A DNA stretch of 64,000 nt from Thermoplasmata archaeon (GTDB lineage: Archaea > Thermoplasmatota > Thermoplasmata > Thermoplasmatales > Thermoplasmataceae), in NCBI GenBank assembly GCA_021797555.1, contig JAJZZM010000013.1, forward strand, positions 124,001-188,000, given 5' to 3'. Made by a program: the position numbers and the translations under genes. The notes beneath the pieces are model-generated. The model had not been told where the DNA came from. It searched no databases and saw nothing but the letters and a program-made list of their open reading frames with translations. Below, in pieces: positions 1-64,000 of this stretch; position 1 is the first letter of the stretch, and every line of letters begins with the position of its first letter.

Positions 1-298
1 TGTTACCATATAAAGGATCATCGCCCTGTGTAAAAATTATTGAGGAATTTATAGATTTAGCCGCCTTTATTATAGATATTAATTTCAATTCATTTATATC
101 TATTAAGCGCTGGTTCATTATAATCTCCTTATCGTTATAATAATCTCTTATTATGTAACCTATAAGTTCAGGAGGCATTGTTGGGTATCCTAAAGGATTG
201 TCGGGTATATCAAATCCATCAAATGCCTCTAAATACTTTATATACTCCTTTAATTTATTTATATTGGACGAAGGATAAATCTCTGCATATATTTTCAT
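1..298 (-). CDS. Methylenetetrahydrofolate reductase-like protein, N-terminal part (cut by window edge)
   Basis: The first 99 residues of a gene that runs off the left edge, starting at ATG 298. Motifs fit the MTHFR TIM barrel: PDNPLG at residues 32-37, R64/D67/N69 in the folate/flavin strand region, and TQGDDP at 90-95, the place where MTHFRs carry an LTGD-type loop. The family reduces methylene-tetrahydrofolate with a flavin; some archaeal relatives act on other pterins, so the exact substrate is open. The methylene-THF dehydrogenase FolD at 9298-10137 shows that one-carbon folate chemistry exists in this genome. An EVE/PUA-like gene lies about 80 bp upstream on the same strand. Confidence 0.6.
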   Translation of the reverse strand, partial: MKIYAEIYPSSNINKLKEYIKYLEAFDGFDIPDNPLGYPTMPPELIGYIIRDYYNDKEIIMNQRLIDINELKLISIIKAAKSINSSIIFTQGDDPLYGN

Positions 299-378
299 TC
301 ATTACCTATTAGTATATCAATAATATAAGTTTTTGGTATAATAGATAAAAAAACACTAGGTTTAATTTAAAATTATCA

Positions 379-960
379 TTAATAATTAATTATATGTGGT
401 TCAGTTAATTTTTTTGATATTAAATTTATCAACCGTATGGATTTATCCTTTGAAACGTTTGCAACTGCTCCCTGTGTGGATATTGCACAGTCATTTTCTT
501 TCATTTCATTAAATGTTAAAATATTATATGTTAAATTATAAATATCCTTAATAATATAATTATACCCCTTTTCCTTTTTTTCTTGTATTGTTTCATCCTT
601 TATGTTTTTAATACTGCCAAAAAACCACATATCAGAAAAATATATCTTAATCGGCCTCAATCCTTCCGGTGTAAAAGCACCATCATACGGTTCATTTTCT
701 ATTATTTTTTTATCCTTTAATACCCCTATGCCTATTATGCCTGTTTTTATTGAATTATCCAATGGCAGATATTCCTGCTTCATTGAATGGAATACAAAAA
801 CATCATTACCTTTAAAGGAATTATAAAATTTTATTGTTTTATCATATCTCCTGAATCCCCATGATTCTGTGTTTAATGCCTTTAACCAGTCACATGGCGG
901 GCCCGTAATCTTTTTTATACCATTGCTTGATGCAAGCTTTATTAATTCTTTTTCGTCCAT
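379..960 (-). CDS. EVE/PUA-like domain protein, function unknown
   Basis: A 193-residue protein with no signal peptide or membrane span. The stretch from about W38 to F58 (a tryptophan-rich start, then GNDVFVFHS) followed by GIIGIGVL resembles the EVE/PUA-like beta-barrel layout, in which a strand-turn motif is followed by a glycine-rich strand. EVE proteins bind modified bases, but the match here is by eye and weak. The C-terminal half is lysine- and isoleucine-rich without recognisable motifs. The gene is divergent from the Nudix-UDG gene across a 68-bp AT-rich gap and upstream of the MTHFR-like gene on the same strand. It could also be an unrelated lineage-specific protein. Confidence 0.45.
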   Translation of the reverse strand: MDEKELIKLASSNGIKKITGPPCDWLKALNTESWGFRRYDKTIKFYNSFKGNDVFVFHSMKQEYLPLDNSIKTGIIGIGVLKDKKIIENEPYDGAFTPEGLRPIKIYFSDMWFFGSIKNIKDETIQEKKEKGYNYIIKDIYNLTYNILTFNEMKENDCAISTQGAVANVSKDKSIRLINLISKKLTEPHIINY

Positions 961-1028
961 TTTTTAATATAAGTTTATATTTTAAAAATATTATGTAAAA
1001 TTATATAATATAATTCAATTAAGATATA

Positions 1029-1985
1029 ATGAGGAAAGAATTCAGTTATGGAATAATAATATATTCATACGATAATAATGAGGTTAAATATTTATTATTA
1101 AAAAGAAATGAAGGATGGCTTGATTTTCCAAAAGGGCATATAGAAACTGGAGAAGATGAATATGCCGCGGCATTAAGGGAAACATTTGAGGAAACAGGAA
1201 TAAAACTAAGTACGGGAGATCTGGATGAAAATTTTGAATATACAATAAAATATAGTTTTACATATGATGGTGAAGATATATTTAAGAACGTTAAAATGTT
1301 TATGGCAGAAATAAATTATAATAATATAATACGGATATCACATGAACACGCTGGATTTTTATGGTTAAATTATGATGAAGCAATGTTCAATTTGAGTTAT
1401 AATGACCAGAAGAATATGCTAAAATATGCAGATGGATATATAGCAAAAAAGGAAAAAATAAATGAACTAGATAATAATTATTCAGAATTATGCAACAGGA
1501 ATGACTGGCATCTGAGCAAAAATTTTGTACCAGGGAATGGAAATTTAAACGCAAAAGTATTTATTGTGGGGCAGGCCCCTGGAAAAAATGAGGATATACA
1601 GAAAAAGCCATTTGTTGGGAGGAGCGGGAAATTATTAACGGAATTGCTTGAAAATAATGGCATAAAAAGGAAGACCGTTTATATAACAAGTGTTGTCCAG
1701 TTTTATCCACCTGATAACCGGATTCCGGATAAAAATGAAATAAATATATGCCTGCCGTTTTTGAGAAAGCAGATAGATATAATAGATCCCGAAATTATTG
1801 TATTATTAGGTTCTGTTGCAATGCAGTCATTAACGTCAATTAAAAATGTAATGAACAACCATGGCAAATTTATAGATAATTTATATTTTATAACACTCCA
1901 TCCAGCCGCTGCATTGCGCAATCCTGCAAACCTTAAAATTATGGAATCTGATTTTAAAAAACTTAAGGAAATAATAAATCAATAA
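1029..1985 (+). CDS. Nudix hydrolase fused to family 4-like uracil-DNA glycosylase lacking Fe-S cysteines
   Basis: A two-domain protein of 318 residues. The Nudix box spans residues 36-58 (GHIETG, then RETFEETGI), matching GX5EX7REUXEEXGU. The second domain, from about residue 150, has UDG family 4 motifs: GQAPGKNED (181-189), FVGRSGKLL (195-203), PPDNR (227-231) and HPAAALR (291-297). Family 4 enzymes normally bind a [4Fe-4S] cluster through four cysteines. The whole protein has only Cys155 and Cys241; the ligand in the VVKC-type motif is Phe225, and the first CxxC is broken. Motif 1 has Gln182 where Glu is usual. The fusion would join nucleotide clean-up to uracil excision. Its end overlaps the convergent MFS gene by 7 bp. 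Confidence 0.85.
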   Translation: MRKEFSYGIIIYSYDNNEVKYLLLKRNEGWLDFPKGHIETGEDEYAAALRETFEETGIKLSTGDLDENFEYTIKYSFTYDGEDIFKNVKMFMAEINYNNIIRISHEHAGFLWLNYDEAMFNLSYNDQKNMLKYADGYIAKKEKINELDNNYSELCNRNDWHLSKNFVPGNGNLNAKVFIVGQAPGKNEDIQKKPFVGRSGKLLTELLENNGIKRKTVYITSVVQFYPPDNRIPDKNEINICLPFLRKQIDIIDPEIIVLLGSVAMQSLTSIKNVMNNHGKFIDNLYFITLHPAAALRNPANLKIMESDFKKLKEIINQ

Positions 1986-3196
1986 ATACTTTTATTTTTT
2001 GTTTCATTTCCGTATATAAGGTATAAAAATGAGCCCAAAAATCCAATTATATATATTATTAATATATAATATGCATATTCATGTATTCCTGCATTGAAAA
2101 GTGCAAACACTGTAAATACATAAAGAAAATAACCTACTGACCTTACAGAACCTATGCCAGTGCCCCTGAATTTTGTTATAAAATTTTCAGGTTCAAGCAT
2201 AACCCGGGATGCCCATCCTATTTCACCGAAAGCGCTATTTATAACTAATATTATTATTAAATAATATATATTTACTAAAATTTCATTGATGAATAAAACT
2301 ACAAATATCCACGATATTAATAATCCGGAAAAACCTATAATTGAAATAACTTTTCTTCCTGATTTTCCAAAGAAATAGCCACCTAATATGCCTGTTAACG
2401 ATTCAGACAAAACAGATAAAAATATTATCAAATCTGTATATTCTGGGAATTTATACGGGCCGATGACAAGGTCAGAAAATGCAAATCCGACTATTATTGC
2501 TATTCCAATAAATGATAGGGATGTAAAATTTAAAATATTTTTTAAATCTATATTTACATTAAATTTTTTCTTTTTATTGAATTCCCATCTTATACTCTCT
2601 TTTAATTTAAACCTTGTTATAAAGGCTATTAAAAATCCTGCCACTGCTATTATTCCTAAAGATAATTTCTGGTTATATACGGATGATCCGAATAATATAA
2701 ATATTCCTGCTATAAGGACAATTGCTATATTGGCCATGTTTGAGGATTCTATCAATGAAAAACCCCTTGATTTTAATGGCAAATATTCCGATAAAAGTGA
2801 TAATGATAATGTTTCATCACCGCCAAGGCCCAATTCTGCAATGAAAATTAAAAATATCAGTGATAAATAATTATATGATATGGCTATTCCCGATAAACCT
2901 GTTGCAGTAATTACCACTGTTAATAAAAATAACTTTTTTCTCCCAAATTTATCCGACAATGTTCCTAAAATTAGATTCCCTGATAATAATCCTAATGGTG
3001 AGGCTGCAATAATAAAAATATCAATATTTGATGGAACAAAATACCATGTTGTTACCAAAGGCGCTATTCCGAGTGCAATGCCCCACATAAAAAAAGATAC
3101 TGAAACCGTAACAAAAATCAGTGTGTCATAGTTATTCCATGGTTTATCATCAAGAGCATCCCTCAAATCCTTATACGTTTTATCATAATAGTTCAT
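1979..3196 (-). CDS. MFS transporter under a TPP riboswitch, candidate thiamine (precursor) carrier
   Basis: A 405-residue polytopic protein of the major facilitator superfamily. The loop after TM2 has the family signature GTLSDKFGRKK, and about 12 hydrophobic spans follow. The acidic/polar SESLTG and FFGKSGRK segments repeat the pattern in the second half. A clear TPP aptamer ends 3 bases before the ATG, so expression should fall when thiamine pyrophosphate is plentiful. That argues for uptake of thiamine or a precursor; comparable riboswitch-linked carriers have been predicted in Thermoplasma. The substrate is inferred from regulation only. The start at 3196 is fixed by GGAGG six bases upstream. 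Confidence 0.85.
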   Translation of the reverse strand: MNYYDKTYKDLRDALDDKPWNNYDTLIFVTVSVSFFMWGIALGIAPLVTTWYFVPSNIDIFIIAASPLGLLSGNLILGTLSDKFGRKKLFLLTVVITATGLSGIAISYNYLSLIFLIFIAELGLGGDETLSLSLLSEYLPLKSRGFSLIESSNMANIAIVLIAGIFILFGSSVYNQKLSLGIIAVAGFLIAFITRFKLKESIRWEFNKKKKFNVNIDLKNILNFTSLSFIGIAIIVGFAFSDLVIGPYKFPEYTDLIIFLSVLSESLTGILGGYFFGKSGRKVISIIGFSGLLISWIFVVLFINEILVNIYYLIIILVINSAFGEIGWASRVMLEPENFITKFRGTGIGSVRSVGYFLYVFTVFALFNAGIHEYAYYILIIYIIGFLGSFLYLIYGNETKNKSIY

Positions 3197-3199
3197 TTA

Positions 3200-3283
3200 A
3201 TTCCTCCGCCGGCATTGCCCGGATCAGGTTCCACGGGTCGATCCCTATCCTCTCAGCTTTTTATAAGCTCCCCGTGATAGGTA
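3200..3283 (-). promoter_or_regulatory. TPP (THI-box) riboswitch
   Basis: Read on the minus strand, the segment contains the TPP aptamer consensus in order: GGGGAGC, an AGCTT/AAGCT hairpin, GCTGAGA, GACCC, GAACCTGATC, then CAATGCCGGCGGAGG. The 3' end of the aptamer contains GGAGG (3203-3207), which is also the Shine-Dalgarno sequence six bases before the ATG at 3196. Ligand binding should therefore hide the ribosome binding site, giving translational control. TPP riboswitches in Archaea are known mainly from Thermoplasmatales. Confidence 0.95.
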
Positions 3284-3452
3284 ACATAATATTCTATAAA
3301 AATTTAGTTATAAAGTCAAAAATATAAAATTTTACAAATCAACATATAAGAAAGAAAATCATTGAATTTACAATTTAGTGTAATTCCTTGAATACAAATA
3401 TGTATAACATATTTAAACAACTATATAATAGTAATAATAAAAGCACTTAAAA

Positions 3453-3615
3453 TGAGGCTTTAGCTCTTATAGTACCTACAGGACTTTTAAGGGAATATAC
3501 GCTTTCAGTTATAACCAGTACCTTAGAAGGATTTAATATAAATCCGCATGTGAAAGCAATTATAGTCCATGGGATATAAAGCCTCAATGCTTTAGTATAG
3601 ATAGCTCACTACAAT
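3453..3615 (+). ncRNA. Orphan structured IS200/IS605-type right end (omega-RNA-like), no tnpB attached
   Basis: Three nested perfect inverted repeats: tgaggcttta (3453-3462) with taaagcctca (3577-3586); gctttca (3501-3507) with tgaaagc (3551-3557); and ggattta (3529-3535) with taaatcc (3539-3545). The 3' end (about 3569-3610) has CATGGG, then GCCTC, AATGCTTTA and TAGCTCAC, and closely resembles 59673-59709. IS1341/IS605 elements carry such a structured end after tnpB, where it gives rise to the guide RNA scaffold. No tnpB is adjacent here. The 320-bp interval 3297-3616 has no other gene. Confidence 0.5.
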
Positions 3616-3616
3616 A

Positions 3617-4141
3617 TTACACGATTAATTTTAAGTAGTAACCTGCTACTGTAACTATTATGCCAACAGTTACCATTACAGTTATCCAGAAAGGAGCCCT
3701 GCCAGCGGTTGTTTTGCTTATAAATAAACCCAATATTGCCAATGATATATATGATAAAATAAACGGTATAAGGATATTATTACGTACTATTAATGATGAT
3801 GACAATGGTATCAAAGCACCGAGGAAACTGAATAAAGCTGCAATTAAGGCGCCTATAATAGATTCAATAAATATTTCTGATCCCAGATGCCCCTTCAATA
3901 AATAGTTTGTAGATTTTAAATTTAACTGCAGTGCCGTTCTGTGCAATTCTTCATTTAAACCTGCATACTGTGCAATAAAATAGCTAAACGTGCCGGCAAA
4001 TGCTGATCCAAATGATATTTTAAATGCAAGGTATAAATCTATGTGTGTATTTCCTATTATGCCTCCAGATGCGAGTATCAATGCTGTTATAATTCCATCG
4101 GATAATCCTATGCTTACAGGGAATAGGTATTTATTTTTCAT
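3617..4141 (-). CDS. VIT1/CCC1-family transporter (iron/manganese type)
   Basis: A 174-residue membrane protein with about five spans. It begins with SIGLSDGIITALILASGG, the conserved first helix of the VIT1/CCC1 (DUF125) family, followed by a short cytosolic loop (YAGLNEELHRT), much reduced compared with the Glu-rich metal-binding loop of plant VIT1. Family members move Fe2+ or Mn2+ out of the cytosol. The start ATG overlaps the stop of the DUF211 gene (ATGA, 4138-4141), so the two are translationally coupled. The metal specificity cannot be read from the sequence; iron export makes sense in an acidic iron-rich habitat. Confidence 0.8.
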   Translation of the reverse strand: MKNKYLFPVSIGLSDGIITALILASGGIIGNTHIDLYLAFKISFGSAFAGTFSYFIAQYAGLNEELHRTALQLNLKSTNYLLKGHLGSEIFIESIIGALIAALFSFLGALIPLSSSLIVRNNILIPFILSYISLAILGLFISKTTAGRAPFWITVMVTVGIIVTVAGYYLKLIV

Positions 4142-4404
4142 TTAACCTGATGTTTCCCTGTAATAACCTCATCTATAGAATGTATAGCACAGCCCATGTC
4201 CTCAATAATTTTTATTAAATAATTATAGTTTATGTTTGTGCCCTCAACTATTATGCTTGTTCCCATTGTTTCCATATCCATTTCTGTAACAGTAATCTTA
4301 ACAGCATCTACTCCCGGCACCTCCTCAATAGAACCTGCAAGTTCGGTTAAGGTAGGTCGATTTAAGCCCTTATCCACGTCTAATAAAATCCTTCTAAGAT
4401 TCAT
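4138..4404 (-). CDS. DUF211 family protein
   Basis: An 88-residue protein matching archaeal DUF211 along its length: LRRILLDVDKG at the start, TELAGSIEEVPGVDAV in the middle, VTEMDMETM, and the family-typical end GCAIHSIDEVITG. DUF211 is a small ferredoxin-like fold (ACT/GlnB-like) found in Archaea; its ligand is not established, although crystal structures of relatives show metal-ion-bound oligomers as far as I recall. It is the first gene of a two-gene operon with a VIT-type metal transporter, with a 4-bp overlap. This suggests a regulatory or metal-sensing partner role, which is inference. Confidence 0.88.
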   Translation of the reverse strand: MNLRRILLDVDKGLNRPTLTELAGSIEEVPGVDAVKITVTEMDMETMGTSIIVEGTNINYNYLIKIIEDMGCAIHSIDEVITGKHQVK

Positions 4405-4557
4405 AGTTCATTCAAACTCCATCTAAATATATTGTTTAGATATAAATATACCATATTATTCACTTGTTTTTAACTTAATTAAATATTAAAAACACATTTA
4501 TTAATTTTTTGTAATTTTAATAATTTAAATTCATTACTGAACATTATAAAACTTATT

Positions 4558-5358
4558 TTATAGCATTGTAATATTATATTTTCCCAGTATTTTAAGTGAA
4601 TTTGTTATTAATCTTATCTCATTTATTGCTTTTTCACTATTATCATTATTTTCAAAATCTATGAAAAATATATAATTAAATGGAGAAAACTTTACTGGCC
4701 TGGACTCAATCTTTGTCATGTTTATATTATATCTGCTCAATATTTCAAGCACTTTATTTAATGATCCCGGCATATTTTCAGCAGAGAAGACAATTGATGT
4801 TTTTGATTTCTTATCCGGATTTACCATGTCCCTGGAAATTAAGAAAAATCTTGTATAGTTATTTCTGTTATTTTCAATATCCTCTGATATTATTTTCATA
4901 TTATATAATTCTGCTGCGAGTTCGCCTGCAATTGCAGCATGTTCTAATGCATTTTTCTCTTTTACCATTATAACGCTGCCCGCTGTATCGTACTCATTTA
5001 TAGGTATAAAATTGTTTTTATAAATAAAATCGGAGCACTGTGCAATGGCCTGTGGGTGTGAATGGACAAATTTTATTTTGTTAATATCAGAATCATTAAT
5101 GCCAATTAAGCAATGCTTTATCCTTAAATAATATTCCTTAATAATAAAAAAATTCATTTTATATAAATTATCATATGTTTCATTTACCGATCCTTCTATT
5201 GAATTTTCTATGGGAACAACACCATAATCTATTTCATTGTTATTCAATGAGTCAAAAACAGACCTTACAGATTTTAATGGAATATAATCACCCTTTGTCA
5301 TGTTTATTGCGGCAGTATTGCTATAAGCACCTTTTTCACCAAAATAACCTATTTTCAC
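4558..5358 (-). CDS. pheA: Prephenate dehydratase
   Basis: A 266-residue enzyme converting prephenate to phenylpyruvate in phenylalanine synthesis. The N-terminal catalytic domain has GYFGEKGAYSN (4-14), VPIENSIEGSV (48-58), HSHPQAIAQC, and the catalytic TRF motif in NYTRFFLIS. The C-terminal ACT domain (from about residue 185) has the ESRP signature (KIESRPVKF) that binds phenylalanine for feedback inhibition. The length is normal for the stand-alone dehydratase. It is not in an aromatic operon here: the next gene upstream (24 bp) is a SpoIIM-like membrane protein on the same strand. Confidence 0.95.
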   Translation of the reverse strand: MKIGYFGEKGAYSNTAAINMTKGDYIPLKSVRSVFDSLNNNEIDYGVVPIENSIEGSVNETYDNLYKMNFFIIKEYYLRIKHCLIGINDSDINKIKFVHSHPQAIAQCSDFIYKNNFIPINEYDTAGSVIMVKEKNALEHAAIAGELAAELYNMKIISEDIENNRNNYTRFFLISRDMVNPDKKSKTSIVFSAENMPGSLNKVLEILSRYNINMTKIESRPVKFSPFNYIFFIDFENNDNSEKAINEIRLITNSLKILGKYNITML

Positions 5359-5382
5359 TATATTAATATTATAAATTTATAT

Positions 5383-6258
5383 TTAAAATTTTATCTCAAA
5401 ATCATTATTATCCTCATTATTATTTCCAGGGTTTTTCATATATTTTGAGTACTCGTATTTATCCCAGTATCTGTATAGCATGATAAGGAATACTATTATA
5501 AACACAGAAGGGATCCACATTAAAAGTGCATATAAGGGGTGCGTAGATTCTTCAAGTTTTATTTCTGTAGATTCAATTGCCCCGGCAAATCCAAGCTCTA
5601 TTATTACAAATAAATACATGTAAATTATTGTACCAATGTTTCTTTTTGCTTCTCCTGAAACCTTTTTATACATTAAATAGAATAGTAATATAGCTATTCC
5701 ATCCACTATTACATCAAACAATACGGAATATGCGGCAATGCCAAAATAGCTTGCAAATGCAAAATAAGACACAAATTCTATTACTGATGCCATGATATAT
5801 GTCCAGAACAGTTTTGATATTCCCTGATCTTTATACTTTGAATAAACATATATTATATATATTCCTGTTGAAACCGCAACAGCGTATGATGGCAGTTCAA
5901 GCCATGAATGTGGCAGAAGCATTAATGATGCAAATATTGAAAATCCACCTACATGGGTTGCCGTACCCTCTACGGCCACAACAACAGCTGTTTCTCCCAT
6001 GGATATTATAAACATCAATAATCCTATTATAGGTATAAATTCCATTGACCCTATCATTAAATTATGTGGGAATATTGATAGCCATAATGAAAAATATGGC
6101 TGTGATGTTATGTTGCTGTCCTCCTTCATAAAGCTTGAATATAGAGCCGGATCACGTATGGGCAATGCTGATATTATGGCAAATGCCACAAGTTCCACGA
6201 TAAATGTAATTAGAAATATTCTGCGTACTCTCGGTATTTTATATGCCTTTGATTCCAT
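5383..6258 (-). CDS. SpoIIM/DUF95-like integral membrane protein
   Basis: About 291 residues with six or so membrane spans. The family motif is seen as FPHNLMIGSMEFIPIIG, and later FASLMLLPHSWLELPSYAVAVSTG, the conserved PHxxxELP signature of SpoIIM-like (stage II sporulation M, DUF95) proteins, which are widespread in non-sporulating prokaryotes. ATG 6258 is chosen because the only in-frame extension upstream would use TTG at 6273. The C-terminus is hydrophilic and Asn/Glu-rich. It lies between the ClC channel (42 bp upstream) and pheA on the same strand. The molecular role in Archaea is unknown. Confidence 0.75.
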   Translation of the reverse strand: MESKAYKIPRVRRIFLITFIVELVAFAIISALPIRDPALYSSFMKEDSNITSQPYFSLWLSIFPHNLMIGSMEFIPIIGLLMFIISMGETAVVVAVEGTATHVGGFSIFASLMLLPHSWLELPSYAVAVSTGIYIIYVYSKYKDQGISKLFWTYIMASVIEFVSYFAFASYFGIAAYSVLFDVIVDGIAILLFYLMYKKVSGEAKRNIGTIIYMYLFVIIELGFAGAIESTEIKLEESTHPLYALLMWIPSVFIIVFLIMLYRYWDKYEYSKYMKNPGNNNEDNNDFEIKF

Positions 6259-6300
6259 ATTACCACATTTCAATTATATTATTTATTATTTTTGCTATAT

Positions 6301-8064
6301 TCAATCTAATTTTTCCAGATTTAACTGTTTCACATTTTCACTGTATTTTTTCAATACATTATCCAGTGTTATTATACCAATAAACATTCCCTTGTCAACA
6401 ACAGGAGCCCATGTTGTCCTGTTTTTCATCATTAACTCCCACGCATCCTCTGCGCTGTTGTCAAGTTTTAAATATAAAGTGCCGGGTCTGTAATAATCCT
6501 TGATATAGCCATATGGTTTGTTTTCAATATCATATAAATATACGGAACCCATAAGCTTGCCGTTGTAAACAACAGGCAGGGCAAGTATTTCATTTTCCCT
6601 CATTATAGTGGATGCCTTATATATTGTATAATATAAATCTGCGTAAATGTAATTTATAATATCAACATCCTTAACCCTCATATCCAATAACACAGGTGTA
6701 TGGTATTCTCCCATATTTGCAGGGGAATCCTTTCTGTTTTCTACCTGTGATTCATATATGCTATATTTTGTGCCTGAAACTATGTAGGCTATTGCTACAG
6801 CCAACATTGCACCCGGTAATAACTGTAAACTTCCTGTCATTTCAACCACCATAAGTATAACAGACAACGGCACTTTCCCGGCAGCGCCAAAGAATGACAG
6901 CATGCCTATAATAACAAAAGGTGCGACCAGCGGTGCAATAGAAGGGATATACATATGAAGTATTAAACCAAATAATGCACCAAATGATGAGCCTATGAAA
7001 ATTCCCGGGGCAAATACTCCACCGGATCCCCCTGAAGAGACTGTAAATGATGTTGCCAAAATTTTTGCAAATGGCAGTAATAATAGAAATATAAGCAATG
7101 GTATTCCGAAAGTTACCAATTCATTGAATTTGCCATCCTCAAGCAGCTGGACCCAGCCGTAACCTGTGCCCATTATCTCGGGGAATGCCAGGGCAATTAA
7201 ACCTACTATAGCACCACCTATCATTGGCTTAAAATGATTTTTTATTTTAAATTTCTTAAATAAATTTCTTATTCCATAGAAAGTTCTTATGTATAAAATT
7301 GATCCAAGACCACATATAACGCCAAGGATAGCATAAAATGGCAGTCTCAAAACATCAAATGATTCAATATAATAACCAAATATAGGTTCAAATCCAACAA
7401 CAGATGCAAATATTGAATAACCTATTGATGACGCCACAAGTGAGGGAAATATGGCTTCTGATTCAATATCCCTTCTATATAATATCTCGGCACCGAGTAT
7501 TGAACCACCGATAGGTGCCTTAAATATTGTTCCTATACCGGACCCTATTCCAACGGCAACGGCTATTCTCCTATCTCTGGGACTTAAACCGAGAATATCA
7601 GCAAGAAATGACCCAATGCCCGCAGCTATTAGTGCCGTTGGCCCCTCCCTACCTGCACTGCCACCGGATCCTATTGTTATTGCAGAGGCAATTGTTTTAA
7701 CAATAGGTGTCCTTCTTTTTATTTTGCCCTGATTATAATGGAACGATCTTATTGCAGCATCTGTTCCATGGCCTTCCGAAGATGGATCAAATGTATAAAT
7801 TATAAAGCCAACAATTAATCCGCCTGCAGCTATTACTACAGGTATTAAATAATATCTTGCCGCATAAAAATGATACACCAGTGAACCACCTTCTCCAAGA
7901 GGGTGAGGTATATCTATGCCTAAAATATGTGTAAAAAATATAAGTTCAAATAATCTTATTGCATAATAAAATGCTAATGCACCAAAACCTGCAACCACAC
8001 CTATTATGGCCCCTACTATAAGCCACCTTTCGAAATATGGCAGTGAGGACAATTTCAGGCTCAT
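6301..8064 (-). CDS. ClC-family chloride channel/transporter with C-terminal CBS pair
   Basis: A 587-residue protein. The ClC filter elements are GSGGSAGREGP (with the external gating Glu in GREGP) and GSGGSGGVFAPG. About the last 135 residues form two CBS domains (MRVKDVDIINYIYA... and ...IGIITLDNVLKKY), usually nucleotide-binding regulatory modules. In the helix that carries E202/E203 in E. coli ClC, this protein reads APIGGSILGAEILYRR: E202 is matched, while the proton glutamate E203 appears to be Ile. That hints at channel-like or differently coupled transport. Acidophiles may use ClC proteins in acid or charge balance. It is divergent from dinB. Confidence 0.9.
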   Translation of the reverse strand: MSLKLSSLPYFERWLIVGAIIGVVAGFGALAFYYAIRLFELIFFTHILGIDIPHPLGEGGSLVYHFYAARYYLIPVVIAAGGLIVGFIIYTFDPSSEGHGTDAAIRSFHYNQGKIKRRTPIVKTIASAITIGSGGSAGREGPTALIAAGIGSFLADILGLSPRDRRIAVAVGIGSGIGTIFKAPIGGSILGAEILYRRDIESEAIFPSLVASSIGYSIFASVVGFEPIFGYYIESFDVLRLPFYAILGVICGLGSILYIRTFYGIRNLFKKFKIKNHFKPMIGGAIVGLIALAFPEIMGTGYGWVQLLEDGKFNELVTFGIPLLIFLLLLPFAKILATSFTVSSGGSGGVFAPGIFIGSSFGALFGLILHMYIPSIAPLVAPFVIIGMLSFFGAAGKVPLSVILMVVEMTGSLQLLPGAMLAVAIAYIVSGTKYSIYESQVENRKDSPANMGEYHTPVLLDMRVKDVDIINYIYADLYYTIYKASTIMRENEILALPVVYNGKLMGSVYLYDIENKPYGYIKDYYRPGTLYLKLDNSAEDAWELMMKNRTTWAPVVDKGMFIGIITLDNVLKKYSENVKQLNLEKLD

Positions 8065-8248
8065 TTAAACCACATTCCTCATATCCAGCATCATCTTTTA
8101 TACGGTTAATATTAGGTATTTATTTAAATATTTCTTTATAAATTATTAGCCATAATAAAATTAAAAAAAATGTTCCCAATATTTAAACAGTACAGTATAA
8201 AAAATTTTGTTTAGCAATATTAAAATATTAATTTATATTTTTATATCA

Positions 8249-9301
8249 ATGAGTATCATAATTTTTATTGATCTGGATTATTTTTATGCCCAGGTTGAAG
8301 AAATATTAAATCCGGAAATAAAGGATAAACCAGTAGTTGTATGTGTTTATTCAGGTAGAAATGAAAAAAGTGGTGCTGTTGCAACATCAAACTATAATGC
8401 AAGGTCAATAGGCATAAAATCAGGCATGCCATTATCACAGGCACTGAATATCGGGGAAGGCAGGGCAGTATTTCTGCCTATAAGAAAGGATGTTTATAAA
8501 GAATACTCTGATAGGGTAATGAAAATTATATCATCATATTCAGATAAAATAGAAGTAGCAAGTATAGATGAAGCCTATATAGACATTTCTGACAAATGCA
8601 ATAATTTTGATGACGCAGTAAAATTGGGTTACGAAATAAAAAATAGAATTTATAATGAATTATCACTAAAAGTATCAGTGGGCATTTCAATAAACAAGGT
8701 TATAGCTAAAATTTTAGGTGATATGGCAAAGCCTAACGGTTTAAAATATATTAATGAAAATGATATAAATGATTTTTTATCAACTTTAAGGGTTAAAGAT
8801 ATACCTGGCATAGGAAAAGTTTTATCAAAAAAATTAGAAGATCTGGATATTATATATATAAATGATATAAAAAAATATGATAGGGATAAATTAATTTCGA
8901 TACTTGGTAATTCCAAATATAATTATTTATATGATATATCAAATAATAGTTATAATAAACCTGTGGAGGAAAGGGTTAAAAAGAATTTTGGAAGGTATTT
9001 AACTTTAATGGAAAATACAAGGGATATAGATAAAATAATGCCATATTTAATAAAATCAATAGACTCATCATATGAAAAGGCTCCCGGAATACCTATGGAA
9101 CTAAGTGTTGTTGCAATAATGGAGGATTTAGATATTATATCAAGGTCATTTACCGTAAAAAGAATAAAAAAGGATGATGCATTGAGCATATCAAAAAATC
9201 TTTTAAAAAAAATACTTGACAGTGATTCACGGAATATAAGAAGAATAGGCATAAGATTAAGCAAAATAACAAATACAGAAAGCTTAGATGACTTTTTTTA
9301 A
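8249..9301 (+). CDS. dinB: Y-family DNA polymerase IV (Dpo4-like)
   Basis: 350 residues from ATG 8249, nearly the length of Sulfolobus Dpo4. Metal ligands are D8 in FIDLDYFYAQVEE and D107/E108 in SIDEAYID; Tyr13 matches the steric gate. The HhH region IPGIGKVLSKKL follows at about 180-195, then the little-finger domain. The reading frame stays open further upstream, but only with a TTG start and a hydrophobic leader foreign to the family, so 8249 is preferred. The role is translesion DNA synthesis. No canonical PIP box is evident in the terminal ESLDDFF, although the FF pair could serve as one. It converges with folD with a 4-bp overlap. Confidence 0.95.
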   Translation: MSIIIFIDLDYFYAQVEEILNPEIKDKPVVVCVYSGRNEKSGAVATSNYNARSIGIKSGMPLSQALNIGEGRAVFLPIRKDVYKEYSDRVMKIISSYSDKIEVASIDEAYIDISDKCNNFDDAVKLGYEIKNRIYNELSLKVSVGISINKVIAKILGDMAKPNGLKYINENDINDFLSTLRVKDIPGIGKVLSKKLEDLDIIYINDIKKYDRDKLISILGNSKYNYLYDISNNSYNKPVEERVKKNFGRYLTLMENTRDIDKIMPYLIKSIDSSYEKAPGIPMELSVVAIMEDLDIISRSFTVKRIKKDDALSISKNLLKKILDSDSRNIRRIGIRLSKITNTESLDDFF

Positions 9302-10137
9302 AAATTATTTAATTGATAATTTAATCCGTTTAAAAAATTCTGAAAAATGTCTGTTGCAGTTACAATGCCGACACCACCAGGAACAGGCGTTATGGCCTTA
9401 ACATTATTCAATAAATTATTATAATCCGCATCACCGTATACAGTATTATTATCATAGTTTATGCCAACATCAATAACTGTTGAATTCTTGTTTACAAAGC
9501 TTTCATTTAAAAAATTCTTTTTACCTACTGCAACAATAATAATATCGCTATTTTCTGTTATTTTTTTTATATTTTCCGTCCTGCTATGGCATACTGTTAC
9601 CGTATAATCCCGGTTTAAAAGCATCATTGCTAATGGTCTGCCAACAACGGGAGACCTGTTGATTATAACTGCATTTCTATCTTTTATATTGTAATATTCA
9701 AGAATATCCACAACCGCCCTTGCAGTGGCGGGTGCAATCATTTCATTTCTTAATGATAAATTCCCCTCATTGTATGGTGTCATGCCATCAGAATCCTTAT
9801 AAAAAGGTATATAATTAACAATATCATAAAAGTTTAAATTTTCAGGCAGTGGGGATTCTATCATTATACCATTTATATCTTTTCTAATGGAATATTCTTT
9901 TATTTTATCTATTAATATATCCTTTGAAACAGTGTCAAATTTCTCCAAGGTAACATTTATGCCCAGTTTTTTTCCACGTTTTATTTTGGCCCTTGCATAT
10001 ATACTGCTTGCCTCATCATTTCCCGCCTGAATTAATCTCAATTCCGGAGTAAATTTATATTTATCAATTATTTTATCAATATTCTCTTTGATTGCATCCA
10101 TTTTATTTTTTGCTACTATTTTCCCGTCCAGTATCAT
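9298..10137 (-). CDS. folD: Methylene-tetrahydrofolate dehydrogenase/cyclohydrolase
   Basis: A 279-residue bifunctional enzyme. The Y47-x3-K51 catalytic pair lies in IYARAKIKRGKK; the Rossmann part has RSPVVGRPLAMML and ITPVPGGVGIVTA, both strong FolD signatures. It oxidises methylene-THF and hydrolyses methenyl-THF, supplying formyl-THF for purines. The start is ATG 10137, which overlaps the TAA stop of the glucose dehydrogenase gene by one base (TAATG), indicating translational coupling; a GTG at 10146 would be the alternative. Coupling of a folate enzyme with glucose dehydrogenase is unusual; both make or use NADPH, which may be the link (inference). Confidence 0.95.
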   Translation of the reverse strand: MILDGKIVAKNKMDAIKENIDKIIDKYKFTPELRLIQAGNDEASSIYARAKIKRGKKLGINVTLEKFDTVSKDILIDKIKEYSIRKDINGIMIESPLPENLNFYDIVNYIPFYKDSDGMTPYNEGNLSLRNEMIAPATARAVVDILEYYNIKDRNAVIINRSPVVGRPLAMMLLNRDYTVTVCHSRTENIKKITENSDIIIVAVGKKNFLNESFVNKNSTVIDVGINYDNNTVYGDADYNNLLNNVKAITPVPGGVGIVTATDIFQNFLNGLNYQLNNF

Positions 10138-11228
10138 TAGAACCACTTTATTAAAGATTTTATTTCTTCCTGAGGTTTTTTCAGAAATATTGATGTATCA
10201 TCAGGTTTATATGTTCCAGTTACCAAATTTTTTATAATGGAACCCTCAGAATAATTCCATTTTTCAAGATATTCTACCGCCCTCAAATAATGAATCTTTG
10301 CACCGTCAACAGAGCCAGCCAACGTTATATTTCTTTCTATTATATAATCTATATCCTCCCCTGATAATGCCGATGCAGGAGCCTTCCCGTTTGTTCCGAA
10401 CAGTATTAAAACACCATTATAGTTTAATTTTCCGATAAATCTTATAATTGTTCCAGGGTCACCTGATGTATCGATCAATAAATCTATCTTCTTTATTTTA
10501 TCTTCTTTGGTATAATCATAAAAATTTGCATTTATTTTATCTAATATATTTTTTTTATAATCGTTTATATCATGCCTGTTTACAAGATAAACGTTCATAC
10601 GGTATTCCCTTGCCATAAAGGCATATAAAAAAGCTTCACTGCCTGTGCCTATTATCACACAATTTTTTTCCAAATATGTTGAATCATCATTTTCAAAGAT
10701 TGTTCTTTTTGAAACCGTATCAAAAACCTCAAAGGCCTTCATAACATTTTTTGTTGGCTCTGTCATTGCAGCCGTCAATATCATGCCCTTATCATTTATT
10801 TTCACTAAATTTTTAGCATAATCAAAGAAATATTCGCGATTAAACCCATGTATTCCCCTTATGCCTGCTTCATGTATATCGTGGTCTCCATCAGAACAGT
10901 TATCCTGCCTTCCAATCCTGCAGTTTACACATTTTCCAGGTCTCCTTACAATTGGGACAACATAATCGCCTGTTTTTATTTCGAATTCATTTTCCTTTGC
11001 ATCTATAACCTCACATACGGATTCGTGCCCAAGGACCATATAATTATAATTTTCAGGGTTATAGGTAAAAGATAGACTTCCAGAAACCTCTGCACGGTCA
11101 GTTCCACAAAGACCAGTATATAATGGTTTTAGTTTTACTTCATAATTAGCATCATCATTTATATTTATAGTTCCATACCTTACACCGCCTTTCGGCGCGT
11201 CTGTTGTTATACCATCAATATTTGCCAT
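10137..11228 (-). CDS. gdh: Glucose 1-dehydrogenase (zinc MDR, Thermoplasma type)
   Basis: A 363-residue medium-chain dehydrogenase. Catalytic zinc ligands are seen in CGTD (C41) and GHE (H68, E69); the structural zinc lobe is in [17 protein letters not shown] (C100, C103, C111). The motifs and the end ([12 protein letters not shown]) match the well-studied Thermoplasma acidophilum enzyme closely. It oxidises glucose to gluconolactone with NADP, the first step of the non-phosphorylated Entner-Doudoroff pathway typical of Thermoplasmatales. ATG 11228 follows TTGGTT with short spacing; an upstream TTG at 11237 is less likely. It is the first gene of the gdh-folD unit. Confidence 0.94.
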
Positions 11229-11366
11229 TATAACCAATAATATATAATTATTTAAGATTATTCTTAAACACCTTTAATATCTAAAAACACCATAAAATAC
11301 TATTAAAAATATAAAAATCAATAAGAAATATTAAAATATATTATAGTAATGATTAAATGTGGTATT

Positions 11367-11705
11367 ATGGATGCAAAACAGAAATTAAATGAAGTAAATA
11401 AAATAATAAAAGAGGTCGGCAATGACGATTCAAAATTCCAGTCATCATTCATGACATTTATGGGAAGCGCAATGTCAGGTGGATCACTGGATGAGAAAAC
11501 AAAGGGATTGATAGCAGTGTCATTGAGTATAGCTTCAAGGTGTGAATGGTGCATATCATACCATGTCAATGCTGCATTAAGGGCAGGTGCCACAAGAGAA
11601 GAATTAATGGAAGTAGGCTATGTAACAGTTTTGATGTATGGTTCACAGGCATTGATGGAACTAAATAATTTGGTGGATGCAATAAACCAGTTTAAACCAG
11701 AATGA
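11367..11705 (+). CDS. AhpD-like carboxymuconolactone decarboxylase family protein
   Basis: 112 residues from ATG 11367; an in-frame ATG at 11349 would add six residues. The core SRCEWCISYHVNAALRAGATREEL carries the CxxC and downstream His of the AhpD fold, which supports disulfide-reductase or peroxidase-like chemistry. MEVGYVTVLMYG and the ALMELNNLVDA helix complete the domain. The usual partner AhpC is not adjacent, although a 2-Cys peroxiredoxin sits at 17664. The stop overlaps the start of the methyltransferase gene (ATGA), so they form an operon. The substrate is unknown. Confidence 0.88.
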   Translation: MDAKQKLNEVNKIIKEVGNDDSKFQSSFMTFMGSAMSGGSLDEKTKGLIAVSLSIASRCEWCISYHVNAALRAGATREELMEVGYVTVLMYGSQALMELNNLVDAINQFKPE

Positions 11706-12859
11706 ATATAGATATTTTCCTAACTAAAATTTTAAACGATAAAAATTATTCCATCAAAATAAATAATGAAATAAATGATATTATAAATTTAATAAAAAAT
11801 GGATATGATAAAGATAAAATATCAAAAAAATATAATAAAAATTTTGGATTATTATACGAATTCGCAGGGTCAAGAATAAAAATAAAAAACAAGTTTTCAA
11901 ATTTTAATTCAATATTTATGGATTATTATTCATCAATGTATTCTACTCCTGAAATTGTTGGAAAATTCAGATCAGAAAAACTAAAAAATAATGATATTAT
12001 AGATATAGGATCTGGATCAGGCATGCAGTCTATAATGTTTTCATTTGATTCAAATGTAACAGGCATAGAAAAGGATAGATCAAGGTATTTAATGTCAAAT
12101 ATAAATAAAAAGGTATATCACTCAAGTGCAAATTTTATAAATTCTGATTTTTTTGAATTAAATTATGATTATTATAATAAAATTATTTTCTCTGATCCAT
12201 TGAGGCCAAAGACTTCAAATGAAAGAACATTTTCAGGTTTAATTCCAGACCCTGAAATTATAATAAAAAAATTAAACAATATAAAGGGTTATGTTTTTGA
12301 CCTACCACCACAGATGAAATGGAGCAATATTAAATTAAATGGAGAAAAGGAGTATATATCAATAAATGGAAATATTAACAGGTTAACTCTTTATTCAAAC
12401 AGCATTTCTGAAAACAATGCATCTGCAGTTATGCTTCCAGAGAAAATGCAAATTTCTGGTGATTCAAAAGATTTAAATTATAATATGGAAAATATAAAAA
12501 ATGATGTTTACCTGTATTTGCCAGATATATCCTTAATATATTCAAAATTGTTATATAAAATTATAAATGAAGATTTTCATTTAATTTATATGGATAGTAA
12601 AAGATATGTATTTACAGGGAACGAAAATATAAAAAAATTTTTCGGCAAAAAATACAATATATTATCAGTAACAGATAAAAATAATATTTTAAAGGAATTA
12701 AAAAAATTAAATGCAAATAAAATATTTTTAAGGTTTAACATTGATACTGATGAATACTATAAAATAAAAAATGATATTGATAAATCATTGTTGGGAGATA
12801 AAAATATATTCATATTTAAAAACTTTAACAGTTATATATTAACAGAATTAATAGAATAA
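11702..12859 (+). CDS. Class I SAM-dependent methyltransferase with THUMP-like C-terminus
   Basis: A 385-residue protein. The SAM-binding motif DIGSGSGMQSIMFSFD occurs at about residue 97, followed by GIEKD (acidic residue after strand 2) and, at the motif IV position, SDPLRP. Upstream is the TPEIVGKFRSEKL segment typical of this group, and downstream the segment GYVFDLPPQMKW. The C-terminal third resembles the THUMP-like domain that accompanies such methyltransferases in bacteria and archaea. RNA is the likely substrate, by family analogy. Translation is coupled to the AhpD-like gene by a 4-bp overlap. Confidence 0.7.
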   Translation: MNIDIFLTKILNDKNYSIKINNEINDIINLIKNGYDKDKISKKYNKNFGLLYEFAGSRIKIKNKFSNFNSIFMDYYSSMYSTPEIVGKFRSEKLKNNDIIDIGSGSGMQSIMFSFDSNVTGIEKDRSRYLMSNINKKVYHSSANFINSDFFELNYDYYNKIIFSDPLRPKTSNERTFSGLIPDPEIIIKKLNNIKGYVFDLPPQMKWSNIKLNGEKEYISINGNINRLTLYSNSISENNASAVMLPEKMQISGDSKDLNYNMENIKNDVYLYLPDISLIYSKLLYKIINEDFHLIYMDSKRYVFTGNENIKKFFGKKYNILSVTDKNNILKELKKLNANKIFLRFNIDTDEYYKIKNDIDKSLLGDKNIFIFKNFNSYILTELIE

Positions 12860-12869
12860 TTATTATTAA

Positions 12870-12899
12870 ATTGTAAAAAGTATTATTGTAAAAAGTATT
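12870..12899. repeat. Perfect 15-bp tandem duplication upstream of ribA
   Basis: attgtaaaaagtatt occurs twice head to tail (12870-12884 and 12885-12899), just upstream of the AT-rich TATA region of ribA (about 12906-12920; ATG at 12945). The position, immediately upstream of the likely BRE/TATA, is that of a regulator binding site, but it may equally be a chance or slippage duplication. Confidence 0.6.
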
Positions 12900-12944
12900 T
12901 TGAAATATATTTTTATATAATCAGGCAATTATTATTGATTAAAA

Positions 12945-13523
12945 ATGATACAGCTTTATTCAAAGGCTAAATTACCAACAAGATTTGGCATATTCGATAT
13001 ATACACATTCCAAAATGAGGAGAAACAGGACCACGCAGTTCTTATACGTGGCGATGTTGAAAATCAGGAAGATGTGCCTGTAAGGCTTCATTCGGAATGC
13101 CTGACAGGTGATGTATTCGGTTCATTAAGATGCGACTGCCGTGATCAGTTATTAACATCATTAAGGTTTCTTGGGGAACAGAAAAACGGCATGCTAATAT
13201 ACCTAAGGCAGGAAGGCAGAGGCATAGGGCTTTTGAATAAAATAAAAGCATACAGCCTTGAAGATCAGGGACTTGATACCGTTGAGGCAAATCTGGAGCA
13301 GGGATTGCCGGCAGATAACAGAAAATATGATTTTGCTGTAGATGTAATAAGATATTTTAAAATAGTTTCCATACAGCTCATAACAAATAATCCTGAAAAA
13401 ATTAAATTCCTTGAGGAAAATGGCATAAAAATATCAAAGAGAATACCTATAATCATAAAGCCCACACAGTTCGATGAATTTTATCTGGAAACAAAGAAAG
13501 ATAAGATGGGACACATGTTATAA
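12945..13523 (+). CDS. ribA: GTP cyclohydrolase II
   Basis: A 192-residue enzyme of riboflavin synthesis that opens GTP. The zinc cysteines lie in [16 protein letters not shown] (pattern C-x10-C-x-C), followed by [21 protein letters not shown], the substrate and arginine-nucleophile region, and [11 protein letters not shown]. The length fits the single-domain enzyme without the RibB fusion. Many euryarchaea use the unrelated archaeal GTP cyclohydrolase III instead, so a bacterial-type RibA is of note, although such genes are known in Thermoplasmatales. It is monocistronic, followed by tRNA-Ser on the other strand. Confidence 0.93.
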
Positions 13524-13576
13524 GCATCATACTTTTTGAATATCATTAAAAGTTATTAAAAATACATTATTTTTAG

Positions 13577-13659
13577 CGCGGGGAATGGGATTTGAACCCA
13601 TGCTCTCATTTCGAGAAACAGCTTAGCAGGCTGCCGCCGTACCACTGGGCCATCCCCGC
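13577..13659 (-). tRNA. tRNA-Ser (anticodon GCT)
   Basis: Read on the minus strand: acceptor GCGGGGA pairs with TCCCCGC, the anticodon loop CTGCTAAG holds GCT (reading AGC/AGT), there is a long class II variable arm (GTTTCTCGAAATGAGAGC), and the T arm contains GGGTTCAAATCCC. The discriminator is G, as in serine tRNAs. No intron is seen and no CCA is encoded. Confidence 0.96.
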
Positions 13660-13660
13660 A

Positions 13661-13822
13661 TTATGAAGGATATCTATCCTGCAGGTCGTTTGATATTTCT
13701 TCTAATATCTCTTCAAAGCTTTCATTTTCCATATTAACGACCTCACCATTGGGTAATGTCATTCTTACATAATATACTTCCCCATCCTTTGATATCTCTA
13801 TATCAGCTAAACTATCTCCCAT
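13661..13822 (-). CDS. Small acidic protein of 53 residues, unknown
   Basis: An ORF from ATG 13822 to TAA 13661, immediately before tRNA-Ser on the same strand. The product is acidic (many Glu/Asp), has two short beta-strand-like segments (ADIEISKDGEVYYVRMTLP) and then a helical acidic tail (FEEILEEISNDLQDRYP). There is no membrane span and no Cys. The even mix of residues and absence of low complexity suggest a real small folded protein. It may be co-transcribed with the tRNA, since only one base separates them. I do not recognise the family. Confidence 0.6.
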   Translation of the reverse strand: MGDSLADIEISKDGEVYYVRMTLPNGEVVNMENESFEEILEEISNDLQDRYPS

Positions 13823-13904
13823 ACACCTATAATTATTTTCTATATATTATGTTTTTGAATTCTTTAATGTATAAAGTCATGTTGTGATCTCTGTTAACTA
13901 TATT

Positions 13905-14311
13905 AATATCTACCCTTAGAAGTTATCATCTCTTTGATGTTTAAACTTCCTGGATATAACCAAATAACTCTTATTTCGTTAGCGAATGCTTCAGGAATTG
14001 TTTTTTTATAATATTGCATGGTGCATGTATAGAATTCCATTGTTGATATGAATATTCCCATCTTTATTCCTTTTCCAATATATATTCCACGATCTTATAT
14101 TGTTTCATTATCAATGAATGAACCTTATTGAATAGATTTTTTCCTCTATAATTACATTAATTCCGTATCTATCTCCCTTGTAATATATCTGGTTTATTAA
14201 TATATTGAATAACAGTTGAACGAAATTCTGGTTATTCTTTTTACCTATTTTCACTGATTGTTTCCATTCATTATTATAACCTAATAGTTTTAGCCAGTGC
14301 TTGTAAACCAA
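13905..14311 (-). pseudogene. TnpB (IS1341/IS605) C-terminal remnant
   Basis: A decayed transposon nuclease gene. The open part starting at 14311 reads NQNFVQLLFN...YYKGDRYGINVI, which matches the region before the YTSK zinc-finger segment of TnpB. After a stop, the remainder continues in shifting frames with IYIGKGIKMGIFIS and finally IPEAFANEIRVIWLYPGSL, the typical end of Thermoplasmatales TnpB proteins. The zinc-finger cysteines and the last RuvC motif are destroyed. No intact tnpA or ends are seen. It is one of two tnpB remnants in the window. Confidence 0.7.
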
Positions 14312-14390
14312 TTAAAATGCATAAATACAATACTATAAATAGAAAAAGTATAAATATTATAAATTACTCTCTATTTCTGGGGGTGTTAAC

Positions 14391-14471
14391 ATGGTCGGTT
14401 TCGTAAAGTTTGGTTATGATGACGATGATGAAGGCGATGACGATGATGACGATGATGATGACGACGAATGA
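14391..14471 (+). CDS. 26-residue poly-aspartate micro-protein
   Basis: ATG 14391 to TGA 14471. It begins MVGFVKFGY, then four Asp, Glu-Gly, ten consecutive Asp and a final Glu. Codons mix GAT and GAC irregularly, so it is not a pure triplet expansion. A strong ribosome binding site (GGGGGTG, 14379-14385) precedes it, and a TATA box (tataaatag, 14334-14342) is placed to start transcription about 25-30 bases downstream. The next gene, a CoA-disulfide reductase-like flavoprotein, starts 35 bases later and may be co-transcribed. The function is unknown; such a tail would bind divalent metals or basic partners. Confidence 0.55.
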   Translation: MVGFVKFGYDDDDEGDDDDDDDDDDE

Positions 14472-14506
14472 GTTAAAAATTATATAGTTAATAAATATTA
14501 TATAAT

Positions 14507-15820
14507 ATGAAAATCGTTGTAATTGGAGGCGGGGCAGCAGGCATGTCAGCGGCCTCTAAAGCCAAAAGAATAGATCAAAGTTCAGATATAACTGTATTTG
14601 AAAAAACAGGTTACGTATCATATGCGGAATGTGGCATTCCATATTATTTATCCAATTATTTTGATGATTATAATAAATTATTGCATTATCCATTAAGTGA
14701 ATTTACGGAAAAAAGGAAAATTAATATATTTTTAAACGCAAATATTGAACATATAAACAATGATGAAAAATATGTATTATACAAAGATAAAAAATATTAC
14801 TATGATAAACTAGTTCTTGCAACAGGTGCAAAGCCAAAAATTCCCGATAATTTTGCCAATAATGTTTATACTATAAGAAATATCGAGGACGCAATTAATG
14901 TAAATAAAAATTTAAAAAAGTCAAAAGACGTTACAATAATTGGTGCTGGTGTACTTGGAACTGAATTATTTTCATTATTAAGCAAAAAATATAATGTAAA
15001 ATTAATATCAAAGCATGAAAGATTATTGCCACATATGGATGATGACATCGGCAATGTTTTAAATAATTTAATTAAAAAATACAACAATAATATAGAATAT
15101 AATTCATTGCCATTAAATATCGATAAAAATAATGATAAATATACAGTTGAAACAACGGAGGGCAAACATAATGCCGATCTGGTTATATTTTCTGCAGGAA
15201 TTTCTCCAGAAAATCAAATGGCTAATGCACTTGGAATAGAAACAAAAAATAATTTAATTAAGGTTAATGATTATATGCAAACTTCAATTGAAAATATATA
15301 CGCAGCCGGTGATAATGTAACATCAAGAAATATTATTACAAATGATTATGATTATTTCCCGCTGGCACAGATAGCTAATAAGATGGGCAGGACAATAGGA
15401 ATAAATTTATATGGCAACACAAGAAAATTCCCCGGTTCTTTGGGAACAACAATAATAAATGTTTTCGGCTATCAGGTTGGCTATACGGGGCTAAATGAAA
15501 AAAAAGCTAAAGAATTGAATTATGATTATGATACGGTATTTGTAAAGGCAAAAAGCAAATCAAACTATTTGAATGGAAATGATGTTTATTTAAAAATTAT
15601 AATAAATAAAAAAAATGACAATATTCTCGGTGCGCAGATCATAGATCAGGATAATGGAGCATGGAGATTAAATTCTATAGCCACTGCCATAAAAGGAAAA
15701 TTAAGTTTATACGATTTATTCTACGATGACCTTGGATATGAACCGGAATATGGTCCCGTATGGGACCCGATAATCATAGGTGCAAGCCTTGGTTTAGATA
15801 AGAGTCAGAGTTACATATGA
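14507..15820 (+). CDS. FAD/NAD(P)-dependent disulfide reductase (CoA-disulfide reductase / NADH oxidase type)
   Basis: A 437-residue flavoprotein. The N-terminal FAD site is VVIGGGAAGMSAASKAK (4-20). The single active-site Cys42 lies in YAECGIPYYL, the hallmark of CoA-disulfide reductases and water-forming NADH oxidases. The NAD site is IIGAGVLGTELFSLL (about 145-160), and the second FAD motif is IYAAGD. The C-terminal dimerisation domain has the Tyr pair region (YEPEYGPVWDP). Likely roles are thiol redox balance or oxygen removal. Its 3' end overlaps the convergent GT2 gene by 27 bp. Confidence 0.88.
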   Translation: MKIVVIGGGAAGMSAASKAKRIDQSSDITVFEKTGYVSYAECGIPYYLSNYFDDYNKLLHYPLSEFTEKRKINIFLNANIEHINNDEKYVLYKDKKYYYDKLVLATGAKPKIPDNFANNVYTIRNIEDAINVNKNLKKSKDVTIIGAGVLGTELFSLLSKKYNVKLISKHERLLPHMDDDIGNVLNNLIKKYNNNIEYNSLPLNIDKNNDKYTVETTEGKHNADLVIFSAGISPENQMANALGIETKNNLIKVNDYMQTSIENIYAAGDNVTSRNIITNDYDYFPLAQIANKMGRTIGINLYGNTRKFPGSLGTTIINVFGYQVGYTGLNEKKAKELNYDYDTVFVKAKSKSNYLNGNDVYLKIIINKKNDNILGAQIIDQDNGAWRLNSIATAIKGKLSLYDLFYDDLGYEPEYGPVWDPIIIGASLGLDKSQSYI

Positions 15821-16549
15821 AATAATTAAAATAATAAATATTGTTAACAAGGAAACAAAAATATAGTTTAACATCCTTTTATTGTATAAAACGAATAGAA
15901 AGAAGTTAACAATTTCCTTCATTTCAAGTTTTGATTTTCCCTCTGTTCTTTTAACAAAGTTCACTGGATATTCTGTTATTTTAAAATTATTTTCATTCAG
16001 CCTTTTTAAAATATCAACCTGCCCAACATAGCTATTTTCAAGGTCAACCTGTGTAACCAGGAATTCACATGCAGCCCTGCTGTAAATTCTAAACCCAGAT
16101 GTGCAGTCCTTTATATCAACATTAAATGATATGTGGAATAATTTATTTGCACCCTTGCTAAGTATCTGCCTTATAAATTCATCGTTTGTTATTCCCCTGT
16201 CTATATATCTTGACCCTATAACCAAATCCGATTTAGTTCTTTTAGCCTGTTCTATCATCCCATTTATATCTTCCGGTCTGTGAGATAAATCCGCATCCAT
16301 TATAACAACATACTCGGAATCAGATAATCTCATGCCATCGAGTTCTGCACTTATTAATCCTAATTTCCCCCTTCTAAATAAAAAATGCACATCAGGGAAA
16401 TCATTAATTAAATCCCTAGTGCCATCCTTTGATCCATCATCTATAATAAATATTGATGATATATCCTCATCATATAGCTTTGGTATTAAACGCTTTAAAT
16501 TAGCTTTCTCATTTAGTGCAGGCACAACAACACTTACATTTGTATTCAT
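15794..16549 (-). CDS. GT2 glycosyltransferase, dolichol-phosphate mannosyltransferase-like
   Basis: A 251-residue protein. GT-A fold motifs: VVVPALNEKANLKRLIP (7-23), IIDDGSKDGTRDLI, then MDADLSHRPEDI with the metal-binding DAD, and GSRYIDRG typical of DPM1. The C-terminus has one strong membrane span (YIFVSLLTIFIILIISYV). It would transfer a sugar from a nucleotide donor to a lipid phosphate for N-glycosylation or S-layer/lipid glycans; Thermoplasmatales lack a wall but are heavily glycosylated. It overlaps the flavoprotein gene tail to tail. Confidence 0.85.
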   Translation of the reverse strand: MNTNVSVVVPALNEKANLKRLIPKLYDEDISSIFIIDDGSKDGTRDLINDFPDVHFLFRRGKLGLISAELDGMRLSDSEYVVIMDADLSHRPEDINGMIEQAKRTKSDLVIGSRYIDRGITNDEFIRQILSKGANKLFHISFNVDIKDCTSGFRIYSRAACEFLVTQVDLENSYVGQVDILKRLNENNFKITEYPVNFVKRTEGKSKLEMKEIVNFFLFVLYNKRMLNYIFVSLLTIFIILIISYVTLTLI

Positions 16550-16589
16550 GGTTATTCATAGTAATTATAATATTATTATTTAACTTTTA

Positions 16590-17612
16590 TTATTTTATTT
16601 TTTCCGCTGTTAAATAAAGTTTATCCATTCTTATATCCTCTATCCTTGTTAATCTGCCGCCTACAGTAAAAACCTTGTCATCAGATTCTATTAAAAACGA
16701 ATTTTTGTATCCCGGTATTATATCGGTTCCTTTTATTGTTCCCTTTAAATCTACTTTTCCCTTCTGTGTATCCCCTATTACACGGCCTTCAAGCTTATAT
16801 TCATTGTTTAAATACATGTTTATGGCATCGCAGGATATCCATGATGTATTAAATACCCAGTTATCCTTTATCTGGAATTTTGATATGTAAATAGATGGCT
16901 TCCATATTATATTATAATAATAATAATTTATTATGTGTATCATTTCCTCTTCCTGAAAATCTATTGCATATCCCATTTTTATATTTATATTGTCAACATA
17001 AACTATTGCCTCACCGCGGTCCTTTATTAATATTTCTGGTGATATTCCTGGTCTGCGCTTTATTATTGCCTTTTCTATCAATTCACCTATATCATATCTA
17101 TCAGAATCCGGAAATACTGTAATTAAAACAGAAACCCCCCTGTCAGCAGCCTCAATTATATATTTGTCGAGGTATTTTAATAATGCTAACCTTAATGATA
17201 ATATAATCTCTGTGCTAGCATTGCTTATCATATTCTTCATCTGTTCCCTTATTAAATTTTCATTATCCATATACCAGAGATAAGGGTTATATTTTTTTAT
17301 ATTGTGTGTGTTGTCCTCAACAAATTTTGATATCTTGTCCTTATATGAACTCATCTCAGATATTATTCTATCCAGTGCTACATCAGCAGGTATAGCCCTG
17401 TATATCTTTTTTTTCCCTGGGCTTACCTCTATAAGCCCCTTTGAAATCAAATTATTAAATAAATCATAAACCCTGGGCTGTGGAACTCCGGCAGTTGAAA
17501 CTATTGCCGTAGATGTCTGTGGTCCATTTAACAAAAGTGTTTTATATACTTTTATTTCATATGGCGACAATCCAAACTTCGAAAGCTTATCAAATATTTC
17601 ATCTTCATCCAT
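16590..17612 (-). CDS. TrmB-family transcriptional regulator (orphan)
   Basis: A 340-residue protein. The N-terminal winged helix (residues 1-75) contains FGLSPYEIKVYKTLLLNGPQ, GVPQPRVYDLFNNL and GKKKIYRAIPADVAL, the TrmB signature. It is followed by a coiled-coil linker and a sugar-sensing domain (about 110-250), then a beta-rich C-terminus. It is a paralogue of the regulator at 41992-43008, but no transporter or sugar enzyme adjoins it. A TATA-containing palindrome (17631-17648) in front of its start may serve autoregulation. The effector is probably a sugar, by family. Confidence 0.88.
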   Translation of the reverse strand: MDEDEIFDKLSKFGLSPYEIKVYKTLLLNGPQTSTAIVSTAGVPQPRVYDLFNNLISKGLIEVSPGKKKIYRAIPADVALDRIISEMSSYKDKISKFVEDNTHNIKKYNPYLWYMDNENLIREQMKNMISNASTEIILSLRLALLKYLDKYIIEAADRGVSVLITVFPDSDRYDIGELIEKAIIKRRPGISPEILIKDRGEAIVYVDNINIKMGYAIDFQEEEMIHIINYYYYNIIWKPSIYISKFQIKDNWVFNTSWISCDAINMYLNNEYKLEGRVIGDTQKGKVDLKGTIKGTDIIPGYKNSFLIESDDKVFTVGGRLTRIEDIRMDKLYLTAEKIK

Positions 17613-17630
17613 AAAAGATAATTACATGCA

Positions 17631-17648
17631 TATAAATAAATATTTATA
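17631..17648. promoter_or_regulatory. 18-bp palindrome in the orphan trmB promoter
   Basis: tataaata-aa-tatttata is a perfect 8-bp inverted repeat with a 2-bp centre, 19 bp upstream of the TrmB start codon at 17612 (minus strand) and downstream of the peroxiredoxin promoter on the same strand. It contains a plausible TATA box. In such AT-rich DNA the palindrome could be fortuitous. Confidence 0.35.
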
Positions 17649-17663
17649 TTAAATAAAAAAAAT

Positions 17664-18248
17664 TTATAATTTTCCAATATCTCTTACTATATTAATATCA
17701 AGAGGTGCTTCACCTGGCTCCCAGTTAGCAGGTATTGCACACATATGGCCTTCTCCCTCAGGTGTGTCGTGCAATGTCTTAAGCCCCATAAATGAACCAT
17801 ATATGTGCTTCACATCTTTTCCAAGGCCATCGTTAAACATTGCGATATACTGTAACTTTCCTTCCGGGTCTATTATTACCAGCCCTCTCTGTGCCTGATA
17901 TTCCTTTGCGTCCAGGAACCCGTAGTTTTTTGCTATTTCCTTTGTGTAATCATCGATTAATGGTATTTTGCTCTTGCTTACTCTCGGTGATGTATCACAC
18001 CATGCCTTATGAGAAAACACTGAATCTTCGCTAATTCCGAAAACCTGTGCCCCCTCCTTAAGGAATTTGTCGTATGATCCCATTAATGCTTCTATGTCCG
18101 TTGCACATACGAATGTAAAATCTCCTGGGTAAAATGTTAAAATAACCCACTTTCCTCTATAGTCAGACAATTTAATTGTTTTAATTTCCTTTTTTTCAGG
18201 GAAATATGTTTGTGATTCAAAATCAGGTACTTCTTCTCCTATCTTCAT
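17664..18248 (-). CDS. 2-Cys peroxiredoxin (AhpC/TSA)
   Basis: A 194-residue protein. The peroxidatic centre is P41-x3-T45-x2-C48 within FYPGDFTFVCATDI (Ala follows the Cys where Pro is usual); the resolving Cys170 lies in GHMCAIPANWEPGE, typical of the AhpC/Prx1 group. It reduces hydroperoxides with thiol reductant. A CoA-disulfide reductase-like enzyme and an AhpD-like protein elsewhere in the window could belong to the same redox network, but there is no operon link. It is transcribed alone on the minus strand. Confidence 0.95.
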   Translation of the reverse strand: MKIGEEVPDFESQTYFPEKKEIKTIKLSDYRGKWVILTFYPGDFTFVCATDIEALMGSYDKFLKEGAQVFGISEDSVFSHKAWCDTSPRVSKSKIPLIDDYTKEIAKNYGFLDAKEYQAQRGLVIIDPEGKLQYIAMFNDGLGKDVKHIYGSFMGLKTLHDTPEGEGHMCAIPANWEPGEAPLDINIVRDIGKL

Positions 18249-18381
18249 GTTTATCCATTTAATATTAATAAATTATATATTAATTTAACCATTATGCAGG
18301 TAATACAAAAATTTTATTTAGACAATTTAATATTCAGGTGGTAATTTAGAATAAATAAGAATTAATCACTTATAAACAATA

Positions 18382-19137
18382 TTATTTGTTTGCTTTCTTT
18401 GGGGTTGTTTTATTTGTTTTAATAGAATTTTTTATTAAAGTCATATTGTTCGATAGTAAAAATCTGTATTTTTCAAGTAATAATTTAAAATTCTCGTGCA
18501 ATGAATTTAGGTTTTCTATGGTCTCTTTATAATTCTCCTCGTTTATATTGTATATTTTTATTTTATTTTCAAGTTCATATATCCTATTTTCTAGATTTTT
18601 TATATTTAAAGTTTTGCTATTATTGTTATTTAATAATAAATCATACTTTTTTGATAAATTGTTATAATTTTCATTAAGTGATGTAAATTCCTCCATTTTA
18701 TTATTTAAATTTGCATTTATGTCATGCAATTCTGAATTCAGTTCATCTATATTCTTATTTTTTTCAGATATAACATCATTCGATTTATTTATATTATTTT
18801 CATAATCATGTAACTCTGCATTTAAATCTTCGAGTTCTGCTTTTAATTTATTATTTTCTTCTGTTAATTCATTTATTTTTGAATTATTTTCATCATTTAT
18901 GTTTTTTATATTTTCATATTTTTCTTTTAAATCATTTAATTCAGAGTCTTTATTTTCTATTATTAAACTCTGTGACTTTATATTTTCTTCATCATGATCA
19001 ATTTTTGTTACCAGGAGTGATATTTTATTATTTAAATCCTCATTTTTAGCCTTTTCGGATTTAAGCAGGTTATGGGTTTCTTCCAGTTGCTTAGTTAAAT
19101 TCTCTATTTGCTCTTTAGGTTTCATCATAAAATACAT
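18382..19137 (-). CDS. Long coiled-coil protein, unknown
   Basis: A 251-residue, almost entirely alpha-helical heptad protein (Leu/Ile/Asn/Glu/Lys-rich) from about residue 5 to 225, ending in a basic tail (KTNKTTPKKANK). There are no Cys, no enzyme motifs and no membrane span. The first Met is 19137; Met4/Met5 are alternatives. It is SMC/tropomyosin-like in composition, suggesting a structural or nucleoid/cytoskeletal role, but coiled coils attract false similarities. It lies directly beside a tnpB remnant. Confidence 0.6.
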   Translation of the reverse strand: MYFMMKPKEQIENLTKQLEETHNLLKSEKAKNEDLNNKISLLVTKIDHDEENIKSQSLIIENKDSELNDLKEKYENIKNINDENNSKINELTEENNKLKAELEDLNAELHDYENNINKSNDVISEKNKNIDELNSELHDINANLNNKMEEFTSLNENYNNLSKKYDLLLNNNNSKTLNIKNLENRIYELENKIKIYNINEENYKETIENLNSLHENFKLLLEKYRFLLSNNMTLIKNSIKTNKTTPKKANK

Positions 19138-19173
19138 AATAGGTTATTATATATAATATTTATTATTTTAATT

Positions 19174-19790
19174 TTACATAATTATATTTGTAAAATCCTC
19201 TAATACCAATATGGAGGAAGCGCCTTCTGCTTTATTTACTATTTCCTTTGACATTATATGGTTTGTATCTTTACGAAACCTGCTTTCCTTTCCTGATAAT
19301 TTCCTTAAATGCCTTTTAGCAGATTTTGTTCCTACTCCTTGTAGAATGCTTCTTAGATTTTTAGATCTATTCCTTACCTTCTTTACTTTTTCTCCTGTAT
19401 AATATTTACCTGTTGAATCAACTGCTATATTCACTATTCCCAAATCTATTCCAGTGATGTTTAATTGTTTCCTTATTTCTTTATTATCTGTATTATATTG
19501 TACTTCAATGTAGAAATTATTTTTTCTTTTTATTATATATTACTCATTTTTATTATTATATAGTATTTCAATATACTCCATTTTATTATTTATTTTATTC
19601 TTTCTTCTTGAAATGTAATTTAACTTTATTCTTCCATTCAATGTGCTTATGCTTATTATATTATTATTTTTAAAATTTAATGACCTTTATAATTATATGC
19701 ACTGTTAAATTCTTTGAATGCTTTATTTAAAAGAGCCCTATCATTATTGCTAGTAATAAGCTTTATTTCAAAGGGTTTTTAATATTATAT
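19174..19790 (-). pseudogene. TnpB (IS1341/IS605) remnant truncated after the first RuvC motifs
   Basis: The minus strand reads NNFYIEVQYN, then NITGIDLGIVNIAVDSTGK (RuvC-I with the catalytic Asp), and ends at SSILVLEDFTNI (RuvC-II Glu) followed by a stop, so the zinc finger and RuvC-III are lost. Upstream, up to about 19790, fragments such as NDRALLNKAFKEFNSAYNYKGH and INTLYGRIKLNYISRKKN-like segments of the N-terminal domain appear in other frames with stops. It is an inactive remnant, in the same orientation as the one at 13905. Confidence 0.75.
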
Positions 19791-20383
19791 AAATATTCTT
19801 ATCTATTATGTTTATCCAAAATGTATTTGTTGCTGTTTTTAAAAATCATGCCATTCATGGTCTATGAAAATATTTAATTTTACTGACATTTATTAAATAT
19901 ATGGTAATAATTAGTGCCAGAAATTCATACACATCGTAAACTCAGAGGACTATTTTCTGATAGATTTATTTGTAAATACACATATAATACAGTGAAGATA
20001 AATAGCATAAAAGTGTTGTTCACTGGAATAAAATGGCTCTATCGAAACATGCAATTATAATGTTTACACCCATAATTATGATTTAACTTTTATGGCATGT
20101 AAATACAGTATAAGCAAACCAAAGTTATCTAAATTAAATAATAATAGGTCATATAATAATTATTTAGATAATTTTATTAATATACAATTCATTAAATCAG
20201 GTTTATAGCTAATGCTAAACCCCTACCTCACTGATTAGTTAATACTATAATTGTTATTTATTAATATTATAATGCTGATAATAATTATCATGAAAATAAA
20301 ATTAAAATTATGATTATTTTTATGGAATCATAGTTGTTAAGCTAAATATTTGGAACTGGTATTATCTATATAAAATATATAAT
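19791..20383. other. Gene-free stretch with a long inverted repeat and possible IS debris
   Basis: No credible ORF. It holds ttatctaaat (20125-20134) facing atttagataa (20162-20171), a perfect 10-bp inverted repeat with a 27-bp loop. A short motif at about 20213-20235 (aatgctaaacccctacctcac) vaguely recalls the IS ends at 3585 and 59681, but the match is weak. The stretch is probably decayed mobile DNA belonging to the neighbouring tnpB remnant. Confidence 0.4.
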
Positions 20384-20968
20384 TTACTTAATTTTTTTAA
20401 GGAATTCCTCTATATATCCATTGAATGATTTATTGTCATCCAGATAGCATGCATGTTGCCTGCCAACATTATAAAATTCAGCATTTTTATTATGTTTCAT
20501 TAATAATTTATAGTTATTTATTGGAGATACTATATCATTTTTCCCCCATATAAGCAACATTGGTTTATCTGATATTTTATCTAACTGGTCTTCATATGAC
20601 GAGACGCCAACTGCACCAGTAAGAACAAGTGCCTTAAATTTTTCTGGATATTTTACCGCAAATCCTACAACTGCCTCACCACCCATTGAAGCTCCAAGAA
20701 CAACTCCCGGCTCAAGTTTCATTGTATCAATAAATTTTGCAATGAAACCTGATAAATCTATATCCATATTCTCGGATTTCCCATATCCTGGGAAATCAAG
20801 TGAAATAGCATGAAAACCTGCATTGGAAACAGTATCTATTGTGCCAGTTTCTTCATACGTTCTTGCATTAAATCTTGCCCCATGAACAAACAAAAAAGGC
20901 ATTCCATTTCCAGATTCTATATAATGTATTTTTGAACCATCTAAATCAACAAATTTATCTTCTAACAT
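20384..20968 (-). CDS. Alpha/beta hydrolase
   Basis: A compact hydrolase of 194 residues. Motifs in order: HGARFNARTYE (oxyanion region), DFPGYGKSE, the nucleophile elbow GASMGG, an acid in WGKNDIVSP, and a general base His in GRQHACYLDD. The lid is very short, which accounts for the small size. It resembles the ABHD14/CIB family layout (small, minimal cap). Substrates are unknown; an esterase or peptidase role is possible. It follows the large membrane protein at 21009 on the same strand, 40 bp apart. Confidence 0.85.
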   Translation of the reverse strand: MLEDKFVDLDGSKIHYIESGNGMPFLFVHGARFNARTYEETGTIDTVSNAGFHAISLDFPGYGKSENMDIDLSGFIAKFIDTMKLEPGVVLGASMGGEAVVGFAVKYPEKFKALVLTGAVGVSSYEDQLDKISDKPMLLIWGKNDIVSPINNYKLLMKHNKNAEFYNVGRQHACYLDDNKSFNGYIEEFLKKIK

Positions 20969-21008
20969 AGTTGATAATTCTTATACCTTAATTAAAATTT
21001 TGCATTAT

Positions 21009-22820
21009 TTAATTGCTAATAATATATGTTTTAGTCATATACTGGCTGCAAAGCGAATTTATGGAGCTTACAAGCACTTCTATAGGCAATTTATATGGCA
21101 AATAATTTGGTTTTTCCGGCGTTAGGTTTACTAAAGCATAAGAACTATAATAAATAGTACTATTTATGGATAGTATAACACCATTTCCGGAATACATTGG
21201 TGGAGAATAAAAGGCGCGGTATAATGATTTATTAATGCTATTTATATTTCCTGTTATATTTAATACAATATATGTTATATTATTATTATTTACACCTGCA
21301 GATACAATATTAAATTTTATATCCCGCTTTGTACTGTCATGCATAACTATTGCAGAACCTATACCGGTAGCAATTATTATAAAAATTATTATCATTGCAA
21401 TGCTTTTTTTTACCCTTTCCTTATGTTCCTTAAAAAATTTCAATTTTTTATTATTTATGTCTTCAATATATTTTTTATCAGAAAATACAAATACAACAGA
21501 CATTGTAAATATTATCTCCCATAAAATTATGTAATTAAATAATGACCTGTAATTAAACTGCAATACAATCATAGGTATTACAAATAATATTAGTTTATAT
21601 TTATCATATTTTATAATAAATAATGCCCATAAAAATATTAATAAGATAAATTCAATTGCTGTGAAATATAATCTGGGTATATAGTATATATTCAAAAATA
21701 CCAGTTGCGAAAATCCGGATCCAATGCCTATCAATGATTCGGTTAAAGGTGAAATTATAGCATGTATATAATTCATTGGTGATAACAATATAAAAGGCAA
21801 ATTAAAGCCCAAAAAAATAATAATCGTTGATACCGTAAATTTTATTGCATTTTTGATTCCATATTCTCTATATATCATATAAATAAATGGAATTATTATA
21901 TACGCCCCGAATTGCTTTGATGACAATGATAAGCCAAAAAATATTCCGGACATAATATTTTTATTTTCCGTAAAAAAATAATATGACGCCATCAAAAATG
22001 ATAGCCATATATACCCGGTTATGCCCCCAAGGGCATACTGATAAAGCAATGGATTAAAAATAACTATGGCCGCAATAAAAATGAATATATATGAAAGGTT
22101 ATTCTTCTTCAGAAATTTGAATAAAATAAATATTACAATGAATGCAAAAAATGATACTATTATACCAGGAGGTATTTTTAATAAAACTGCTGGTATAAAA
22201 ATTAGAAATGATAAGGCAGGGTATGAGAATTTATCCGCAATGCCTCCAGTGGATAATGGTGTGTAAAACATTGGATTTATCCCCAGTGATTTTAATACTG
22301 CAGGGCTTATTACAATGTTATACGGATCAACACCCTTTAAAAATATATACGCAGAGTAATAATCAAAGCTTATCTCATCTGTTCCAAATTTAGGTATGGT
22401 TCTGAATATAAACGTTATATTTTCAATCATTACCAAAAATATAATTATAAGAAAATAATAATCATTTTTTACATACATTTTACTTCTGTATAATAATATT
22501 ATAAAAATTAAAATTATTACAGGGACTATATATGAAATTATGCCATAAGGATAAAAAAAAGCAGGGAAAAATGATGCTATCCCAAGGAAAACAAATCCGG
22601 CCTTAATGAAACCACTACTTTTAAGTTCATGTTTAAATTTAAATGATACAATAAGTATAACCGTTGCTATTAATTCTACTGATGGAATTATTATGCCACT
22701 CACTGGCCAGTCAAGGTATGCCGTTAAATACCATAAATTATACATCAATGTTAAAATCAGAAATGATATTGCTATAATCAACGATTTTGATTTTATATAA
22801 TTCATAAAATAATTATCCAT
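21009..22820 (-). CDS. Polytopic GT-C/DUF2029-like membrane glycosyltransferase candidate
   Basis: 603 residues with about 13 membrane spans and a C-terminal outside domain of about 120 residues rich in Asn and Ser. The first large loop has an acidic motif (GTDEISFDYYSAYIFLKGVDPYN), as in GT-C fold enzymes of the DUF2029/GT87 type, which take lipid-phosphate sugars. KQFGAYIIIPF in the middle also fits that group. It would act at the outer face of the membrane in glycan assembly. The family call is moderate; the alternative is an uncharacterised membrane protein. Confidence 0.6.
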   Translation of the reverse strand: MDNYFMNYIKSKSLIIAISFLILTLMYNLWYLTAYLDWPVSGIIIPSVELIATVILIVSFKFKHELKSSGFIKAGFVFLGIASFFPAFFYPYGIISYIVPVIILIFIILLYRSKMYVKNDYYFLIIIFLVMIENITFIFRTIPKFGTDEISFDYYSAYIFLKGVDPYNIVISPAVLKSLGINPMFYTPLSTGGIADKFSYPALSFLIFIPAVLLKIPPGIIVSFFAFIVIFILFKFLKKNNLSYIFIFIAAIVIFNPLLYQYALGGITGYIWLSFLMASYYFFTENKNIMSGIFFGLSLSSKQFGAYIIIPFIYMIYREYGIKNAIKFTVSTIIIFLGFNLPFILLSPMNYIHAIISPLTESLIGIGSGFSQLVFLNIYYIPRLYFTAIEFILLIFLWALFIIKYDKYKLILFVIPMIVLQFNYRSLFNYIILWEIIFTMSVVFVFSDKKYIEDINNKKLKFFKEHKERVKKSIAMIIIFIIIATGIGSAIVMHDSTKRDIKFNIVSAGVNNNNITYIVLNITGNINSINKSLYRAFYSPPMYSGNGVILSINSTIYYSSYALVNLTPEKPNYLPYKLPIEVLVSSINSLCSQYMTKTYIISN

Positions 22821-23264
22821 CCCTAATGTTAATATAATCTATATTAAAATACTTTTCAAATTTTATAAAAATTATATACATAAATATTCATTTTGTTTCA
22901 TCAATAAAAAATTTATATTATGAAATTTACGGCATTTGCAGATTTTTTTGCAAATAAATTATAATTTATTAAAAATAAAAGGTTTTGTAATAAAAGTTTC
23001 AAAGAATATATTTATATAACATGCATTAAAAAATAATGTTAAGAGGTTATAATGTCATATTATTTAAATATATCTACTAACTGTTCTGGAGGTAAAATAT
23101 TGGAATAATCATTAATATTTCTTTGAAATAAAAGGTTTATATCAATATTGTATGTTATAATAATTTTTAATTTATATAAATCTAATAAATACATCTACGT
23201 TTATAGACGAAAATTTATGAAAAAAAATCATAGAGTTTAAATATTATTAAAAAATAATTCTATT
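22821..23264. other. AT-rich intergenic region upstream of ppsA with a possible 18-codon leader ORF
   Basis: There is no gene of normal size. A TATA-like tttatata at about 23009 precedes AAGAGG and a short ORF at 23052-23108 (product starts MSYYLNIST and has a NCSGGK segment). It could be a leader peptide or chance. The remaining sequence before the PEP synthase start at 23265 is simple AT-rich DNA without clear repeats. Confidence 0.3.
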
Positions 23265-25631
23265 ATGTCCGGTAAGGATTTGGTTCTATGGTTTAGTGAT
23301 ATAACAAAGGATAATGTTGATATAGTTGGTGGTAAATCCTCCAATCTTGGTGAAATGGCAAGGATGAAAGATATACCAATTCCAAATGGTTTTTCCACTA
23401 CAGCATATGCTTATAATGAGTTTATAAATAAAAATAATCTGCACGATAAAATAATTAAAATAATAAATAATACAGATATTAACAATTCTACTGAGTTGAA
23501 TAATGCAAGCAATAGTATTAAGCAATTATTTCTGGAATCATCATTTGAAAAGAGTTTTGAAGAACAGATTTATAATGATTACAATAAATTAATAGAAAAA
23601 GAAAAAAATATATATGTAGCTGTCAGGTCATCCGCAACTTCTGAAGATCTGCCTGATGCAAGCTTTGCAGGTGAACAGGAGACATATTTAAATGTTCATG
23701 GTGTTGAGGATGTACTGGACAAAATAAAATTATGCTATGCAAGCCTTTTTTCTCCAAGGGCCATATATTATAGGGAAAAAAAACATTTTGGGCATTTTAA
23801 ACTTAGTTTAGCAACGGTAATACAGAAACAGATTTTCTCAGAAACCTCTGGGGTAATGTTTACACTTGACGTTTCCAGTGGAGACAATTCAAAAATTGTT
23901 ATAGAGTCAAGCTACGGACTTGGGGAATATATAGTAGGCGGTGTTGTTACGCCTGATACTTTCTATGTTGATAAAAAAACATTGAAAATTACTGATAAAA
24001 TAATAACAAAAAAAACCAAAATGTTAAAATGCCTTGAAACAGGGGGAACAGAGGAATTAGTTGTCGATACAGAAAAAGTAAACGTACAGTCATTAACAGA
24101 TGGTGAGGTAATACAGCTTGCAAAATATGGCATTGAACTTGAAAATCATTACAAAAACTGTATGGATATTGAATGGGCACAGGATTCATTTGATCATAAA
24201 ATATATATTGTTCAGGCAAGATTTGAAACTGTCTGGAGCAATAAAAATAAAAAGGGTGTTAATATGGAAAAAAGTGTGGAAAAAAATATAGAAAATGATA
24301 TTATTTTGAAGGGATTGCCGGCATCTCCGGGTAAAATTACAGGCAGGGCAAAAATTTTGATGGGTACTGACGAAATCCATAAATTTAACGATGGTGATAT
24401 TCTAATTACAAAAATGACTGCCCCTGACTGGGTACCCATAATGGGCAAGGCAAAAGCCATTATAACGGATGAGGGTGGATTAACATGCCATGCAGCAATA
24501 GTATCAAGGGAGCTTGAGGTTCCATGTATTGTTGGTACATCATCATATGGCAAAAAAGCTACGGAAACAATAAAAGATAATGAATTAATAACTGTTGATG
24601 CAAAAAATGGAATAGTTTACAGAGGAGGCATAGAGGGGTCAGAAGATATTGAAAGCAAACCTGAAAATATATATTCATACGAGGGCAATATAATTACAGG
24701 GACAAAAATTATGGTAAACATGGGGGAACCGGAACTGGCTGAAAAGGTCTCAAAATTGCCATCAGATGGCATAGGGTTAATGAGAGAAGAGTTTATATGG
24801 GCACAGATAGGTGAACATCCGCTATCATTGATAAAAGAGAATAGGGGCGACTACTTTGTTGACAAACTGGCAGAGTCCCTGGGCAGTGTCTGTAGGGCAT
24901 TTTCACCTAGGCCTGTTGTATTAAGGTTTTCGGATTTTAAATCTGATGAATATAAAAATCTTAAAGGTGGAAAGGAATTCGAACCTGATGAGGATAACCC
25001 TTTGTTAGGATGGAGGGGATCTTCAAGGTACTATGATGATAGATATAAGGAAGCATTCAAATTAGAGTTAAAGGCAGTCAAAAAAGCAATAAATGACTAT
25101 TTACTGCGCAATATATGGGTTATGATTCCATTTACAAGGACGGTTGAGGAATTAAAGAAGGTTGTAAAAATAATGGAAGAAAATGGCCTGGAAAGGAATA
25201 AGGATTTCAAATTATTTTTAATGTCAGAAATACCAAGCAATATAGTACTGGCAGACAAATTCAATGAATATGTTGATGGCTATTCAATAGGTTCAAATGA
25301 TTTAACAATGCTTTTATTGGGTTCTGATAGAAATAATGGCAAAATGAGTTCAATGTTCGATGAACGTGATTTGGCCGTTAAAAGGGCAATAAGGTATTTA
25401 ATAAAAATAGCCCACAGGGATGGAAAAATTGTATCAATATGTGGACAGGCGCCATCACAGTATGATGAAATTGTGGATTTTCTGGTCAGATCCGGAATAG
25501 ATGATATATCTGTTAACCCTGATGCTGTTGTCCATGTCAGAAAGCTGGTAGCATCCGTTGAAAAGAAAATACAGCTGGAAGCGGCACTTGGAAAGGTGGA
25601 TATAAATAAGGACTGGGACATGCCATCATGA
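23265..25631 (+). CDS. ppsA: Phosphoenolpyruvate synthase
   Basis: A 788-residue enzyme making PEP from pyruvate and ATP, the entry to gluconeogenesis. The N-terminal ATP-grasp domain begins VGGKSSNLGEMARM and includes AVRSSATSEDLPDASFAGEQE. The swivelling phosphohistidine domain has GGLTCHAAIVSRELEVPCIVGT with the catalytic His. The C-terminal TIM barrel has GSNDLTMLLLGSDRN and ends with a CGQAPS region containing the catalytic Cys. The length is standard. It is monocistronic; its end overlaps the convergent acetyltransferase gene by 6 bp. Confidence 0.96.
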   Translation: MSGKDLVLWFSDITKDNVDIVGGKSSNLGEMARMKDIPIPNGFSTTAYAYNEFINKNNLHDKIIKIINNTDINNSTELNNASNSIKQLFLESSFEKSFEEQIYNDYNKLIEKEKNIYVAVRSSATSEDLPDASFAGEQETYLNVHGVEDVLDKIKLCYASLFSPRAIYYREKKHFGHFKLSLATVIQKQIFSETSGVMFTLDVSSGDNSKIVIESSYGLGEYIVGGVVTPDTFYVDKKTLKITDKIITKKTKMLKCLETGGTEELVVDTEKVNVQSLTDGEVIQLAKYGIELENHYKNCMDIEWAQDSFDHKIYIVQARFETVWSNKNKKGVNMEKSVEKNIENDIILKGLPASPGKITGRAKILMGTDEIHKFNDGDILITKMTAPDWVPIMGKAKAIITDEGGLTCHAAIVSRELEVPCIVGTSSYGKKATETIKDNELITVDAKNGIVYRGGIEGSEDIESKPENIYSYEGNIITGTKIMVNMGEPELAEKVSKLPSDGIGLMREEFIWAQIGEHPLSLIKENRGDYFVDKLAESLGSVCRAFSPRPVVLRFSDFKSDEYKNLKGGKEFEPDEDNPLLGWRGSSRYYDDRYKEAFKLELKAVKKAINDYLLRNIWVMIPFTRTVEELKKVVKIMEENGLERNKDFKLFLMSEIPSNIVLADKFNEYVDGYSIGSNDLTMLLLGSDRNNGKMSSMFDERDLAVKRAIRYLIKIAHRDGKIVSICGQAPSQYDEIVDFLVRSGIDDISVNPDAVVHVRKLVASVEKKIQLEAALGKVDINKDWDMPS

Positions 25632-26402
25632 AAATATATTTTTTTCATTTATTTTATAATCTTTTTTAAATATATACGAATAACTACTTTTATCAAAATT
25701 AATTACTGTGTAATTTTTATTTAATAATTCATGAAATATTTTTCTGTATTCCAGTTTTATTTTTATTGCTTTATCTAAATTATCATTTTTTAATTCGACA
25801 TAATTATTAAAAATTCTTAATGCTATTATATCGGATTTTATTTCGTTAAAGTAAATATTATCATCATCTATTGAGTTTATATATTCAGGTTTTTCATATG
25901 ATTTGTCATAGCTATCGTTTATATACCATTCTGCAACAAGCCTGTCCGTGGGGACACCCCTATTGAGCCCATCATTCATAGTCCCATAAAAATTATCTAT
26001 GTATGTTCTTGATAATGCACCAAGCTTATTCAAATTAAAATATCCATTCAGGCTCATCATTGGGTCAAATGTCCATGCTATTAAGTCATAGCCATATTGA
26101 ATAGCTAATTCTTTTTGCTTCATTTTTAATTTGTATCCTACATCTGAATATTTTTTATTCTTTATTACGCCGGTCATGTGGGAATATAAATAAACCTTAT
26201 TATTTCTGAATCCGGGGTACGAAAAGCTCATCCCGACCATTTCATTGTCATCATATGCGCCCAGTAAAAACCCACCATGGTATGCCATAGAATGTAATGT
26301 ATCATAAAACTGGTAAATTGCATTATCCGATGCCCATGCAGATTTTATTATATCCATAAATTTTTCTATTTCTGCTGAATCAGTAACAACTGAAATTTCC
26401 AT
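25626..26402 (-). CDS. GNAT-superfamily protein of the COG3375 type
   Basis: A 258-residue protein. The conserved block FRNNKVYLYSHMTGVIKNKKYSDVGYKLKMKQKELA is the acetyl-CoA-binding core, with the usual RxxGxG/A loop degraded (SDVGYK). It is followed by YDLIAWTFDPMMSLNGYFNLNKLGA and GVPTDRLVAEWYI, all hallmarks of the COG3375 group (predicted acetyltransferases, sometimes mis-annotated as chorismate synthase). The substrate is unknown. It lies tail to tail with ppsA and in the same orientation as the pirin gene upstream. Confidence 0.82.
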   Translation of the reverse strand: MEISVVTDSAEIEKFMDIIKSAWASDNAIYQFYDTLHSMAYHGGFLLGAYDDNEMVGMSFSYPGFRNNKVYLYSHMTGVIKNKKYSDVGYKLKMKQKELAIQYGYDLIAWTFDPMMSLNGYFNLNKLGALSRTYIDNFYGTMNDGLNRGVPTDRLVAEWYINDSYDKSYEKPEYINSIDDDNIYFNEIKSDIIALRIFNNYVELKNDNLDKAIKIKLEYRKIFHELLNKNYTVINFDKSSYSYIFKKDYKINEKNIFS

Positions 26403-26478
26403 AATGGTCTATGCTTAACTTATTTTAAATTTAATTATTATTAAAATTTTTTATAAAAATAAATATTTATTATTATAC

Positions 26479-27357
26479 TTATTCCATTAGGGGATGTTTC
26501 TCCCTTACGAAATGGCCTGAATTTAAATCGTTTATTGCTTCCCTTATCTGGTCATCCGTATTCATGACTATGGGTCCATACCATGCTACCTTTTCATTTA
26601 GTGGTTTTCCACTTACTATTATAAATTCGGAATAATCAATGGCATTAAAATCTATTTCATCACCTTCAGTTGAGAATATCAATGCACTATTTGTTTTGTA
26701 ATCAAATTTATTATTTATTTTTATATTACCATCGATTAAATACATTATTGTCCTGAAGCCATTTTCCGTTTTATATACAAAGGAAGAATCATTTTCCATT
26801 TTTACATGGTAATATGAAACTTTCTGGGTTCCACCTTCATATATCCCTTCTATGTTTTTATATGAACCTGATATTACCTTTATTTTTACATTGTCATTTT
26901 CTATTTCAGGTATATCCTTTGATTTAATAGATCTATACACGGGCGTTGTCATTTTTCTATTTGCCGGAAGATTTACCCATAGCTGGAATCCTGACATGTA
27001 TGTATCTATAATTTTTTTCTTTTCGTCCTCAATATACTTTGGCATTTCCTCATGAAATATCCCGCTGCCGGCGGTCATCCACTGCACATCTCCCTTATAA
27101 ATTGTGCCTGAATTGTCTTCACTGTCTCTATGGTCAACCCTGCCATTAAGCACATAGGTTACAGTTTCAATTCCCCTGTGTGGATGCCATGGAAATCCCT
27201 TTATATAGTCACTTATTTCTCCAGACCCAAAGTTGTCAAGCAATAAAAATGGGTCTGTTACCTTTATTGTATTATTTGCTAAAATTCTTTTCAGTTTAAC
27301 TCCGGCACCATCGTATGTATAATTACCTTCAGCATTATATTCAATATTTTTTAACAT
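26479..27357 (-). CDS. Pirin family protein
   Basis: A 292-residue bicupin. The metal site of the N-terminal cupin is in FPWHPHRGIETVTYVLNG and HRDS, with GIFHEEMP completing the His/Glu set. DPFLLLDNFG at the start and QLWVNLP in the middle are pirin signatures. Bacterial pirins include quercetinases and regulators of pyruvate dehydrogenase; the archaeal role is unsettled. It is monocistronic and divergent from the epimerase gene across a 105-bp promoter region. Confidence 0.92.
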   Translation of the reverse strand: MLKNIEYNAEGNYTYDGAGVKLKRILANNTIKVTDPFLLLDNFGSGEISDYIKGFPWHPHRGIETVTYVLNGRVDHRDSEDNSGTIYKGDVQWMTAGSGIFHEEMPKYIEDEKKKIIDTYMSGFQLWVNLPANRKMTTPVYRSIKSKDIPEIENDNVKIKVISGSYKNIEGIYEGGTQKVSYYHVKMENDSSFVYKTENGFRTIMYLIDGNIKINNKFDYKTNSALIFSTEGDEIDFNAIDYSEFIIVSGKPLNEKVAWYGPIVMNTDDQIREAINDLNSGHFVREKHPLME

Positions 27358-27462
27358 AATTTAACAATATATAGAAATTAAAATACTTTTGCTATATTTT
27401 AATATATCTGATATTAACCAAATGTTAACAAATTTTTTTATACATATAATTAATATCTTACT

Positions 27463-28386
27463 ATGTCATTAAAAAACAAGGAAATTTTAGTTACAGGCGG
27501 TGCAGGATTTATCGGGTCTAATTTGGTCAACTCATTATATAAGGATAACCATGTTTATGTGATGGACGATTTGCAGACAGGTTCCATGAAAAATTTAGAT
27601 CAATCAATAGATAATATTGAATTTATAAAAGACAGGGTTGAGAATGTTGAAAATTATGAAATAAATCCGGATTATATATTTCATATAGGCATATATTCAT
27701 CATCGCCCATGTATAAAAATAATCCACATCTGATGAGCAATGCAATAAATGATTTGATAACCGTATTAGAATATGCAAAGAAAAGCAAATCAAAAATTGT
27801 ATATGCATCAACATCATCAATATACAATGGAATTAAACCACCACAGAGAGAAGACATAATACCGAAGGTAACTGATTATTATACAGAGGCAAGAATAGCA
27901 ATGGAAAGAATAGCTGAATTATATTCAAAGTTATATAATCTGGATATATCTGCGATGAGATTTTTCTCAATATATGGGTATAATGAAAAATCTAAAAAAA
28001 TATTCGCCAACCTGGTATCACAGTTTTTATGGGGTATGCACGATAATAAATCTCCGATATTATATGGTGATGGAGAACAGAGAAGGGATTTTGTTTTTAT
28101 AGACGATGTTGTTAATGCATTAACCCTTGCATCAGAAAATAATAAGGGCTTCAATGTTTATAATGTAGGTACAGGCAAAAACTATTCATTAAAAGAGCTT
28201 GTTGATATATTAAATGAGCACTTAAATAAAAAAATAAAGCCAGAATATATTGAAAACCCCATGAAAGCAACCTATGTCTATGAAACGCTGGCAGACACAA
28301 AAAAGGCTGAAGAGTTAATAAAATTTAAGGCAAAAATATCCCTGGACGAGGGTATAAATAAATTAATAAAATATTATAATTATTAA
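27463..28386 (+). CDS. Extended SDR, nucleotide-sugar epimerase/dehydratase-like, with YxxxR in place of YxxxK
   Basis: A 307-residue protein. The NAD motif is VTGGAGFIGSNLV (10-22); the sugar-side serine is in YASTSSIYNG, and FVFIDDVVNAL and YNVGTGKNYSLKELV are typical of UDP-sugar epimerases. The catalytic YxxxK is expected in DYYTEARIAMERIAELY, but the lysine position is Arg, so activity or mechanism may differ. The DUF2079 membrane protein starts 36 bp downstream, suggesting a glycan operon. The sugar substrate is not identifiable. Confidence 0.85.
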   Translation: MSLKNKEILVTGGAGFIGSNLVNSLYKDNHVYVMDDLQTGSMKNLDQSIDNIEFIKDRVENVENYEINPDYIFHIGIYSSSPMYKNNPHLMSNAINDLITVLEYAKKSKSKIVYASTSSIYNGIKPPQREDIIPKVTDYYTEARIAMERIAELYSKLYNLDISAMRFFSIYGYNEKSKKIFANLVSQFLWGMHDNKSPILYGDGEQRRDFVFIDDVVNALTLASENNKGFNVYNVGTGKNYSLKELVDILNEHLNKKIKPEYIENPMKATYVYETLADTKKAEELIKFKAKISLDEGINKLIKYYNY

Positions 28387-28421
28387 ATTTTTTATATTAA
28401 ATTGATATATACAATCATCAA

Positions 28422-30146
28422 ATGTTTGTTAATAAATTATTAAAAAATAAAACATCGTTATCACTTATTATTGCAGTAATAGTTTATTCTATGATATGGT
28501 CTGCCATATCATTATTAAGATACTATACATTTCATGCAAGCGTATTTGACTTGGGTCTAACATCATCATTGCTATACCGTGCTTTTTCAGGGCACATAAT
28601 ATATGGAGTTACATCAAGGCCTATTGATGCAAATAAAATGATATATTTTATTATAGCACCCTTTTATGATATTTATCCACATCCTTCTGTACTTCTGGTT
28701 TTTCAATCAGTTTTTATATCAATAGGGGCAATACCTTTATATAAAATAGGGCAGAAACTATTAAAAAATGATAGAATAGCTTTAATATTATCATTATCAT
28801 ATTTACTGTATTATCCATTATCAGGTGTAAACTGGTTTGATTTTCACTTCATGGCCTTATTTCCGACATTATTTTTAATGTCCATATATCTATGGTTATA
28901 CAATAAAAATAAATATTCCCTGGTTTTTGTATTTCTAGCAGCCATATCGGATTATTTAGTTCCATTTATATTGTTATTCTATTTTATATTTTTAATATCA
29001 AGGGGTAAAAAGTTCTCATATAAGCCATTTAAATACGCACTGGGTGTTTTATTTATTGCCATAGGCGTATTGGCATGGGTTAATATATATTATGGCATAT
29101 CATACACAGCAGGGATAACGCATTTGGCATCTTCCTCATCTGCAACTTCATCAGGTTTTAGCTTACTCTTTGCAAACTTCCCATTAAAGGCACTATATAT
29201 ATTATTAATAGGATTCCCAGTGTTATTTATCTTCCTTATATATCCTGAAGCATCAATCATGCTTATACCATATATCGGCATGGAGTTCTTATACAATTAT
29301 CTGCCATATTTTGACCCTGTGGGTTACCAGTATCCGGCATTGATAATACCTGTAATATTCTTCGCCACCATACTGGGATTAAAAAGATTAAATGATTTAA
29401 AACCAAAAAAATTCGATTTAAAGAACATAAAGAAAATTGCTGTAATGATCCTTGTTTTAAGTATTGTAAGTTATTCAATAGCAGTACCATTAACTGTGGG
29501 CATATCAATAAATTCTGAAAACAATGTTCCGGCAATAAAAAATGATATAACTGTTAATTATTATGACCGCGCCCTCAGCAATATGATAAGGCAGGTGCCA
29601 AAAAATTCTGAAATACTAATACAGGATAATATGCCACAGGCTGCATACGATACGTATTACCATCTTGCAACCAGCAAAAATATTACATATTATAATTATT
29701 CACTTACGGATCCCTATTCTATATGGTTTGATGATAATATCAGCCTAAATAACAAGGTTACATTAAATTCAATGACATGGTTTAATTCATACCTTCTGGA
29801 CAATTATTCAATAATAGATGAGGAATACGGTATGATATTTATGGCTAAAAATAATATAAATACCAAAAATCTGAACTCTACATTTATGCCATATAGCATT
29901 GCAATAAATACTTCAGTTGAAAAACTGGATCAGTTCTTTATACCTCCAGGAATATTTTATTTGAACGATTCATTAAACAGGACAGTAAATATAACAATAA
30001 ATGCATATAATGGCTTCAACAATGTAATAATTAATAAAACCATATATAAGTCCACTATAATTAAAACCGATCTATATTTATATCCCGCAACCATAACTTC
30101 AAATGCCAACATAACATTTTATTTAAACCAGACATCAGAGTATTAG
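28422..30146 (+). CDS. DUF2079 membrane protein
   Basis: 574 residues, with about 10 membrane spans in the first 365, then a soluble domain rich in Asn and Tyr. The DUF2079 signature is seen as FHASVFDLGLTSSLLYRAFSG and the YDIYPHPSVLLVFQSVFIS stretch, with DFHFMALFPTLFL further on. The fold is probably GT-C-like. Together with the upstream epimerase it fits surface glycan synthesis, though no enzymatic activity is established for the family. A small basic protein gene follows after 36 bp. Confidence 0.85.
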   Translation: MFVNKLLKNKTSLSLIIAVIVYSMIWSAISLLRYYTFHASVFDLGLTSSLLYRAFSGHIIYGVTSRPIDANKMIYFIIAPFYDIYPHPSVLLVFQSVFISIGAIPLYKIGQKLLKNDRIALILSLSYLLYYPLSGVNWFDFHFMALFPTLFLMSIYLWLYNKNKYSLVFVFLAAISDYLVPFILLFYFIFLISRGKKFSYKPFKYALGVLFIAIGVLAWVNIYYGISYTAGITHLASSSSATSSGFSLLFANFPLKALYILLIGFPVLFIFLIYPEASIMLIPYIGMEFLYNYLPYFDPVGYQYPALIIPVIFFATILGLKRLNDLKPKKFDLKNIKKIAVMILVLSIVSYSIAVPLTVGISINSENNVPAIKNDITVNYYDRALSNMIRQVPKNSEILIQDNMPQAAYDTYYHLATSKNITYYNYSLTDPYSIWFDDNISLNNKVTLNSMTWFNSYLLDNYSIIDEEYGMIFMAKNNINTKNLNSTFMPYSIAINTSVEKLDQFFIPPGIFYLNDSLNRTVNITINAYNGFNNVIINKTIYKSTIIKTDLYLYPATITSNANITFYLNQTSEY

Positions 30147-30182
30147 AAATATTTTAATATTATCTTTTACTTTTTAATAATA

Positions 30183-30524
30183 ATGGCTGTAACACCGAGA
30201 AGAGGTACATTTATACCAAAAAGAGCAACATTTGTACGTAGAAGAAAACACTCATCAAGGGAGAGATTTGAGCCGGGGTATTTAACAAAGGAAAAGCAGA
30301 AATTAAAAAATGAAAAGGATAATATAATAAATTTAAGAAAAGCCCTAAATAAATGTGGTGCAAGAATGGACTGTGTCAGGAAAGTTGTAAGAAGGAGCAG
30401 GATATGCTACCATAATTTTACTGGTATGAATGATAGTGATAATAAAATTATAAGGGTTTATTTAAGAAATGGCGGTTATTTGCATCTAGAAACGGATAAA
30501 TGGTTTTATCATAAAAAAGAATAA
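30183..30524 (+). CDS. Small basic protein with cysteine cluster, unknown
   Basis: 113 residues. The N-terminus is strongly basic (RRGTFIPKRATFVRRRKHSSRERF) and probably disordered or nucleic-acid binding. The middle has three cysteines (KCGARMDCVRKVVRRSRIC), which could bind metal together with nearby His. The C-terminal 40 residues look like a beta structure (IIRVYLRNGGYLHLETDKWFYH). I do not recognise a family. It is in line with the DUF2079 gene and converges on the UDG gene with no gap. Confidence 0.5.
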   Translation: MAVTPRRGTFIPKRATFVRRRKHSSRERFEPGYLTKEKQKLKNEKDNIINLRKALNKCGARMDCVRKVVRRSRICYHNFTGMNDSDNKIIRVYLRNGGYLHLETDKWFYHKKE

Positions 30525-31190
30525 TTATGATTTTATATATTTATTTATATCCTTTAGAAAATTTATAAATTCATCCTTTTTCAGTAATTTTGTGTTCACA
30601 TTTCTTGGGCTCGGGTGATATGATGAATATAATCTCATATTATCTATTTCATAATATTTTGCATTTACGAATTTTAATTCCTTTGTATTTACATTTTTTA
30701 ATTTAAAATATGACAATGCCGAATCAAATGCCAATTTGCCAAGGCATAATATTGCCTTTAAATTTTTCATTGAATCAATTTCATCATATAAATAGCCCGA
30801 ACAATTCATTATCTCTGATTTTAATGGTATATTGTCAGGCGGTGCACATCTTACCGCTAATGATATATACATATTGTTATATTTTAAGCCATCATTTTTA
30901 TTTTCCGATGTGGGAATATTTGTAAATCCTGCCTCATATAATGAAGATATTAAAAAATCAGAGCTTTTATCGCCTGTAAATATTCTTCCGGTTCTGTTTC
31001 CACCATTGAATGCCGGGGCCAGTCCTATGACAAGCAACCTACCATTGATATCACCATAGCCTAAAATCGGCTTATTCCAGTATTTGCAGTTTTTAAATTT
31101 CAATGGCACTTCTTTATTGTTCCTGTAATCAACAAGCCTTTTGCATTTTTCGCATTTTAAAATGGTTTTATTTAAAGCATTTATATCCAT
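30525..31190 (-). CDS. Uracil-DNA glycosylase, family 5 (UDGb)
   Basis: A 221-residue protein. Family 5 motifs: GLAPAFNGGNRTGRIFTGD (56-74; note Ala rather than a catalytic Asp in motif 1) and HPSPRN (192-197). All four expected [4Fe-4S] ligands are present: C13 and C16, C115 in AVRCAPP, and C130. It removes uracil, and often hypoxanthine, from DNA. This intact cluster contrasts with the cysteine-poor family 4-like domain at 1029-1985. The upstream SDR gene (9 bp) is probably in the same transcript. Confidence 0.93.
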   Translation of the reverse strand: MDINALNKTILKCEKCKRLVDYRNNKEVPLKFKNCKYWNKPILGYGDINGRLLVIGLAPAFNGGNRTGRIFTGDKSSDFLISSLYEAGFTNIPTSENKNDGLKYNNMYISLAVRCAPPDNIPLKSEIMNCSGYLYDEIDSMKNLKAILCLGKLAFDSALSYFKLKNVNTKELKFVNAKYYEIDNMRLYSSYHPSPRNVNTKLLKKDEFINFLKDINKYIKS

Positions 31191-31198
31191 ATAAAACC

Positions 31199-31906
31199 CT
31201 ATTTCAAGCTGTGCCCACCATCAACAGGTATAAATGCACCATTTAGCCATTCGGATTCACCATTTATAAGGAAATTTATTACATTTGCAATATCCTCTGG
31301 TGGTGTTTCCAGATCGCCAATTTTCCTCATTTTCCTATAATCCCTGTTTATTTCAAAGCTCTGGATTATATATTCAGGCGCTACAGTATTTACCCTTATG
31401 CCCTTATCCATTAATTCAACTGCCATTATATTCATGGCTTTGTTTAATGCTGACTTTGCTACTGTATATGACATCACATCCTCTCTGTTTTTATTTACAG
31501 TATCTGAATTGCTGATAAATATTATTGTTGAATTGTATTTCATGTATTTTATCACATGTTTTGACAAATACAGTGGTATTTTTATATAATTTTTTATCAT
31601 TTCATCAAGGCCATCCAGAGTATTTACGGTGTCCTCTACATAACCACCCACCATTATAATAATAGAATCTATGCTATTCACTTTATTTACTGTATCATCT
31701 ATAAGTTTTTTGCATGAAGGTTCATCATTTAATTCAAGATTAATATAATCAATATTCCCATATTTTAAATAATTATTTTTTATCTTTTTTAATTTTTCTT
31801 CATTCCTTGAATTTATTATTACGTTATTTCCATTTGATAATAATTTATATGCCAATGCTTTCCCCAATTCCCCGGTACCTGCAATTAATACATTTTTATT
31901 TTCCAT
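31199..31906 (-). CDS. Short-chain dehydrogenase/reductase
   Basis: A 235-residue classical SDR. The cofactor motif is GTGELGKALAYKLL (a variant of TGxxxGxG), the catalytic Ser is in IFISNSD, the YxxxK is MSYTVAKSALN, and the end WLNGAFIPVDGG is typical. NSRNEEKL after the second strand suggests NADP use. The substrate is unknown. It precedes the family 5 UDG gene by 9 bp on the same strand. Confidence 0.9.
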   Translation of the reverse strand: MENKNVLIAGTGELGKALAYKLLSNGNNVIINSRNEEKLKKIKNNYLKYGNIDYINLELNDEPSCKKLIDDTVNKVNSIDSIIIMVGGYVEDTVNTLDGLDEMIKNYIKIPLYLSKHVIKYMKYNSTIIFISNSDTVNKNREDVMSYTVAKSALNKAMNIMAVELMDKGIRVNTVAPEYIIQSFEINRDYRKMRKIGDLETPPEDIANVINFLINGESEWLNGAFIPVDGGHSLK

Positions 31907-32002
31907 GAATGTACATTATATAAAATTTTAAATAACTTTTGTTATATAATTTTAAAAGTCCACAAAGCAAAATTAATATAAACGATTTATAATTATCATA
32001 TT

Positions 32003-32314
32003 ATGAGTGCGATAATAACAATAGGTTATATACTGGATACAATAATTTCGTTTTTTATTGGTGCGTGGTTTGCAAGATTTTATTTAAGGCATCCATTTAG
32101 AAGAGGACCTGCAACCGGCAAAGATTCACTTATAGGTAAAACAGGTGAGATTAAAGGAATGCTTAAAGACAATGCATATGAAATAAGCGTAGATTCACAG
32201 ATATGGCGGGCAAAACCTGTTGATCCTGCTGATAAATTTAATAAGGGTGAAATTGCATATATTAAAAGCGTCAATAATTTAACACTTTACATATCAAAAA
32301 TAAAAAATGAATAA
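32003..32314 (+). CDS. Small membrane-anchored NfeD-like OB-fold protein
   Basis: 103 residues: one N-terminal span (ITIGYILDTIISFFIGAWFA), a basic stop, then a beta-barrel domain with DSLIGKTGEIKGML, YEISVDSQIWRAKPV and FNKGEIAYIKSVNNLTLYI, which follows the NfeD C-terminal OB consensus. NfeD proteins partner stomatin-like membrane proteins; none is adjacent here. It is divergent from the SDR gene. Confidence 0.72.
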   Translation: MSAIITIGYILDTIISFFIGAWFARFYLRHPFRRGPATGKDSLIGKTGEIKGMLKDNAYEISVDSQIWRAKPVDPADKFNKGEIAYIKSVNNLTLYISKIKNE

Positions 32315-32354
32315 TTTTAATAAATAATTATATTAGTTTAAAATATACCAATTA

Positions 32355-32846
32355 ATGTTTAAATATAATGTAGGTGTAATAGGCGGAAGCCATGTTAATG
32401 AAGAATATTGCAATATTTCATATACTGTAGGGAAATTGCTTGCAGAAAACAACTGTGTAGTTTTTTGCGGTGGCACGGGTGGAGTAATGGAATGCGTTTC
32501 CAGGGGGGTATCTGAAAATAATGGCACTGTAATAGGCATATTGCCTGGAAATAATAAGAATGATGGCAATCAGTATCTAACAGTAAAAATGCCGTTAGGC
32601 ATCGGCTATTTAAGAAATTTTTTTATAGTAAGGTCAAGCGATGTTTTAATAGCAATTGATGGTTTTTCAGGGACAATGTCAGAGGCTTCATTTGCAGTGA
32701 CAGAAGGTAAAACTGTGGTTTCTATAGGAGAATTAAACATAATAGAAAAAGACACAGATGGAAAGTTTATAAGGGCAAAATATCCAGATGAAGCTGTTGA
32801 AATAGCATTGAAGGAGGCAGAAAATTACATAAATAAAAATAAATAA
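32355..32846 (+). CDS. TIGR00725-type SLOG/LOG-like nucleotide-binding protein
   Basis: A 163-residue Rossmann-like protein: VGVIGGSHV at the start, VVFCGGTGGVMECVSRG, and IAIDGFSGTMSEASFAV in the place of the PGGxGTxxE motif. This is the SLOG (TIGR00725) group related to LOG cytokinin hydrolases but without the full catalytic Arg/Glu set. The role may be ligand binding or nucleotide hydrolysis. It converges with the membrane protein gene at 32848 with one base between them. Confidence 0.82.
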   Translation: MFKYNVGVIGGSHVNEEYCNISYTVGKLLAENNCVVFCGGTGGVMECVSRGVSENNGTVIGILPGNNKNDGNQYLTVKMPLGIGYLRNFFIVRSSDVLIAIDGFSGTMSEASFAVTEGKTVVSIGELNIIEKDTDGKFIRAKYPDEAVEIALKEAENYINKNK

Positions 32847-32847
32847 T

Positions 32848-33366
32848 TCATTCCTTTTTCAGTAAACGTTTTTTTGTTAAATGTGATACAAAGAATATTA
32901 TAAAAAATAATCCTATTATATACTCTGCAATAACATCCCCGAGCAAACCAAAGTGAATTATAAACATTTTATATGGAACTAAAAGTATATACATTATTAA
33001 TATACCTATTAATAATACTATTAATATATACATTGCAAATTTTTTTGTTCTTAATTTTTTGAAATGCAGCAATCCCGGAGAAACTATAAATATTATGCCC
33101 AGTGGGAAAAATATATCTGTAAAATCGTTCCATTTTGCGTGTCCTATGCTTTTTAACTGTAAAGAACCAATAGCTAATAATATTATGCCCACTATTATAA
33201 AAGCTATCTCAACATATAATGCTATATCTGATTTTTTTGCATTCTGATTTTTATTATTTACATTATTAATACTTTCATTATCCTGGTTATTATTCCCGGC
33301 ATTAATATTATTATCATCAGTTTCATTTATTCCCTGATTATTATCCTCATCATTATTATTAACCAT
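32848..33366 (-). CDS. Asn-rich membrane protein with four spans, unknown
   Basis: 172 residues. The first 45 are a low-complexity Asn/Asp/Glu stretch (repeated NNxxDN), then four hydrophobic helices (IALYVEIAFIIVGIILLAIG and three others) and a short basic tail (LTKKRLLKKE). There are no transport motifs. The layout (disordered acidic N-terminus plus compact membrane bundle) is seen in several unassigned archaeal proteins. It is convergent with the SLOG gene. Confidence 0.55.
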   Translation of the reverse strand: MVNNNDEDNNQGINETDDNNINAGNNNQDNESINNVNNKNQNAKKSDIALYVEIAFIIVGIILLAIGSLQLKSIGHAKWNDFTDIFFPLGIIFIVSPGLLHFKKLRTKKFAMYILIVLLIGILIMYILLVPYKMFIIHFGLLGDVIAEYIIGLFFIIFFVSHLTKKRLLKKE

Positions 33367-33784
33367 TTATTTGCTATAATTTACTTATTATTAAATATTG
33401 CTATTATTAGCTATATACCGTTATGCCACACCATTTTACTGAATCGTGGATAAACCTATTTATATCTTTTAAAAAAATTTTTCATTATAAAATCAGCAGG
33501 ACCTTTAATTATTAATTATATAGTATTTATGCCTTATTTATAAGAATTTATTATAAAAATACTATGTCAAAATTTACAGTAATACTATTTATTATTTAAT
33601 ATAATTTTTAAAACAATAATATTTACTATTAATTATATTATTTTATGCATTTAAAAGCCTAATTTTGCCTCCTATAATCATAGAATAATAATCACAGCCA
33701 CTAAGTATTATAAAGCTGAATTTATAAATTAAAACGTTAATAGTCGATAATAAACTAAATAAACTTATGTTGTATAACCATATA
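33367..33784. other. Intergenic region upstream of the thiolase gene
   Basis: No gene seen. One perfect 9-bp inverted repeat, atagtattt (33520-33528) and aaatactat (33557-33565), could form a hairpin with a 28-base loop. The rest is AT-rich; the thiolase promoter probably lies at about 33725-33760. Confidence 0.4.
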
Positions 33785-34948
33785 ATGTCAGATGTTTATA
33801 TTGTATCAGCAAAAAGAACGCCGATAGGAAAGTTCGGCAAGTCACTGGTAAAAACAAAGGCAACCGAACTCGGTGGAAAAGCAATAGAAGCGGTAATAAA
33901 AGATTCCGGTATAGACAAAGACCTTATAGAAGAAGTAATAATGGGAAATGTTATACAGGCAAATGTAGGGCAGAACCCTGCAGGCCAGGCGGCTTTCTAT
34001 GCAGGTTTAAAGCCGGAAGTTACAAAAAATACTGTTAATGTTGTATGTGCATCAGGAATGCTTGCAACGGAAAATGCGGCAAGGGAGATTAAGCTTGGTG
34101 AGCATGATTTGATAATTTCCGGTGGTTTTGAAAATATGAGCAATTCACCATTATATCTGGCCCCTGAGTTTAGGTGGGGGCCCAAACAATTGTTATATAA
34201 AAATTTGAAAATTGAAGATTCTATGCTGAATGATGGCCTTGTGGATGCAATGTATAATGAACACATGGGAGTATCTGCAGAAAGATCTGCAAAAAAATAT
34301 AATCTAACAAGAAAAGATGCAGATGAATTCTCGGTGCAGAGCCAGGAAAGGGCAATAAAGGCAACAGAATCGGGTGAATTCTCAAGGGAAATGATTAAAT
34401 TGGAAAATCTTGAAAAGGATGAGGGCCTGAGAAAAACTTCAATGGATGATTTATCAAAATTGAACCCGGCGTTTGATAGGAATGGAATCCTAACAGCCGG
34501 GAATTCATCGCAATTATCAGACGGTGCATCAGCATTATTATTAGCATCAGAAAAAGCACTGAATGAATATAATTTAAAGCCCATAGCAAAAATAACAGGC
34601 TATGATTCAGCTTCATTAGATCCGAGGGACTTTGTAGAAGCTCCAATACCCGCCACAAGGAAATTATTAGAAAAGCAGAATAAAAAAATTGATTATTATG
34701 ATTTAGTAGAACACAACGAAGCTTTTTCGGTTGCATCAATAATAGTAAGAAATCAATTAGGAGTTGACAACGAGAGATTCAACGTTAATGGCGGTGCAAT
34801 AGCAATAGGTCATCCCTTGGGCAATAGTGGGTCAAGGATAATAGTAACATTAATCAATGCATTGCAGTCAAGGCATTTAAAAACAGGGTTAGCTACAATA
34901 TGCCATGGTGGCGGAGGCGGTCATACATTAACCCTGGAACTAATGTAA
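33785..34948 (+). CDS. Acetyl-CoA acetyltransferase (thiolase)
   Basis: 387 residues from ATG 33785 (MSDVYIVSAKRTPIG); an upstream in-frame start at 33767 adds a non-conserved leader. The acylated Cys is in NVVCASGM, with HNEAFSVA, the active-site His in GGAIAIGHPLG, and the second catalytic Cys in CHGGGGG, all intact. It joins two acetyl-CoA (or cleaves acetoacetyl-CoA), feeding the mevalonate route to archaeal lipids, or beta-oxidation. It is not coupled to the HMG-CoA synthase/DUF35 genes that often neighbour archaeal thiolases, and its bacterial-type form is complete by itself. Confidence 0.93.
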   Translation: MSDVYIVSAKRTPIGKFGKSLVKTKATELGGKAIEAVIKDSGIDKDLIEEVIMGNVIQANVGQNPAGQAAFYAGLKPEVTKNTVNVVCASGMLATENAAREIKLGEHDLIISGGFENMSNSPLYLAPEFRWGPKQLLYKNLKIEDSMLNDGLVDAMYNEHMGVSAERSAKKYNLTRKDADEFSVQSQERAIKATESGEFSREMIKLENLEKDEGLRKTSMDDLSKLNPAFDRNGILTAGNSSQLSDGASALLLASEKALNEYNLKPIAKITGYDSASLDPRDFVEAPIPATRKLLEKQNKKIDYYDLVEHNEAFSVASIIVRNQLGVDNERFNVNGGAIAIGHPLGNSGSRIIVTLINALQSRHLKTGLATICHGGGGGHTLTLELM

Positions 34949-34967
34949 ATTATTAAAAATTATAATT

Positions 34968-35871
34968 TTATTTATTATTTATAAATTTCAACTTATATAT
35001 GCATTCATATTTATCTCCACTGTCCGGAAATAATGTAACAATGTTTTTATCAGTTTTTATGCTTTTTGATATAATGTAATTAGCACCCGATGAAGGGCCG
35101 ACAAAATAAGTTATACTTTTCCTTGATATCCTTAACGCCATTATATGCTTCATTCTCATTTACTGTTAATATTTCATCTATATAATTTTTATAATTATCT
35201 ATTAATCCTTTATTTTTGGATTTAAATGGGTTCCTCAATCCAAATATATGGGAATCTTCATCCGGAATAACCCCAATAACCTTTACATTATATTTTTCCT
35301 TAAAATATCTTGCAAGGCCAGTTATTGTTCCACCTGTGCCTATGCCTGCAACAATATATCCTATATTTTCTATTTCATGGTCTATTTCAGGACCTGTTGT
35401 ATAATAATGTGCATCAGAATTTAAATCATTATTGTGCTGGTTCAATTGATAATATTTTTCAGGTTCATTTTTAATTTTATCCTCAACATATTTTATTGAA
35501 TTTTCCGTGCTATCACCGGGGGTTAATATTAAATTCGCGTTGTATTTTAATAATATTCTTTTTGTTTCCTCACTGGCACCTTCCGGTATAACTATTTCAG
35601 ATTTATATCCAAGCAAATTTGCTATTCCGGCTATTGCAATTCCTGTGTTGCCTGAAGATGCCTCTATTATAATTTTATTTTTATCTAATTCTCCGGTCTT
35701 TATTGCATATTCAACCATGAAAAATGCAGCCCTGGCTTTTACAGAACCAAATTTATTGTAATATTCAAGTTTTGAATATATATTGCCTATTTTATACAGT
35801 GGTGTGTTTCCTATATTAAATCTATAAGCATAGTTTTTTATTTCTTCTAACAGTGAATTTGAAATTGACAT
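34968..35871 (-). pseudogene. Cysteine synthase family gene split by a one-base frameshift
   Basis: The reading frame from ATG 35871 encodes a PLP enzyme: GNTPLYK, the lysine motif FGSVKARAAF, SSGNTGIAIAG and GIGTGGTITGLARYF. It ends early with FCRPFIGC after 263 residues (stop at 35080). The missing part continues in the next frame: FVGPSSGANYI to the stop at 34968. Deleting one T from the TTTT run (plus-strand AAAA, 35103-35106) would restore NLFVGPSSGAN, the expected PLP-phosphate serine region. It could be a recent pseudogene, a sequencing error or recoding. The product would make cysteine from acetylserine or a related donor. Confidence 0.85.
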
Positions 35872-36380
35872 TCTACATAATTATAAACGCATTTATTAAC
35901 ATTTTTTATATTTTAGTTTAAAATATTCATATTAAATTTATCATTTATGTAAAAATAATATGAGCAATGCCATAAAAATTCTATAACAATATTGATTAAA
36001 TTTTGTGGGAAATCATTAAGTTATTGACCGGTATAAAAATGAGACACATTTATTCTATAGTTATTGCAAAATTATGTATAAAATATTATAAACATATATC
36101 AAGTAAAAAACCTTTGAATGATAGGGGAATAAATATAATTTAAATGTTAAAAACAATAAATACATTAGAATTAATTTCAGAATACCAAATATAGAATAAT
36201 AATTCGTAATATTTATATATTTGAAACTGGTGCAGTGCAAAATAAAATATTATGAATAAAATTATAAATTATAGGCAAATAACATTAAATTGGTTAAAAC
36301 AGCATATAAAATTTCAATATTGATAATAAAATTTTAAATCATATTAATTTCCAAATTATTTACTAATTACATAAGTAAGA
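35872..36380. other. Gene-free AT-rich region between the cysteine synthase gene and the ABC operon
   Basis: About 500 bp without a credible ORF in any frame. It includes the minus-strand promoter of the cysteine synthase gene near its left end. I see no IS remnant, tRNA or long repeat. Confidence 0.5.
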
Positions 36381-36426
36381 AATAAACATATAAATACATG
36401 TTTATTCATATATAAAATATTGAGGT
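36381..36426 (+). promoter_or_regulatory. Promoter with a perfect 9-bp inverted repeat around TATA, and SD, for the ABC operon
   Basis: aataaacat (36381-36389) and atgtttatt (36398-36406) are perfect inverted repeats flanking ataaatac; the TATA box atataaata lies inside. Transcription should begin near 36418-36422, and GAGGT (36422-36426) sits six bases before ATG 36433. A protein bound here would block TBP, as expected for a repressor. The TrmB protein encoded at 41992 is the obvious candidate. Confidence 0.55.
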
Positions 36427-36432
36427 ACAAAA

Positions 36433-38232
36433 ATGAAAAATAAAAAATTGTTAATTATAATAGTTATGTCGGTAGTTTTTATTATGTTGGCTACGAGTTT
36501 AAACGGATTTTCATATAGCAATAATAACCACTCCAAACCTGATGCAGTTAGTGTCAGTCCAAGTGGAACATTATATTTATCACCCGGTCCTACTCCGGCA
36601 TTTACAGATAATTTCAACCCATTTAATATATGGAGTTCACCTGCCGGTATAATGTCATTGCTTTATGAACCACTTTTTCAGATAAATACCTATAATGGTA
36701 CAACAATACCATGGTTAGCAACAAACTATACATGGTCGCATAACAACACTTTATTAACATTAAATTTAAGGCATAATGTAGAATTCAGCAATGGTATGCA
36801 GTTTAATTCAACAGATGTTGTATTCACATTTAATACACAGAAAACAATACTTGGTGATTGGGGAAATATAAATAATATATCTGCTGTTAATCAATATACG
36901 GTTAATTTTAATTTTTCCAAACCCGATGTCCAGTGTTTATTCTATTTGGGTTCTAATTTTATGCTTCCAGAACCACTATGGAAAGGCATATCAAGCCCGG
37001 AAAGCAAAGTTATTACAGACCCTGTTGGAACAGGCCCATATATATTGAGTAGCTTTAGCGGACAGAAAATAGTATTAACAGCAAATCCACATTACTGGCA
37101 ACCAGATGAGCCACATATAAAAAATGTCGTTTACATAGATTATACCAGCAACAGTGCGTTAACACTGGCACTTGCACAGGGTAAGGTTCAATGGGCATCT
37201 GTTTTTGCGCCAAACGTTACACAATTATTCGTTCATAAGGACCCTGAATACAATCACTATTATTTCCCTCCAGGACAGCCGGTTACATTAATAACAAATG
37301 ATGTGGTATATCCATTTAATTTAAGCTATTTCAGGCAGGCAATAAGCTTATCAATAAACAGAACAGAAATATGCAAAATAGGTGAATATGGATATGAGAA
37401 ACCGGCAAATGCAGCAAATATATTACAGCAGCAATTATTCTGGCTAAATTCAACAAATGCAAATGATGCAAATAAACTGGCACAGTATAATACATCGGAA
37501 GCGTTAAAATTGCTTGAAGATCATGGGTTTACAATGAAAAATGGGAGACTGTATGAACCAAATGGAACAGAATTACCTGCTGTAACATTAATGTCTGTTG
37601 CCGGATATGCGGACTGGGATACAGATATATCCATAATAGCAACGGAATTATCCAGCATAGGCATTAAAGTAAGCATAGAAACCCCAACTGCAAGTGTTAT
37701 TGAATCAGATATAGCAACAGGGGACTTTTATATGGCAGTGGATACAGTTACAGGCATAGGTCCAAATCCATGGTACGATTATTCCGGGTTAATTGGCCCA
37801 ATAACACCTATAGGCAAAACGGCATACACAGATGAAGAAAGATGGAATTATACAGATACGGGCTTCATGAATTACTATAATAATTTCACAAAAACCAGCA
37901 ATGTCACAGAACAGAAAGTATTAGTAAACAATATGGCAAATGTAATGTTAAACCAAATGCCAATGATACCATTAGTATACTCCGCTAATTGGTATGAATA
38001 TGTTAATAATACGGTAGCCGGTTTTCCGAATCAGAATAATCCATACTGGATACCAATGCCATGGTACCCCGGGCCAATGGAGGTTGTAATACTGCATTTG
38101 TATAATAAAAGCAGTATTACAACACCAATTAACTACGACGATTACTATATAATAGGTGGATTAATAGCAATAATTGCAATAGCCGGCATATCATCCATAT
38201 ATATAAAAAAGAGGAGACTAAAAAATAATTAA
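36433..38232 (+). CDS. ABC transporter substrate-binding protein, family 5, membrane-anchored
   Basis: 599 residues. An N-terminal signal or anchor (LLIIIVMSVVFIMLATSLNG), then the family 5 (oligopeptide/nickel/beta-oligosaccharide) binding fold: PAFTDNFNPFNIW, RHNVEFSNGMQFNSTDVVFTF, DPVGTGPYIL, YFRQAISLSINR. A C-terminal helix (IIGGLIAIIAIAGISSIYI) plus a basic tail anchors it outside the cell. In Archaea, family 5 proteins often bind oligosaccharides such as cellobiose. The operon ends in a TrmB gene and a GH1 glycosidase gene, which favours a sugar ligand over peptides (inference). Confidence 0.9.
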   Translation: MKNKKLLIIIVMSVVFIMLATSLNGFSYSNNNHSKPDAVSVSPSGTLYLSPGPTPAFTDNFNPFNIWSSPAGIMSLLYEPLFQINTYNGTTIPWLATNYTWSHNNTLLTLNLRHNVEFSNGMQFNSTDVVFTFNTQKTILGDWGNINNISAVNQYTVNFNFSKPDVQCLFYLGSNFMLPEPLWKGISSPESKVITDPVGTGPYILSSFSGQKIVLTANPHYWQPDEPHIKNVVYIDYTSNSALTLALAQGKVQWASVFAPNVTQLFVHKDPEYNHYYFPPGQPVTLITNDVVYPFNLSYFRQAISLSINRTEICKIGEYGYEKPANAANILQQQLFWLNSTNANDANKLAQYNTSEALKLLEDHGFTMKNGRLYEPNGTELPAVTLMSVAGYADWDTDISIIATELSSIGIKVSIETPTASVIESDIATGDFYMAVDTVTGIGPNPWYDYSGLIGPITPIGKTAYTDEERWNYTDTGFMNYYNNFTKTSNVTEQKVLVNNMANVMLNQMPMIPLVYSANWYEYVNNTVAGFPNQNNPYWIPMPWYPGPMEVVILHLYNKSSITTPINYDDYYIIGGLIAIIAIAGISSIYIKKRRLKNN

Positions 38233-38243
38233 AGTGTAAATAA

Positions 38244-39245
38244 ATGATACCATATAAATATATTTTTAAAAAAAGTATTGCGTTTCTTGTGGTTTTATAT
38301 GCAGCAATAACTTTAAATTTTTTATTACCAAGGTTAATTCCAGGAGATCCTGCAGAAGTAGTATATTTAGCCATAATAAAAGAGGGCGGCGGATCAGTGA
38401 ATCCTGTATATATTCATCAATTGGAAGCAGAATATGGAATCTCTAATGCACCCATGTACACTCAATATTTGCAATATTTGGAAGATCTATTGCATGGCAA
38501 TCTCGGAATTTCTATAGCATTTTTCCCGGAACCTGTCAGTTCAATATTATCAGAGGCATTGCCATGGACATTATATCTTGTAATAACCTCTATAGTAATA
38601 TCATTTTTTATTGGCAATAGATTAGGAAGGTATGCAGGTATAAATAGAAATACATTCAGGGATTTATTAATAGACCTATTCTCAATGTTCATGGCATCAT
38701 TCCCTGCATTCGTCCTAGCATTTATAATGCTTGATATATTTTCTGTAGACTCGGGTATATTCCCTATTGGAGGAGCATATAGCTCCAGTGTAAATATTGG
38801 TTTTAATATGCCTTTTATAGTAAGTGCAATATATCATTCCTTTTTACCTATATTAACAATAATACTGACATCTATTGGTGGCTGGGTTCTTGGAATGAGA
38901 AATAATATTATACCGAATGTGAACAGTGATTTTATAAGCTTCTCGGAAAATCTTGGTTTACAGAAAGAGCAGATAAATAGAATAGCATATAGAAATGCTA
39001 TATTACCAAATTTAACCGGATTTTCAATGTCTATAGGGTTATCTGTAAGCGGGGTTATAATAGAAGAGTCAATATTTTCATATCCAGGTGTGGGATTATA
39101 CATGATTACTGCAATAGACTCTCTCGATTACCCCCTGCTTCAGGGCATATTTTTGATGGTAATTATAGCAGTACTGGTAGGCAATTTAGTAGTCGATATA
39201 TTATACGGGTTTTTTGATCCACGGATAAGGCAGGAGGGAGAATAA
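38244..39245 (+). CDS. ABC permease, DppB/OppB type
   Basis: A 333-residue inner-membrane subunit with six spans. The start FLLPRLIPGDPAEVV is the DppB N-terminal signature; the coupling (EAA) loop is ENLGLQKEQINRIAYRNAILP. It pairs with the next permease and forms the channel of the uptake system. Its stop overlaps the next start by one base (TAATG at 39243-39247). Confidence 0.94.
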   Translation: MIPYKYIFKKSIAFLVVLYAAITLNFLLPRLIPGDPAEVVYLAIIKEGGGSVNPVYIHQLEAEYGISNAPMYTQYLQYLEDLLHGNLGISIAFFPEPVSSILSEALPWTLYLVITSIVISFFIGNRLGRYAGINRNTFRDLLIDLFSMFMASFPAFVLAFIMLDIFSVDSGIFPIGGAYSSSVNIGFNMPFIVSAIYHSFLPILTIILTSIGGWVLGMRNNIIPNVNSDFISFSENLGLQKEQINRIAYRNAILPNLTGFSMSIGLSVSGVIIEESIFSYPGVGLYMITAIDSLDYPLLQGIFLMVIIAVLVGNLVVDILYGFFDPRIRQEGE

Positions 39246-40204
39246 TGAATCATAATTTATTTAAAAACAGGTCTATAAACAAAATTCCGTTTAAATTTAA
39301 TAAAATAATAAAGCCATTGAAAATATTGTTGACAAACAATAAGGCTAAAGCAGGTTTTATAATACTTACTGGGATGATCATTTTTGGCATTTTAGGTCAA
39401 TTTTTTACACCATATAACCCGAATAAATACGAATTTGCAGGTTCTATGCCACCTTCATATGCACATATACTCGGTACAACTGTATACGGCCAGGATGTTT
39501 TCTCACAGTTATTCTACGGAGCAGCACCTACACTACTTGTTGGTTTTTCAGTTGGTATTATAGGAACATTTATATCGATTTTCGTTGGCATAAGTGCAGG
39601 TTTTGCATCCGAAAGGTTAAATAGTATTGTTACTGGAATAATAAATATATTCTTAATAATACCGGGTGTATTATTAATTATGCTTTTTGGTTCATATTTT
39701 CTTGGTATTCATGAGTCACTAGGTTATCTGCCAACTATACTGATACTTGTAATAACAGGCTGGGCTTTCGGTGCCAGGACCTTCAGGTCAATAACATTAT
39801 CAATTGCCAAGAGAGATTTTATACTATCTTCTATGTTAATTGGGGAATCCAGATTAAGTATAATGTTCAGGCAGATTATACGGGCTATATTTCCGGTAAT
39901 AATATCAAATTTCTTTTTCACAGCCATGTACGGTACAATGGGATTAACATTTGTTGAATATTTGGGCGTTGGAAATCTTTTACAGATAAACTGGGGTACA
40001 ATGCTATACTGGGCAATAAACAATGAAGCATATTTAACCGGATTGTGGTGGTGGATTCTACCTCCAAGCTTCATGATCTCAATATTGATGTTTTCATTTA
40101 TATTATTAAATTTTGGCATGGATGAAATTGGGAACCCATCATTGAGGAGGTTTAATAGGAAAAAAAATAAAAAAGGTGATATTAATGAGTTTACTGAGAA
40201 CTGA
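39245..40204 (+). CDS. ABC permease, DppC/OppC type
   Basis: A 319-residue second permease. HILGTTVYGQDVFSQLFYGA matches the DppC periplasmic motif (LGTDxxGRDVxSRxxYG), with a Val-Tyr variation. The EAA loop reads SSMLIGESRLSIMFRQIIRAIFP. It has six spans. The gene reads on into the ATPase genes with an overlap of 20 bp, as part of the same operon. Confidence 0.93.
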   Translation: MNHNLFKNRSINKIPFKFNKIIKPLKILLTNNKAKAGFIILTGMIIFGILGQFFTPYNPNKYEFAGSMPPSYAHILGTTVYGQDVFSQLFYGAAPTLLVGFSVGIIGTFISIFVGISAGFASERLNSIVTGIINIFLIIPGVLLIMLFGSYFLGIHESLGYLPTILILVITGWAFGARTFRSITLSIAKRDFILSSMLIGESRLSIMFRQIIRAIFPVIISNFFFTAMYGTMGLTFVEYLGVGNLLQINWGTMLYWAINNEAYLTGLWWWILPPSFMISILMFSFILLNFGMDEIGNPSLRRFNRKKNKKGDINEFTEN

Positions 40205-40973
40205 GAATTTATCAAAAATATTTATCTCAAGAAGGGGCCTTTTAAAAAGTGAAAATATTACGGCACTTGATAATGTTAATATAGAACTAAATGAGAGGGA
40301 ACTAATCGGCATAGTTGGTGCAAGCGGAAGTGGAAAAAGTACGCTGGCAAAAACACTTGTTTTTTTATACAGGCCAACGTCCGGAAATATATATTTTAAT
40401 GATAAAAACATTACAAAATATAAATCAGGAAAAATCAAAAAATACAGAAAAAATATACAGATGGTTTTTCAAGATCCTTATGCATCGCTGGATCCAAATC
40501 ACACGGTTGAATGGCATATAAAAAGGCCATTGGTATTAATAAAATATAAGGGAAATATAAACGAAAGGATAAATGAATTATTGAATATGGTTACATTGAA
40601 TCCTCCGGAATATTATAGGAATAAATTTCCACACCAATTATCAGGTGGTCAGCGGCAGAGAGTTTATCTTGCAAGAACCCTGGCTGTTGAACCAAAGATA
40701 TTGATCGCAGATGAACCTGTATCAATGCTCGACGTTTCTGTAAGAATAGATATATTAAATTTATTAAAAATGATAAGAGATAAATTAAATTTAAGTATAA
40801 TATATATTACGCACGACCTTAATACGGTGAGCATGATTACCGATAGAATATATGTAATGCATGATGGGAAAATAGTTGAAAAAGGCAATACCATCAATAT
40901 AATAAAAAATCCCACGGATGCATATACAAAGGAATTAATAGATGCTGCACCAAATCCATATAAGAGGATATAA
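40185..40973 (+). CDS. ABC transporter ATPase, DppF/OppF type
   Basis: 262 residues from ATG 40185, preceded by GGTGAT (a good SD; the in-frame GTG at 40176 is part of it). Walker A GASGSGKST, Q-loop QMVFQDPYASLDPN, signature LSGGQRQR, Walker B ILIADEP and the switch His in YITHD are all intact. It powers the importer as the partner of the next ATPase. Confidence 0.94.
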   Translation: MSLLRTENLSKIFISRRGLLKSENITALDNVNIELNERELIGIVGASGSGKSTLAKTLVFLYRPTSGNIYFNDKNITKYKSGKIKKYRKNIQMVFQDPYASLDPNHTVEWHIKRPLVLIKYKGNINERINELLNMVTLNPPEYYRNKFPHQLSGGQRQRVYLARTLAVEPKILIADEPVSMLDVSVRIDILNLLKMIRDKLNLSIIYITHDLNTVSMITDRIYVMHDGKIVEKGNTINIIKNPTDAYTKELIDAAPNPYKRI

Positions 40974-40974
40974 A

Positions 40975-41958
40975 ATGTATAATTGCATACTTGAAGTTAA
41001 AAATTTAAATGTTGGCTATTATGTAGAAAACGGTTTTACAAAAGTTTTAAAAAATGTAAGTTTTGATGTAAAAAGAAATATTATACTTGGCATAGCAGGA
41101 GAATCAGGTTCAGGCAAGAGTACACTGGCATCATCATTATACAATTCATTAAAGTATCCTGGTAAGATTAGTGGAGGTAGCATAATACTTAATGGAATAG
41201 ATATATTAAACACAAAGCCCGGGGACCTCAGAAAGCTCAGGGGAGTAAAATATTCTTTTATACCACAGGCAGCAATGAATGCATTGAATCCAGTTAAAAA
41301 GATAAGATTCCAATTCTATGATATTATGATGGCACATAATATAAATAATGAAAATGATCAGGATAAAAAAATAGATGAAATCTTAAAACTTGTAAGACTT
41401 AATAATAATGTTCTTAATAATTATCCACATGAGTTATCAGGTGGCATGAGGCAGAGAGTTGTAATAGCAATGGCGTTGATCTTATCTCCGGAACTTGTTA
41501 TACTTGATGAACCCACAACCGGCCTTGATGTGCTTGTTGAGCACAATATACTTGTTGACATAAAAAAAATACAGAGAAACCTCGGGATAACCATGATTTT
41601 TATTTCCCATGATTTATCAATACTATTTGAAATATGCGATGAAATGATAATGATGTACGGTGGTGAAATAGTTGAATCCGGTTCATATGATAAATTATTA
41701 AATAGCCCTGCAAATCCTTATACATATTTGCTGGAAAAGAGTATACCTATAATTGGGATAAAAATAAATAAGGGTTTAATAATAAAAGGGACTGTAATGA
41801 ATTTTTCAAACAAAGGCAATGGATGTTATTTTTATGATAGGTGCATATATTCTGAAAACCGTTGTTCTGTATCACATCCAGATCTTAAAGCAATAAATGG
41901 GGAAAATCATTCATATCGCTGTTTCAGGTATCCAGAATGGCAAAAAGACTCAATATAA
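40975..41958 (+). CDS. ABC transporter ATPase, DppD/OppD type
   Basis: 327 residues from ATG 40975, one base after the previous stop; in-frame starts further upstream overlap that gene and lack similarity. Walker A GESGSGKST, signature LSGGMRQR, Walker B VILDEPTTGLD and switch ISHD are intact. The C-terminal oligopeptide/dipeptide domain carries cysteines in GCYFYDRCIYSENRC and a last Cys in YRCFRYP, like DppD proteins that bind a [4Fe-4S] cluster there. Confidence 0.94.
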   Translation: MYNCILEVKNLNVGYYVENGFTKVLKNVSFDVKRNIILGIAGESGSGKSTLASSLYNSLKYPGKISGGSIILNGIDILNTKPGDLRKLRGVKYSFIPQAAMNALNPVKKIRFQFYDIMMAHNINNENDQDKKIDEILKLVRLNNNVLNNYPHELSGGMRQRVVIAMALILSPELVILDEPTTGLDVLVEHNILVDIKKIQRNLGITMIFISHDLSILFEICDEMIMMYGGEIVESGSYDKLLNSPANPYTYLLEKSIPIIGIKINKGLIIKGTVMNFSNKGNGCYFYDRCIYSENRCSVSHPDLKAINGENHSYRCFRYPEWQKDSI

Positions 41959-41991
41959 AAATGTTAAATATAAAAAAAGTATAATATATGG

Positions 41992-43008
41992 ATGAATGAT
42001 GATTTATTTTCCGGGTTAAAAAGATTCGGCCTATCAAATTACGAAATAAAAATTTATGAAACATTATCATTAAAAGGACCAAATACACCTACTGGAACTG
42101 TTAAAATAGCAGGCATACCACAGCCAAGGATATATGATTTATTTTCATCTCTGGAGGAAAAGGGTTTTGTTGATACGGTAACAGGTAAAAAACATTTATA
42201 CAGGGCAGTTCCCGTTTCTCAGGTATTGCGACACGAGGTTTTATGGCTTGATAATTATGTGGATGAACTTGAAAGTTATGTTGAAAAATACAGGGAAACA
42301 GAGAATTTAAAAGAGCCATATATATGGTTTGTTAAGGGGAATAAAAATGTAACTGATAGAATAATATCCATGATTTATTCCGCAAGAAATGAAATCATAA
42401 TGGCATTATTGCATGATACTTTTATTAATGTAAGAAAATATATAAATGGAGCCATAAAAAAAGGTATTACGGTTGCACTTGTCCTTTTCAATGATACAGA
42501 TGACAGTGAATTGAAAACAATACCTCCCGGCGTAATATTAAAAAAACGCTGTGAAAAGCCACTGGAAATGGTTATTGTGGATCGCAGTTCTGTTCTATCA
42601 AATTTAAAAAGTGGAATAGAAAATATTGATTATTCTATATATCTCGAGGAAGATCAGTTATTACACGTTTTAAGTTATTACTTTTTTTATAATATATGGC
42701 TCCCATCAAACTATATAATTTATCCGGAAAATATAATGCATTATAAATTAAATAATATATGGTTAATATGTGACATTATAGATTATTATCTAAATAAAAA
42801 TATAAAACTTAGGGGAGAGTTAAATGGGATAATAAACAATAAAAGTATTTCAATAAAATGTGAAATAATAAAAACAGAGAGAATAAACGGTGTAAGACAA
42901 ACATTTTTTGTAACCGACGGTAAAAATACATATTCAGTTGGAGGTAAATCTGCTCTTAAAGAGGATATAAAGCTTATAGATATTACAATAACAAGATTAT
43001 ATGATTAA
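41992..43008 (+). CDS. TrmB-family transcriptional regulator of the sugar-uptake locus
   Basis: 338 residues. The winged helix contains FGLSNYEIKIYETLSLKGPN, GIPQPRIYDLFSSLEEKG and GKKHLYRAVPVSQVL, nearly the same as the orphan TrmB at 16590. The effector domain follows from about residue 105. It sits 33 bp after the ATPase gene and 56 bp before the GH1 gene, all on one strand, so it probably senses the transported sugar or its product and controls the locus. The inverted repeat at 36381-36406 is a likely target. Confidence 0.9.
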   Translation: MNDDLFSGLKRFGLSNYEIKIYETLSLKGPNTPTGTVKIAGIPQPRIYDLFSSLEEKGFVDTVTGKKHLYRAVPVSQVLRHEVLWLDNYVDELESYVEKYRETENLKEPYIWFVKGNKNVTDRIISMIYSARNEIIMALLHDTFINVRKYINGAIKKGITVALVLFNDTDDSELKTIPPGVILKKRCEKPLEMVIVDRSSVLSNLKSGIENIDYSIYLEEDQLLHVLSYYFFYNIWLPSNYIIYPENIMHYKLNNIWLICDIIDYYLNKNIKLRGELNGIINNKSISIKCEIIKTERINGVRQTFFVTDGKNTYSVGGKSALKEDIKLIDITITRLYD

Positions 43009-43064
43009 TACTATTAATAAAAGTAATTTACAAATGCTTTAATAACAAAAATTAATAGGATGTT

Positions 43065-44504
43065 ATGGTTTTGGACAATTTTAAATTTGGTTTTTCTGAA
43101 TGTGGTTTTCAGTCAGAAATGGGATTATCGGACATAGATTATAATTCGGACTGGTTTATATGGTCAAATGATAAAAGAAATATTCAAAAACATTATGTTT
43201 CAGGTGATTTACCACAAAATGGGGTGGCATACTGGGATTTATACAAGCAAGACCACGATAATGCGGATAAATTGAATATAAATTCCGCAAGGCTTGGAAT
43301 AGAATGGTCAAGGATATTCCCGGTGTCAACAGAAAATATAAAAGTTAATGTGAAATATGATAACGATGATATATTATATGTTGGAATTGATGATGAAGCA
43401 ATAGAAAAAATGGATAAAATTTCAGATAAAAATGCAATAAAGCATTATATGGATATGTTTAATGATTTTAAATCAAGAAATAAATTCTTAATAATCAATT
43501 TTTATCACTGGACAATACCAAAATGGTTAAATGACCCATCTAATTTTACCGATAATGATAAACAGAGGGCGATAGGTGGGTGTTTCAATAACCGCATAAT
43601 TATAGAATTTGCTAAATACTGTGCATACATAGCTAATAAATTTGATTATGTAGCCGATCGCTGGTCAACAATGAATGAGCCAAATATGGTTTATCAGGGC
43701 TGCAGTGTTGACAACTCATATAATGGCATATCAATGAGGAAAAAGAAATTTGCGGAGGCACATGCAAGGGCATATGATGCAATAAAATCATTTTCTAAGA
43801 AGCCGGTAGGTGTAATATTTGCAAATGGGGATATCCAATCTATAGATAATGACGTTGATATAGTAAACAAGGCAAAATTTTTTAACAGGTATTCATTTTT
43901 TGATTCTATAATAAATGGTGATTTATCATGGTATTATGAATTAATAAATGATGGTAAATCAATGAAAATAAGAGATGATATGAAAAACAGGGTAGACTGG
44001 CTTGGATTAAATTATTACAGCAGAGATGTTATAAAAAGAAGCAATTCAGGCTGGGATATATTGAAAGGTTATGGCCATTACTGTGGCGATATGAAAAAAT
44101 CACTGGATAATAGATCAGTTAGTGAAACCGGATGGGAAATATACCCTGATGGCATATATAACATAATAATGGATTATTATAGGAGATATAAAATACCTGT
44201 AACAATTACAGAAAATGGTATAGCAGATGATATGGATAAATACCGGTCCAATTATATAATATCACATTTTTATAATGTAGAAAAAGCAATAAATGATGGT
44301 GCGGAAGTTGAGGGATATTACCACTGGTCATTAACGGACAATTATGAATGGGCATCTGGGTTCTCAAAAAACTTCGGCTTGTTTAAGGTAAATATGGAAA
44401 CAAAGGAAAGGCTTATGAGGCCAAGTGCCATAATTTATAAGAAAATAATAGATAACTATGGTGTCCCTGAAAACCTTAAATGGATAGCGGAAAATAAGAT
44501 ATAG
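43065..44504 (+). CDS. GH1 beta-glycosidase (LacS-like beta-galactosidase/beta-glucosidase)
   Basis: A 479-residue glycoside hydrolase of family 1. The acid/base is Glu205 in STMNEPN and the nucleophile Glu383 in TITENGIAD; FYHWTIPKWL and the C-terminal YYHWSLTDNYEW complete the active site. There is no signal peptide, so it acts in the cytosol on imported beta-glycosides. It resembles the archaeal LacS enzymes (Sulfolobus, Picrophilus). It is the last gene of the uptake locus; a broken IS630 transposase follows. Confidence 0.95.
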   Translation: MVLDNFKFGFSECGFQSEMGLSDIDYNSDWFIWSNDKRNIQKHYVSGDLPQNGVAYWDLYKQDHDNADKLNINSARLGIEWSRIFPVSTENIKVNVKYDNDDILYVGIDDEAIEKMDKISDKNAIKHYMDMFNDFKSRNKFLIINFYHWTIPKWLNDPSNFTDNDKQRAIGGCFNNRIIIEFAKYCAYIANKFDYVADRWSTMNEPNMVYQGCSVDNSYNGISMRKKKFAEAHARAYDAIKSFSKKPVGVIFANGDIQSIDNDVDIVNKAKFFNRYSFFDSIINGDLSWYYELINDGKSMKIRDDMKNRVDWLGLNYYSRDVIKRSNSGWDILKGYGHYCGDMKKSLDNRSVSETGWEIYPDGIYNIIMDYYRRYKIPVTITENGIADDMDKYRSNYIISHFYNVEKAINDGAEVEGYYHWSLTDNYEWASGFSKNFGLFKVNMETKERLMRPSAIIYKKIIDNYGVPENLKWIAENKI

Positions 44505-44580
44505 TAGCAGGATTTATTATATATTTATCCTATTTATGTTCTCCAGCATTGAGTTCCTTGTATAATGTTTTTAACCATAA

Positions 44581-45381
44581 TTGAAGAAAATAATAGACAG
44601 CGGCCCCAGAATATATGGTTATGATACCGATCTGTGGACGCTGAAGAGAATATCCGAGGTCATATCAAGGGAATACAATATTGAGTACAATACAACACAC
44701 ATCTAGCATATTCTAAAGAATCTTGGCTATTCAGCACAGATTCCGGTAGCTGTGGCCATGGAGAAGAATCCTGGATATGTGAATGAATGGCTTGACAAGA
44801 ATTATCCTAAATATGTTAAGGAAGCAAATAAGAAGAATGCAACCATCCTATTCCAGGATGAATCTGAAGTGCAGAGCAGGCCCAATGTAAGGAGGATATG
44901 GTCGCAGAAAGGAAAGAGGCCCAGAATGATGGCAAGGGAGAACCGGGACAGGATATCAATAACATCAGCTGTAACACCTGATGGTAATTTATACTTCATG
45001 ATAAAGGAGGGAAGCATGAACAGCAATGACATAATTAATTTCATGGAACATCTTCTTTCAGAGATAAATGGATTCCTTTACATGTTCTGGGACAATATAA
45101 AAATACACAGGAGCAGGACTGTAAAGGATTTCCTTGAAATGCATAATGACAGGCTCATAACGGTGAGTATTCCTGCATATTCTCCTGAACTTAATCCTGA
45201 TGAATTAGTATGGAATGCATTGAAATATCAGGAATTATCAAATTTCTGCCCTGCCAATATGGATGAACTGAAAAATAAAGTTATTCTCACAATGAACAGG
45301 TTGAAAAGCAACCTTGAAAAGATGATGAACATCATAAGGGGTTCGAGTCTTCCCCTGCCACCAATTATTGGAAAGAATTAA
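44581..45381 (+). pseudogene. IS630-family transposase, broken
   Basis: The reading frame, open back to 44581, is interrupted by an in-frame TAG at 44704-44706 (within TTHI-stop-HILKNLGYS). The part from ATG 44752 (209 codons) keeps the DDE elements: FQDESEVQ, MFWDNIKIHRS, and SPELNPDELVW. The N-terminal HTH is truncated, so only the second half remains. Its base composition is less AT-rich than the flanks, as expected for a recently acquired element. No terminal inverted repeats were recognised. Confidence 0.85.
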
Positions 45382-45534
45382 GGAAAAGTAGAATAATGAT
45401 AACTATCTCATGGAATGGAAATATTTTTGTTTAAGAATAAATATATAAGATCAAATAAATTTAAAACTATAATATATAACTATTAACATAGGAATATATA
45501 ACATCTGTCGTATGATTACTTCGGCGGTATTAAT

Positions 45535-45726
45535 ATGTACATACTACATAGAGTAGTTAGAGATGAAAAAATGAGCTACACAGAAATGAACGAAAAAGAT
45601 AAAAATAAGAACGATAAAAAAGAAGAAAAGTTACAGAATTCAAACGATGAAAAAGAAACAAAAATGCAAAACAAGCATAGTGAAAAAGAAACAAAGCAGG
45701 AAAATTCAGATAATGAAGACGAGTAA
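45535..45726 (+). CDS. Small, highly charged, low-complexity protein
   Basis: 63 residues, with more than half Lys, Glu, Asp, Asn; repeated units such as EKETK and KDKNK. It starts at ATG 45535, seven bases after CGGCGGT, a plausible ribosome binding site. The first 12 residues are less charged (MYILHRVVRDEK). It is probably disordered in solution. It lies between a broken IS630 and an rve-type transposase remnant, so it may be accessory. I know no homologue. Confidence 0.4.
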   Translation: MYILHRVVRDEKMSYTEMNEKDKNKNDKKEEKLQNSNDEKETKMQNKHSEKETKQENSDNEDE

Positions 45727-45967
45727 ACCTGAAAATATGCCAGAAAATAAGTTAGAATATTATAATGCTTATTTATCTGGATATTAAAATTTATAAACCA
45801 CAGAATTTTTATAATGTTATCAATTATGTTTATTTATTATACATTCAATTTTATAAAAATAATATCAATAAATTCAATATACCTGAAATAATAATGCGTA
45901 TAGGTAAAATAATTTCAGAGACAATTATGATATCATGAAATGAGTTCTCATATATATTTATTATTTT

Positions 45968-46335
45968 TTAACATTTTAAATTGCCTCCCTTTTCTTTATA
46001 TACAATAGGTATTGTTACAACCGCCCCTTCATCTATGGACAGTGACATATACATTCTCTTATAATTATAATAATATACCATTTCATCCACTGTTGTAAAA
46101 TATAGCATTAACTTTTTTATTGTATAATTTAATCTTTCAAATTTGCCATTTGTCTGTTGATGGTTTATTCTTGCTAATCTAATAAATGATTTATTTCCTT
46201 ACCATTTAAATATTTTCGGAATTTATTTTTATCTTCCGGAATACTATTATTGCCATTGGAAAAGAACTGAGTACCATGGTCTATTATTACTTCCTTAGGT
46301 TTTTCATACAGTTCTATTGCATGAATTGATATAAG
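45968..46335 (-). pseudogene. Integrase-core (rve/DDE) transposase remnant, copy 1
   Basis: The minus strand, read through frameshifts, gives VIIDHGTQFFSNGNN (second catalytic Asp region), then RINHQQTNGKFERLN (third catalytic Glu), VDEMVYYYNYKRMYMSLSID and a natural stop at 45968. This is the C-terminal half of an IS3/IS481-like transposase. A second degenerate copy of the same gene lies at 63099-63440. The stretch 45727-45967 between it and the small charged ORF holds nothing I recognise. Confidence 0.75.
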
Positions 46336-46358
46336 AAATTAATTCTAACTTACATCCT

Positions 46359-46619
46359 CTATATTTTTTTCTTTCTTTGCTTCAGTATTTTCCAAGGCAG
46401 TCTTTGGCTCTTGTTTTCTTTAATAAGGAATATTAATGGCATTATTATAATAAAGCCTATTGCTGTGTAAGCCACCGCATGGCCAAATCCTACCAGTAAT
46501 GATATGTATTCTATCATGAATATTAGTCCAGCTGCAAAATATCTGGCAAATGTTGTAATTGCTCCAAATCCGGAACTTCTAAACTCTATTTGGTTATTAT
46601 TTTGGAAAAGAGAAAACAT
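46359..46619 (-). pseudogene. C-terminal fragment of an MFS transporter
   Basis: An 86-codon frame begins FSLFQNNNQIEFRSSGFGAITTFARYFA, corresponding to the conserved (Q)xFPTxxRSSGFG motif in the second half of sugar/phosphate MFS carriers, and then two membrane spans and the usual basic tail. The first ten or so helices are absent; upstream begins the opposite-strand gene at 46646. It is a remnant of a transporter gene truncated by rearrangement next to transposase debris. Confidence 0.65.
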
Positions 46620-46645
46620 AATATAATATATTCATATAATTAGAT

Positions 46646-47311
46646 GTGCAATATACATATAAAGATGGAAAAATATACGATGGGGATAATGAAATATTCT
46701 CTGTAAATATAGAATCTGCAATGGGAGCAAAATCAATAGAAATAAAAAGTCCTTCACAGACAATATCGGTCAACAAAGCCCCCGGCGGTTATAAAATCTT
46801 TCAGGGGGATATGGACTTAGGTACATTGAATAGAAATTTAACAATGAACTATAATGGCAGATCATACTCTGTTTCAAAGCCATATGTAAATGATAATGTA
46901 AGAACAATTGATGTAAATTCTGATACATCAAAGGTAGGTTCAATAATTTTCAATCAGGATTCATTAACAGGCACATTCGAATATCTGAACGATGAAGTCC
47001 CTGCTGTGATATATATGTCGTTATTATCACCATATATTAAAAATGGTTATGTTAATCCTCAAAATAATGCAATGCAGGTTAGGGGAAATAGATATATGAT
47101 GTCAAAAAAATACATGATATTATCAAACGTTGTTTTCTTTATTGCAATAATTTTAATATTTACTTCTGGTTATCTCGGGATTCCAAGCGTATATGACTTT
47201 GTAATATTAATACTGGCGGTTGTATTCTCATACGCCGTTAGAATCTATGGAAGAAAAAAATACAGGGAAGAGCATCAGAACGATATAAATAACCAGAATA
47301 ACAATCCATAA
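46646..47311 (+). CDS. Membrane protein with beta-rich N-terminal domain, unknown
   Basis: 221 residues from GTG 46646 (an ATG two bases earlier is out of frame). Residues 1-145 are hydrophilic and beta-rich, resembling LURP/phospholipid scramblase-like barrels in general character (YKDGKIYDGDNEIFSV, GGYKIFQGDMDLGTL). Two membrane spans follow (ILSNVVFFIAIILIFTSGYL and VYDFVILILAVVFSYAV), with an Asn-rich tail. There are no motifs to assign function. It is 32 bp upstream of elp3 on the same strand. Confidence 0.55.
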   Translation: MQYTYKDGKIYDGDNEIFSVNIESAMGAKSIEIKSPSQTISVNKAPGGYKIFQGDMDLGTLNRNLTMNYNGRSYSVSKPYVNDNVRTIDVNSDTSKVGSIIFNQDSLTGTFEYLNDEVPAVIYMSLLSPYIKNGYVNPQNNAMQVRGNRYMMSKKYMILSNVVFFIAIILIFTSGYLGIPSVYDFVILILAVVFSYAVRIYGRKKYREEHQNDINNQNNNP

Positions 47312-47343
47312 AAATTTATAATTATTTATAATTAAGTAATATA

Positions 47344-48891
47344 ATGGATTTTTATAACGAAATAACAGAGTATATTGAAAACGGGAAAATCAAAAGCAAG
47401 GAAGAATTGCAGAAGGAGAAGTTAATTTTATCAAAAAAATTTAATTTAGACGTTGTTCCAAGTGATGTTGAAATATTAAATTTTAAAAACAATAAAAAAT
47501 ATGTTAATCTATTGAGAAAAAAACCTACAAGAACAATTTCAGGTGTCGCTGTTGTTGCAGCAATGACATCGCCGGAGGCATGCCCCCATGGAAAATGTAT
47601 ATTCTGCCCGGGTGGCGTTGACAATAATTCGCCTCAGTCATATACAGGATTTGAACCATCGGCATTGAGGGGAAGAAATAATTATTATGATTCATACAAT
47701 ATAACATTTAACAGGTTAAAGCAATTAGAAACAATAGGGCATGATACAAGTAAGGTTGATTTAATTGTTATGGGTGGAACATTTACGGCAAGGTCAGAGG
47801 AATACCAGAGGAATTTTGTAAAAGGCTGTTTAGACGGTATGAATAAAACAATATCACCAACTTTAGAAGAATCAATACTTGAAAATGAATTCTCTGAAAG
47901 AAGGTGCATAGGGTTAACTTTGGAAACAAAACCAGATTGGTTTAATGAAAGGGAAATAGACAACGCATTATCATACGGCACAACAAAAATTGAACTTGGC
48001 ATACAGGTATTAAATGATAAAATTTTAAGGGATAATATGCGCGGCCATGGTGTACCTGAAATTGCAAGATCGACACAGTTAGCAAGGGATGCAGGATTAA
48101 AAATATTATACCATATAATGCCGGGTATGTACGAATCTAATTATGAAGAGGATATAAAAAGCTTTGATACAATGATGGGTGACGAAAATTTTAAGCCAGA
48201 TATGTTAAAAATATATCCTACGCTGGTTGTAAACAATACATCTTTGTATAAATACTGGCAGGAAGGTAAATATGAACCATATGATACATATAAGGTAGTC
48301 AATTTGGTAACATATTTTATGAAGAACATGCCTCCATGGGTACGTGTAATGAGGATGCAGCGTGATATACCTGTAAATTTTATCGTATCAGGTGTTAAAA
48401 GAAGTGACCTGCACAATTTAGTTGATGAAAAAATGAAGGAATTGAATATTAAAACCATGGAAATAAGAACAAGGGAGGTAGGCATAGCAAAGGAAAATTA
48501 CGATACCGGTTATAAATTAATAAGGCGCAATTACATAGCTTCCGGTGGAGATGAAATATTCCTATCCTTCGAGAATTCAAAAAATGATATAATAGGATAT
48601 TTAAGGTTAAGAATGCCATCCGAAAAAGCACATAGAAAGGAGGTCCTGAATTCATCTATTATCAGGGAATTAAAGGTTTTGGGAAACATAGTTCCAATAG
48701 GGGAAGAGTCACAGAACAACTGGCAGCATCATGGATTGGGCAAAAAACTTTTGGATGAGGCAGAAAAAATTACCAAGGAAGAATATGATAAGAAAAGAAT
48801 TTTGGTAATAAGCGGAATAGGCGTTAGAAACTATTTCAGAAAATATGGTTATGAACGTTTAGGCCCCTACATGGCAAAGGAATTATTATAA
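47344..48891 (+). CDS. elp3: Elp3-type tRNA uridine-34 modification enzyme
   Basis: A 515-residue radical SAM/acetyltransferase. The cluster motif is C80-x4-C85-x2-C88 (CPHGKCIFC), followed by the SAM barrel (MGGTFTARS, LTLETKPDWF, GIQVLND). The GNAT domain begins at about 380 and contains NNWQHHGLGKKLLDEAEKI. Archaeal Elp3 alone makes the cm5U-type modification at the wobble base of tRNA. It is complete and of normal length, and converges with the aldolase gene with no gap. Confidence 0.95.
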   Translation: MDFYNEITEYIENGKIKSKEELQKEKLILSKKFNLDVVPSDVEILNFKNNKKYVNLLRKKPTRTISGVAVVAAMTSPEACPHGKCIFCPGGVDNNSPQSYTGFEPSALRGRNNYYDSYNITFNRLKQLETIGHDTSKVDLIVMGGTFTARSEEYQRNFVKGCLDGMNKTISPTLEESILENEFSERRCIGLTLETKPDWFNEREIDNALSYGTTKIELGIQVLNDKILRDNMRGHGVPEIARSTQLARDAGLKILYHIMPGMYESNYEEDIKSFDTMMGDENFKPDMLKIYPTLVVNNTSLYKYWQEGKYEPYDTYKVVNLVTYFMKNMPPWVRVMRMQRDIPVNFIVSGVKRSDLHNLVDEKMKELNIKTMEIRTREVGIAKENYDTGYKLIRRNYIASGGDEIFLSFENSKNDIIGYLRLRMPSEKAHRKEVLNSSIIRELKVLGNIVPIGEESQNNWQHHGLGKKLLDEAEKITKEEYDKKRILVISGIGVRNYFRKYGYERLGPYMAKELL

Positions 48892-49548
48892 TTATTTCCA
48901 TTTCTTCCACTGGTTTAAATAATCTTCAGAAATTGACCTTAATTTATTTATATCATTATCAGGAATTGTATTTATTTTCCCCATAATTTTCGAATAAATA
49001 TATATTTTTGCTGATTTCTCAAGAACTTCAGATGCAACTATTGATCTTTCCATATCATTTCCTACTGAAACAGCACCATGGTTTTTCATTATTGCTGCAT
49101 TATTTTTTCCCAAGCCTTTAACAACGTTTTTTGCAAGTTCAATTGAACCCGTAATTGCATATTCCGAAACCTTTATGTTATTTCCCAAAAGCATTGCTAT
49201 GTCCTCTGTTATTGCCGGTATATTATCGTCAACAACGGACAGTACAGATGAATATATGCTATGTGTATGTACTATAGCATTAACATCATTCCTATTTTTG
49301 TATATTTCATAATGCATTAATTTTTCACTGGATGGTTTTAAATTTCCCTCTATTATATCTCCATTAATGTCGGTTACAACCATATCATCAATTGTGCTCT
49401 TTAAATAATTGGTGCCGCTTGGCGTAATTACAATACTATTATCATGTGTCCTTAAACTTATATTTCCCCAGGAACCAACTGTCAATTTATCATTTACCAT
49501 CTGTCTGCATGCATTTAAAACTATTCCCCTCTCTTTTTCGTATAACAT
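48892..49548 (-). CDS. Class II aldolase (FucA/AraD family)
   Basis: A 218-residue zinc-dependent aldolase or epimerase. The metal site is in HTHSIYSSVLS, with the third His further on; PSGTNYLKST and KPSSEKLMHYEIY (the acid/base Glu) are family motifs, and IMKNHGAVSVG follows. Substrates in the family include fuculose-1-phosphate, ribulose-5-phosphate and methylthioribulose-1-phosphate. With no neighbours in sugar metabolism, the substrate stays open. Confidence 0.88.
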   Translation of the reverse strand: MLYEKERGIVLNACRQMVNDKLTVGSWGNISLRTHDNSIVITPSGTNYLKSTIDDMVVTDINGDIIEGNLKPSSEKLMHYEIYKNRNDVNAIVHTHSIYSSVLSVVDDNIPAITEDIAMLLGNNIKVSEYAITGSIELAKNVVKGLGKNNAAIMKNHGAVSVGNDMERSIVASEVLEKSAKIYIYSKIMGKINTIPDNDINKLRSISEDYLNQWKKWK

Positions 49549-49628
49549 AGAATGAAATATTTAATTTATATAAAAATTTTTATTATTTCATAATTAAATA
49601 TAAATATCCGTATGATATTATAGAAATA

Positions 49629-49718
49629 ATGTTGCTATCCTATGCAGTTTTAGGTGTAATAACTTTATCTGTAGCAGTATATCTTATCGTATCCATTCTT
49701 GGAGCTGATAAGATATGA
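49629..49718 (+). CDS. kdpF: KdpF-like small membrane subunit
   Basis: A 29-residue peptide (MLLSYAVLGVITLSVAVYLI, then VSILGADKI), one membrane span, the size of bacterial KdpF. Its stop overlaps the kdpA start (ATGA, 49715-49718). The ATG lies about 25 bp after a TATA-like ttaaatataaat (about 49592-49604), so the transcript is probably nearly leaderless. KdpF stabilises the Kdp complex. Confidence 0.8.
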   Translation: MLLSYAVLGVITLSVAVYLIVSILGADKI

Positions 49719-51454
49719 ATATATATAGCATAATTGATGGAAATAGGGCTGTTTCGGGCATAATTATTACATTCATTTATATAGGCCTTGCATTATTGTT
49801 TGGTTACTTAATATCAGGATACATAAAAAAATTATATACTGATGAGGAAGAAAAAACATGGTTATATCCGATTTCCGGAAGAATTGTAAACTTCTTTGAA
49901 AAATTTTTTAATGAGAATAAAAATAAGCAGATGAAATTTAAGGAATATTTTTTTACATTAATAATGTTTAATTTTTTTGCCGGCATAATTGGCTTTGTTT
50001 TTATATATTTCCAGCATGATTTCCCATATTCATATGCTAACAACCACATGGATTTATCATTAACATTCAATACAGTTATAAGTTTTTTAACAAATACAGA
50101 TTTGCAGCATTATTCAAATTCATTTGACTTAAGCATATTAAGCTGGACCTTTGTGGTTACAGGTTTAATGTTTCTGTCTGCAGGTACCGGATTCGCCGCA
50201 TCAATGGCATTTATACGCGGAATATTAAATGATAACGGCAAATTAGGCAATTTTTATCATGATTTCCTGGTTTCAATATTCTATCTAATACTGCCGCTGA
50301 CAATTCTTGTAACAGTAATAGTAATAGCCATGGGAGTGCCAGAAACATTGAGTAGTTACATAAACGTATTTCCAATAGGATCCAGTGCCGTAAAATTGCC
50401 ATTGGGACCGGTTGCAACCCTGGTATCAATAAAAAATATTGGCACCAATGGCGGTGGCTTCTATGGCGCCAATGCTGCATTTCCACTTGGAAACCCTGAC
50501 TGGTTCACAAACATTGTCGAATATTTATCGTTTATGCTAATACCACTGGGATCCATAATGTCACTTAGATATGTATTCGATAAAAGGTTCGGAAATATGT
50601 TAACCGGTGTACTGTTAACAATATTTGTATTTACATCAATGCTAACCTTTATTTCAGAATTTATAGGTATACCTGAGATATCAGCCTTAGGCATATTCAC
50701 AGGAAACATGACAGGCAAGGAGGCTTATTTAGGATTAGCGCCATCATCAGTATTCCAGGTTGGATCTGTTTTTACATCAACAGGAGCCTCATCAGGTGGA
50801 ATTATAGATTATACCCCGACAGGCATGTTAGGGCTTTTATCCAATTTAGTTTTAAATGATCCGCTTGGCGGTGTTGGTACGGGCATTGTAAATATATTTA
50901 CATACGTTGTTTTTACATTATTTATAACCTCATTAATGGTAGGCAAATTACCAGAATTAATGAATATAAGAATAGGTTCAAAGGAAATTAAATATTCAAC
51001 GCTATCATTGATTTCACACCCATTAATCGTTATAATTCCTTTAGGGATTACATTAATGATCCCGGTAATAATGGGAACTTTTTACAATGGTTTTCCTTCC
51101 AATATATCGAATTTATTATATGAATTTGGATCCGCAGCATCAAATAATGGATCGGAGGCAGGTGGATTTTTAACCAATAGCAGTTATTTCAATTATTTAG
51201 ATGGAATAATTATGCTTTTAGGCAGATATTTAATATTGGGCATACAGTTATTATTAGCGCAGCAGTTTGCATTCAAAAAGCCAAAAACCATTTATAATAA
51301 ATCTGCAATAGACACCGGTTCATTTTCATTTGCCTTTATGCTTTTGGCCGTAATAATAATGATAGGCTTATTATCATACCTGCCAATATTTGCTTTAGGG
51401 CCATTATATTCATGGGCAAAGGACTTTGACTTTATGGTGATAGGATGGATTTAA
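49715..51454 (+). CDS. kdpA: Potassium-transporting ATPase subunit A
   Basis: 579 residues with about 10 spans: the K+-channel-like subunit. Selectivity-filter-like loops appear as TGTGFAAS-type TNTDLQHYS...AGTGFAAS, NIGTNGGGFYGANAAFP, FTSTGASSGGIIDYTP and GSAASNNGSEAGG, the four repeats of the KdpA pore. The end overlaps kdpB by 10 bp, giving tight operon coupling. It takes up K+ at low concentration, needed in acidophiles to keep an inside-positive potential. Confidence 0.96.
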   Translation: MNIYSIIDGNRAVSGIIITFIYIGLALLFGYLISGYIKKLYTDEEEKTWLYPISGRIVNFFEKFFNENKNKQMKFKEYFFTLIMFNFFAGIIGFVFIYFQHDFPYSYANNHMDLSLTFNTVISFLTNTDLQHYSNSFDLSILSWTFVVTGLMFLSAGTGFAASMAFIRGILNDNGKLGNFYHDFLVSIFYLILPLTILVTVIVIAMGVPETLSSYINVFPIGSSAVKLPLGPVATLVSIKNIGTNGGGFYGANAAFPLGNPDWFTNIVEYLSFMLIPLGSIMSLRYVFDKRFGNMLTGVLLTIFVFTSMLTFISEFIGIPEISALGIFTGNMTGKEAYLGLAPSSVFQVGSVFTSTGASSGGIIDYTPTGMLGLLSNLVLNDPLGGVGTGIVNIFTYVVFTLFITSLMVGKLPELMNIRIGSKEIKYSTLSLISHPLIVIIPLGITLMIPVIMGTFYNGFPSNISNLLYEFGSAASNNGSEAGGFLTNSSYFNYLDGIIMLLGRYLILGIQLLLAQQFAFKKPKTIYNKSAIDTGSFSFAFMLLAVIIMIGLLSYLPIFALGPLYSWAKDFDFMVIGWI

Positions 51455-53433
51455 GGGGAGTAATAATAAATGCATTGAAAGGTTTCGACTTCAGGAAAAT
51501 AATAAAAAATCCAGTTATGTTTATAACTGAAATAGCATTTTTTATATCAATATTTATAATCATATTTCCATCATATTTCAATGTGCCAGATACCAGTGTT
51601 TACATATATTTCTATATATCTGTTACAGTACTGTTATTTTTAACCGTATTTTTTTCCAATTTAAGCACTTCATTATCTGAAAGCCAGAGCATGGCCATAA
51701 CATCATCACTGGAAAAAATGAAGATTTCAACAAAGGCAAATTTATTGAAGGACAATAAAATAATAACTGTAAGTTCAGATGAATTAAGGAAAGGAGATAT
51801 TATAATAGTAAAAAAGGATGAAACCATACCATCCGACGGCGAGGTTATAAAGGGATCGGGGTATGTAAATGAATCAAACGTGACAGGAGAATCCAGGCCT
51901 GTTATTAAATTAGTCGGCGATAGTGTAACAGGTTCAACAGTATTAGTTACAGATGAAATTACAGTCAAAGTTTCTGTCAATCCAGGAGAATCATTCATAG
52001 ACAGCATGATAAAGGTAGTTCAGAATGCTGTCAGGGAAAGAACACCAAATGAAATTGCATTATCAATATTTTTATCAGGAGTTACATTGATATTTCTGGT
52101 TGTTGTTGCATCAATATTCTCTTTATCAGCATATACGGGCATAAAACCAAATATAGATATATTATTGGTTCTGCTGGTGGCATTGATACCAACAACAATA
52201 GGTGGGTTACTGCCTGCAATAGGCATAGCAGCTGTAAATAAAGTATCACAGTACAATATAATATCAAAATCCGGCAAAGCTGTGGAAAATGCCGGGGATA
52301 TTGATACAATAATTTTAGACAAAACCGGTACAATAACAATTGGCGAAAGGGAAGCGGTAAAATTTTACCCTAACCAGAATTATGATTATCATGATTTCGT
52401 AAAAAAGTCATTATTATGTTCATTAAATGATGAAACCATAGAGGGATTGTCCATAGTAAGGCTCGCAAAAAAAGAAAACATAGAATATAATGAGGATGAA
52501 TTGAAAAATTATGAATTTGTGCCGTTTTCATCGGAAACCAGCTACAGCGGAATAAAGAACGGGGATAAATATATATTAAAAGGGTCATTAAGAGCATTAT
52601 CTGAAAAATTGAATTTAAATGATACATATATAAATGGCATATGCAAGGAAATATCATTGAAGGGTGGTACTGCAATACCCGTTGCATCCGATGGAAAATT
52701 TATCGGCGTAATAGAATTAAATGATATATTAAAGCCGGGAATAAGGGATAGAATAGAAGATCTCCATAAAATGAATATTAGCACGGTTATGCTAACAGGC
52801 GATGATGAGGTTACCGCAGCATATTTCGCGAGAGAGGCTGGCATAGATGAGTATATAGCAAATAGCAAGCCTGATGACAAATATAACAAGGTAATAGAAG
52901 AAAAAAATAAGGAAAGAATGGTAGCCATGATCGGTGATGGCACAAACGATGCACCCGCACTGGCAAAAGCTGATGTTGCAATGGCAATGAATACTGGCAC
53001 ACAGGCAGCAAAGGATGCAGCAAATATGATAGATTTGGATTCAACGCCCACAAAATTAATAGATGTAATATTTTTGGGTAAGCAGATTTTAATAACCCGA
53101 GGTTCATTAACAACATTCAGCATAGCGAATGATATATCAAAGTATTTTGTGATAATACCTGCAATGTTCTATATGTTTCCGGAATTGGGATTTTTAAATA
53201 TATTGAATTTGACAGATCCTTTAAGGGCAATAACAGCCGCATTAATATTTAATACAATAATAATAGTTATATTAGTCCCACTTGCACTCAGAGGTGTAAA
53301 ATACACGCCGTCCAGTGCATCAGATTTACTGAAAAGGAATATTATAGTATATGGTTTTGGTGGAATAGTATTTCCATTTATAATGATATACATAATATAT
53401 ATGTTATTAAGCTTAGGTGGTGTAGCATGGTAA
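51445..53433 (+). CDS. kdpB: Potassium-transporting P-type ATPase subunit B
   Basis: A 662-residue catalytic subunit. TGES at 147-150 (actuator), phosphorylated Asp292 in DKTGTIT, the nucleotide domain (KGGTAIPVASDGK), and GDGTNDAPALAKADVAMAMNTGT are all intact. Seven spans. It hydrolyses ATP to drive K+ through KdpA. Its stop overlaps the kdpC start (53427). Confidence 0.97.
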   Translation: MDLRGVIINALKGFDFRKIIKNPVMFITEIAFFISIFIIIFPSYFNVPDTSVYIYFYISVTVLLFLTVFFSNLSTSLSESQSMAITSSLEKMKISTKANLLKDNKIITVSSDELRKGDIIIVKKDETIPSDGEVIKGSGYVNESNVTGESRPVIKLVGDSVTGSTVLVTDEITVKVSVNPGESFIDSMIKVVQNAVRERTPNEIALSIFLSGVTLIFLVVVASIFSLSAYTGIKPNIDILLVLLVALIPTTIGGLLPAIGIAAVNKVSQYNIISKSGKAVENAGDIDTIILDKTGTITIGEREAVKFYPNQNYDYHDFVKKSLLCSLNDETIEGLSIVRLAKKENIEYNEDELKNYEFVPFSSETSYSGIKNGDKYILKGSLRALSEKLNLNDTYINGICKEISLKGGTAIPVASDGKFIGVIELNDILKPGIRDRIEDLHKMNISTVMLTGDDEVTAAYFAREAGIDEYIANSKPDDKYNKVIEEKNKERMVAMIGDGTNDAPALAKADVAMAMNTGTQAAKDAANMIDLDSTPTKLIDVIFLGKQILITRGSLTTFSIANDISKYFVIIPAMFYMFPELGFLNILNLTDPLRAITAALIFNTIIIVILVPLALRGVKYTPSSASDLLKRNIIVYGFGGIVFPFIMIYIIYMLLSLGGVAW

Positions 53434-54056
53434 AAAAGAATATATTGAAGGCATTTGCACTTGCGGTGATAATAATGTTTATAGGTGGCTTTGTTTTTCC
53501 TGTTGCAACTTCATTAATAACAGAGCACACACTGCCATATTATTCAAACGGGCAGCCTGTTAATGTGGATGGCAAAGTTGTTGATTCATACCTGCTTGCA
53601 GAGGCATTTAATGAATCCTACTTCTTCCAGCCAAGGCCATCGGCAACAAATTATAGTTTCAACGACAGCGGATCATATTCAACCTCATTAAGCAATAAAA
53701 GTACATTAAATAATTTAAAGGAGAATTTAAATAAATTTGAAAAAGAAAACAATGTTTCGGAATCAAAAATACCATATGCAATGATTTCGGATTCAGGATC
53801 TGGAGTTGATTATGCAATACCTCTGGATGGTGCATATATACAGATAAACCGCATAGCAGAAAGCATAAATAAATTATCAAACAATACTATAAATGTAACA
53901 TCCATAGAAAATTTTCTTAATAATACGGTAAATCATGACAAACAGCGTAATTTTCCAATATTTGGATCATATTATGATAATGTTGTTGAATTAAATATTG
54001 CAGTAATAAACTATATGGAAAATAATAAAATAGTAAAAAAATCATTTTTTAATTAA
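53427..54056 (+). CDS. kdpC: Potassium-transporting ATPase subunit C
   Basis: 209 residues. One N-terminal span (ALAVIIMFIGGFVFPVATSLI), then the extracytoplasmic domain with FNESYFFQPRPSATNYSFNDSGS, the KdpC signature (FxxRPS), and DYAIPLDGAYIQINRIAES. It is slightly longer than bacterial KdpC, with extra Asn-rich loops. It overlaps the convergent universal-stress-protein gene by 15 bp. No kdpD/kdpE genes are seen nearby. Confidence 0.95.
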   Translation: MVKKNILKAFALAVIIMFIGGFVFPVATSLITEHTLPYYSNGQPVNVDGKVVDSYLLAEAFNESYFFQPRPSATNYSFNDSGSYSTSLSNKSTLNNLKENLNKFEKENNVSESKIPYAMISDSGSGVDYAIPLDGAYIQINRIAESINKLSNNTINVTSIENFLNNTVNHDKQRNFPIFGSYYDNVVELNIAVINYMENNKIVKKSFFN

Positions 54057-54854
54057 TACTGTATCTATTCTAGGATCCTTTACTATATATTTTATATCAG
54101 AATTTATCCTGTATTTTCTATTAGGTATATTCCTTGTACCGATAATCACGCAGTCCGGATCCTCTCTTTCTATTATTGAGTTTGTTTCCTCCTTAATTCC
54201 GGTATTATATCCAGATTTTAGAAGGGATATATCAATATTCTTCGATATCTCACCGATATTATCAAATAATATTTTAAATCCATGTGTTTTCTTTTTATCA
54301 TATTTTCTTAAATCCATTATCATCAATTTTGCCCTATTCATTTTAGCCATTTCCATCGCAAAAAATACCGCCGACCTTGTATTTATTTCCTCTGAAACAG
54401 GCAGTAATATCTTTTTATACGGATATTCTCTTTCACTTATGCTTAGTAATATTAATGGTATTGATGAATTCTTTAGGACATAGTCACCGATGCTCCCGAA
54501 TACGGAGCCGGATAATAATGCACGTTTATGTGTTGCCATAAGCAATAAATCATAATAATGGGATGACGCTTCTTTTACTAAGCCGGTTTTAACATTTTCA
54601 TACGTTGATATCTTTGGCACAACCTTTATATTGAATCTTTTTCCGTCCTTATAGGCATTTGTTACCAATGTAACACTGTTTGACCATTCTATGCTGTCAT
54701 TTCTCTCCCTTACTGTTATTGCCGTTAATTCTGAATTGTATGTTCGGGCTAAATCAAATGCCACGTTTAATGCCTTTATTGAATTTATACCTCTAAACAT
54801 TGGAACAAGAACTCGATCTGTTTTTATAAAATATGATCTTGATGCCTCAAACAT
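54042..54854 (-). CDS. Tandem universal stress protein, Kdp-associated
   Basis: 270 residues with two UspA folds: domain 1 (about 12-135: VLVPMFRGINSIKALNVAFDLA and LLLMATHKRALLSGSVFGS, with a G-x9-G(S) type loop) and domain 2 (about 143-270: KKILLPVSEEINTRSAVFFAMEMA and IIGTRNIPNRK), with the second loop degenerate. KdpD sensors contain a UspA domain, and haloarchaeal kdp operons carry a UspA-type kdpQ gene. This convergent, overlapping gene could play the equivalent sensor or adaptor role (inference). Confidence 0.8.
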   Translation of the reverse strand: MFEASRSYFIKTDRVLVPMFRGINSIKALNVAFDLARTYNSELTAITVRERNDSIEWSNSVTLVTNAYKDGKRFNIKVVPKISTYENVKTGLVKEASSHYYDLLLMATHKRALLSGSVFGSIGDYVLKNSSIPLILLSISEREYPYKKILLPVSEEINTRSAVFFAMEMAKMNRAKLMIMDLRKYDKKKTHGFKILFDNIGEISKNIDISLLKSGYNTGIKEETNSIIEREDPDCVIIGTRNIPNRKYRINSDIKYIVKDPRIDTVLIKK

Positions 54855-54991
54855 AAATATAGATTGAATATACGCATATAATTATTTCTATTTTATATAT
54901 TATAATTTGATAAAAACTATCATGGTAAATATAATAATAATTTAAAATAAAAACATAAAAACATTAATATGTTTAATTGTAATCAAAATCT

Positions 54992-55474
54992 GTGTTATGC
55001 ATTACTATTAGGAATAAAGAAATAGTTGATTACGCAAGCATATATGAATTATTAAAAATGAAGGTTGATACATTATTTGTAGTTGATTATGATGCCATAG
55101 CCAGGGGGCATTTAAATTTTAATGTATATGATAAATTATCAAAGTTCTTTGAAATAACAGTTATGAATTATCCACGGACAGAGAGTGATTTAACAGACAC
55201 AATAATAAATGGGGCATCCAATGTTGTAATAAATAATAATTTAACATATAAAACAATAAAAACTTTTATTGCAATTACAGAAAATATAGCAATGAATTAT
55301 AATTACAACGATACATGCATATACTTTTCAGAGAATGGTGGTTCAATGTTCCTATCCAATAAGGAAATAATGTTGCCATATAAAACAGCATATAACTATG
55401 GAAACTTTGATATAAAAAATTCAATAAAGCTTACAAATTTTCCTGATGATATTATGGATATTAAAAATAAATAA
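54992..55474 (+). CDS. HisA-like half-barrel protein in the pyrimidine operon
   Basis: 160 residues from GTG 54992. VDTLFVVDYDAIARGHLNFNVYDKLSKFFEITVMN resembles the first strands of HisA (LYVVDLDAI...), but the protein is only two thirds of the usual length and lacks the rest of the phosphate-binding loops. The gene ends 10 bp before pyrD and is probably in the same transcript. It might be a divergent (beta-alpha) protein with a new role near dihydroorotate oxidation; I cannot assign an activity. Confidence 0.5.
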   Translation: MLCITIRNKEIVDYASIYELLKMKVDTLFVVDYDAIARGHLNFNVYDKLSKFFEITVMNYPRTESDLTDTIINGASNVVINNNLTYKTIKTFIAITENIAMNYNYNDTCIYFSENGGSMFLSNKEIMLPYKTAYNYGNFDIKNSIKLTNFPDDIMDIKNK

Positions 55475-55484
55475 AAGTGATAAT

Positions 55485-56381
55485 ATGAATATAAATACAG
55501 ACATAGGGATAAAATTAGAAAATCCATTTATGCTAGCCTCAGGAATCTTAGATGAAAATGGTTATACAATGGAAAGGATTTTAAATAACGGTGCTTCATC
55601 TGCTGTAACAAAGTCTATAGGAATTGATGAAAGGAAGGGCTTTGACCCTCCTGTAATATACCACGATGAAAATTATGTAATAAATGCAATAGGATTATCA
55701 AATCCTGGCATAGGCAGTTTTAAGGATGAAATAGAAATAGCATTGAGGTCAGGAAAACCGGTTATTGGAAGCATATTCGGAAAGGATGCTGAAGAATTTT
55801 CACTGCTTGCGAAAAAGATGGAATCATATAAGGTTTCTGCAATAGAACTGAATTTATCATGCCCACATGTTAATGGCTACGGCTTAGAAGTTGGTTCTGA
55901 TCCTGATTTAGTAAGCGAAATTGTTTCAGAGGTAAAATCAAAGGTTAGCATACCTGTATTTTCAAAGTTAAGCCCAAATACATCCGATATAATAGAGGAA
56001 GCTAAAGCAGCAGATAAATCAGATGCTTTAGTTTTAATAAATACCGTAAAGGCAATGAAAATAGACATACATGCAAGGAAACCCGTATTGAGCAATGTAT
56101 ACGGTGGATTATCAGGAAGGTCAATAAAACCCGTTGGCGTAAGGTATGTTTATGAAATAAAAAAAGAATTAAATAAAAAAATAATTGGTGTCGGGGGCAT
56201 CGAAAATATAGATGATGCAATAGAATATATAATGGCAGGCGCATCCGCAGTCCAGATTGGTTCTGTTATATATAAATACGGAATAAATATATTCAATAAA
56301 TTAAATAACGATTTAAATGAATTTTTTATAAAAAATGATATAAATGACATTAAAGATATAATAGGAGTGGCTATAAAATGA
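55485..56381 (+). CDS. pyrD: Dihydroorotate dehydrogenase, class 1B
   Basis: 298 residues from ATG 55485, preceded by AAAAGTGAT. FMLASGILDENGYTMERIL at the start; the substrate-binding ELNLSCPHVNGYG with the class 1 catalytic Cys in NLSCP; FSKLSPN; GGLSGRSIKPV; GVGGIENIDDAIEYIMAGASAVQIGS. It oxidises dihydroorotate to orotate and passes electrons through PyrK. The stop overlaps the pyrK start by 4 bp. Confidence 0.95.
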   Translation: MNINTDIGIKLENPFMLASGILDENGYTMERILNNGASSAVTKSIGIDERKGFDPPVIYHDENYVINAIGLSNPGIGSFKDEIEIALRSGKPVIGSIFGKDAEEFSLLAKKMESYKVSAIELNLSCPHVNGYGLEVGSDPDLVSEIVSEVKSKVSIPVFSKLSPNTSDIIEEAKAADKSDALVLINTVKAMKIDIHARKPVLSNVYGGLSGRSIKPVGVRYVYEIKKELNKKIIGVGGIENIDDAIEYIMAGASAVQIGSVIYKYGINIFNKLNNDLNEFFIKNDINDIKDIIGVAIK

Positions 56382-57118
56382 AATATGCATATATAATAGA
56401 TAATGTACAGGAAAGCGAAAATGTCAATACAATAGCATTTTCATCGGATGATGATATAAAACCAGGGCAGTTTATAATGGCATGGGTGCCTGGAATAAAT
56501 GAAATACCATTATCATTTTCTTCTATTAATAAAATAAAAAAGATTACCGTAAAAATATATGGAGAAGCATCAGAACATGTAGCACATTTAAAAAGAGGTG
56601 ATTATTTATATTATTCCGGGCCATATGGGAAACCATTTACCATTGTTCCCGGGAAAAAGTTGTTGATTGGTGCAGGCACGGGCATAGCACCATTAATACC
56701 AATAATAGATGGTAATACTTATGGAATTATATCGGGAAAATCAAAAAAAGATATAATATTTGAAAACCATTTTAAGGACAGGTTAAAAATTGTAACCGAT
56801 GACGGTTCATGTGGAATGAAGGGTTATGTAACAACTGCATTAAAAACAGTGGACCTGGATAAATTTGATATGCTATATGTATGCGGTCCGGAAATAATGT
56901 TAAAATCCGTTTTTGATTATATTAAAAATATAAATGTAAATGCCCAGTTTTCACTGGAAAGATCAATGAAATGCGGCATTGGGTTATGTGATTCATGTTC
57001 AATAAACGGCTATCAGGTCTGTACAGATGGACCTGTATTTTCAGTAGATCAGCTAAAAAATATGGATGAGTTTGGAAGGACAAAATTGCAGTATTCTGGC
57101 AAAAGAGTCTATTTTTAA
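56378..57118 (+). CDS. pyrK: Dihydroorotate dehydrogenase electron-transfer subunit
   Basis: 246 residues. The ferredoxin reductase-like FAD part has IPLSFSS in place of the common RPLSI; the NAD part has LLIGAGTGIAPLIPII. The C-terminal [2Fe-2S] site is CGIGLCDSC followed by VCTDGPVF (C-x4-C-x2-C-xn-C), the PyrK signature. It transfers electrons from PyrD to NAD+. It is the last gene of a HisA-like-pyrD-pyrK set. Confidence 0.93.
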   Translation: MKYAYIIDNVQESENVNTIAFSSDDDIKPGQFIMAWVPGINEIPLSFSSINKIKKITVKIYGEASEHVAHLKRGDYLYYSGPYGKPFTIVPGKKLLIGAGTGIAPLIPIIDGNTYGIISGKSKKDIIFENHFKDRLKIVTDDGSCGMKGYVTTALKTVDLDKFDMLYVCGPEIMLKSVFDYIKNINVNAQFSLERSMKCGIGLCDSCSINGYQVCTDGPVFSVDQLKNMDEFGRTKLQYSGKRVYF

Positions 57119-57206
57119 CTCTACAGGCATAAAATTCCACACCGTTTGTGGATGAAACAATGTTACATAAAACCATAAGAAGCCATAACAGTTTTAGCAG
57201 CCTTTA

Positions 57207-57369
57207 ATTATTTTTATGGATATCTCTGACGCCATTGGGCACAACATACTATGGCATTGTTCCCGGAATAATTCAGATAATCATATTAATGCCATCTAAT
57301 TATCTGAAGGATCAGAATATCGATTATTTAAATAAGTGTATAATAAGGAATGTTCTTAAAGGCTTTTAA
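57207..57369 (+). pseudogene. Possible C-terminal remnant of a membrane transporter
   Basis: Between pyrK and the HAD gene (57119-57441) there is no intact gene. One frame reads FLWISLTPLGTTYYGIVPGIIQIIILMP and ends KCIIRNVLKGF-stop: two hydrophobic spans and a basic tail without a start region. It looks like the tail of a decayed permease, and it marks the left border of the accessory region. Family not recognisable. Confidence 0.35.
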
Positions 57370-57441
57370 GGCTATTCTGATTCATTGGCACTTTTGTTAA
57401 TTATATAGCAAAGATAATATTATACATAAATATTTACTTTT

Positions 57442-58107
57442 ATGGAAAAATTATTGTTATTTGATATTGATGGAACATTAATGGAAGAATCACCAACACA
57501 TACTGCATCCTTTAATTACGTTTGTAATTCTATTTACGGTGTTCAGACAGATATAGAATCATTTCCAAGGCATGGAATGACAGATACCGGAATACTCTAC
57601 GAATTATTGAAAAAGGAAAATGTTGAAGATGACCAGATAAGGAACGGCATGAAGAAAGCGTTTTCGGCAATGGTTGCATACGTTTCGGAAAATTTAAAAC
57701 CCGATGATTATAAACTACTGGCAAATGTTAATTCAGTTCTTGGAAAGCTACATAACAGTACATACAGTTTAGGAGTTCTAACCGGAAATCTACAGGCTAT
57801 AGCATCATTAAGGCTCGAACGGTCTGGAATATCATCATATTTTGCTGCTGGAGGATACGGGGATGACAGCAGGATACGTTCAGAGCTTGTGAACCACGCC
57901 ATAGAGAGATTCGGAAAACCTATTGAAAGGGATAACATTTACCTCATAGGCGATACCCCGCTGGACATTAGGGCTGCAAGGGACGCATCTGTAAATGCCA
58001 TAGCAGTGGCAACCGGTGTGTACAAAGCATCCGATTTAACAGGTTCGGATCTGGTGCTTAACAGTTTTAAGGAAGAAAAAAAATTAATGGATTTTTTAAA
58101 AATTTAG
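57442..58107 (+). CDS. HAD-superfamily phosphatase (phosphoglycolate phosphatase-like)
   Basis: A 221-residue protein. Motif I DIDGTL (Asp8, Asp10), motif II TGN in GVLTGNLQAIA, a motif III lysine before ERDNIYLIG, and motif IV GDTPLDIRAA. The cap is of the alpha-helical C1 type (residues 15-85). This suggests a small-molecule phosphatase such as Gph. Codons are less AT-rich than in genes to the left. It overlaps the convergent MFS gene by 4 bp. Confidence 0.85.
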   Translation: MEKLLLFDIDGTLMEESPTHTASFNYVCNSIYGVQTDIESFPRHGMTDTGILYELLKKENVEDDQIRNGMKKAFSAMVAYVSENLKPDDYKLLANVNSVLGKLHNSTYSLGVLTGNLQAIASLRLERSGISSYFAAGGYGDDSRIRSELVNHAIERFGKPIERDNIYLIGDTPLDIRAARDASVNAIAVATGVYKASDLTGSDLVLNSFKEEKKLMDFLKI

Positions 58108-59498
58108 GTATCGTTTGAGGCTTTCTCCAGGCTTTCCCTTTTTAATTCAGGGCCGAGTACAACCTCCGCAATGCCTCCTATAATCAGAACTATGCCTGTT
58201 ACAACAAAGACATAGAATAATCCATAGTTAAGAAGTGCAAGAAGCACAAATGGTCCAATTATTCCACCAAGCCTTCCAAAGCCTATTGCCGTCCCAAGTC
58301 CGGAGCCTCTTGCCCTTGTAGGAAACATTTCGCCTATCTGGGGATAAAGCAGTGCAGCAGCCGCATATGTAAAGAAGTACATAAGCGATAATATTGCAAT
58401 GAAGGCAATAAAGTCTATTGAATGGACAACAATACCAAGAATTATTGCAACGATGCCTGCTACCATGTATGTTATCATTATAACAGGCCTCCTGCCTATG
58501 ATATCAAGGAGGTAGGCCCAAATAAGCACACCCAGGACACCTGCCCCAAGAACAACACTTAATATGAGTCCTGTGTCCTTTGCGGGTATAAGGTATATCT
58601 TTGTAAATATCAGTGGTATAATTGAGAATGCAGCATAATAGGGCCAGGTTTCGCAGAAATTAAGTATCCATGAAAGGGCTATTCTCTTCTTGTATTTTTT
58701 GAATATGACGCCGAAACCCTCAGATGCTGTGATCTTTCCAAAATCAACTGGAATATTCACAGTGGATGTAACATCAGATAATTTTACATTGGATTTTTTC
58801 ACCTCTGCCTCAATGCCATCTACTATATCCTCTGCCTCCTTCACCTTTCCCTTCCTCAGGAGGTAACGCACCGATTCCGGTAAATCAAGCCTTGCAACGA
58901 AGATAAATCCTGCCAATACAAATGCTGTCAGGAATGCTATTCTCCATCCAAAGCTTACAGGCAGATACGCTATTGCAAAGAAAGAAACAAATCCTGCTAT
59001 AAAGGTACCGAAATCAAACATAACACCGTTGCCGGCACCAACTGAAAATCCCCTGTTCCTGGACGGTGAGAATTCTTCCAGGGCAGCTATGGCAGAACCA
59101 AGCTCACCGCCAATTCCGAATCCCGCTATCCATCTTGATGCGGCAAGCATTGGATAGTCCACTGAAACGGCTGATAGAAGCGATCCTCCAGCTATGATTG
59201 CCATTGTTATAATGAATAGCTGTTTCCTTCCCCTTACATCAGCCATAGACCCTAAATATATTCCACCAATCATTTCACCTACAAGGAATATTGGTGTAAG
59301 TGCAACAGCTTCCTCATTGGTGAGGCTGAAAAGTTTTTCCACCGTTGATAATGTAGACCCTCCAACAGAAAGCACAAAACCTTCAAGCAGCATTCCACCT
59401 GCCAGAATAAACCAGACTTTCCAGTGCCATGGACTCCATGGAAGCCTGTCCAGCCTCGGCAGAAGATCTGTTGTAATTTCAGAATCTTTCTTTGCCAT
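58104..59498 (-). CDS. MFS transporter (metabolite:H+ symporter type)
   Basis: 464 residues with 12 spans and a cytosolic loop of about 50 residues in the middle. GSMADVRGRKQLF after helix 2 and the second-half LLDIIGRRPVIM are the duplicated MFS signature; RWIAGFGIGGELGSAIAALEEFSP and GEMFPTRARGSGLGTAIGFGRLG are typical of the sugar/organic acid carriers. The DNA is clearly richer in G+C than the surroundings, suggesting transfer together with the HAD gene. A different MFS fragment lies at 46359. The substrate is unknown. Confidence 0.88.
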   Translation of the reverse strand: MAKKDSEITTDLLPRLDRLPWSPWHWKVWFILAGGMLLEGFVLSVGGSTLSTVEKLFSLTNEEAVALTPIFLVGEMIGGIYLGSMADVRGRKQLFIITMAIIAGGSLLSAVSVDYPMLAASRWIAGFGIGGELGSAIAALEEFSPSRNRGFSVGAGNGVMFDFGTFIAGFVSFFAIAYLPVSFGWRIAFLTAFVLAGFIFVARLDLPESVRYLLRKGKVKEAEDIVDGIEAEVKKSNVKLSDVTSTVNIPVDFGKITASEGFGVIFKKYKKRIALSWILNFCETWPYYAAFSIIPLIFTKIYLIPAKDTGLILSVVLGAGVLGVLIWAYLLDIIGRRPVIMITYMVAGIVAIILGIVVHSIDFIAFIAILSLMYFFTYAAAALLYPQIGEMFPTRARGSGLGTAIGFGRLGGIIGPFVLLALLNYGLFYVFVVTGIVLIIGGIAEVVLGPELKRESLEKASNDT

Positions 59499-59672
59499 AA
59501 TAGATTAATAGTTATTAATATATAAATAATTGTATGTAATTACTCAAATTTAATTTATATTCTGAATAACCATTATATCCAGAATTTTACTATAGATTAT
59601 AAAATAAATAATGTTTATGTAAAAGACCATTATGAAATAGGAAGATTAAAATATACGGCATCACAGATGAAG

Positions 59673-59709
59673 CATGGGGCTTAATGCTTTACCATTAGGT
59701 AACTCACCC
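59673..59709 (+). repeat. Second orphan IS200/IS605-type right-end remnant
   Basis: The segment runs catgggg-ctt-aatgctttaccatta-ggtaactcacc. taatg and catta (59682-59686, 59693-59697) form a stem around ctttac. It matches the 3' part of the structured element at 3569-3610 (CATGGG, AATGCTTTA, AG-TA-CTCAC). No tnpB is near; the interval 59499-59760 has no gene. Confidence 0.5.
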
Positions 59710-59760
59710 TAGAATAATTGCATAAGATAACTACTTATAGGATATTGGAATAGTATAAAT

Positions 59761-60117
59761 ATGGGGAGTGAAGATTATTTGATTACACTGATTAGTGGAA
59801 ATGACAGTACAAGAGTAGATGAAGCAACAATTGTTGCCACGGGTCTGGCAGAGAAAATGGGTGCAAAAAGTGTTACCTTATTATTTATAGGTAGTTCAAT
59901 AGAAACATTGAACAAATTTGATCCACGTTCGTTAATTATCAGAAATAAAATTGAGGAACTTAAAAAAGCAAAAATAAAAATTATGGCATGTCCTGTTGCA
60001 ATGGAATATTATCATATAACTGAAAGTGATTTATTATACTATGATTGTGACAAAATACCCGGTGGGAAAGTCATTGCAGATGCTAATAAGGAAGGGCATA
60101 CCATACTTACATTTTAA
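59761..60117 (+). CDS. DsrE-like sulfur-relay protein 1
   Basis: 118 residues of the DsrE/F fold: LITLISGNDSTRVDEATIVATGLAEKMGA, VTLLFIGSSIETL, and IKIMACPVAMEYYHITESDLL with Cys77 at the family's active cysteine position (a second Cys at 96). DsrE proteins carry persulfide sulfur. It is the left gene of a sulfur group that includes a second DsrE-like protein and a YeeE-type transporter. The promoter TATA (tagtataaat) is so close to the ATG that the transcript is probably leaderless. Confidence 0.75.
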   Translation: MGSEDYLITLISGNDSTRVDEATIVATGLAEKMGAKSVTLLFIGSSIETLNKFDPRSLIIRNKIEELKKAKIKIMACPVAMEYYHITESDLLYYDCDKIPGGKVIADANKEGHTILTF

Positions 60118-60201
60118 AATAATTTTATAAAATATTATTTAATTGTTATTACTAAATGACCATAAAAAATTAATTTTATTAGTTATATATTTATTTTTAG
60201 T

Positions 60202-60227
60202 AGAATAGATAGCAATATATCTATTCT
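60202..60227. terminator. Stem-loop between convergent DsrE-like genes
   Basis: agaatagata (60202-60211) and tatctattct (60218-60227) form a perfect 10-bp stem with a 6-base loop, in the intergenic space between two convergent genes (60117 and 60255). T-rich DNA follows on the plus strand. It is likely a two-way transcription end or stabilising hairpin; archaeal termination may also just use T-runs. Confidence 0.45.
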
Positions 60228-60254
60228 TAATTTTATTTAAAAATGATTTATAAT

Positions 60255-60602
60255 TTAAAAAGTAACCACAGAAAATCCTGCATCTACTTCCTTAGCCGTC
60301 TGTACACCGCCCATTACCGGTTCAACTCCGTCCAGTAACTGGCTTTCCATTAATCCTATTCCCTTGGCAGATACCTTGCAGTAAGTCACTTCTATGCCTG
60401 CTGATTTCATGAGGTTAACAAGGTCAACAATTGGCTTTATACCATTAGAATCTTTCAGCAGATTTTCGACACCACGTCCAAGAAACATAAAATTAACAGT
60501 TGCCCCAGCATTCTTAACCGAGCTATATGCGAAATTAGCTGCCACATTAACCATGTTCAAATCATCTTTTCCCTTAGTTAGAATTACAAATATTTTTGCC
60601 AT
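60255..60602 (-). CDS. DsrE-like sulfur-relay protein 2
   Basis: 115 residues: IFVILTKGKDDLNMVNVAANFAYSS, a glycine-rich turn (FLGRGVENLL), and VTYCKVSAKGIGLMESQLLDGVEPVMGG with the single Cys75 at the active position. It corresponds to the DsrE2-like group often next to TusA/Hdr/YeeE genes. It is paralogous in layout to the protein at 59761. A palindrome aacaattgtt lies at 60683-60692 upstream of it. Confidence 0.78.
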   Translation of the reverse strand: MAKIFVILTKGKDDLNMVNVAANFAYSSVKNAGATVNFMFLGRGVENLLKDSNGIKPIVDLVNLMKSAGIEVTYCKVSAKGIGLMESQLLDGVEPVMGGVQTAKEVDAGFSVVTF

Positions 60603-60719
60603 TTCCTATCATTACCTTTTATTGTATCTTAATATATATCCATTTTCATTTAAAATTCCGGCATTACATATTATTAATATTCAACAATTGTTTAATTATA
60701 TATAAAAAATTAAAATAAT

Positions 60720-61073
60720 TTATTTTTTCTTTTCCCGGTCTTTTTTCATTTTCTTATAATGCCTTCTAAATTCTTCCGGTCTATATGAGAAATTATTGTA
60801 TTTAGACCTGTACCATACCGCAGTCATTAAAATGGTTACTATAGCGAAAAATCCTGTTATTGCCACATCGTTCGGATTCGGATCATAACCATTGTATGTC
60901 CTTTCAGTAAGGGCCGCAGCAAGTATCATTATACCAGTCATAATTATTATAAAAACCCTTATACCGGTTTCATTCTTTTGCTTTGGCTCTTCAGACCTTT
61001 CAAGCTCTACTGCTTTTTCTATTTCGTCATATGCTTTGTCGTAGGTTTTATCATATACTTTCCTGTCTTCCAT
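60720..61073 (-). CDS. Small membrane protein coupled to the YeeE transporter
   Basis: 117 residues from ATG 61073, with AGGAGTGA six bases before (inside the end of the upstream gene); a GTG at 61082 is the alternative. The protein has an acidic N-terminus (YDEIEKAVELERSEE), two spans (VFIIIMTGIMILAAALT and IAITGFFAIVTILMTAVWY-like) and a Lys-rich tail. Its start overlaps the stop region of the YeeE gene (61075), so the two are co-translated. I do not recognise a family; it may be an accessory subunit. Confidence 0.6.
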   Translation of the reverse strand: MEDRKVYDKTYDKAYDEIEKAVELERSEEPKQKNETGIRVFIIIMTGIMILAAALTERTYNGYDPNPNDVAITGFFAIVTILMTAVWYRSKYNNFSYRPEEFRRHYKKMKKDREKKK

Positions 61074-61074
61074 C

Positions 61075-62295
61075 TTATTCACTCCTTTTAGCCTTATAAA
61101 TCAGGTGAACAGCTAGTAACAGGAATATTATCACAATTACGAAGAATTCTAAACTACTTACTGCCATCTGCAAATCTCCACTCAATATATGCCCGGATGC
61201 ACATCCATCGGCCATTCTTGCACCCAGCAGCATCATAAATGAACCACCGAAAGCACCTCCTGCTCTTTTGATTTCACTGTTCCCAAACCTGGATACCCAC
61301 GATGGCGGTATTACTTTATTAAATGCCTGGAATCTCCTTGTTACGAATACCGAGAATAAAAAGGCACCAAATAATGTTCCAATATCACTGAATGGTTCCC
61401 AGCCTATTGTTGTAACTACTATTTCACTGTATTTCCAGTATGAAGCAGGTAGCCACAGTTCAGCTGCTATCCATGAAAACGTTGTTGATTCTCCAAGTAT
61501 CTGGTGCAAAAACATTTCAAGTACAACAGTGAGTCCAATAATTATACCCACTGTTAACATTACCTTTCCAAATAAATCGGATGATACGGTATAATGGTAA
61601 TTGAACTGCTCAGCAGTTGTTCCATTGCCCATTGGCATGGATGATCCCTCCTGCAACACCTCTGCCGATTCTATATTTTGTTCCTCTTCTGCTGTTGTTG
61701 GTTTATAATTTTTGTGTGATGATTGGTAGAAACAGCTTTTTCCTCCCTTATATCTAGGCAGCATATATGCTATTCCAAACATTAAAATTGCCCATATGAC
61801 TGCTATTCCAAAACCTACATACAGATCTGTATCTACCTTTCCACCGAAATATATTTCACCGAAATTATCATAGGTTACCAACCAGTGCCCAAAGGATGTC
61901 TGATATATCATGGTCCATGATGCTGCACCAAGCAACCCACCGAAAACCGCATATACTGCATCCCTCCTGCCTTCACCTAAAGCCATCCATATTGTTCCAG
62001 GAACATATCCTGAAATTGCTATGCCCGTTCCAAAGATAGCCGCACCCAGTGCAATTCCCCATATATAATCTGGCTTAACCCCCCAGTGGAATGATACACC
62101 CAGTGCTGCCAGTCCGTATAATGCCAGTGCACCTGAACCAATTGCAATTGCTATACAACCTATAAATAATCTATCCTGAAATTTTCCGAGTCTTATCAGG
62201 ATTTCTGGATTTGAAATACCCCATGCTTCCGCAAGACCACCCACTATCATTCCGATAAATAGGCCTATCCATTCCCAAGCTGTTACTGTTATCAT
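61075..62295 (-). CDS. YeeE/YedE-family sulfur (thiosulfate-type) transporter
   Basis: A 406-residue membrane protein with two homologous halves and a hydrophilic linker of about 60 residues. The second half has GARMADGCASGHILSGDLQMAVSSL, the GC(x)SGH signature with Cys365. In the first half the corresponding GxCPGT motif is GYVPGT (96-101), with Val98 replacing the cysteine that takes part in thiosulfate passage in studied YeeE proteins. The start is ATG 62295. Two DsrE-like genes nearby support sulfur-compound uptake; the substrate is inferred. Confidence 0.85.
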   Translation of the reverse strand: MITVTAWEWIGLFIGMIVGGLAEAWGISNPEILIRLGKFQDRLFIGCIAIAIGSGALALYGLAALGVSFHWGVKPDYIWGIALGAAIFGTGIAISGYVPGTIWMALGEGRRDAVYAVFGGLLGAASWTMIYQTSFGHWLVTYDNFGEIYFGGKVDTDLYVGFGIAVIWAILMFGIAYMLPRYKGGKSCFYQSSHKNYKPTTAEEEQNIESAEVLQEGSSMPMGNGTTAEQFNYHYTVSSDLFGKVMLTVGIIIGLTVVLEMFLHQILGESTTFSWIAAELWLPASYWKYSEIVVTTIGWEPFSDIGTLFGAFLFSVFVTRRFQAFNKVIPPSWVSRFGNSEIKRAGGAFGGSFMMLLGARMADGCASGHILSGDLQMAVSSLEFFVIVIIFLLLAVHLIYKAKRSE

Positions 62296-62373
62296 TTTCG
62301 CTCTAGAACTAAAGTTGTGATTTATATTTAAATATAATTATTATAATATCAATATATGATTATATATGATATC

Positions 62374-62402
62374 GTTGCACAAAATTTATAAATTTGTGTA
62401 AC
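62374..62402. promoter_or_regulatory. 29-bp inverted repeat over the TATA box of the CARF-like regulator gene
   Basis: gttgcacaaa (62374-62383) and tttgtgtaac (62393-62402) match in 9 of 10 positions as inverted repeats; the 9-bp centre atttataaa is itself a TATA box. ATG 62413 is about 21 bp further, so transcripts would be leaderless. The element lies in the shared 117-bp intergenic region with the YeeE gene. It looks like an operator for autoregulation and possibly for the divergent transporter genes. Confidence 0.6.
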
Positions 62403-62412
62403 ATAAATAAAA

Positions 62413-63039
62413 ATGATAGAAGAATATGGTATTGCAATTCTGGACCAGGAAGGAGATTACATCGTAAAGCCATTCTTTGCAGATATTCCAAAAATCTCAA
62501 AACTGATAATAATATGTGATGCCAAGCCAGAATATCGGAATATTAAACAGAAAATAACTGATTTTCTTAAATTCAAAAATATAAACTTAGAATTCATTGA
62601 AATCAAGGATGTTGGAAATTTCTTCCAGATTTTTCTGGTTTTGCAGAAAATTTGTAAATCTAAAAATGACCCTATATGGATCAATATATCCTGTGGCTCT
62701 GGAATAGGAGTTTCTGCACTTACCATACACGCATATAACGAGGATATACCCATGGTAGTTTACGATAAATATCTTGATTCAACCATGGTAATCAACGTAA
62801 AAAAATTGAAGAAAATAAATATATACAATAAAAGATACATGCAGCTTATGAGAGAAATATTAATAAAACCAAAAACTATAGAACAATTGTCAGTTTCATT
62901 GAACATTACAAAGTCCGCAGTTTCAAGACGATTAAAAAATCTCCTGGCACTGGGCATAATAACGAGGAATGGGACCGGTAGCAGGAATTATCCATATGTG
63001 CATTCCATGAATGAATTTGGAAGACTTTTATTGGGTTAG
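62413..63039 (+). CDS. CARF-like sensor fused to a winged-helix DNA-binding domain
   Basis: 208 residues. Residues 1-135 form a Rossmann-like domain: SKLIIICDAKPE (29-40) after strand 1, WINISCGSGIGVSALTIHA (89-107), the place of the nucleotide-binding loop in CARF proteins of the Csa3/DUF6293 type. Residues 140-208 are a MarR/ArsR-like winged helix with recognition helix TKSAVSRRLKNL (166-177) and a basic wing (TRNGTGSRNYP). CARF domains bind cyclic oligoadenylates or other nucleotides. No cas gene is nearby; the gene is divergent from a sulfur transporter. Confidence 0.65.
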   Translation: MIEEYGIAILDQEGDYIVKPFFADIPKISKLIIICDAKPEYRNIKQKITDFLKFKNINLEFIEIKDVGNFFQIFLVLQKICKSKNDPIWINISCGSGIGVSALTIHAYNEDIPMVVYDKYLDSTMVINVKKLKKINIYNKRYMQLMREILIKPKTIEQLSVSLNITKSAVSRRLKNLLALGIITRNGTGSRNYPYVHSMNEFGRLLLG

Positions 63040-63098
63040 GCTTAGTATAATAAACAGATAAAATCCTTTAACTTATATGATACATTTTATTTGCCAAT

Positions 63099-63440
63099 AT
63101 GGAATCATATGAAAAGCCTGAAGAAATATTAAAAGACCACGGTACTCAATTCTTTTTAAATGGCAATAACAGAATACGATATAAGGATAAGTTCCGGAAG
63201 TATTTAGAAAATAATAACATAAACATATATTGGGAAGAATAAATTATCCTCAAAAAATGGTAAATTAGAGAGATTAAACTATACAATAAAGATTTTAAGT
63301 TCATACTTTATGGCAGGGGAGGAAATTATATATTATTATAATTATAAAAGGAGGCGCATGTCCTTATCCATAGATGGAGCCCTGTTGTATTATCCCCTCT
63401 ATATTCGATATGCTTATATTCCATATTTTATTACCTTGCT
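63099..63440 (+). pseudogene. Integrase-core (rve/DDE) transposase remnant, copy 2
   Basis: ATG 63099 opens a 47-codon frame with ESYEKPEEILKDHGTQFFLNGNN (second catalytic Asp), ending at TAA 63242; the next codons continue in frame with SSKNGKLERLNYTIK (catalytic Glu), AGEEIIYYYNYKRRRMSLSIDGA. It is homologous to the remnant at 45968-46335. Both have lost the HPQTN-type start of motif 3, or part of it. The rest of the gap 63040-63603 has nothing I recognise apart from AT-rich sequence. Confidence 0.7.
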
Positions 63441-63603
63441 GTTACAAAAGAAGTATTTCACTCTGTTATTAAATAATTCTTTCATTATCAACAGAAGGTT
63501 TATATTTACGCAGAATACTATATACAACCTAATAATTAATTAAATATTTTTATTAATATATTAATACGAATACTTTAAGTATATTAATTCATTTACATTT
63601 TTA

Positions 63604-64000
63604 ATGTTTGCATCAGATGATAAATTAATGAAAGCCCGCGATTATGGATTGCTTGGCATGGCGCTTAATGTAATAGGCACAATAATATCACCGCTTATAC
63701 ACGTTTCGTTTATATTGAATATCGCAGGTATTTTATTAATTGTCTTTTCAATAAAAATTATATCCGATTATTACGGAAATAAAAATCCATTCAGATATAC
63801 CGTTGTAAGTTTTATTATATCAATTATAGGATATTTAATTTCAATATCTTTTATACTGCCAGCTTCATTTGCTTCCAGATTTGGCATTCTTTCCATTCTT
63901 TTTGCAGCAGGTCTAATCATATTGACTCTTTTCCTGGCATCAATTTTCCTGTATTTTGCATATGATGATATATCAGGATTAACAGGAATACACGAATTCC
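63604..64000 (+). CDS. DUF996 family membrane protein, N-terminal part (cut by window edge)
   Basis: 132 codons without a stop to the window end, from ATG 63604. It has a short cytosolic start (MFASDDKLMKARDYGLL), then four membrane spans: LNVIGTIISPLIHVSFILNIAGILLIVFSIKIISDYYG, with KNPFRYTVVSFIISIIG next, as in DUF996 proteins (a loop carrying NP/IF and the SDxY motif). The function of the family is unknown. No overlap with the IS remnant upstream (about 160 bp). Confidence 0.7.
   Translation, partial: MFASDDKLMKARDYGLLGMALNVIGTIISPLIHVSFILNIAGILLIVFSIKIISDYYGNKNPFRYTVVSFIISIIGYLISISFILPASFASRFGILSILFAAGLIILTLFLASIFLYFAYDDISGLTGIHEF

Follow-up and report, generated by a model that had tools for sequence, protein, structure and literature searches.

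An ORF at positions 14391 to 14471 of the window (the whole 64-kb stretch of DNA that was analyzed) encodes a polyaspartate microprotein and, as judged by comparison with its relatives, is a protein-coding gene under purifying selection, conserved in two families of the Thermoplasmatales and predicted to be translated. It is the Ferroplasma representative of a microprotein family, whose extracted set comprises 70 members from 69 genomes. Among Thermoplasma, Ferroplasma, Picrophilus, and their relatives, apparently almost no genus lacks the microgene. Its length falls below the lower limit of most gene finders, it is easily taken for a chance reading frame, and none of the searched databases contains a family for it. 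The relevant features of the window are:

14349-14356, plus strand: TATA box of the microgene, TATAAATA, 42 nt 5' of the start codon (from sequence)
14379-14385, plus strand: Shine-Dalgarno (SD) sequence of the microgene, GGGGGTG, 5 nt before the ATG (from sequence)
14391-14471, plus strand: polyaspartate microprotein gene, predicted peptide of 26 aa, MVGFVKFGYDDDDEGDDDDDDDDDDE; orthologs in 69 genomes, purifying selection
14480-14486, plus strand: separate TATA box of the flavoprotein gene, TTATATA, a leaderless-type promoter 27 nt before the ATG (from sequence)
14507-15820, plus strand: CoA-disulfide-reductase-like flavoprotein gene, 437 aa; TIGR03385; Pfam Pyr_redox_2, Pyr_redox, and Pyr_redox_dim

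The 26-codon ORF has the composition given in the preliminary description: a run of ten Asp and a further four, specified by a mixture of nine GAT and five GAC codons. Its peptide is identical in the Ferroplasma acidarmanus Fer1 record. The GGGGGTG sequence and the well-placed TATA box, both noted previously, were found in the sequence and are conserved in relatives, and the reported gap of 35 nt between the microgene stop codon and the flavoprotein ATG at 14507 is correct. In a six-frame scan of the window, the microgene run was the sole run of at least eight acidic residues, and no such run occurred in 40 first-order Markov simulations of the window.

Members of the family were gathered by inspecting the region upstream of the flavoprotein gene, by pattern and profile searches, and by inspecting the region upstream of the Lhr-type helicase gene. 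Of the 19 home-family genera, 18 have the microgene, and the remaining one is represented by a single half-complete genome. Loss or frame-breaking of the ORF in relatives had been proposed as grounds for refutation, and the comparison did not refute it: an ORF of the same kind, with its frame intact, was found 5' of the flavoprotein gene in 10/10 Ferroplasma genomes, as well as in further genera, and the frame is intact in nearly all home-family genera. From the second family of Thermoplasmatales, members were extracted from three of four genera, and presence in the fourth is suggested by unchecked pattern-scan matches. The pattern scan gave no matches in three other families of the order, and a single, unchecked match in one further family. 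Outside the Thermoplasmatales, profile matches were weak and pattern matches resembled chance coding matches; among the matches listed from the pattern scan of the whole collection, those loci that were read encode peptides resembling the family only where they lie in Thermoplasmatales genomes, and the other matches look like chance. Representative predicted peptides (an initial L denotes a TTG start) are MVSFMTRYDDDDDDDGDEDEDDE, MVKFVRFYDDDDDDYDDDDDDDF, LVFKKMDYDDDFDDEDEDEDDDDF, LLSFIKRRDYDDDEDNEDDDDDS, LVNFVKRRDYDDDDDYDDDDDDF, MFVPFWYGDDDDDDDDDDDDGF, and MSIKRRPDDDEDDEDDDDF. One genome (G033) carries the microgene in two copies (L241 and L238), either a duplication or a mixture of strains.

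Across the 70 members, the peptides are 19 to 26 aa long and consist of a short N-terminus, often F-I/V-K-R-R-D-Y, followed by a tract of 9 to 15 Asp/Glu residues that begins at about residue 8 to 11 in most members, i.e., inside the first 30 residues. The N-terminal sequence varies widely (e.g., FVPFWYG, VSLPRLGEY, and SIKRRP), and 38 of the 70 peptides end in Phe. Asp makes up 88% of the acidic residues in the microprotein family, compared with 50% in the genes of the window. Each ORF of 19 to 26 codons is free-standing, without an attached OB or Sm domain. No match to the microprotein was found in NCBIfam, Pfam, or PHROGs, and PDB sequences gave only three chance-level matches with E above 5. 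A search of freely accessible literature found no paper describing this peptide.

An SD sequence of some form precedes 68 of the 70 ORFs, and in 49 it is GGAGGTG or GGGGGTG. A box matching TATAAATA in at least six of eight positions lies at -50 to -32 in 60/70 members, with a median position of -42.5, whereas a control stretch of the same width at -90 to -72 contains such a box in 21/67. Archaeal TATA boxes are located approximately 25 nt upstream of the transcription start, and with the TATA box at about -42 the microgene mRNA is therefore predicted to have a leader of approximately 16 nt, just enough room for the SD. Leaderless mRNAs have been described as widely used in Thermoplasma (PMC7531240), so a microgene with its predicted leader would be unusual. 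The start codons are ATG in 41 members, TTG in 18, GTG in 6, and others in 5. In five orthologs (L271, L318, L258, L269, and L264), no ATG, GTG, or TTG occurs where the start is expected; four have ACG and one GCG at the proper distance from the SD, and these are possibly noncanonical starts.

Evidence for coding came from 28 close pairs of orthologs, in which 120 codon differences are synonymous and 43 nonsynonymous, 17 of the latter being Asp/Glu exchanges. All 10 indels comprise whole codons and keep the frame. The observed synonymous fraction is 0.74, whereas simulations lacking coding constraint gave 0.17 to 0.25. Certain genomes contribute to more than one pair, which makes the counts partly dependent on one another, yet the difference from expectation is large. 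The preliminary description had suggested examining synonymous variation between strains, and had taken the mixing of GAT and GAC to argue for selection on the protein. Selection is borne out by the comparison, whereas the codon mixture within this gene alone is weak evidence (GAC accounts for 5/14 Asp codons, the background frequency being 19%; P = 0.12). The order of GAT and GAC within the tracts is random family-wide (185 identical neighbors observed, 184.5 expected). The real coding evidence is comparative. The random order also led to the rejection of GAT/GAC alternation as selection against slippage. That the ORF is not a gene, and is instead a low-complexity GAY repeat open by chance, is refuted by the comparative data and almost certainly wrong: the tract is indeed of low complexity and its length differs between species, but the SD, TATA box, start region, and stop are conserved in 69 genomes, third positions vary mostly between T and C, and 74% of codon differences are synonymous.

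The gene neighborhood is less constant than the microgene. Most home-family genera have, 80 to 340 nt downstream of the microgene (start to start) and on the same strand, a gene for an Lhr-type helicase of about 900 aa (domains DEAD, Helicase_C, WH_Lhr, and DEAD_assoc); the helicase gene is usually followed by a Toprim gene and then a tRNase Z-like gene. The order in Thermoplasma is microgene, flavoprotein, Lhr, and in one genome (G013) it is microgene, PD-(D/E)XK nuclease, flavoprotein, Lhr, Toprim, tRNase Z. In Ferroplasma and two related genera, which we take to be Picrophilus-like and Acidiplasma-like, the microgene is beside the flavoprotein gene and Lhr is elsewhere in the genome. Three genomes of the second family (L291, L292, and L293) have GNAT acetyltransferase and cytidylyltransferase genes as the next genes after the microgene, within a conserved surrounding gene set; their Lhr gene is codirectional with the microgene and some 15 kb farther downstream. 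Depending on lineage, the gene directly downstream thus encodes Lhr, the CoA-disulfide reductase, the PD-(D/E)XK nuclease, or the GNAT acetyltransferase. There are only about five distinct arrangements, and at every locus examined the next gene is codirectional with the microgene. The simplest reading is an ancestral association with Lhr, with other genes inserted and Lhr sometimes departed. Lhr does not need the microgene, because the three families in which no microgene was detected do have Lhr. The possibility that the microprotein is a detached Lhr tail was rejected, as the Lhr proteins checked in families lacking the microgene have no long acidic tail.

The flavoprotein is a lineage-specific neighbor that lies outside the microprotein unit. 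Its TIGR03385 score is 390.7 bits, against an equivalog cut-off of 578.8; CoA-disulfide reductase is the best-scoring assignment for the product of 14507-15820 but falls far under the cut-off, and its substrate is uncertain. Most of the loci scanned for boxes, including that of the window, have a TATA-like box at -26 to -29 before the flavoprotein gene; the genomes with this box belong to Ferroplasma, the Acidiplasma-like and Picrophilus-like genera, and Thermoplasma. The TATA box at about -27 gives the flavoprotein gene a promoter apart from that of the microgene, although readthrough is possible; the Lhr start codon is uncertain, and so are the Lhr promoters. The distance between the microgene and the flavoprotein gene ranges from 35 to about 400 nt. 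One role proposed in the preliminary description, a leader controlling translation of the flavoprotein, is not supported, in view of this separate leaderless-type promoter, the variable spacing, and the presence of Lhr as the neighbor in most genera, and the turnover of neighbors weakens that reading further.

Because the microgene is kept while the neighboring gene changes, we infer, strongly, that the peptide acts in trans rather than as a cis leader. Neighbor turnover, variable spacing, the separate flavoprotein promoter, and the lack of RNA structure all favor a trans-acting peptide over a cis leader. Microgene loci from five genomes showed no excess of RNA folding (z from -1.6 to +0.8), and an Rfam search gave no match except a tRNA, so an RNA element was rejected. 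With the next gene codirectional at every examined locus, though in only about five distinct arrangements, a cis role is possible but less probable.

Our best guess at the role, held tentatively and with somewhat less than even confidence, is a free-standing tail that mimics nucleic acid. The choice rests on the neighbors that persist longest, which act on DNA or RNA, and on an analogy with Hfq, whose acidic tip is an established mimic of nucleic acid and for which the authors of that work drew parallels with SSB, gyrase, and HMGB1 (PMC5606850). Lacking an attached domain, the microprotein belongs to no acidic-tail family, but perhaps acts like an acidic regulatory tail. The proposed peptide would be disordered and highly negative; its N-terminal anchor, often aromatic and basic, would attach it to a basic partner protein that binds nucleic acid, where the Asp tract, in competition with DNA or RNA, would hasten release or block nonspecific binding. 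The first candidate partners would be the Lhr-type helicase, or the Toprim or tRNase Z proteins whose genes most often adjoin the microgene. Use of Asp over Glu may keep the peptide charged at the cytoplasmic pH of 4.6 to 5.6 (PMC5177888), and this low internal pH may explain the preference for Asp. If the trans-acting mimic is real, acidic tails can exist as separate genes. Several observations count against a mimic: the linkage to Lhr is gone in the Ferroplasma, Picrophilus-like, and Acidiplasma-like genomes, where the microgene survives; Lhr occurs without a detected microgene in three other families; and the wide variation of the N-terminus fits a single conserved docking site poorly.

The main rival is a sensor ORF, whose ribosome-destabilizing translation would abort or run to completion depending on pH or on the level of Mg2+ or polyamines, thereby controlling the downstream gene or mRNA in the manner of MgtL and mgtA. 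In yeast and human systems, translation is aborted by ten consecutive Asp residues placed early in the protein, the more strongly the shorter the preceding peptide (PMC9718836), and the architecture of the microprotein is nearly that of these abortive sequences; how these archaea translate such a peptide and why they keep it is directly testable. Acidic residues within the first 30 aa of MgtL and EttA have the same effect in E. coli (PMC11282234). Both the next gene, codirectional at every examined locus, and the frequency of non-ATG starts suit a sensor, but the downstream gene is not fixed across lineages, the spacing varies, the CoA-disulfide-reductase-like gene has its own leaderless-type promoter, and there is no stable RNA fold. 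Moreover, destabilization alone leaves the conserved N-terminal residues, the bias to Asp over Glu, and the frequent terminal Phe unexplained, and on balance we consider the sensor unlikely. Combining the two ideas, a core, lineage-wide trans regulator of nucleic-acid enzymes in the form of a detached mimic tail, or else a conserved ORF whose ribosome-destabilizing translation senses cytoplasmic ions or pH in acidophilic archaea, is a formulation that we would still put at rather under an even chance.

Asp tracts bind divalent and trivalent cations, and a role in sequestering Fe, Mn, Ca, Mg, or polyamines, or in protecting cells in acid mine water against metal stress, would suit the metal-rich acid that is the habitat of Ferroplasma and its relatives, where Asp at low pH holds its charge better than Glu. 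Such cation binding or buffering is nonetheless improbable: the peptide has no Cys, His, or patterned ligands, the annotated loci link it to nucleic-acid enzymes rather than metal transport, and the conserved N-terminal Phe and basic patch would be superfluous in a peptide that did nothing but chelate. We regard as very unlikely a role as chaperone of basic chromatin, for example of the HU-like HTa, as acidic histone chaperones do. Binding of a polyaspartate peptide to a basic protein of chromatin would be expected, and HTa has been described as a histone analog that organizes Thermoplasmatales DNA (PMC6877293). An HU-family gene, however, was found in 114 of the 117 genomes of the order, among them genomes of families that lack the microgene. 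The two genes thus show no specific co-occurrence, and co-occurrence was rejected as an argument for an HTa chaperone. HU/HTa-like genes are often present in two copies in the families lacking the microgene.

Among known systems, the C-terminal domain of E. coli Hfq and the C-terminal tail of SSB are short, disordered, acid-rich peptides, as the microprotein, which often ends in Phe, would be. They differ in being parts of larger nucleic-acid-binding proteins, whereas the microprotein is the product of a separate gene, 19 to 26 aa long, with a longer tract of almost pure Asp. MgtL-type leaders resemble the microgene in having an acidic run in the first 30 residues and in being very short ORFs that precede another gene. 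Unlike them, the microgene has its own promoter, with a separate promoter on the CoA-disulfide-reductase-like gene, and neither a constant downstream gene across species nor a conserved RNA fold was found. Dss1/Sem1 of eukaryotes is a small, very acidic protein with scattered aromatic residues that has been proposed as a DNA mimic; it is about three times longer than the microprotein. Elsewhere in the window, a 53-aa ORF without a family match (13661-13822, minus strand) shares its strand with a tRNA gene (13577-13659) and lies immediately upstream of it.
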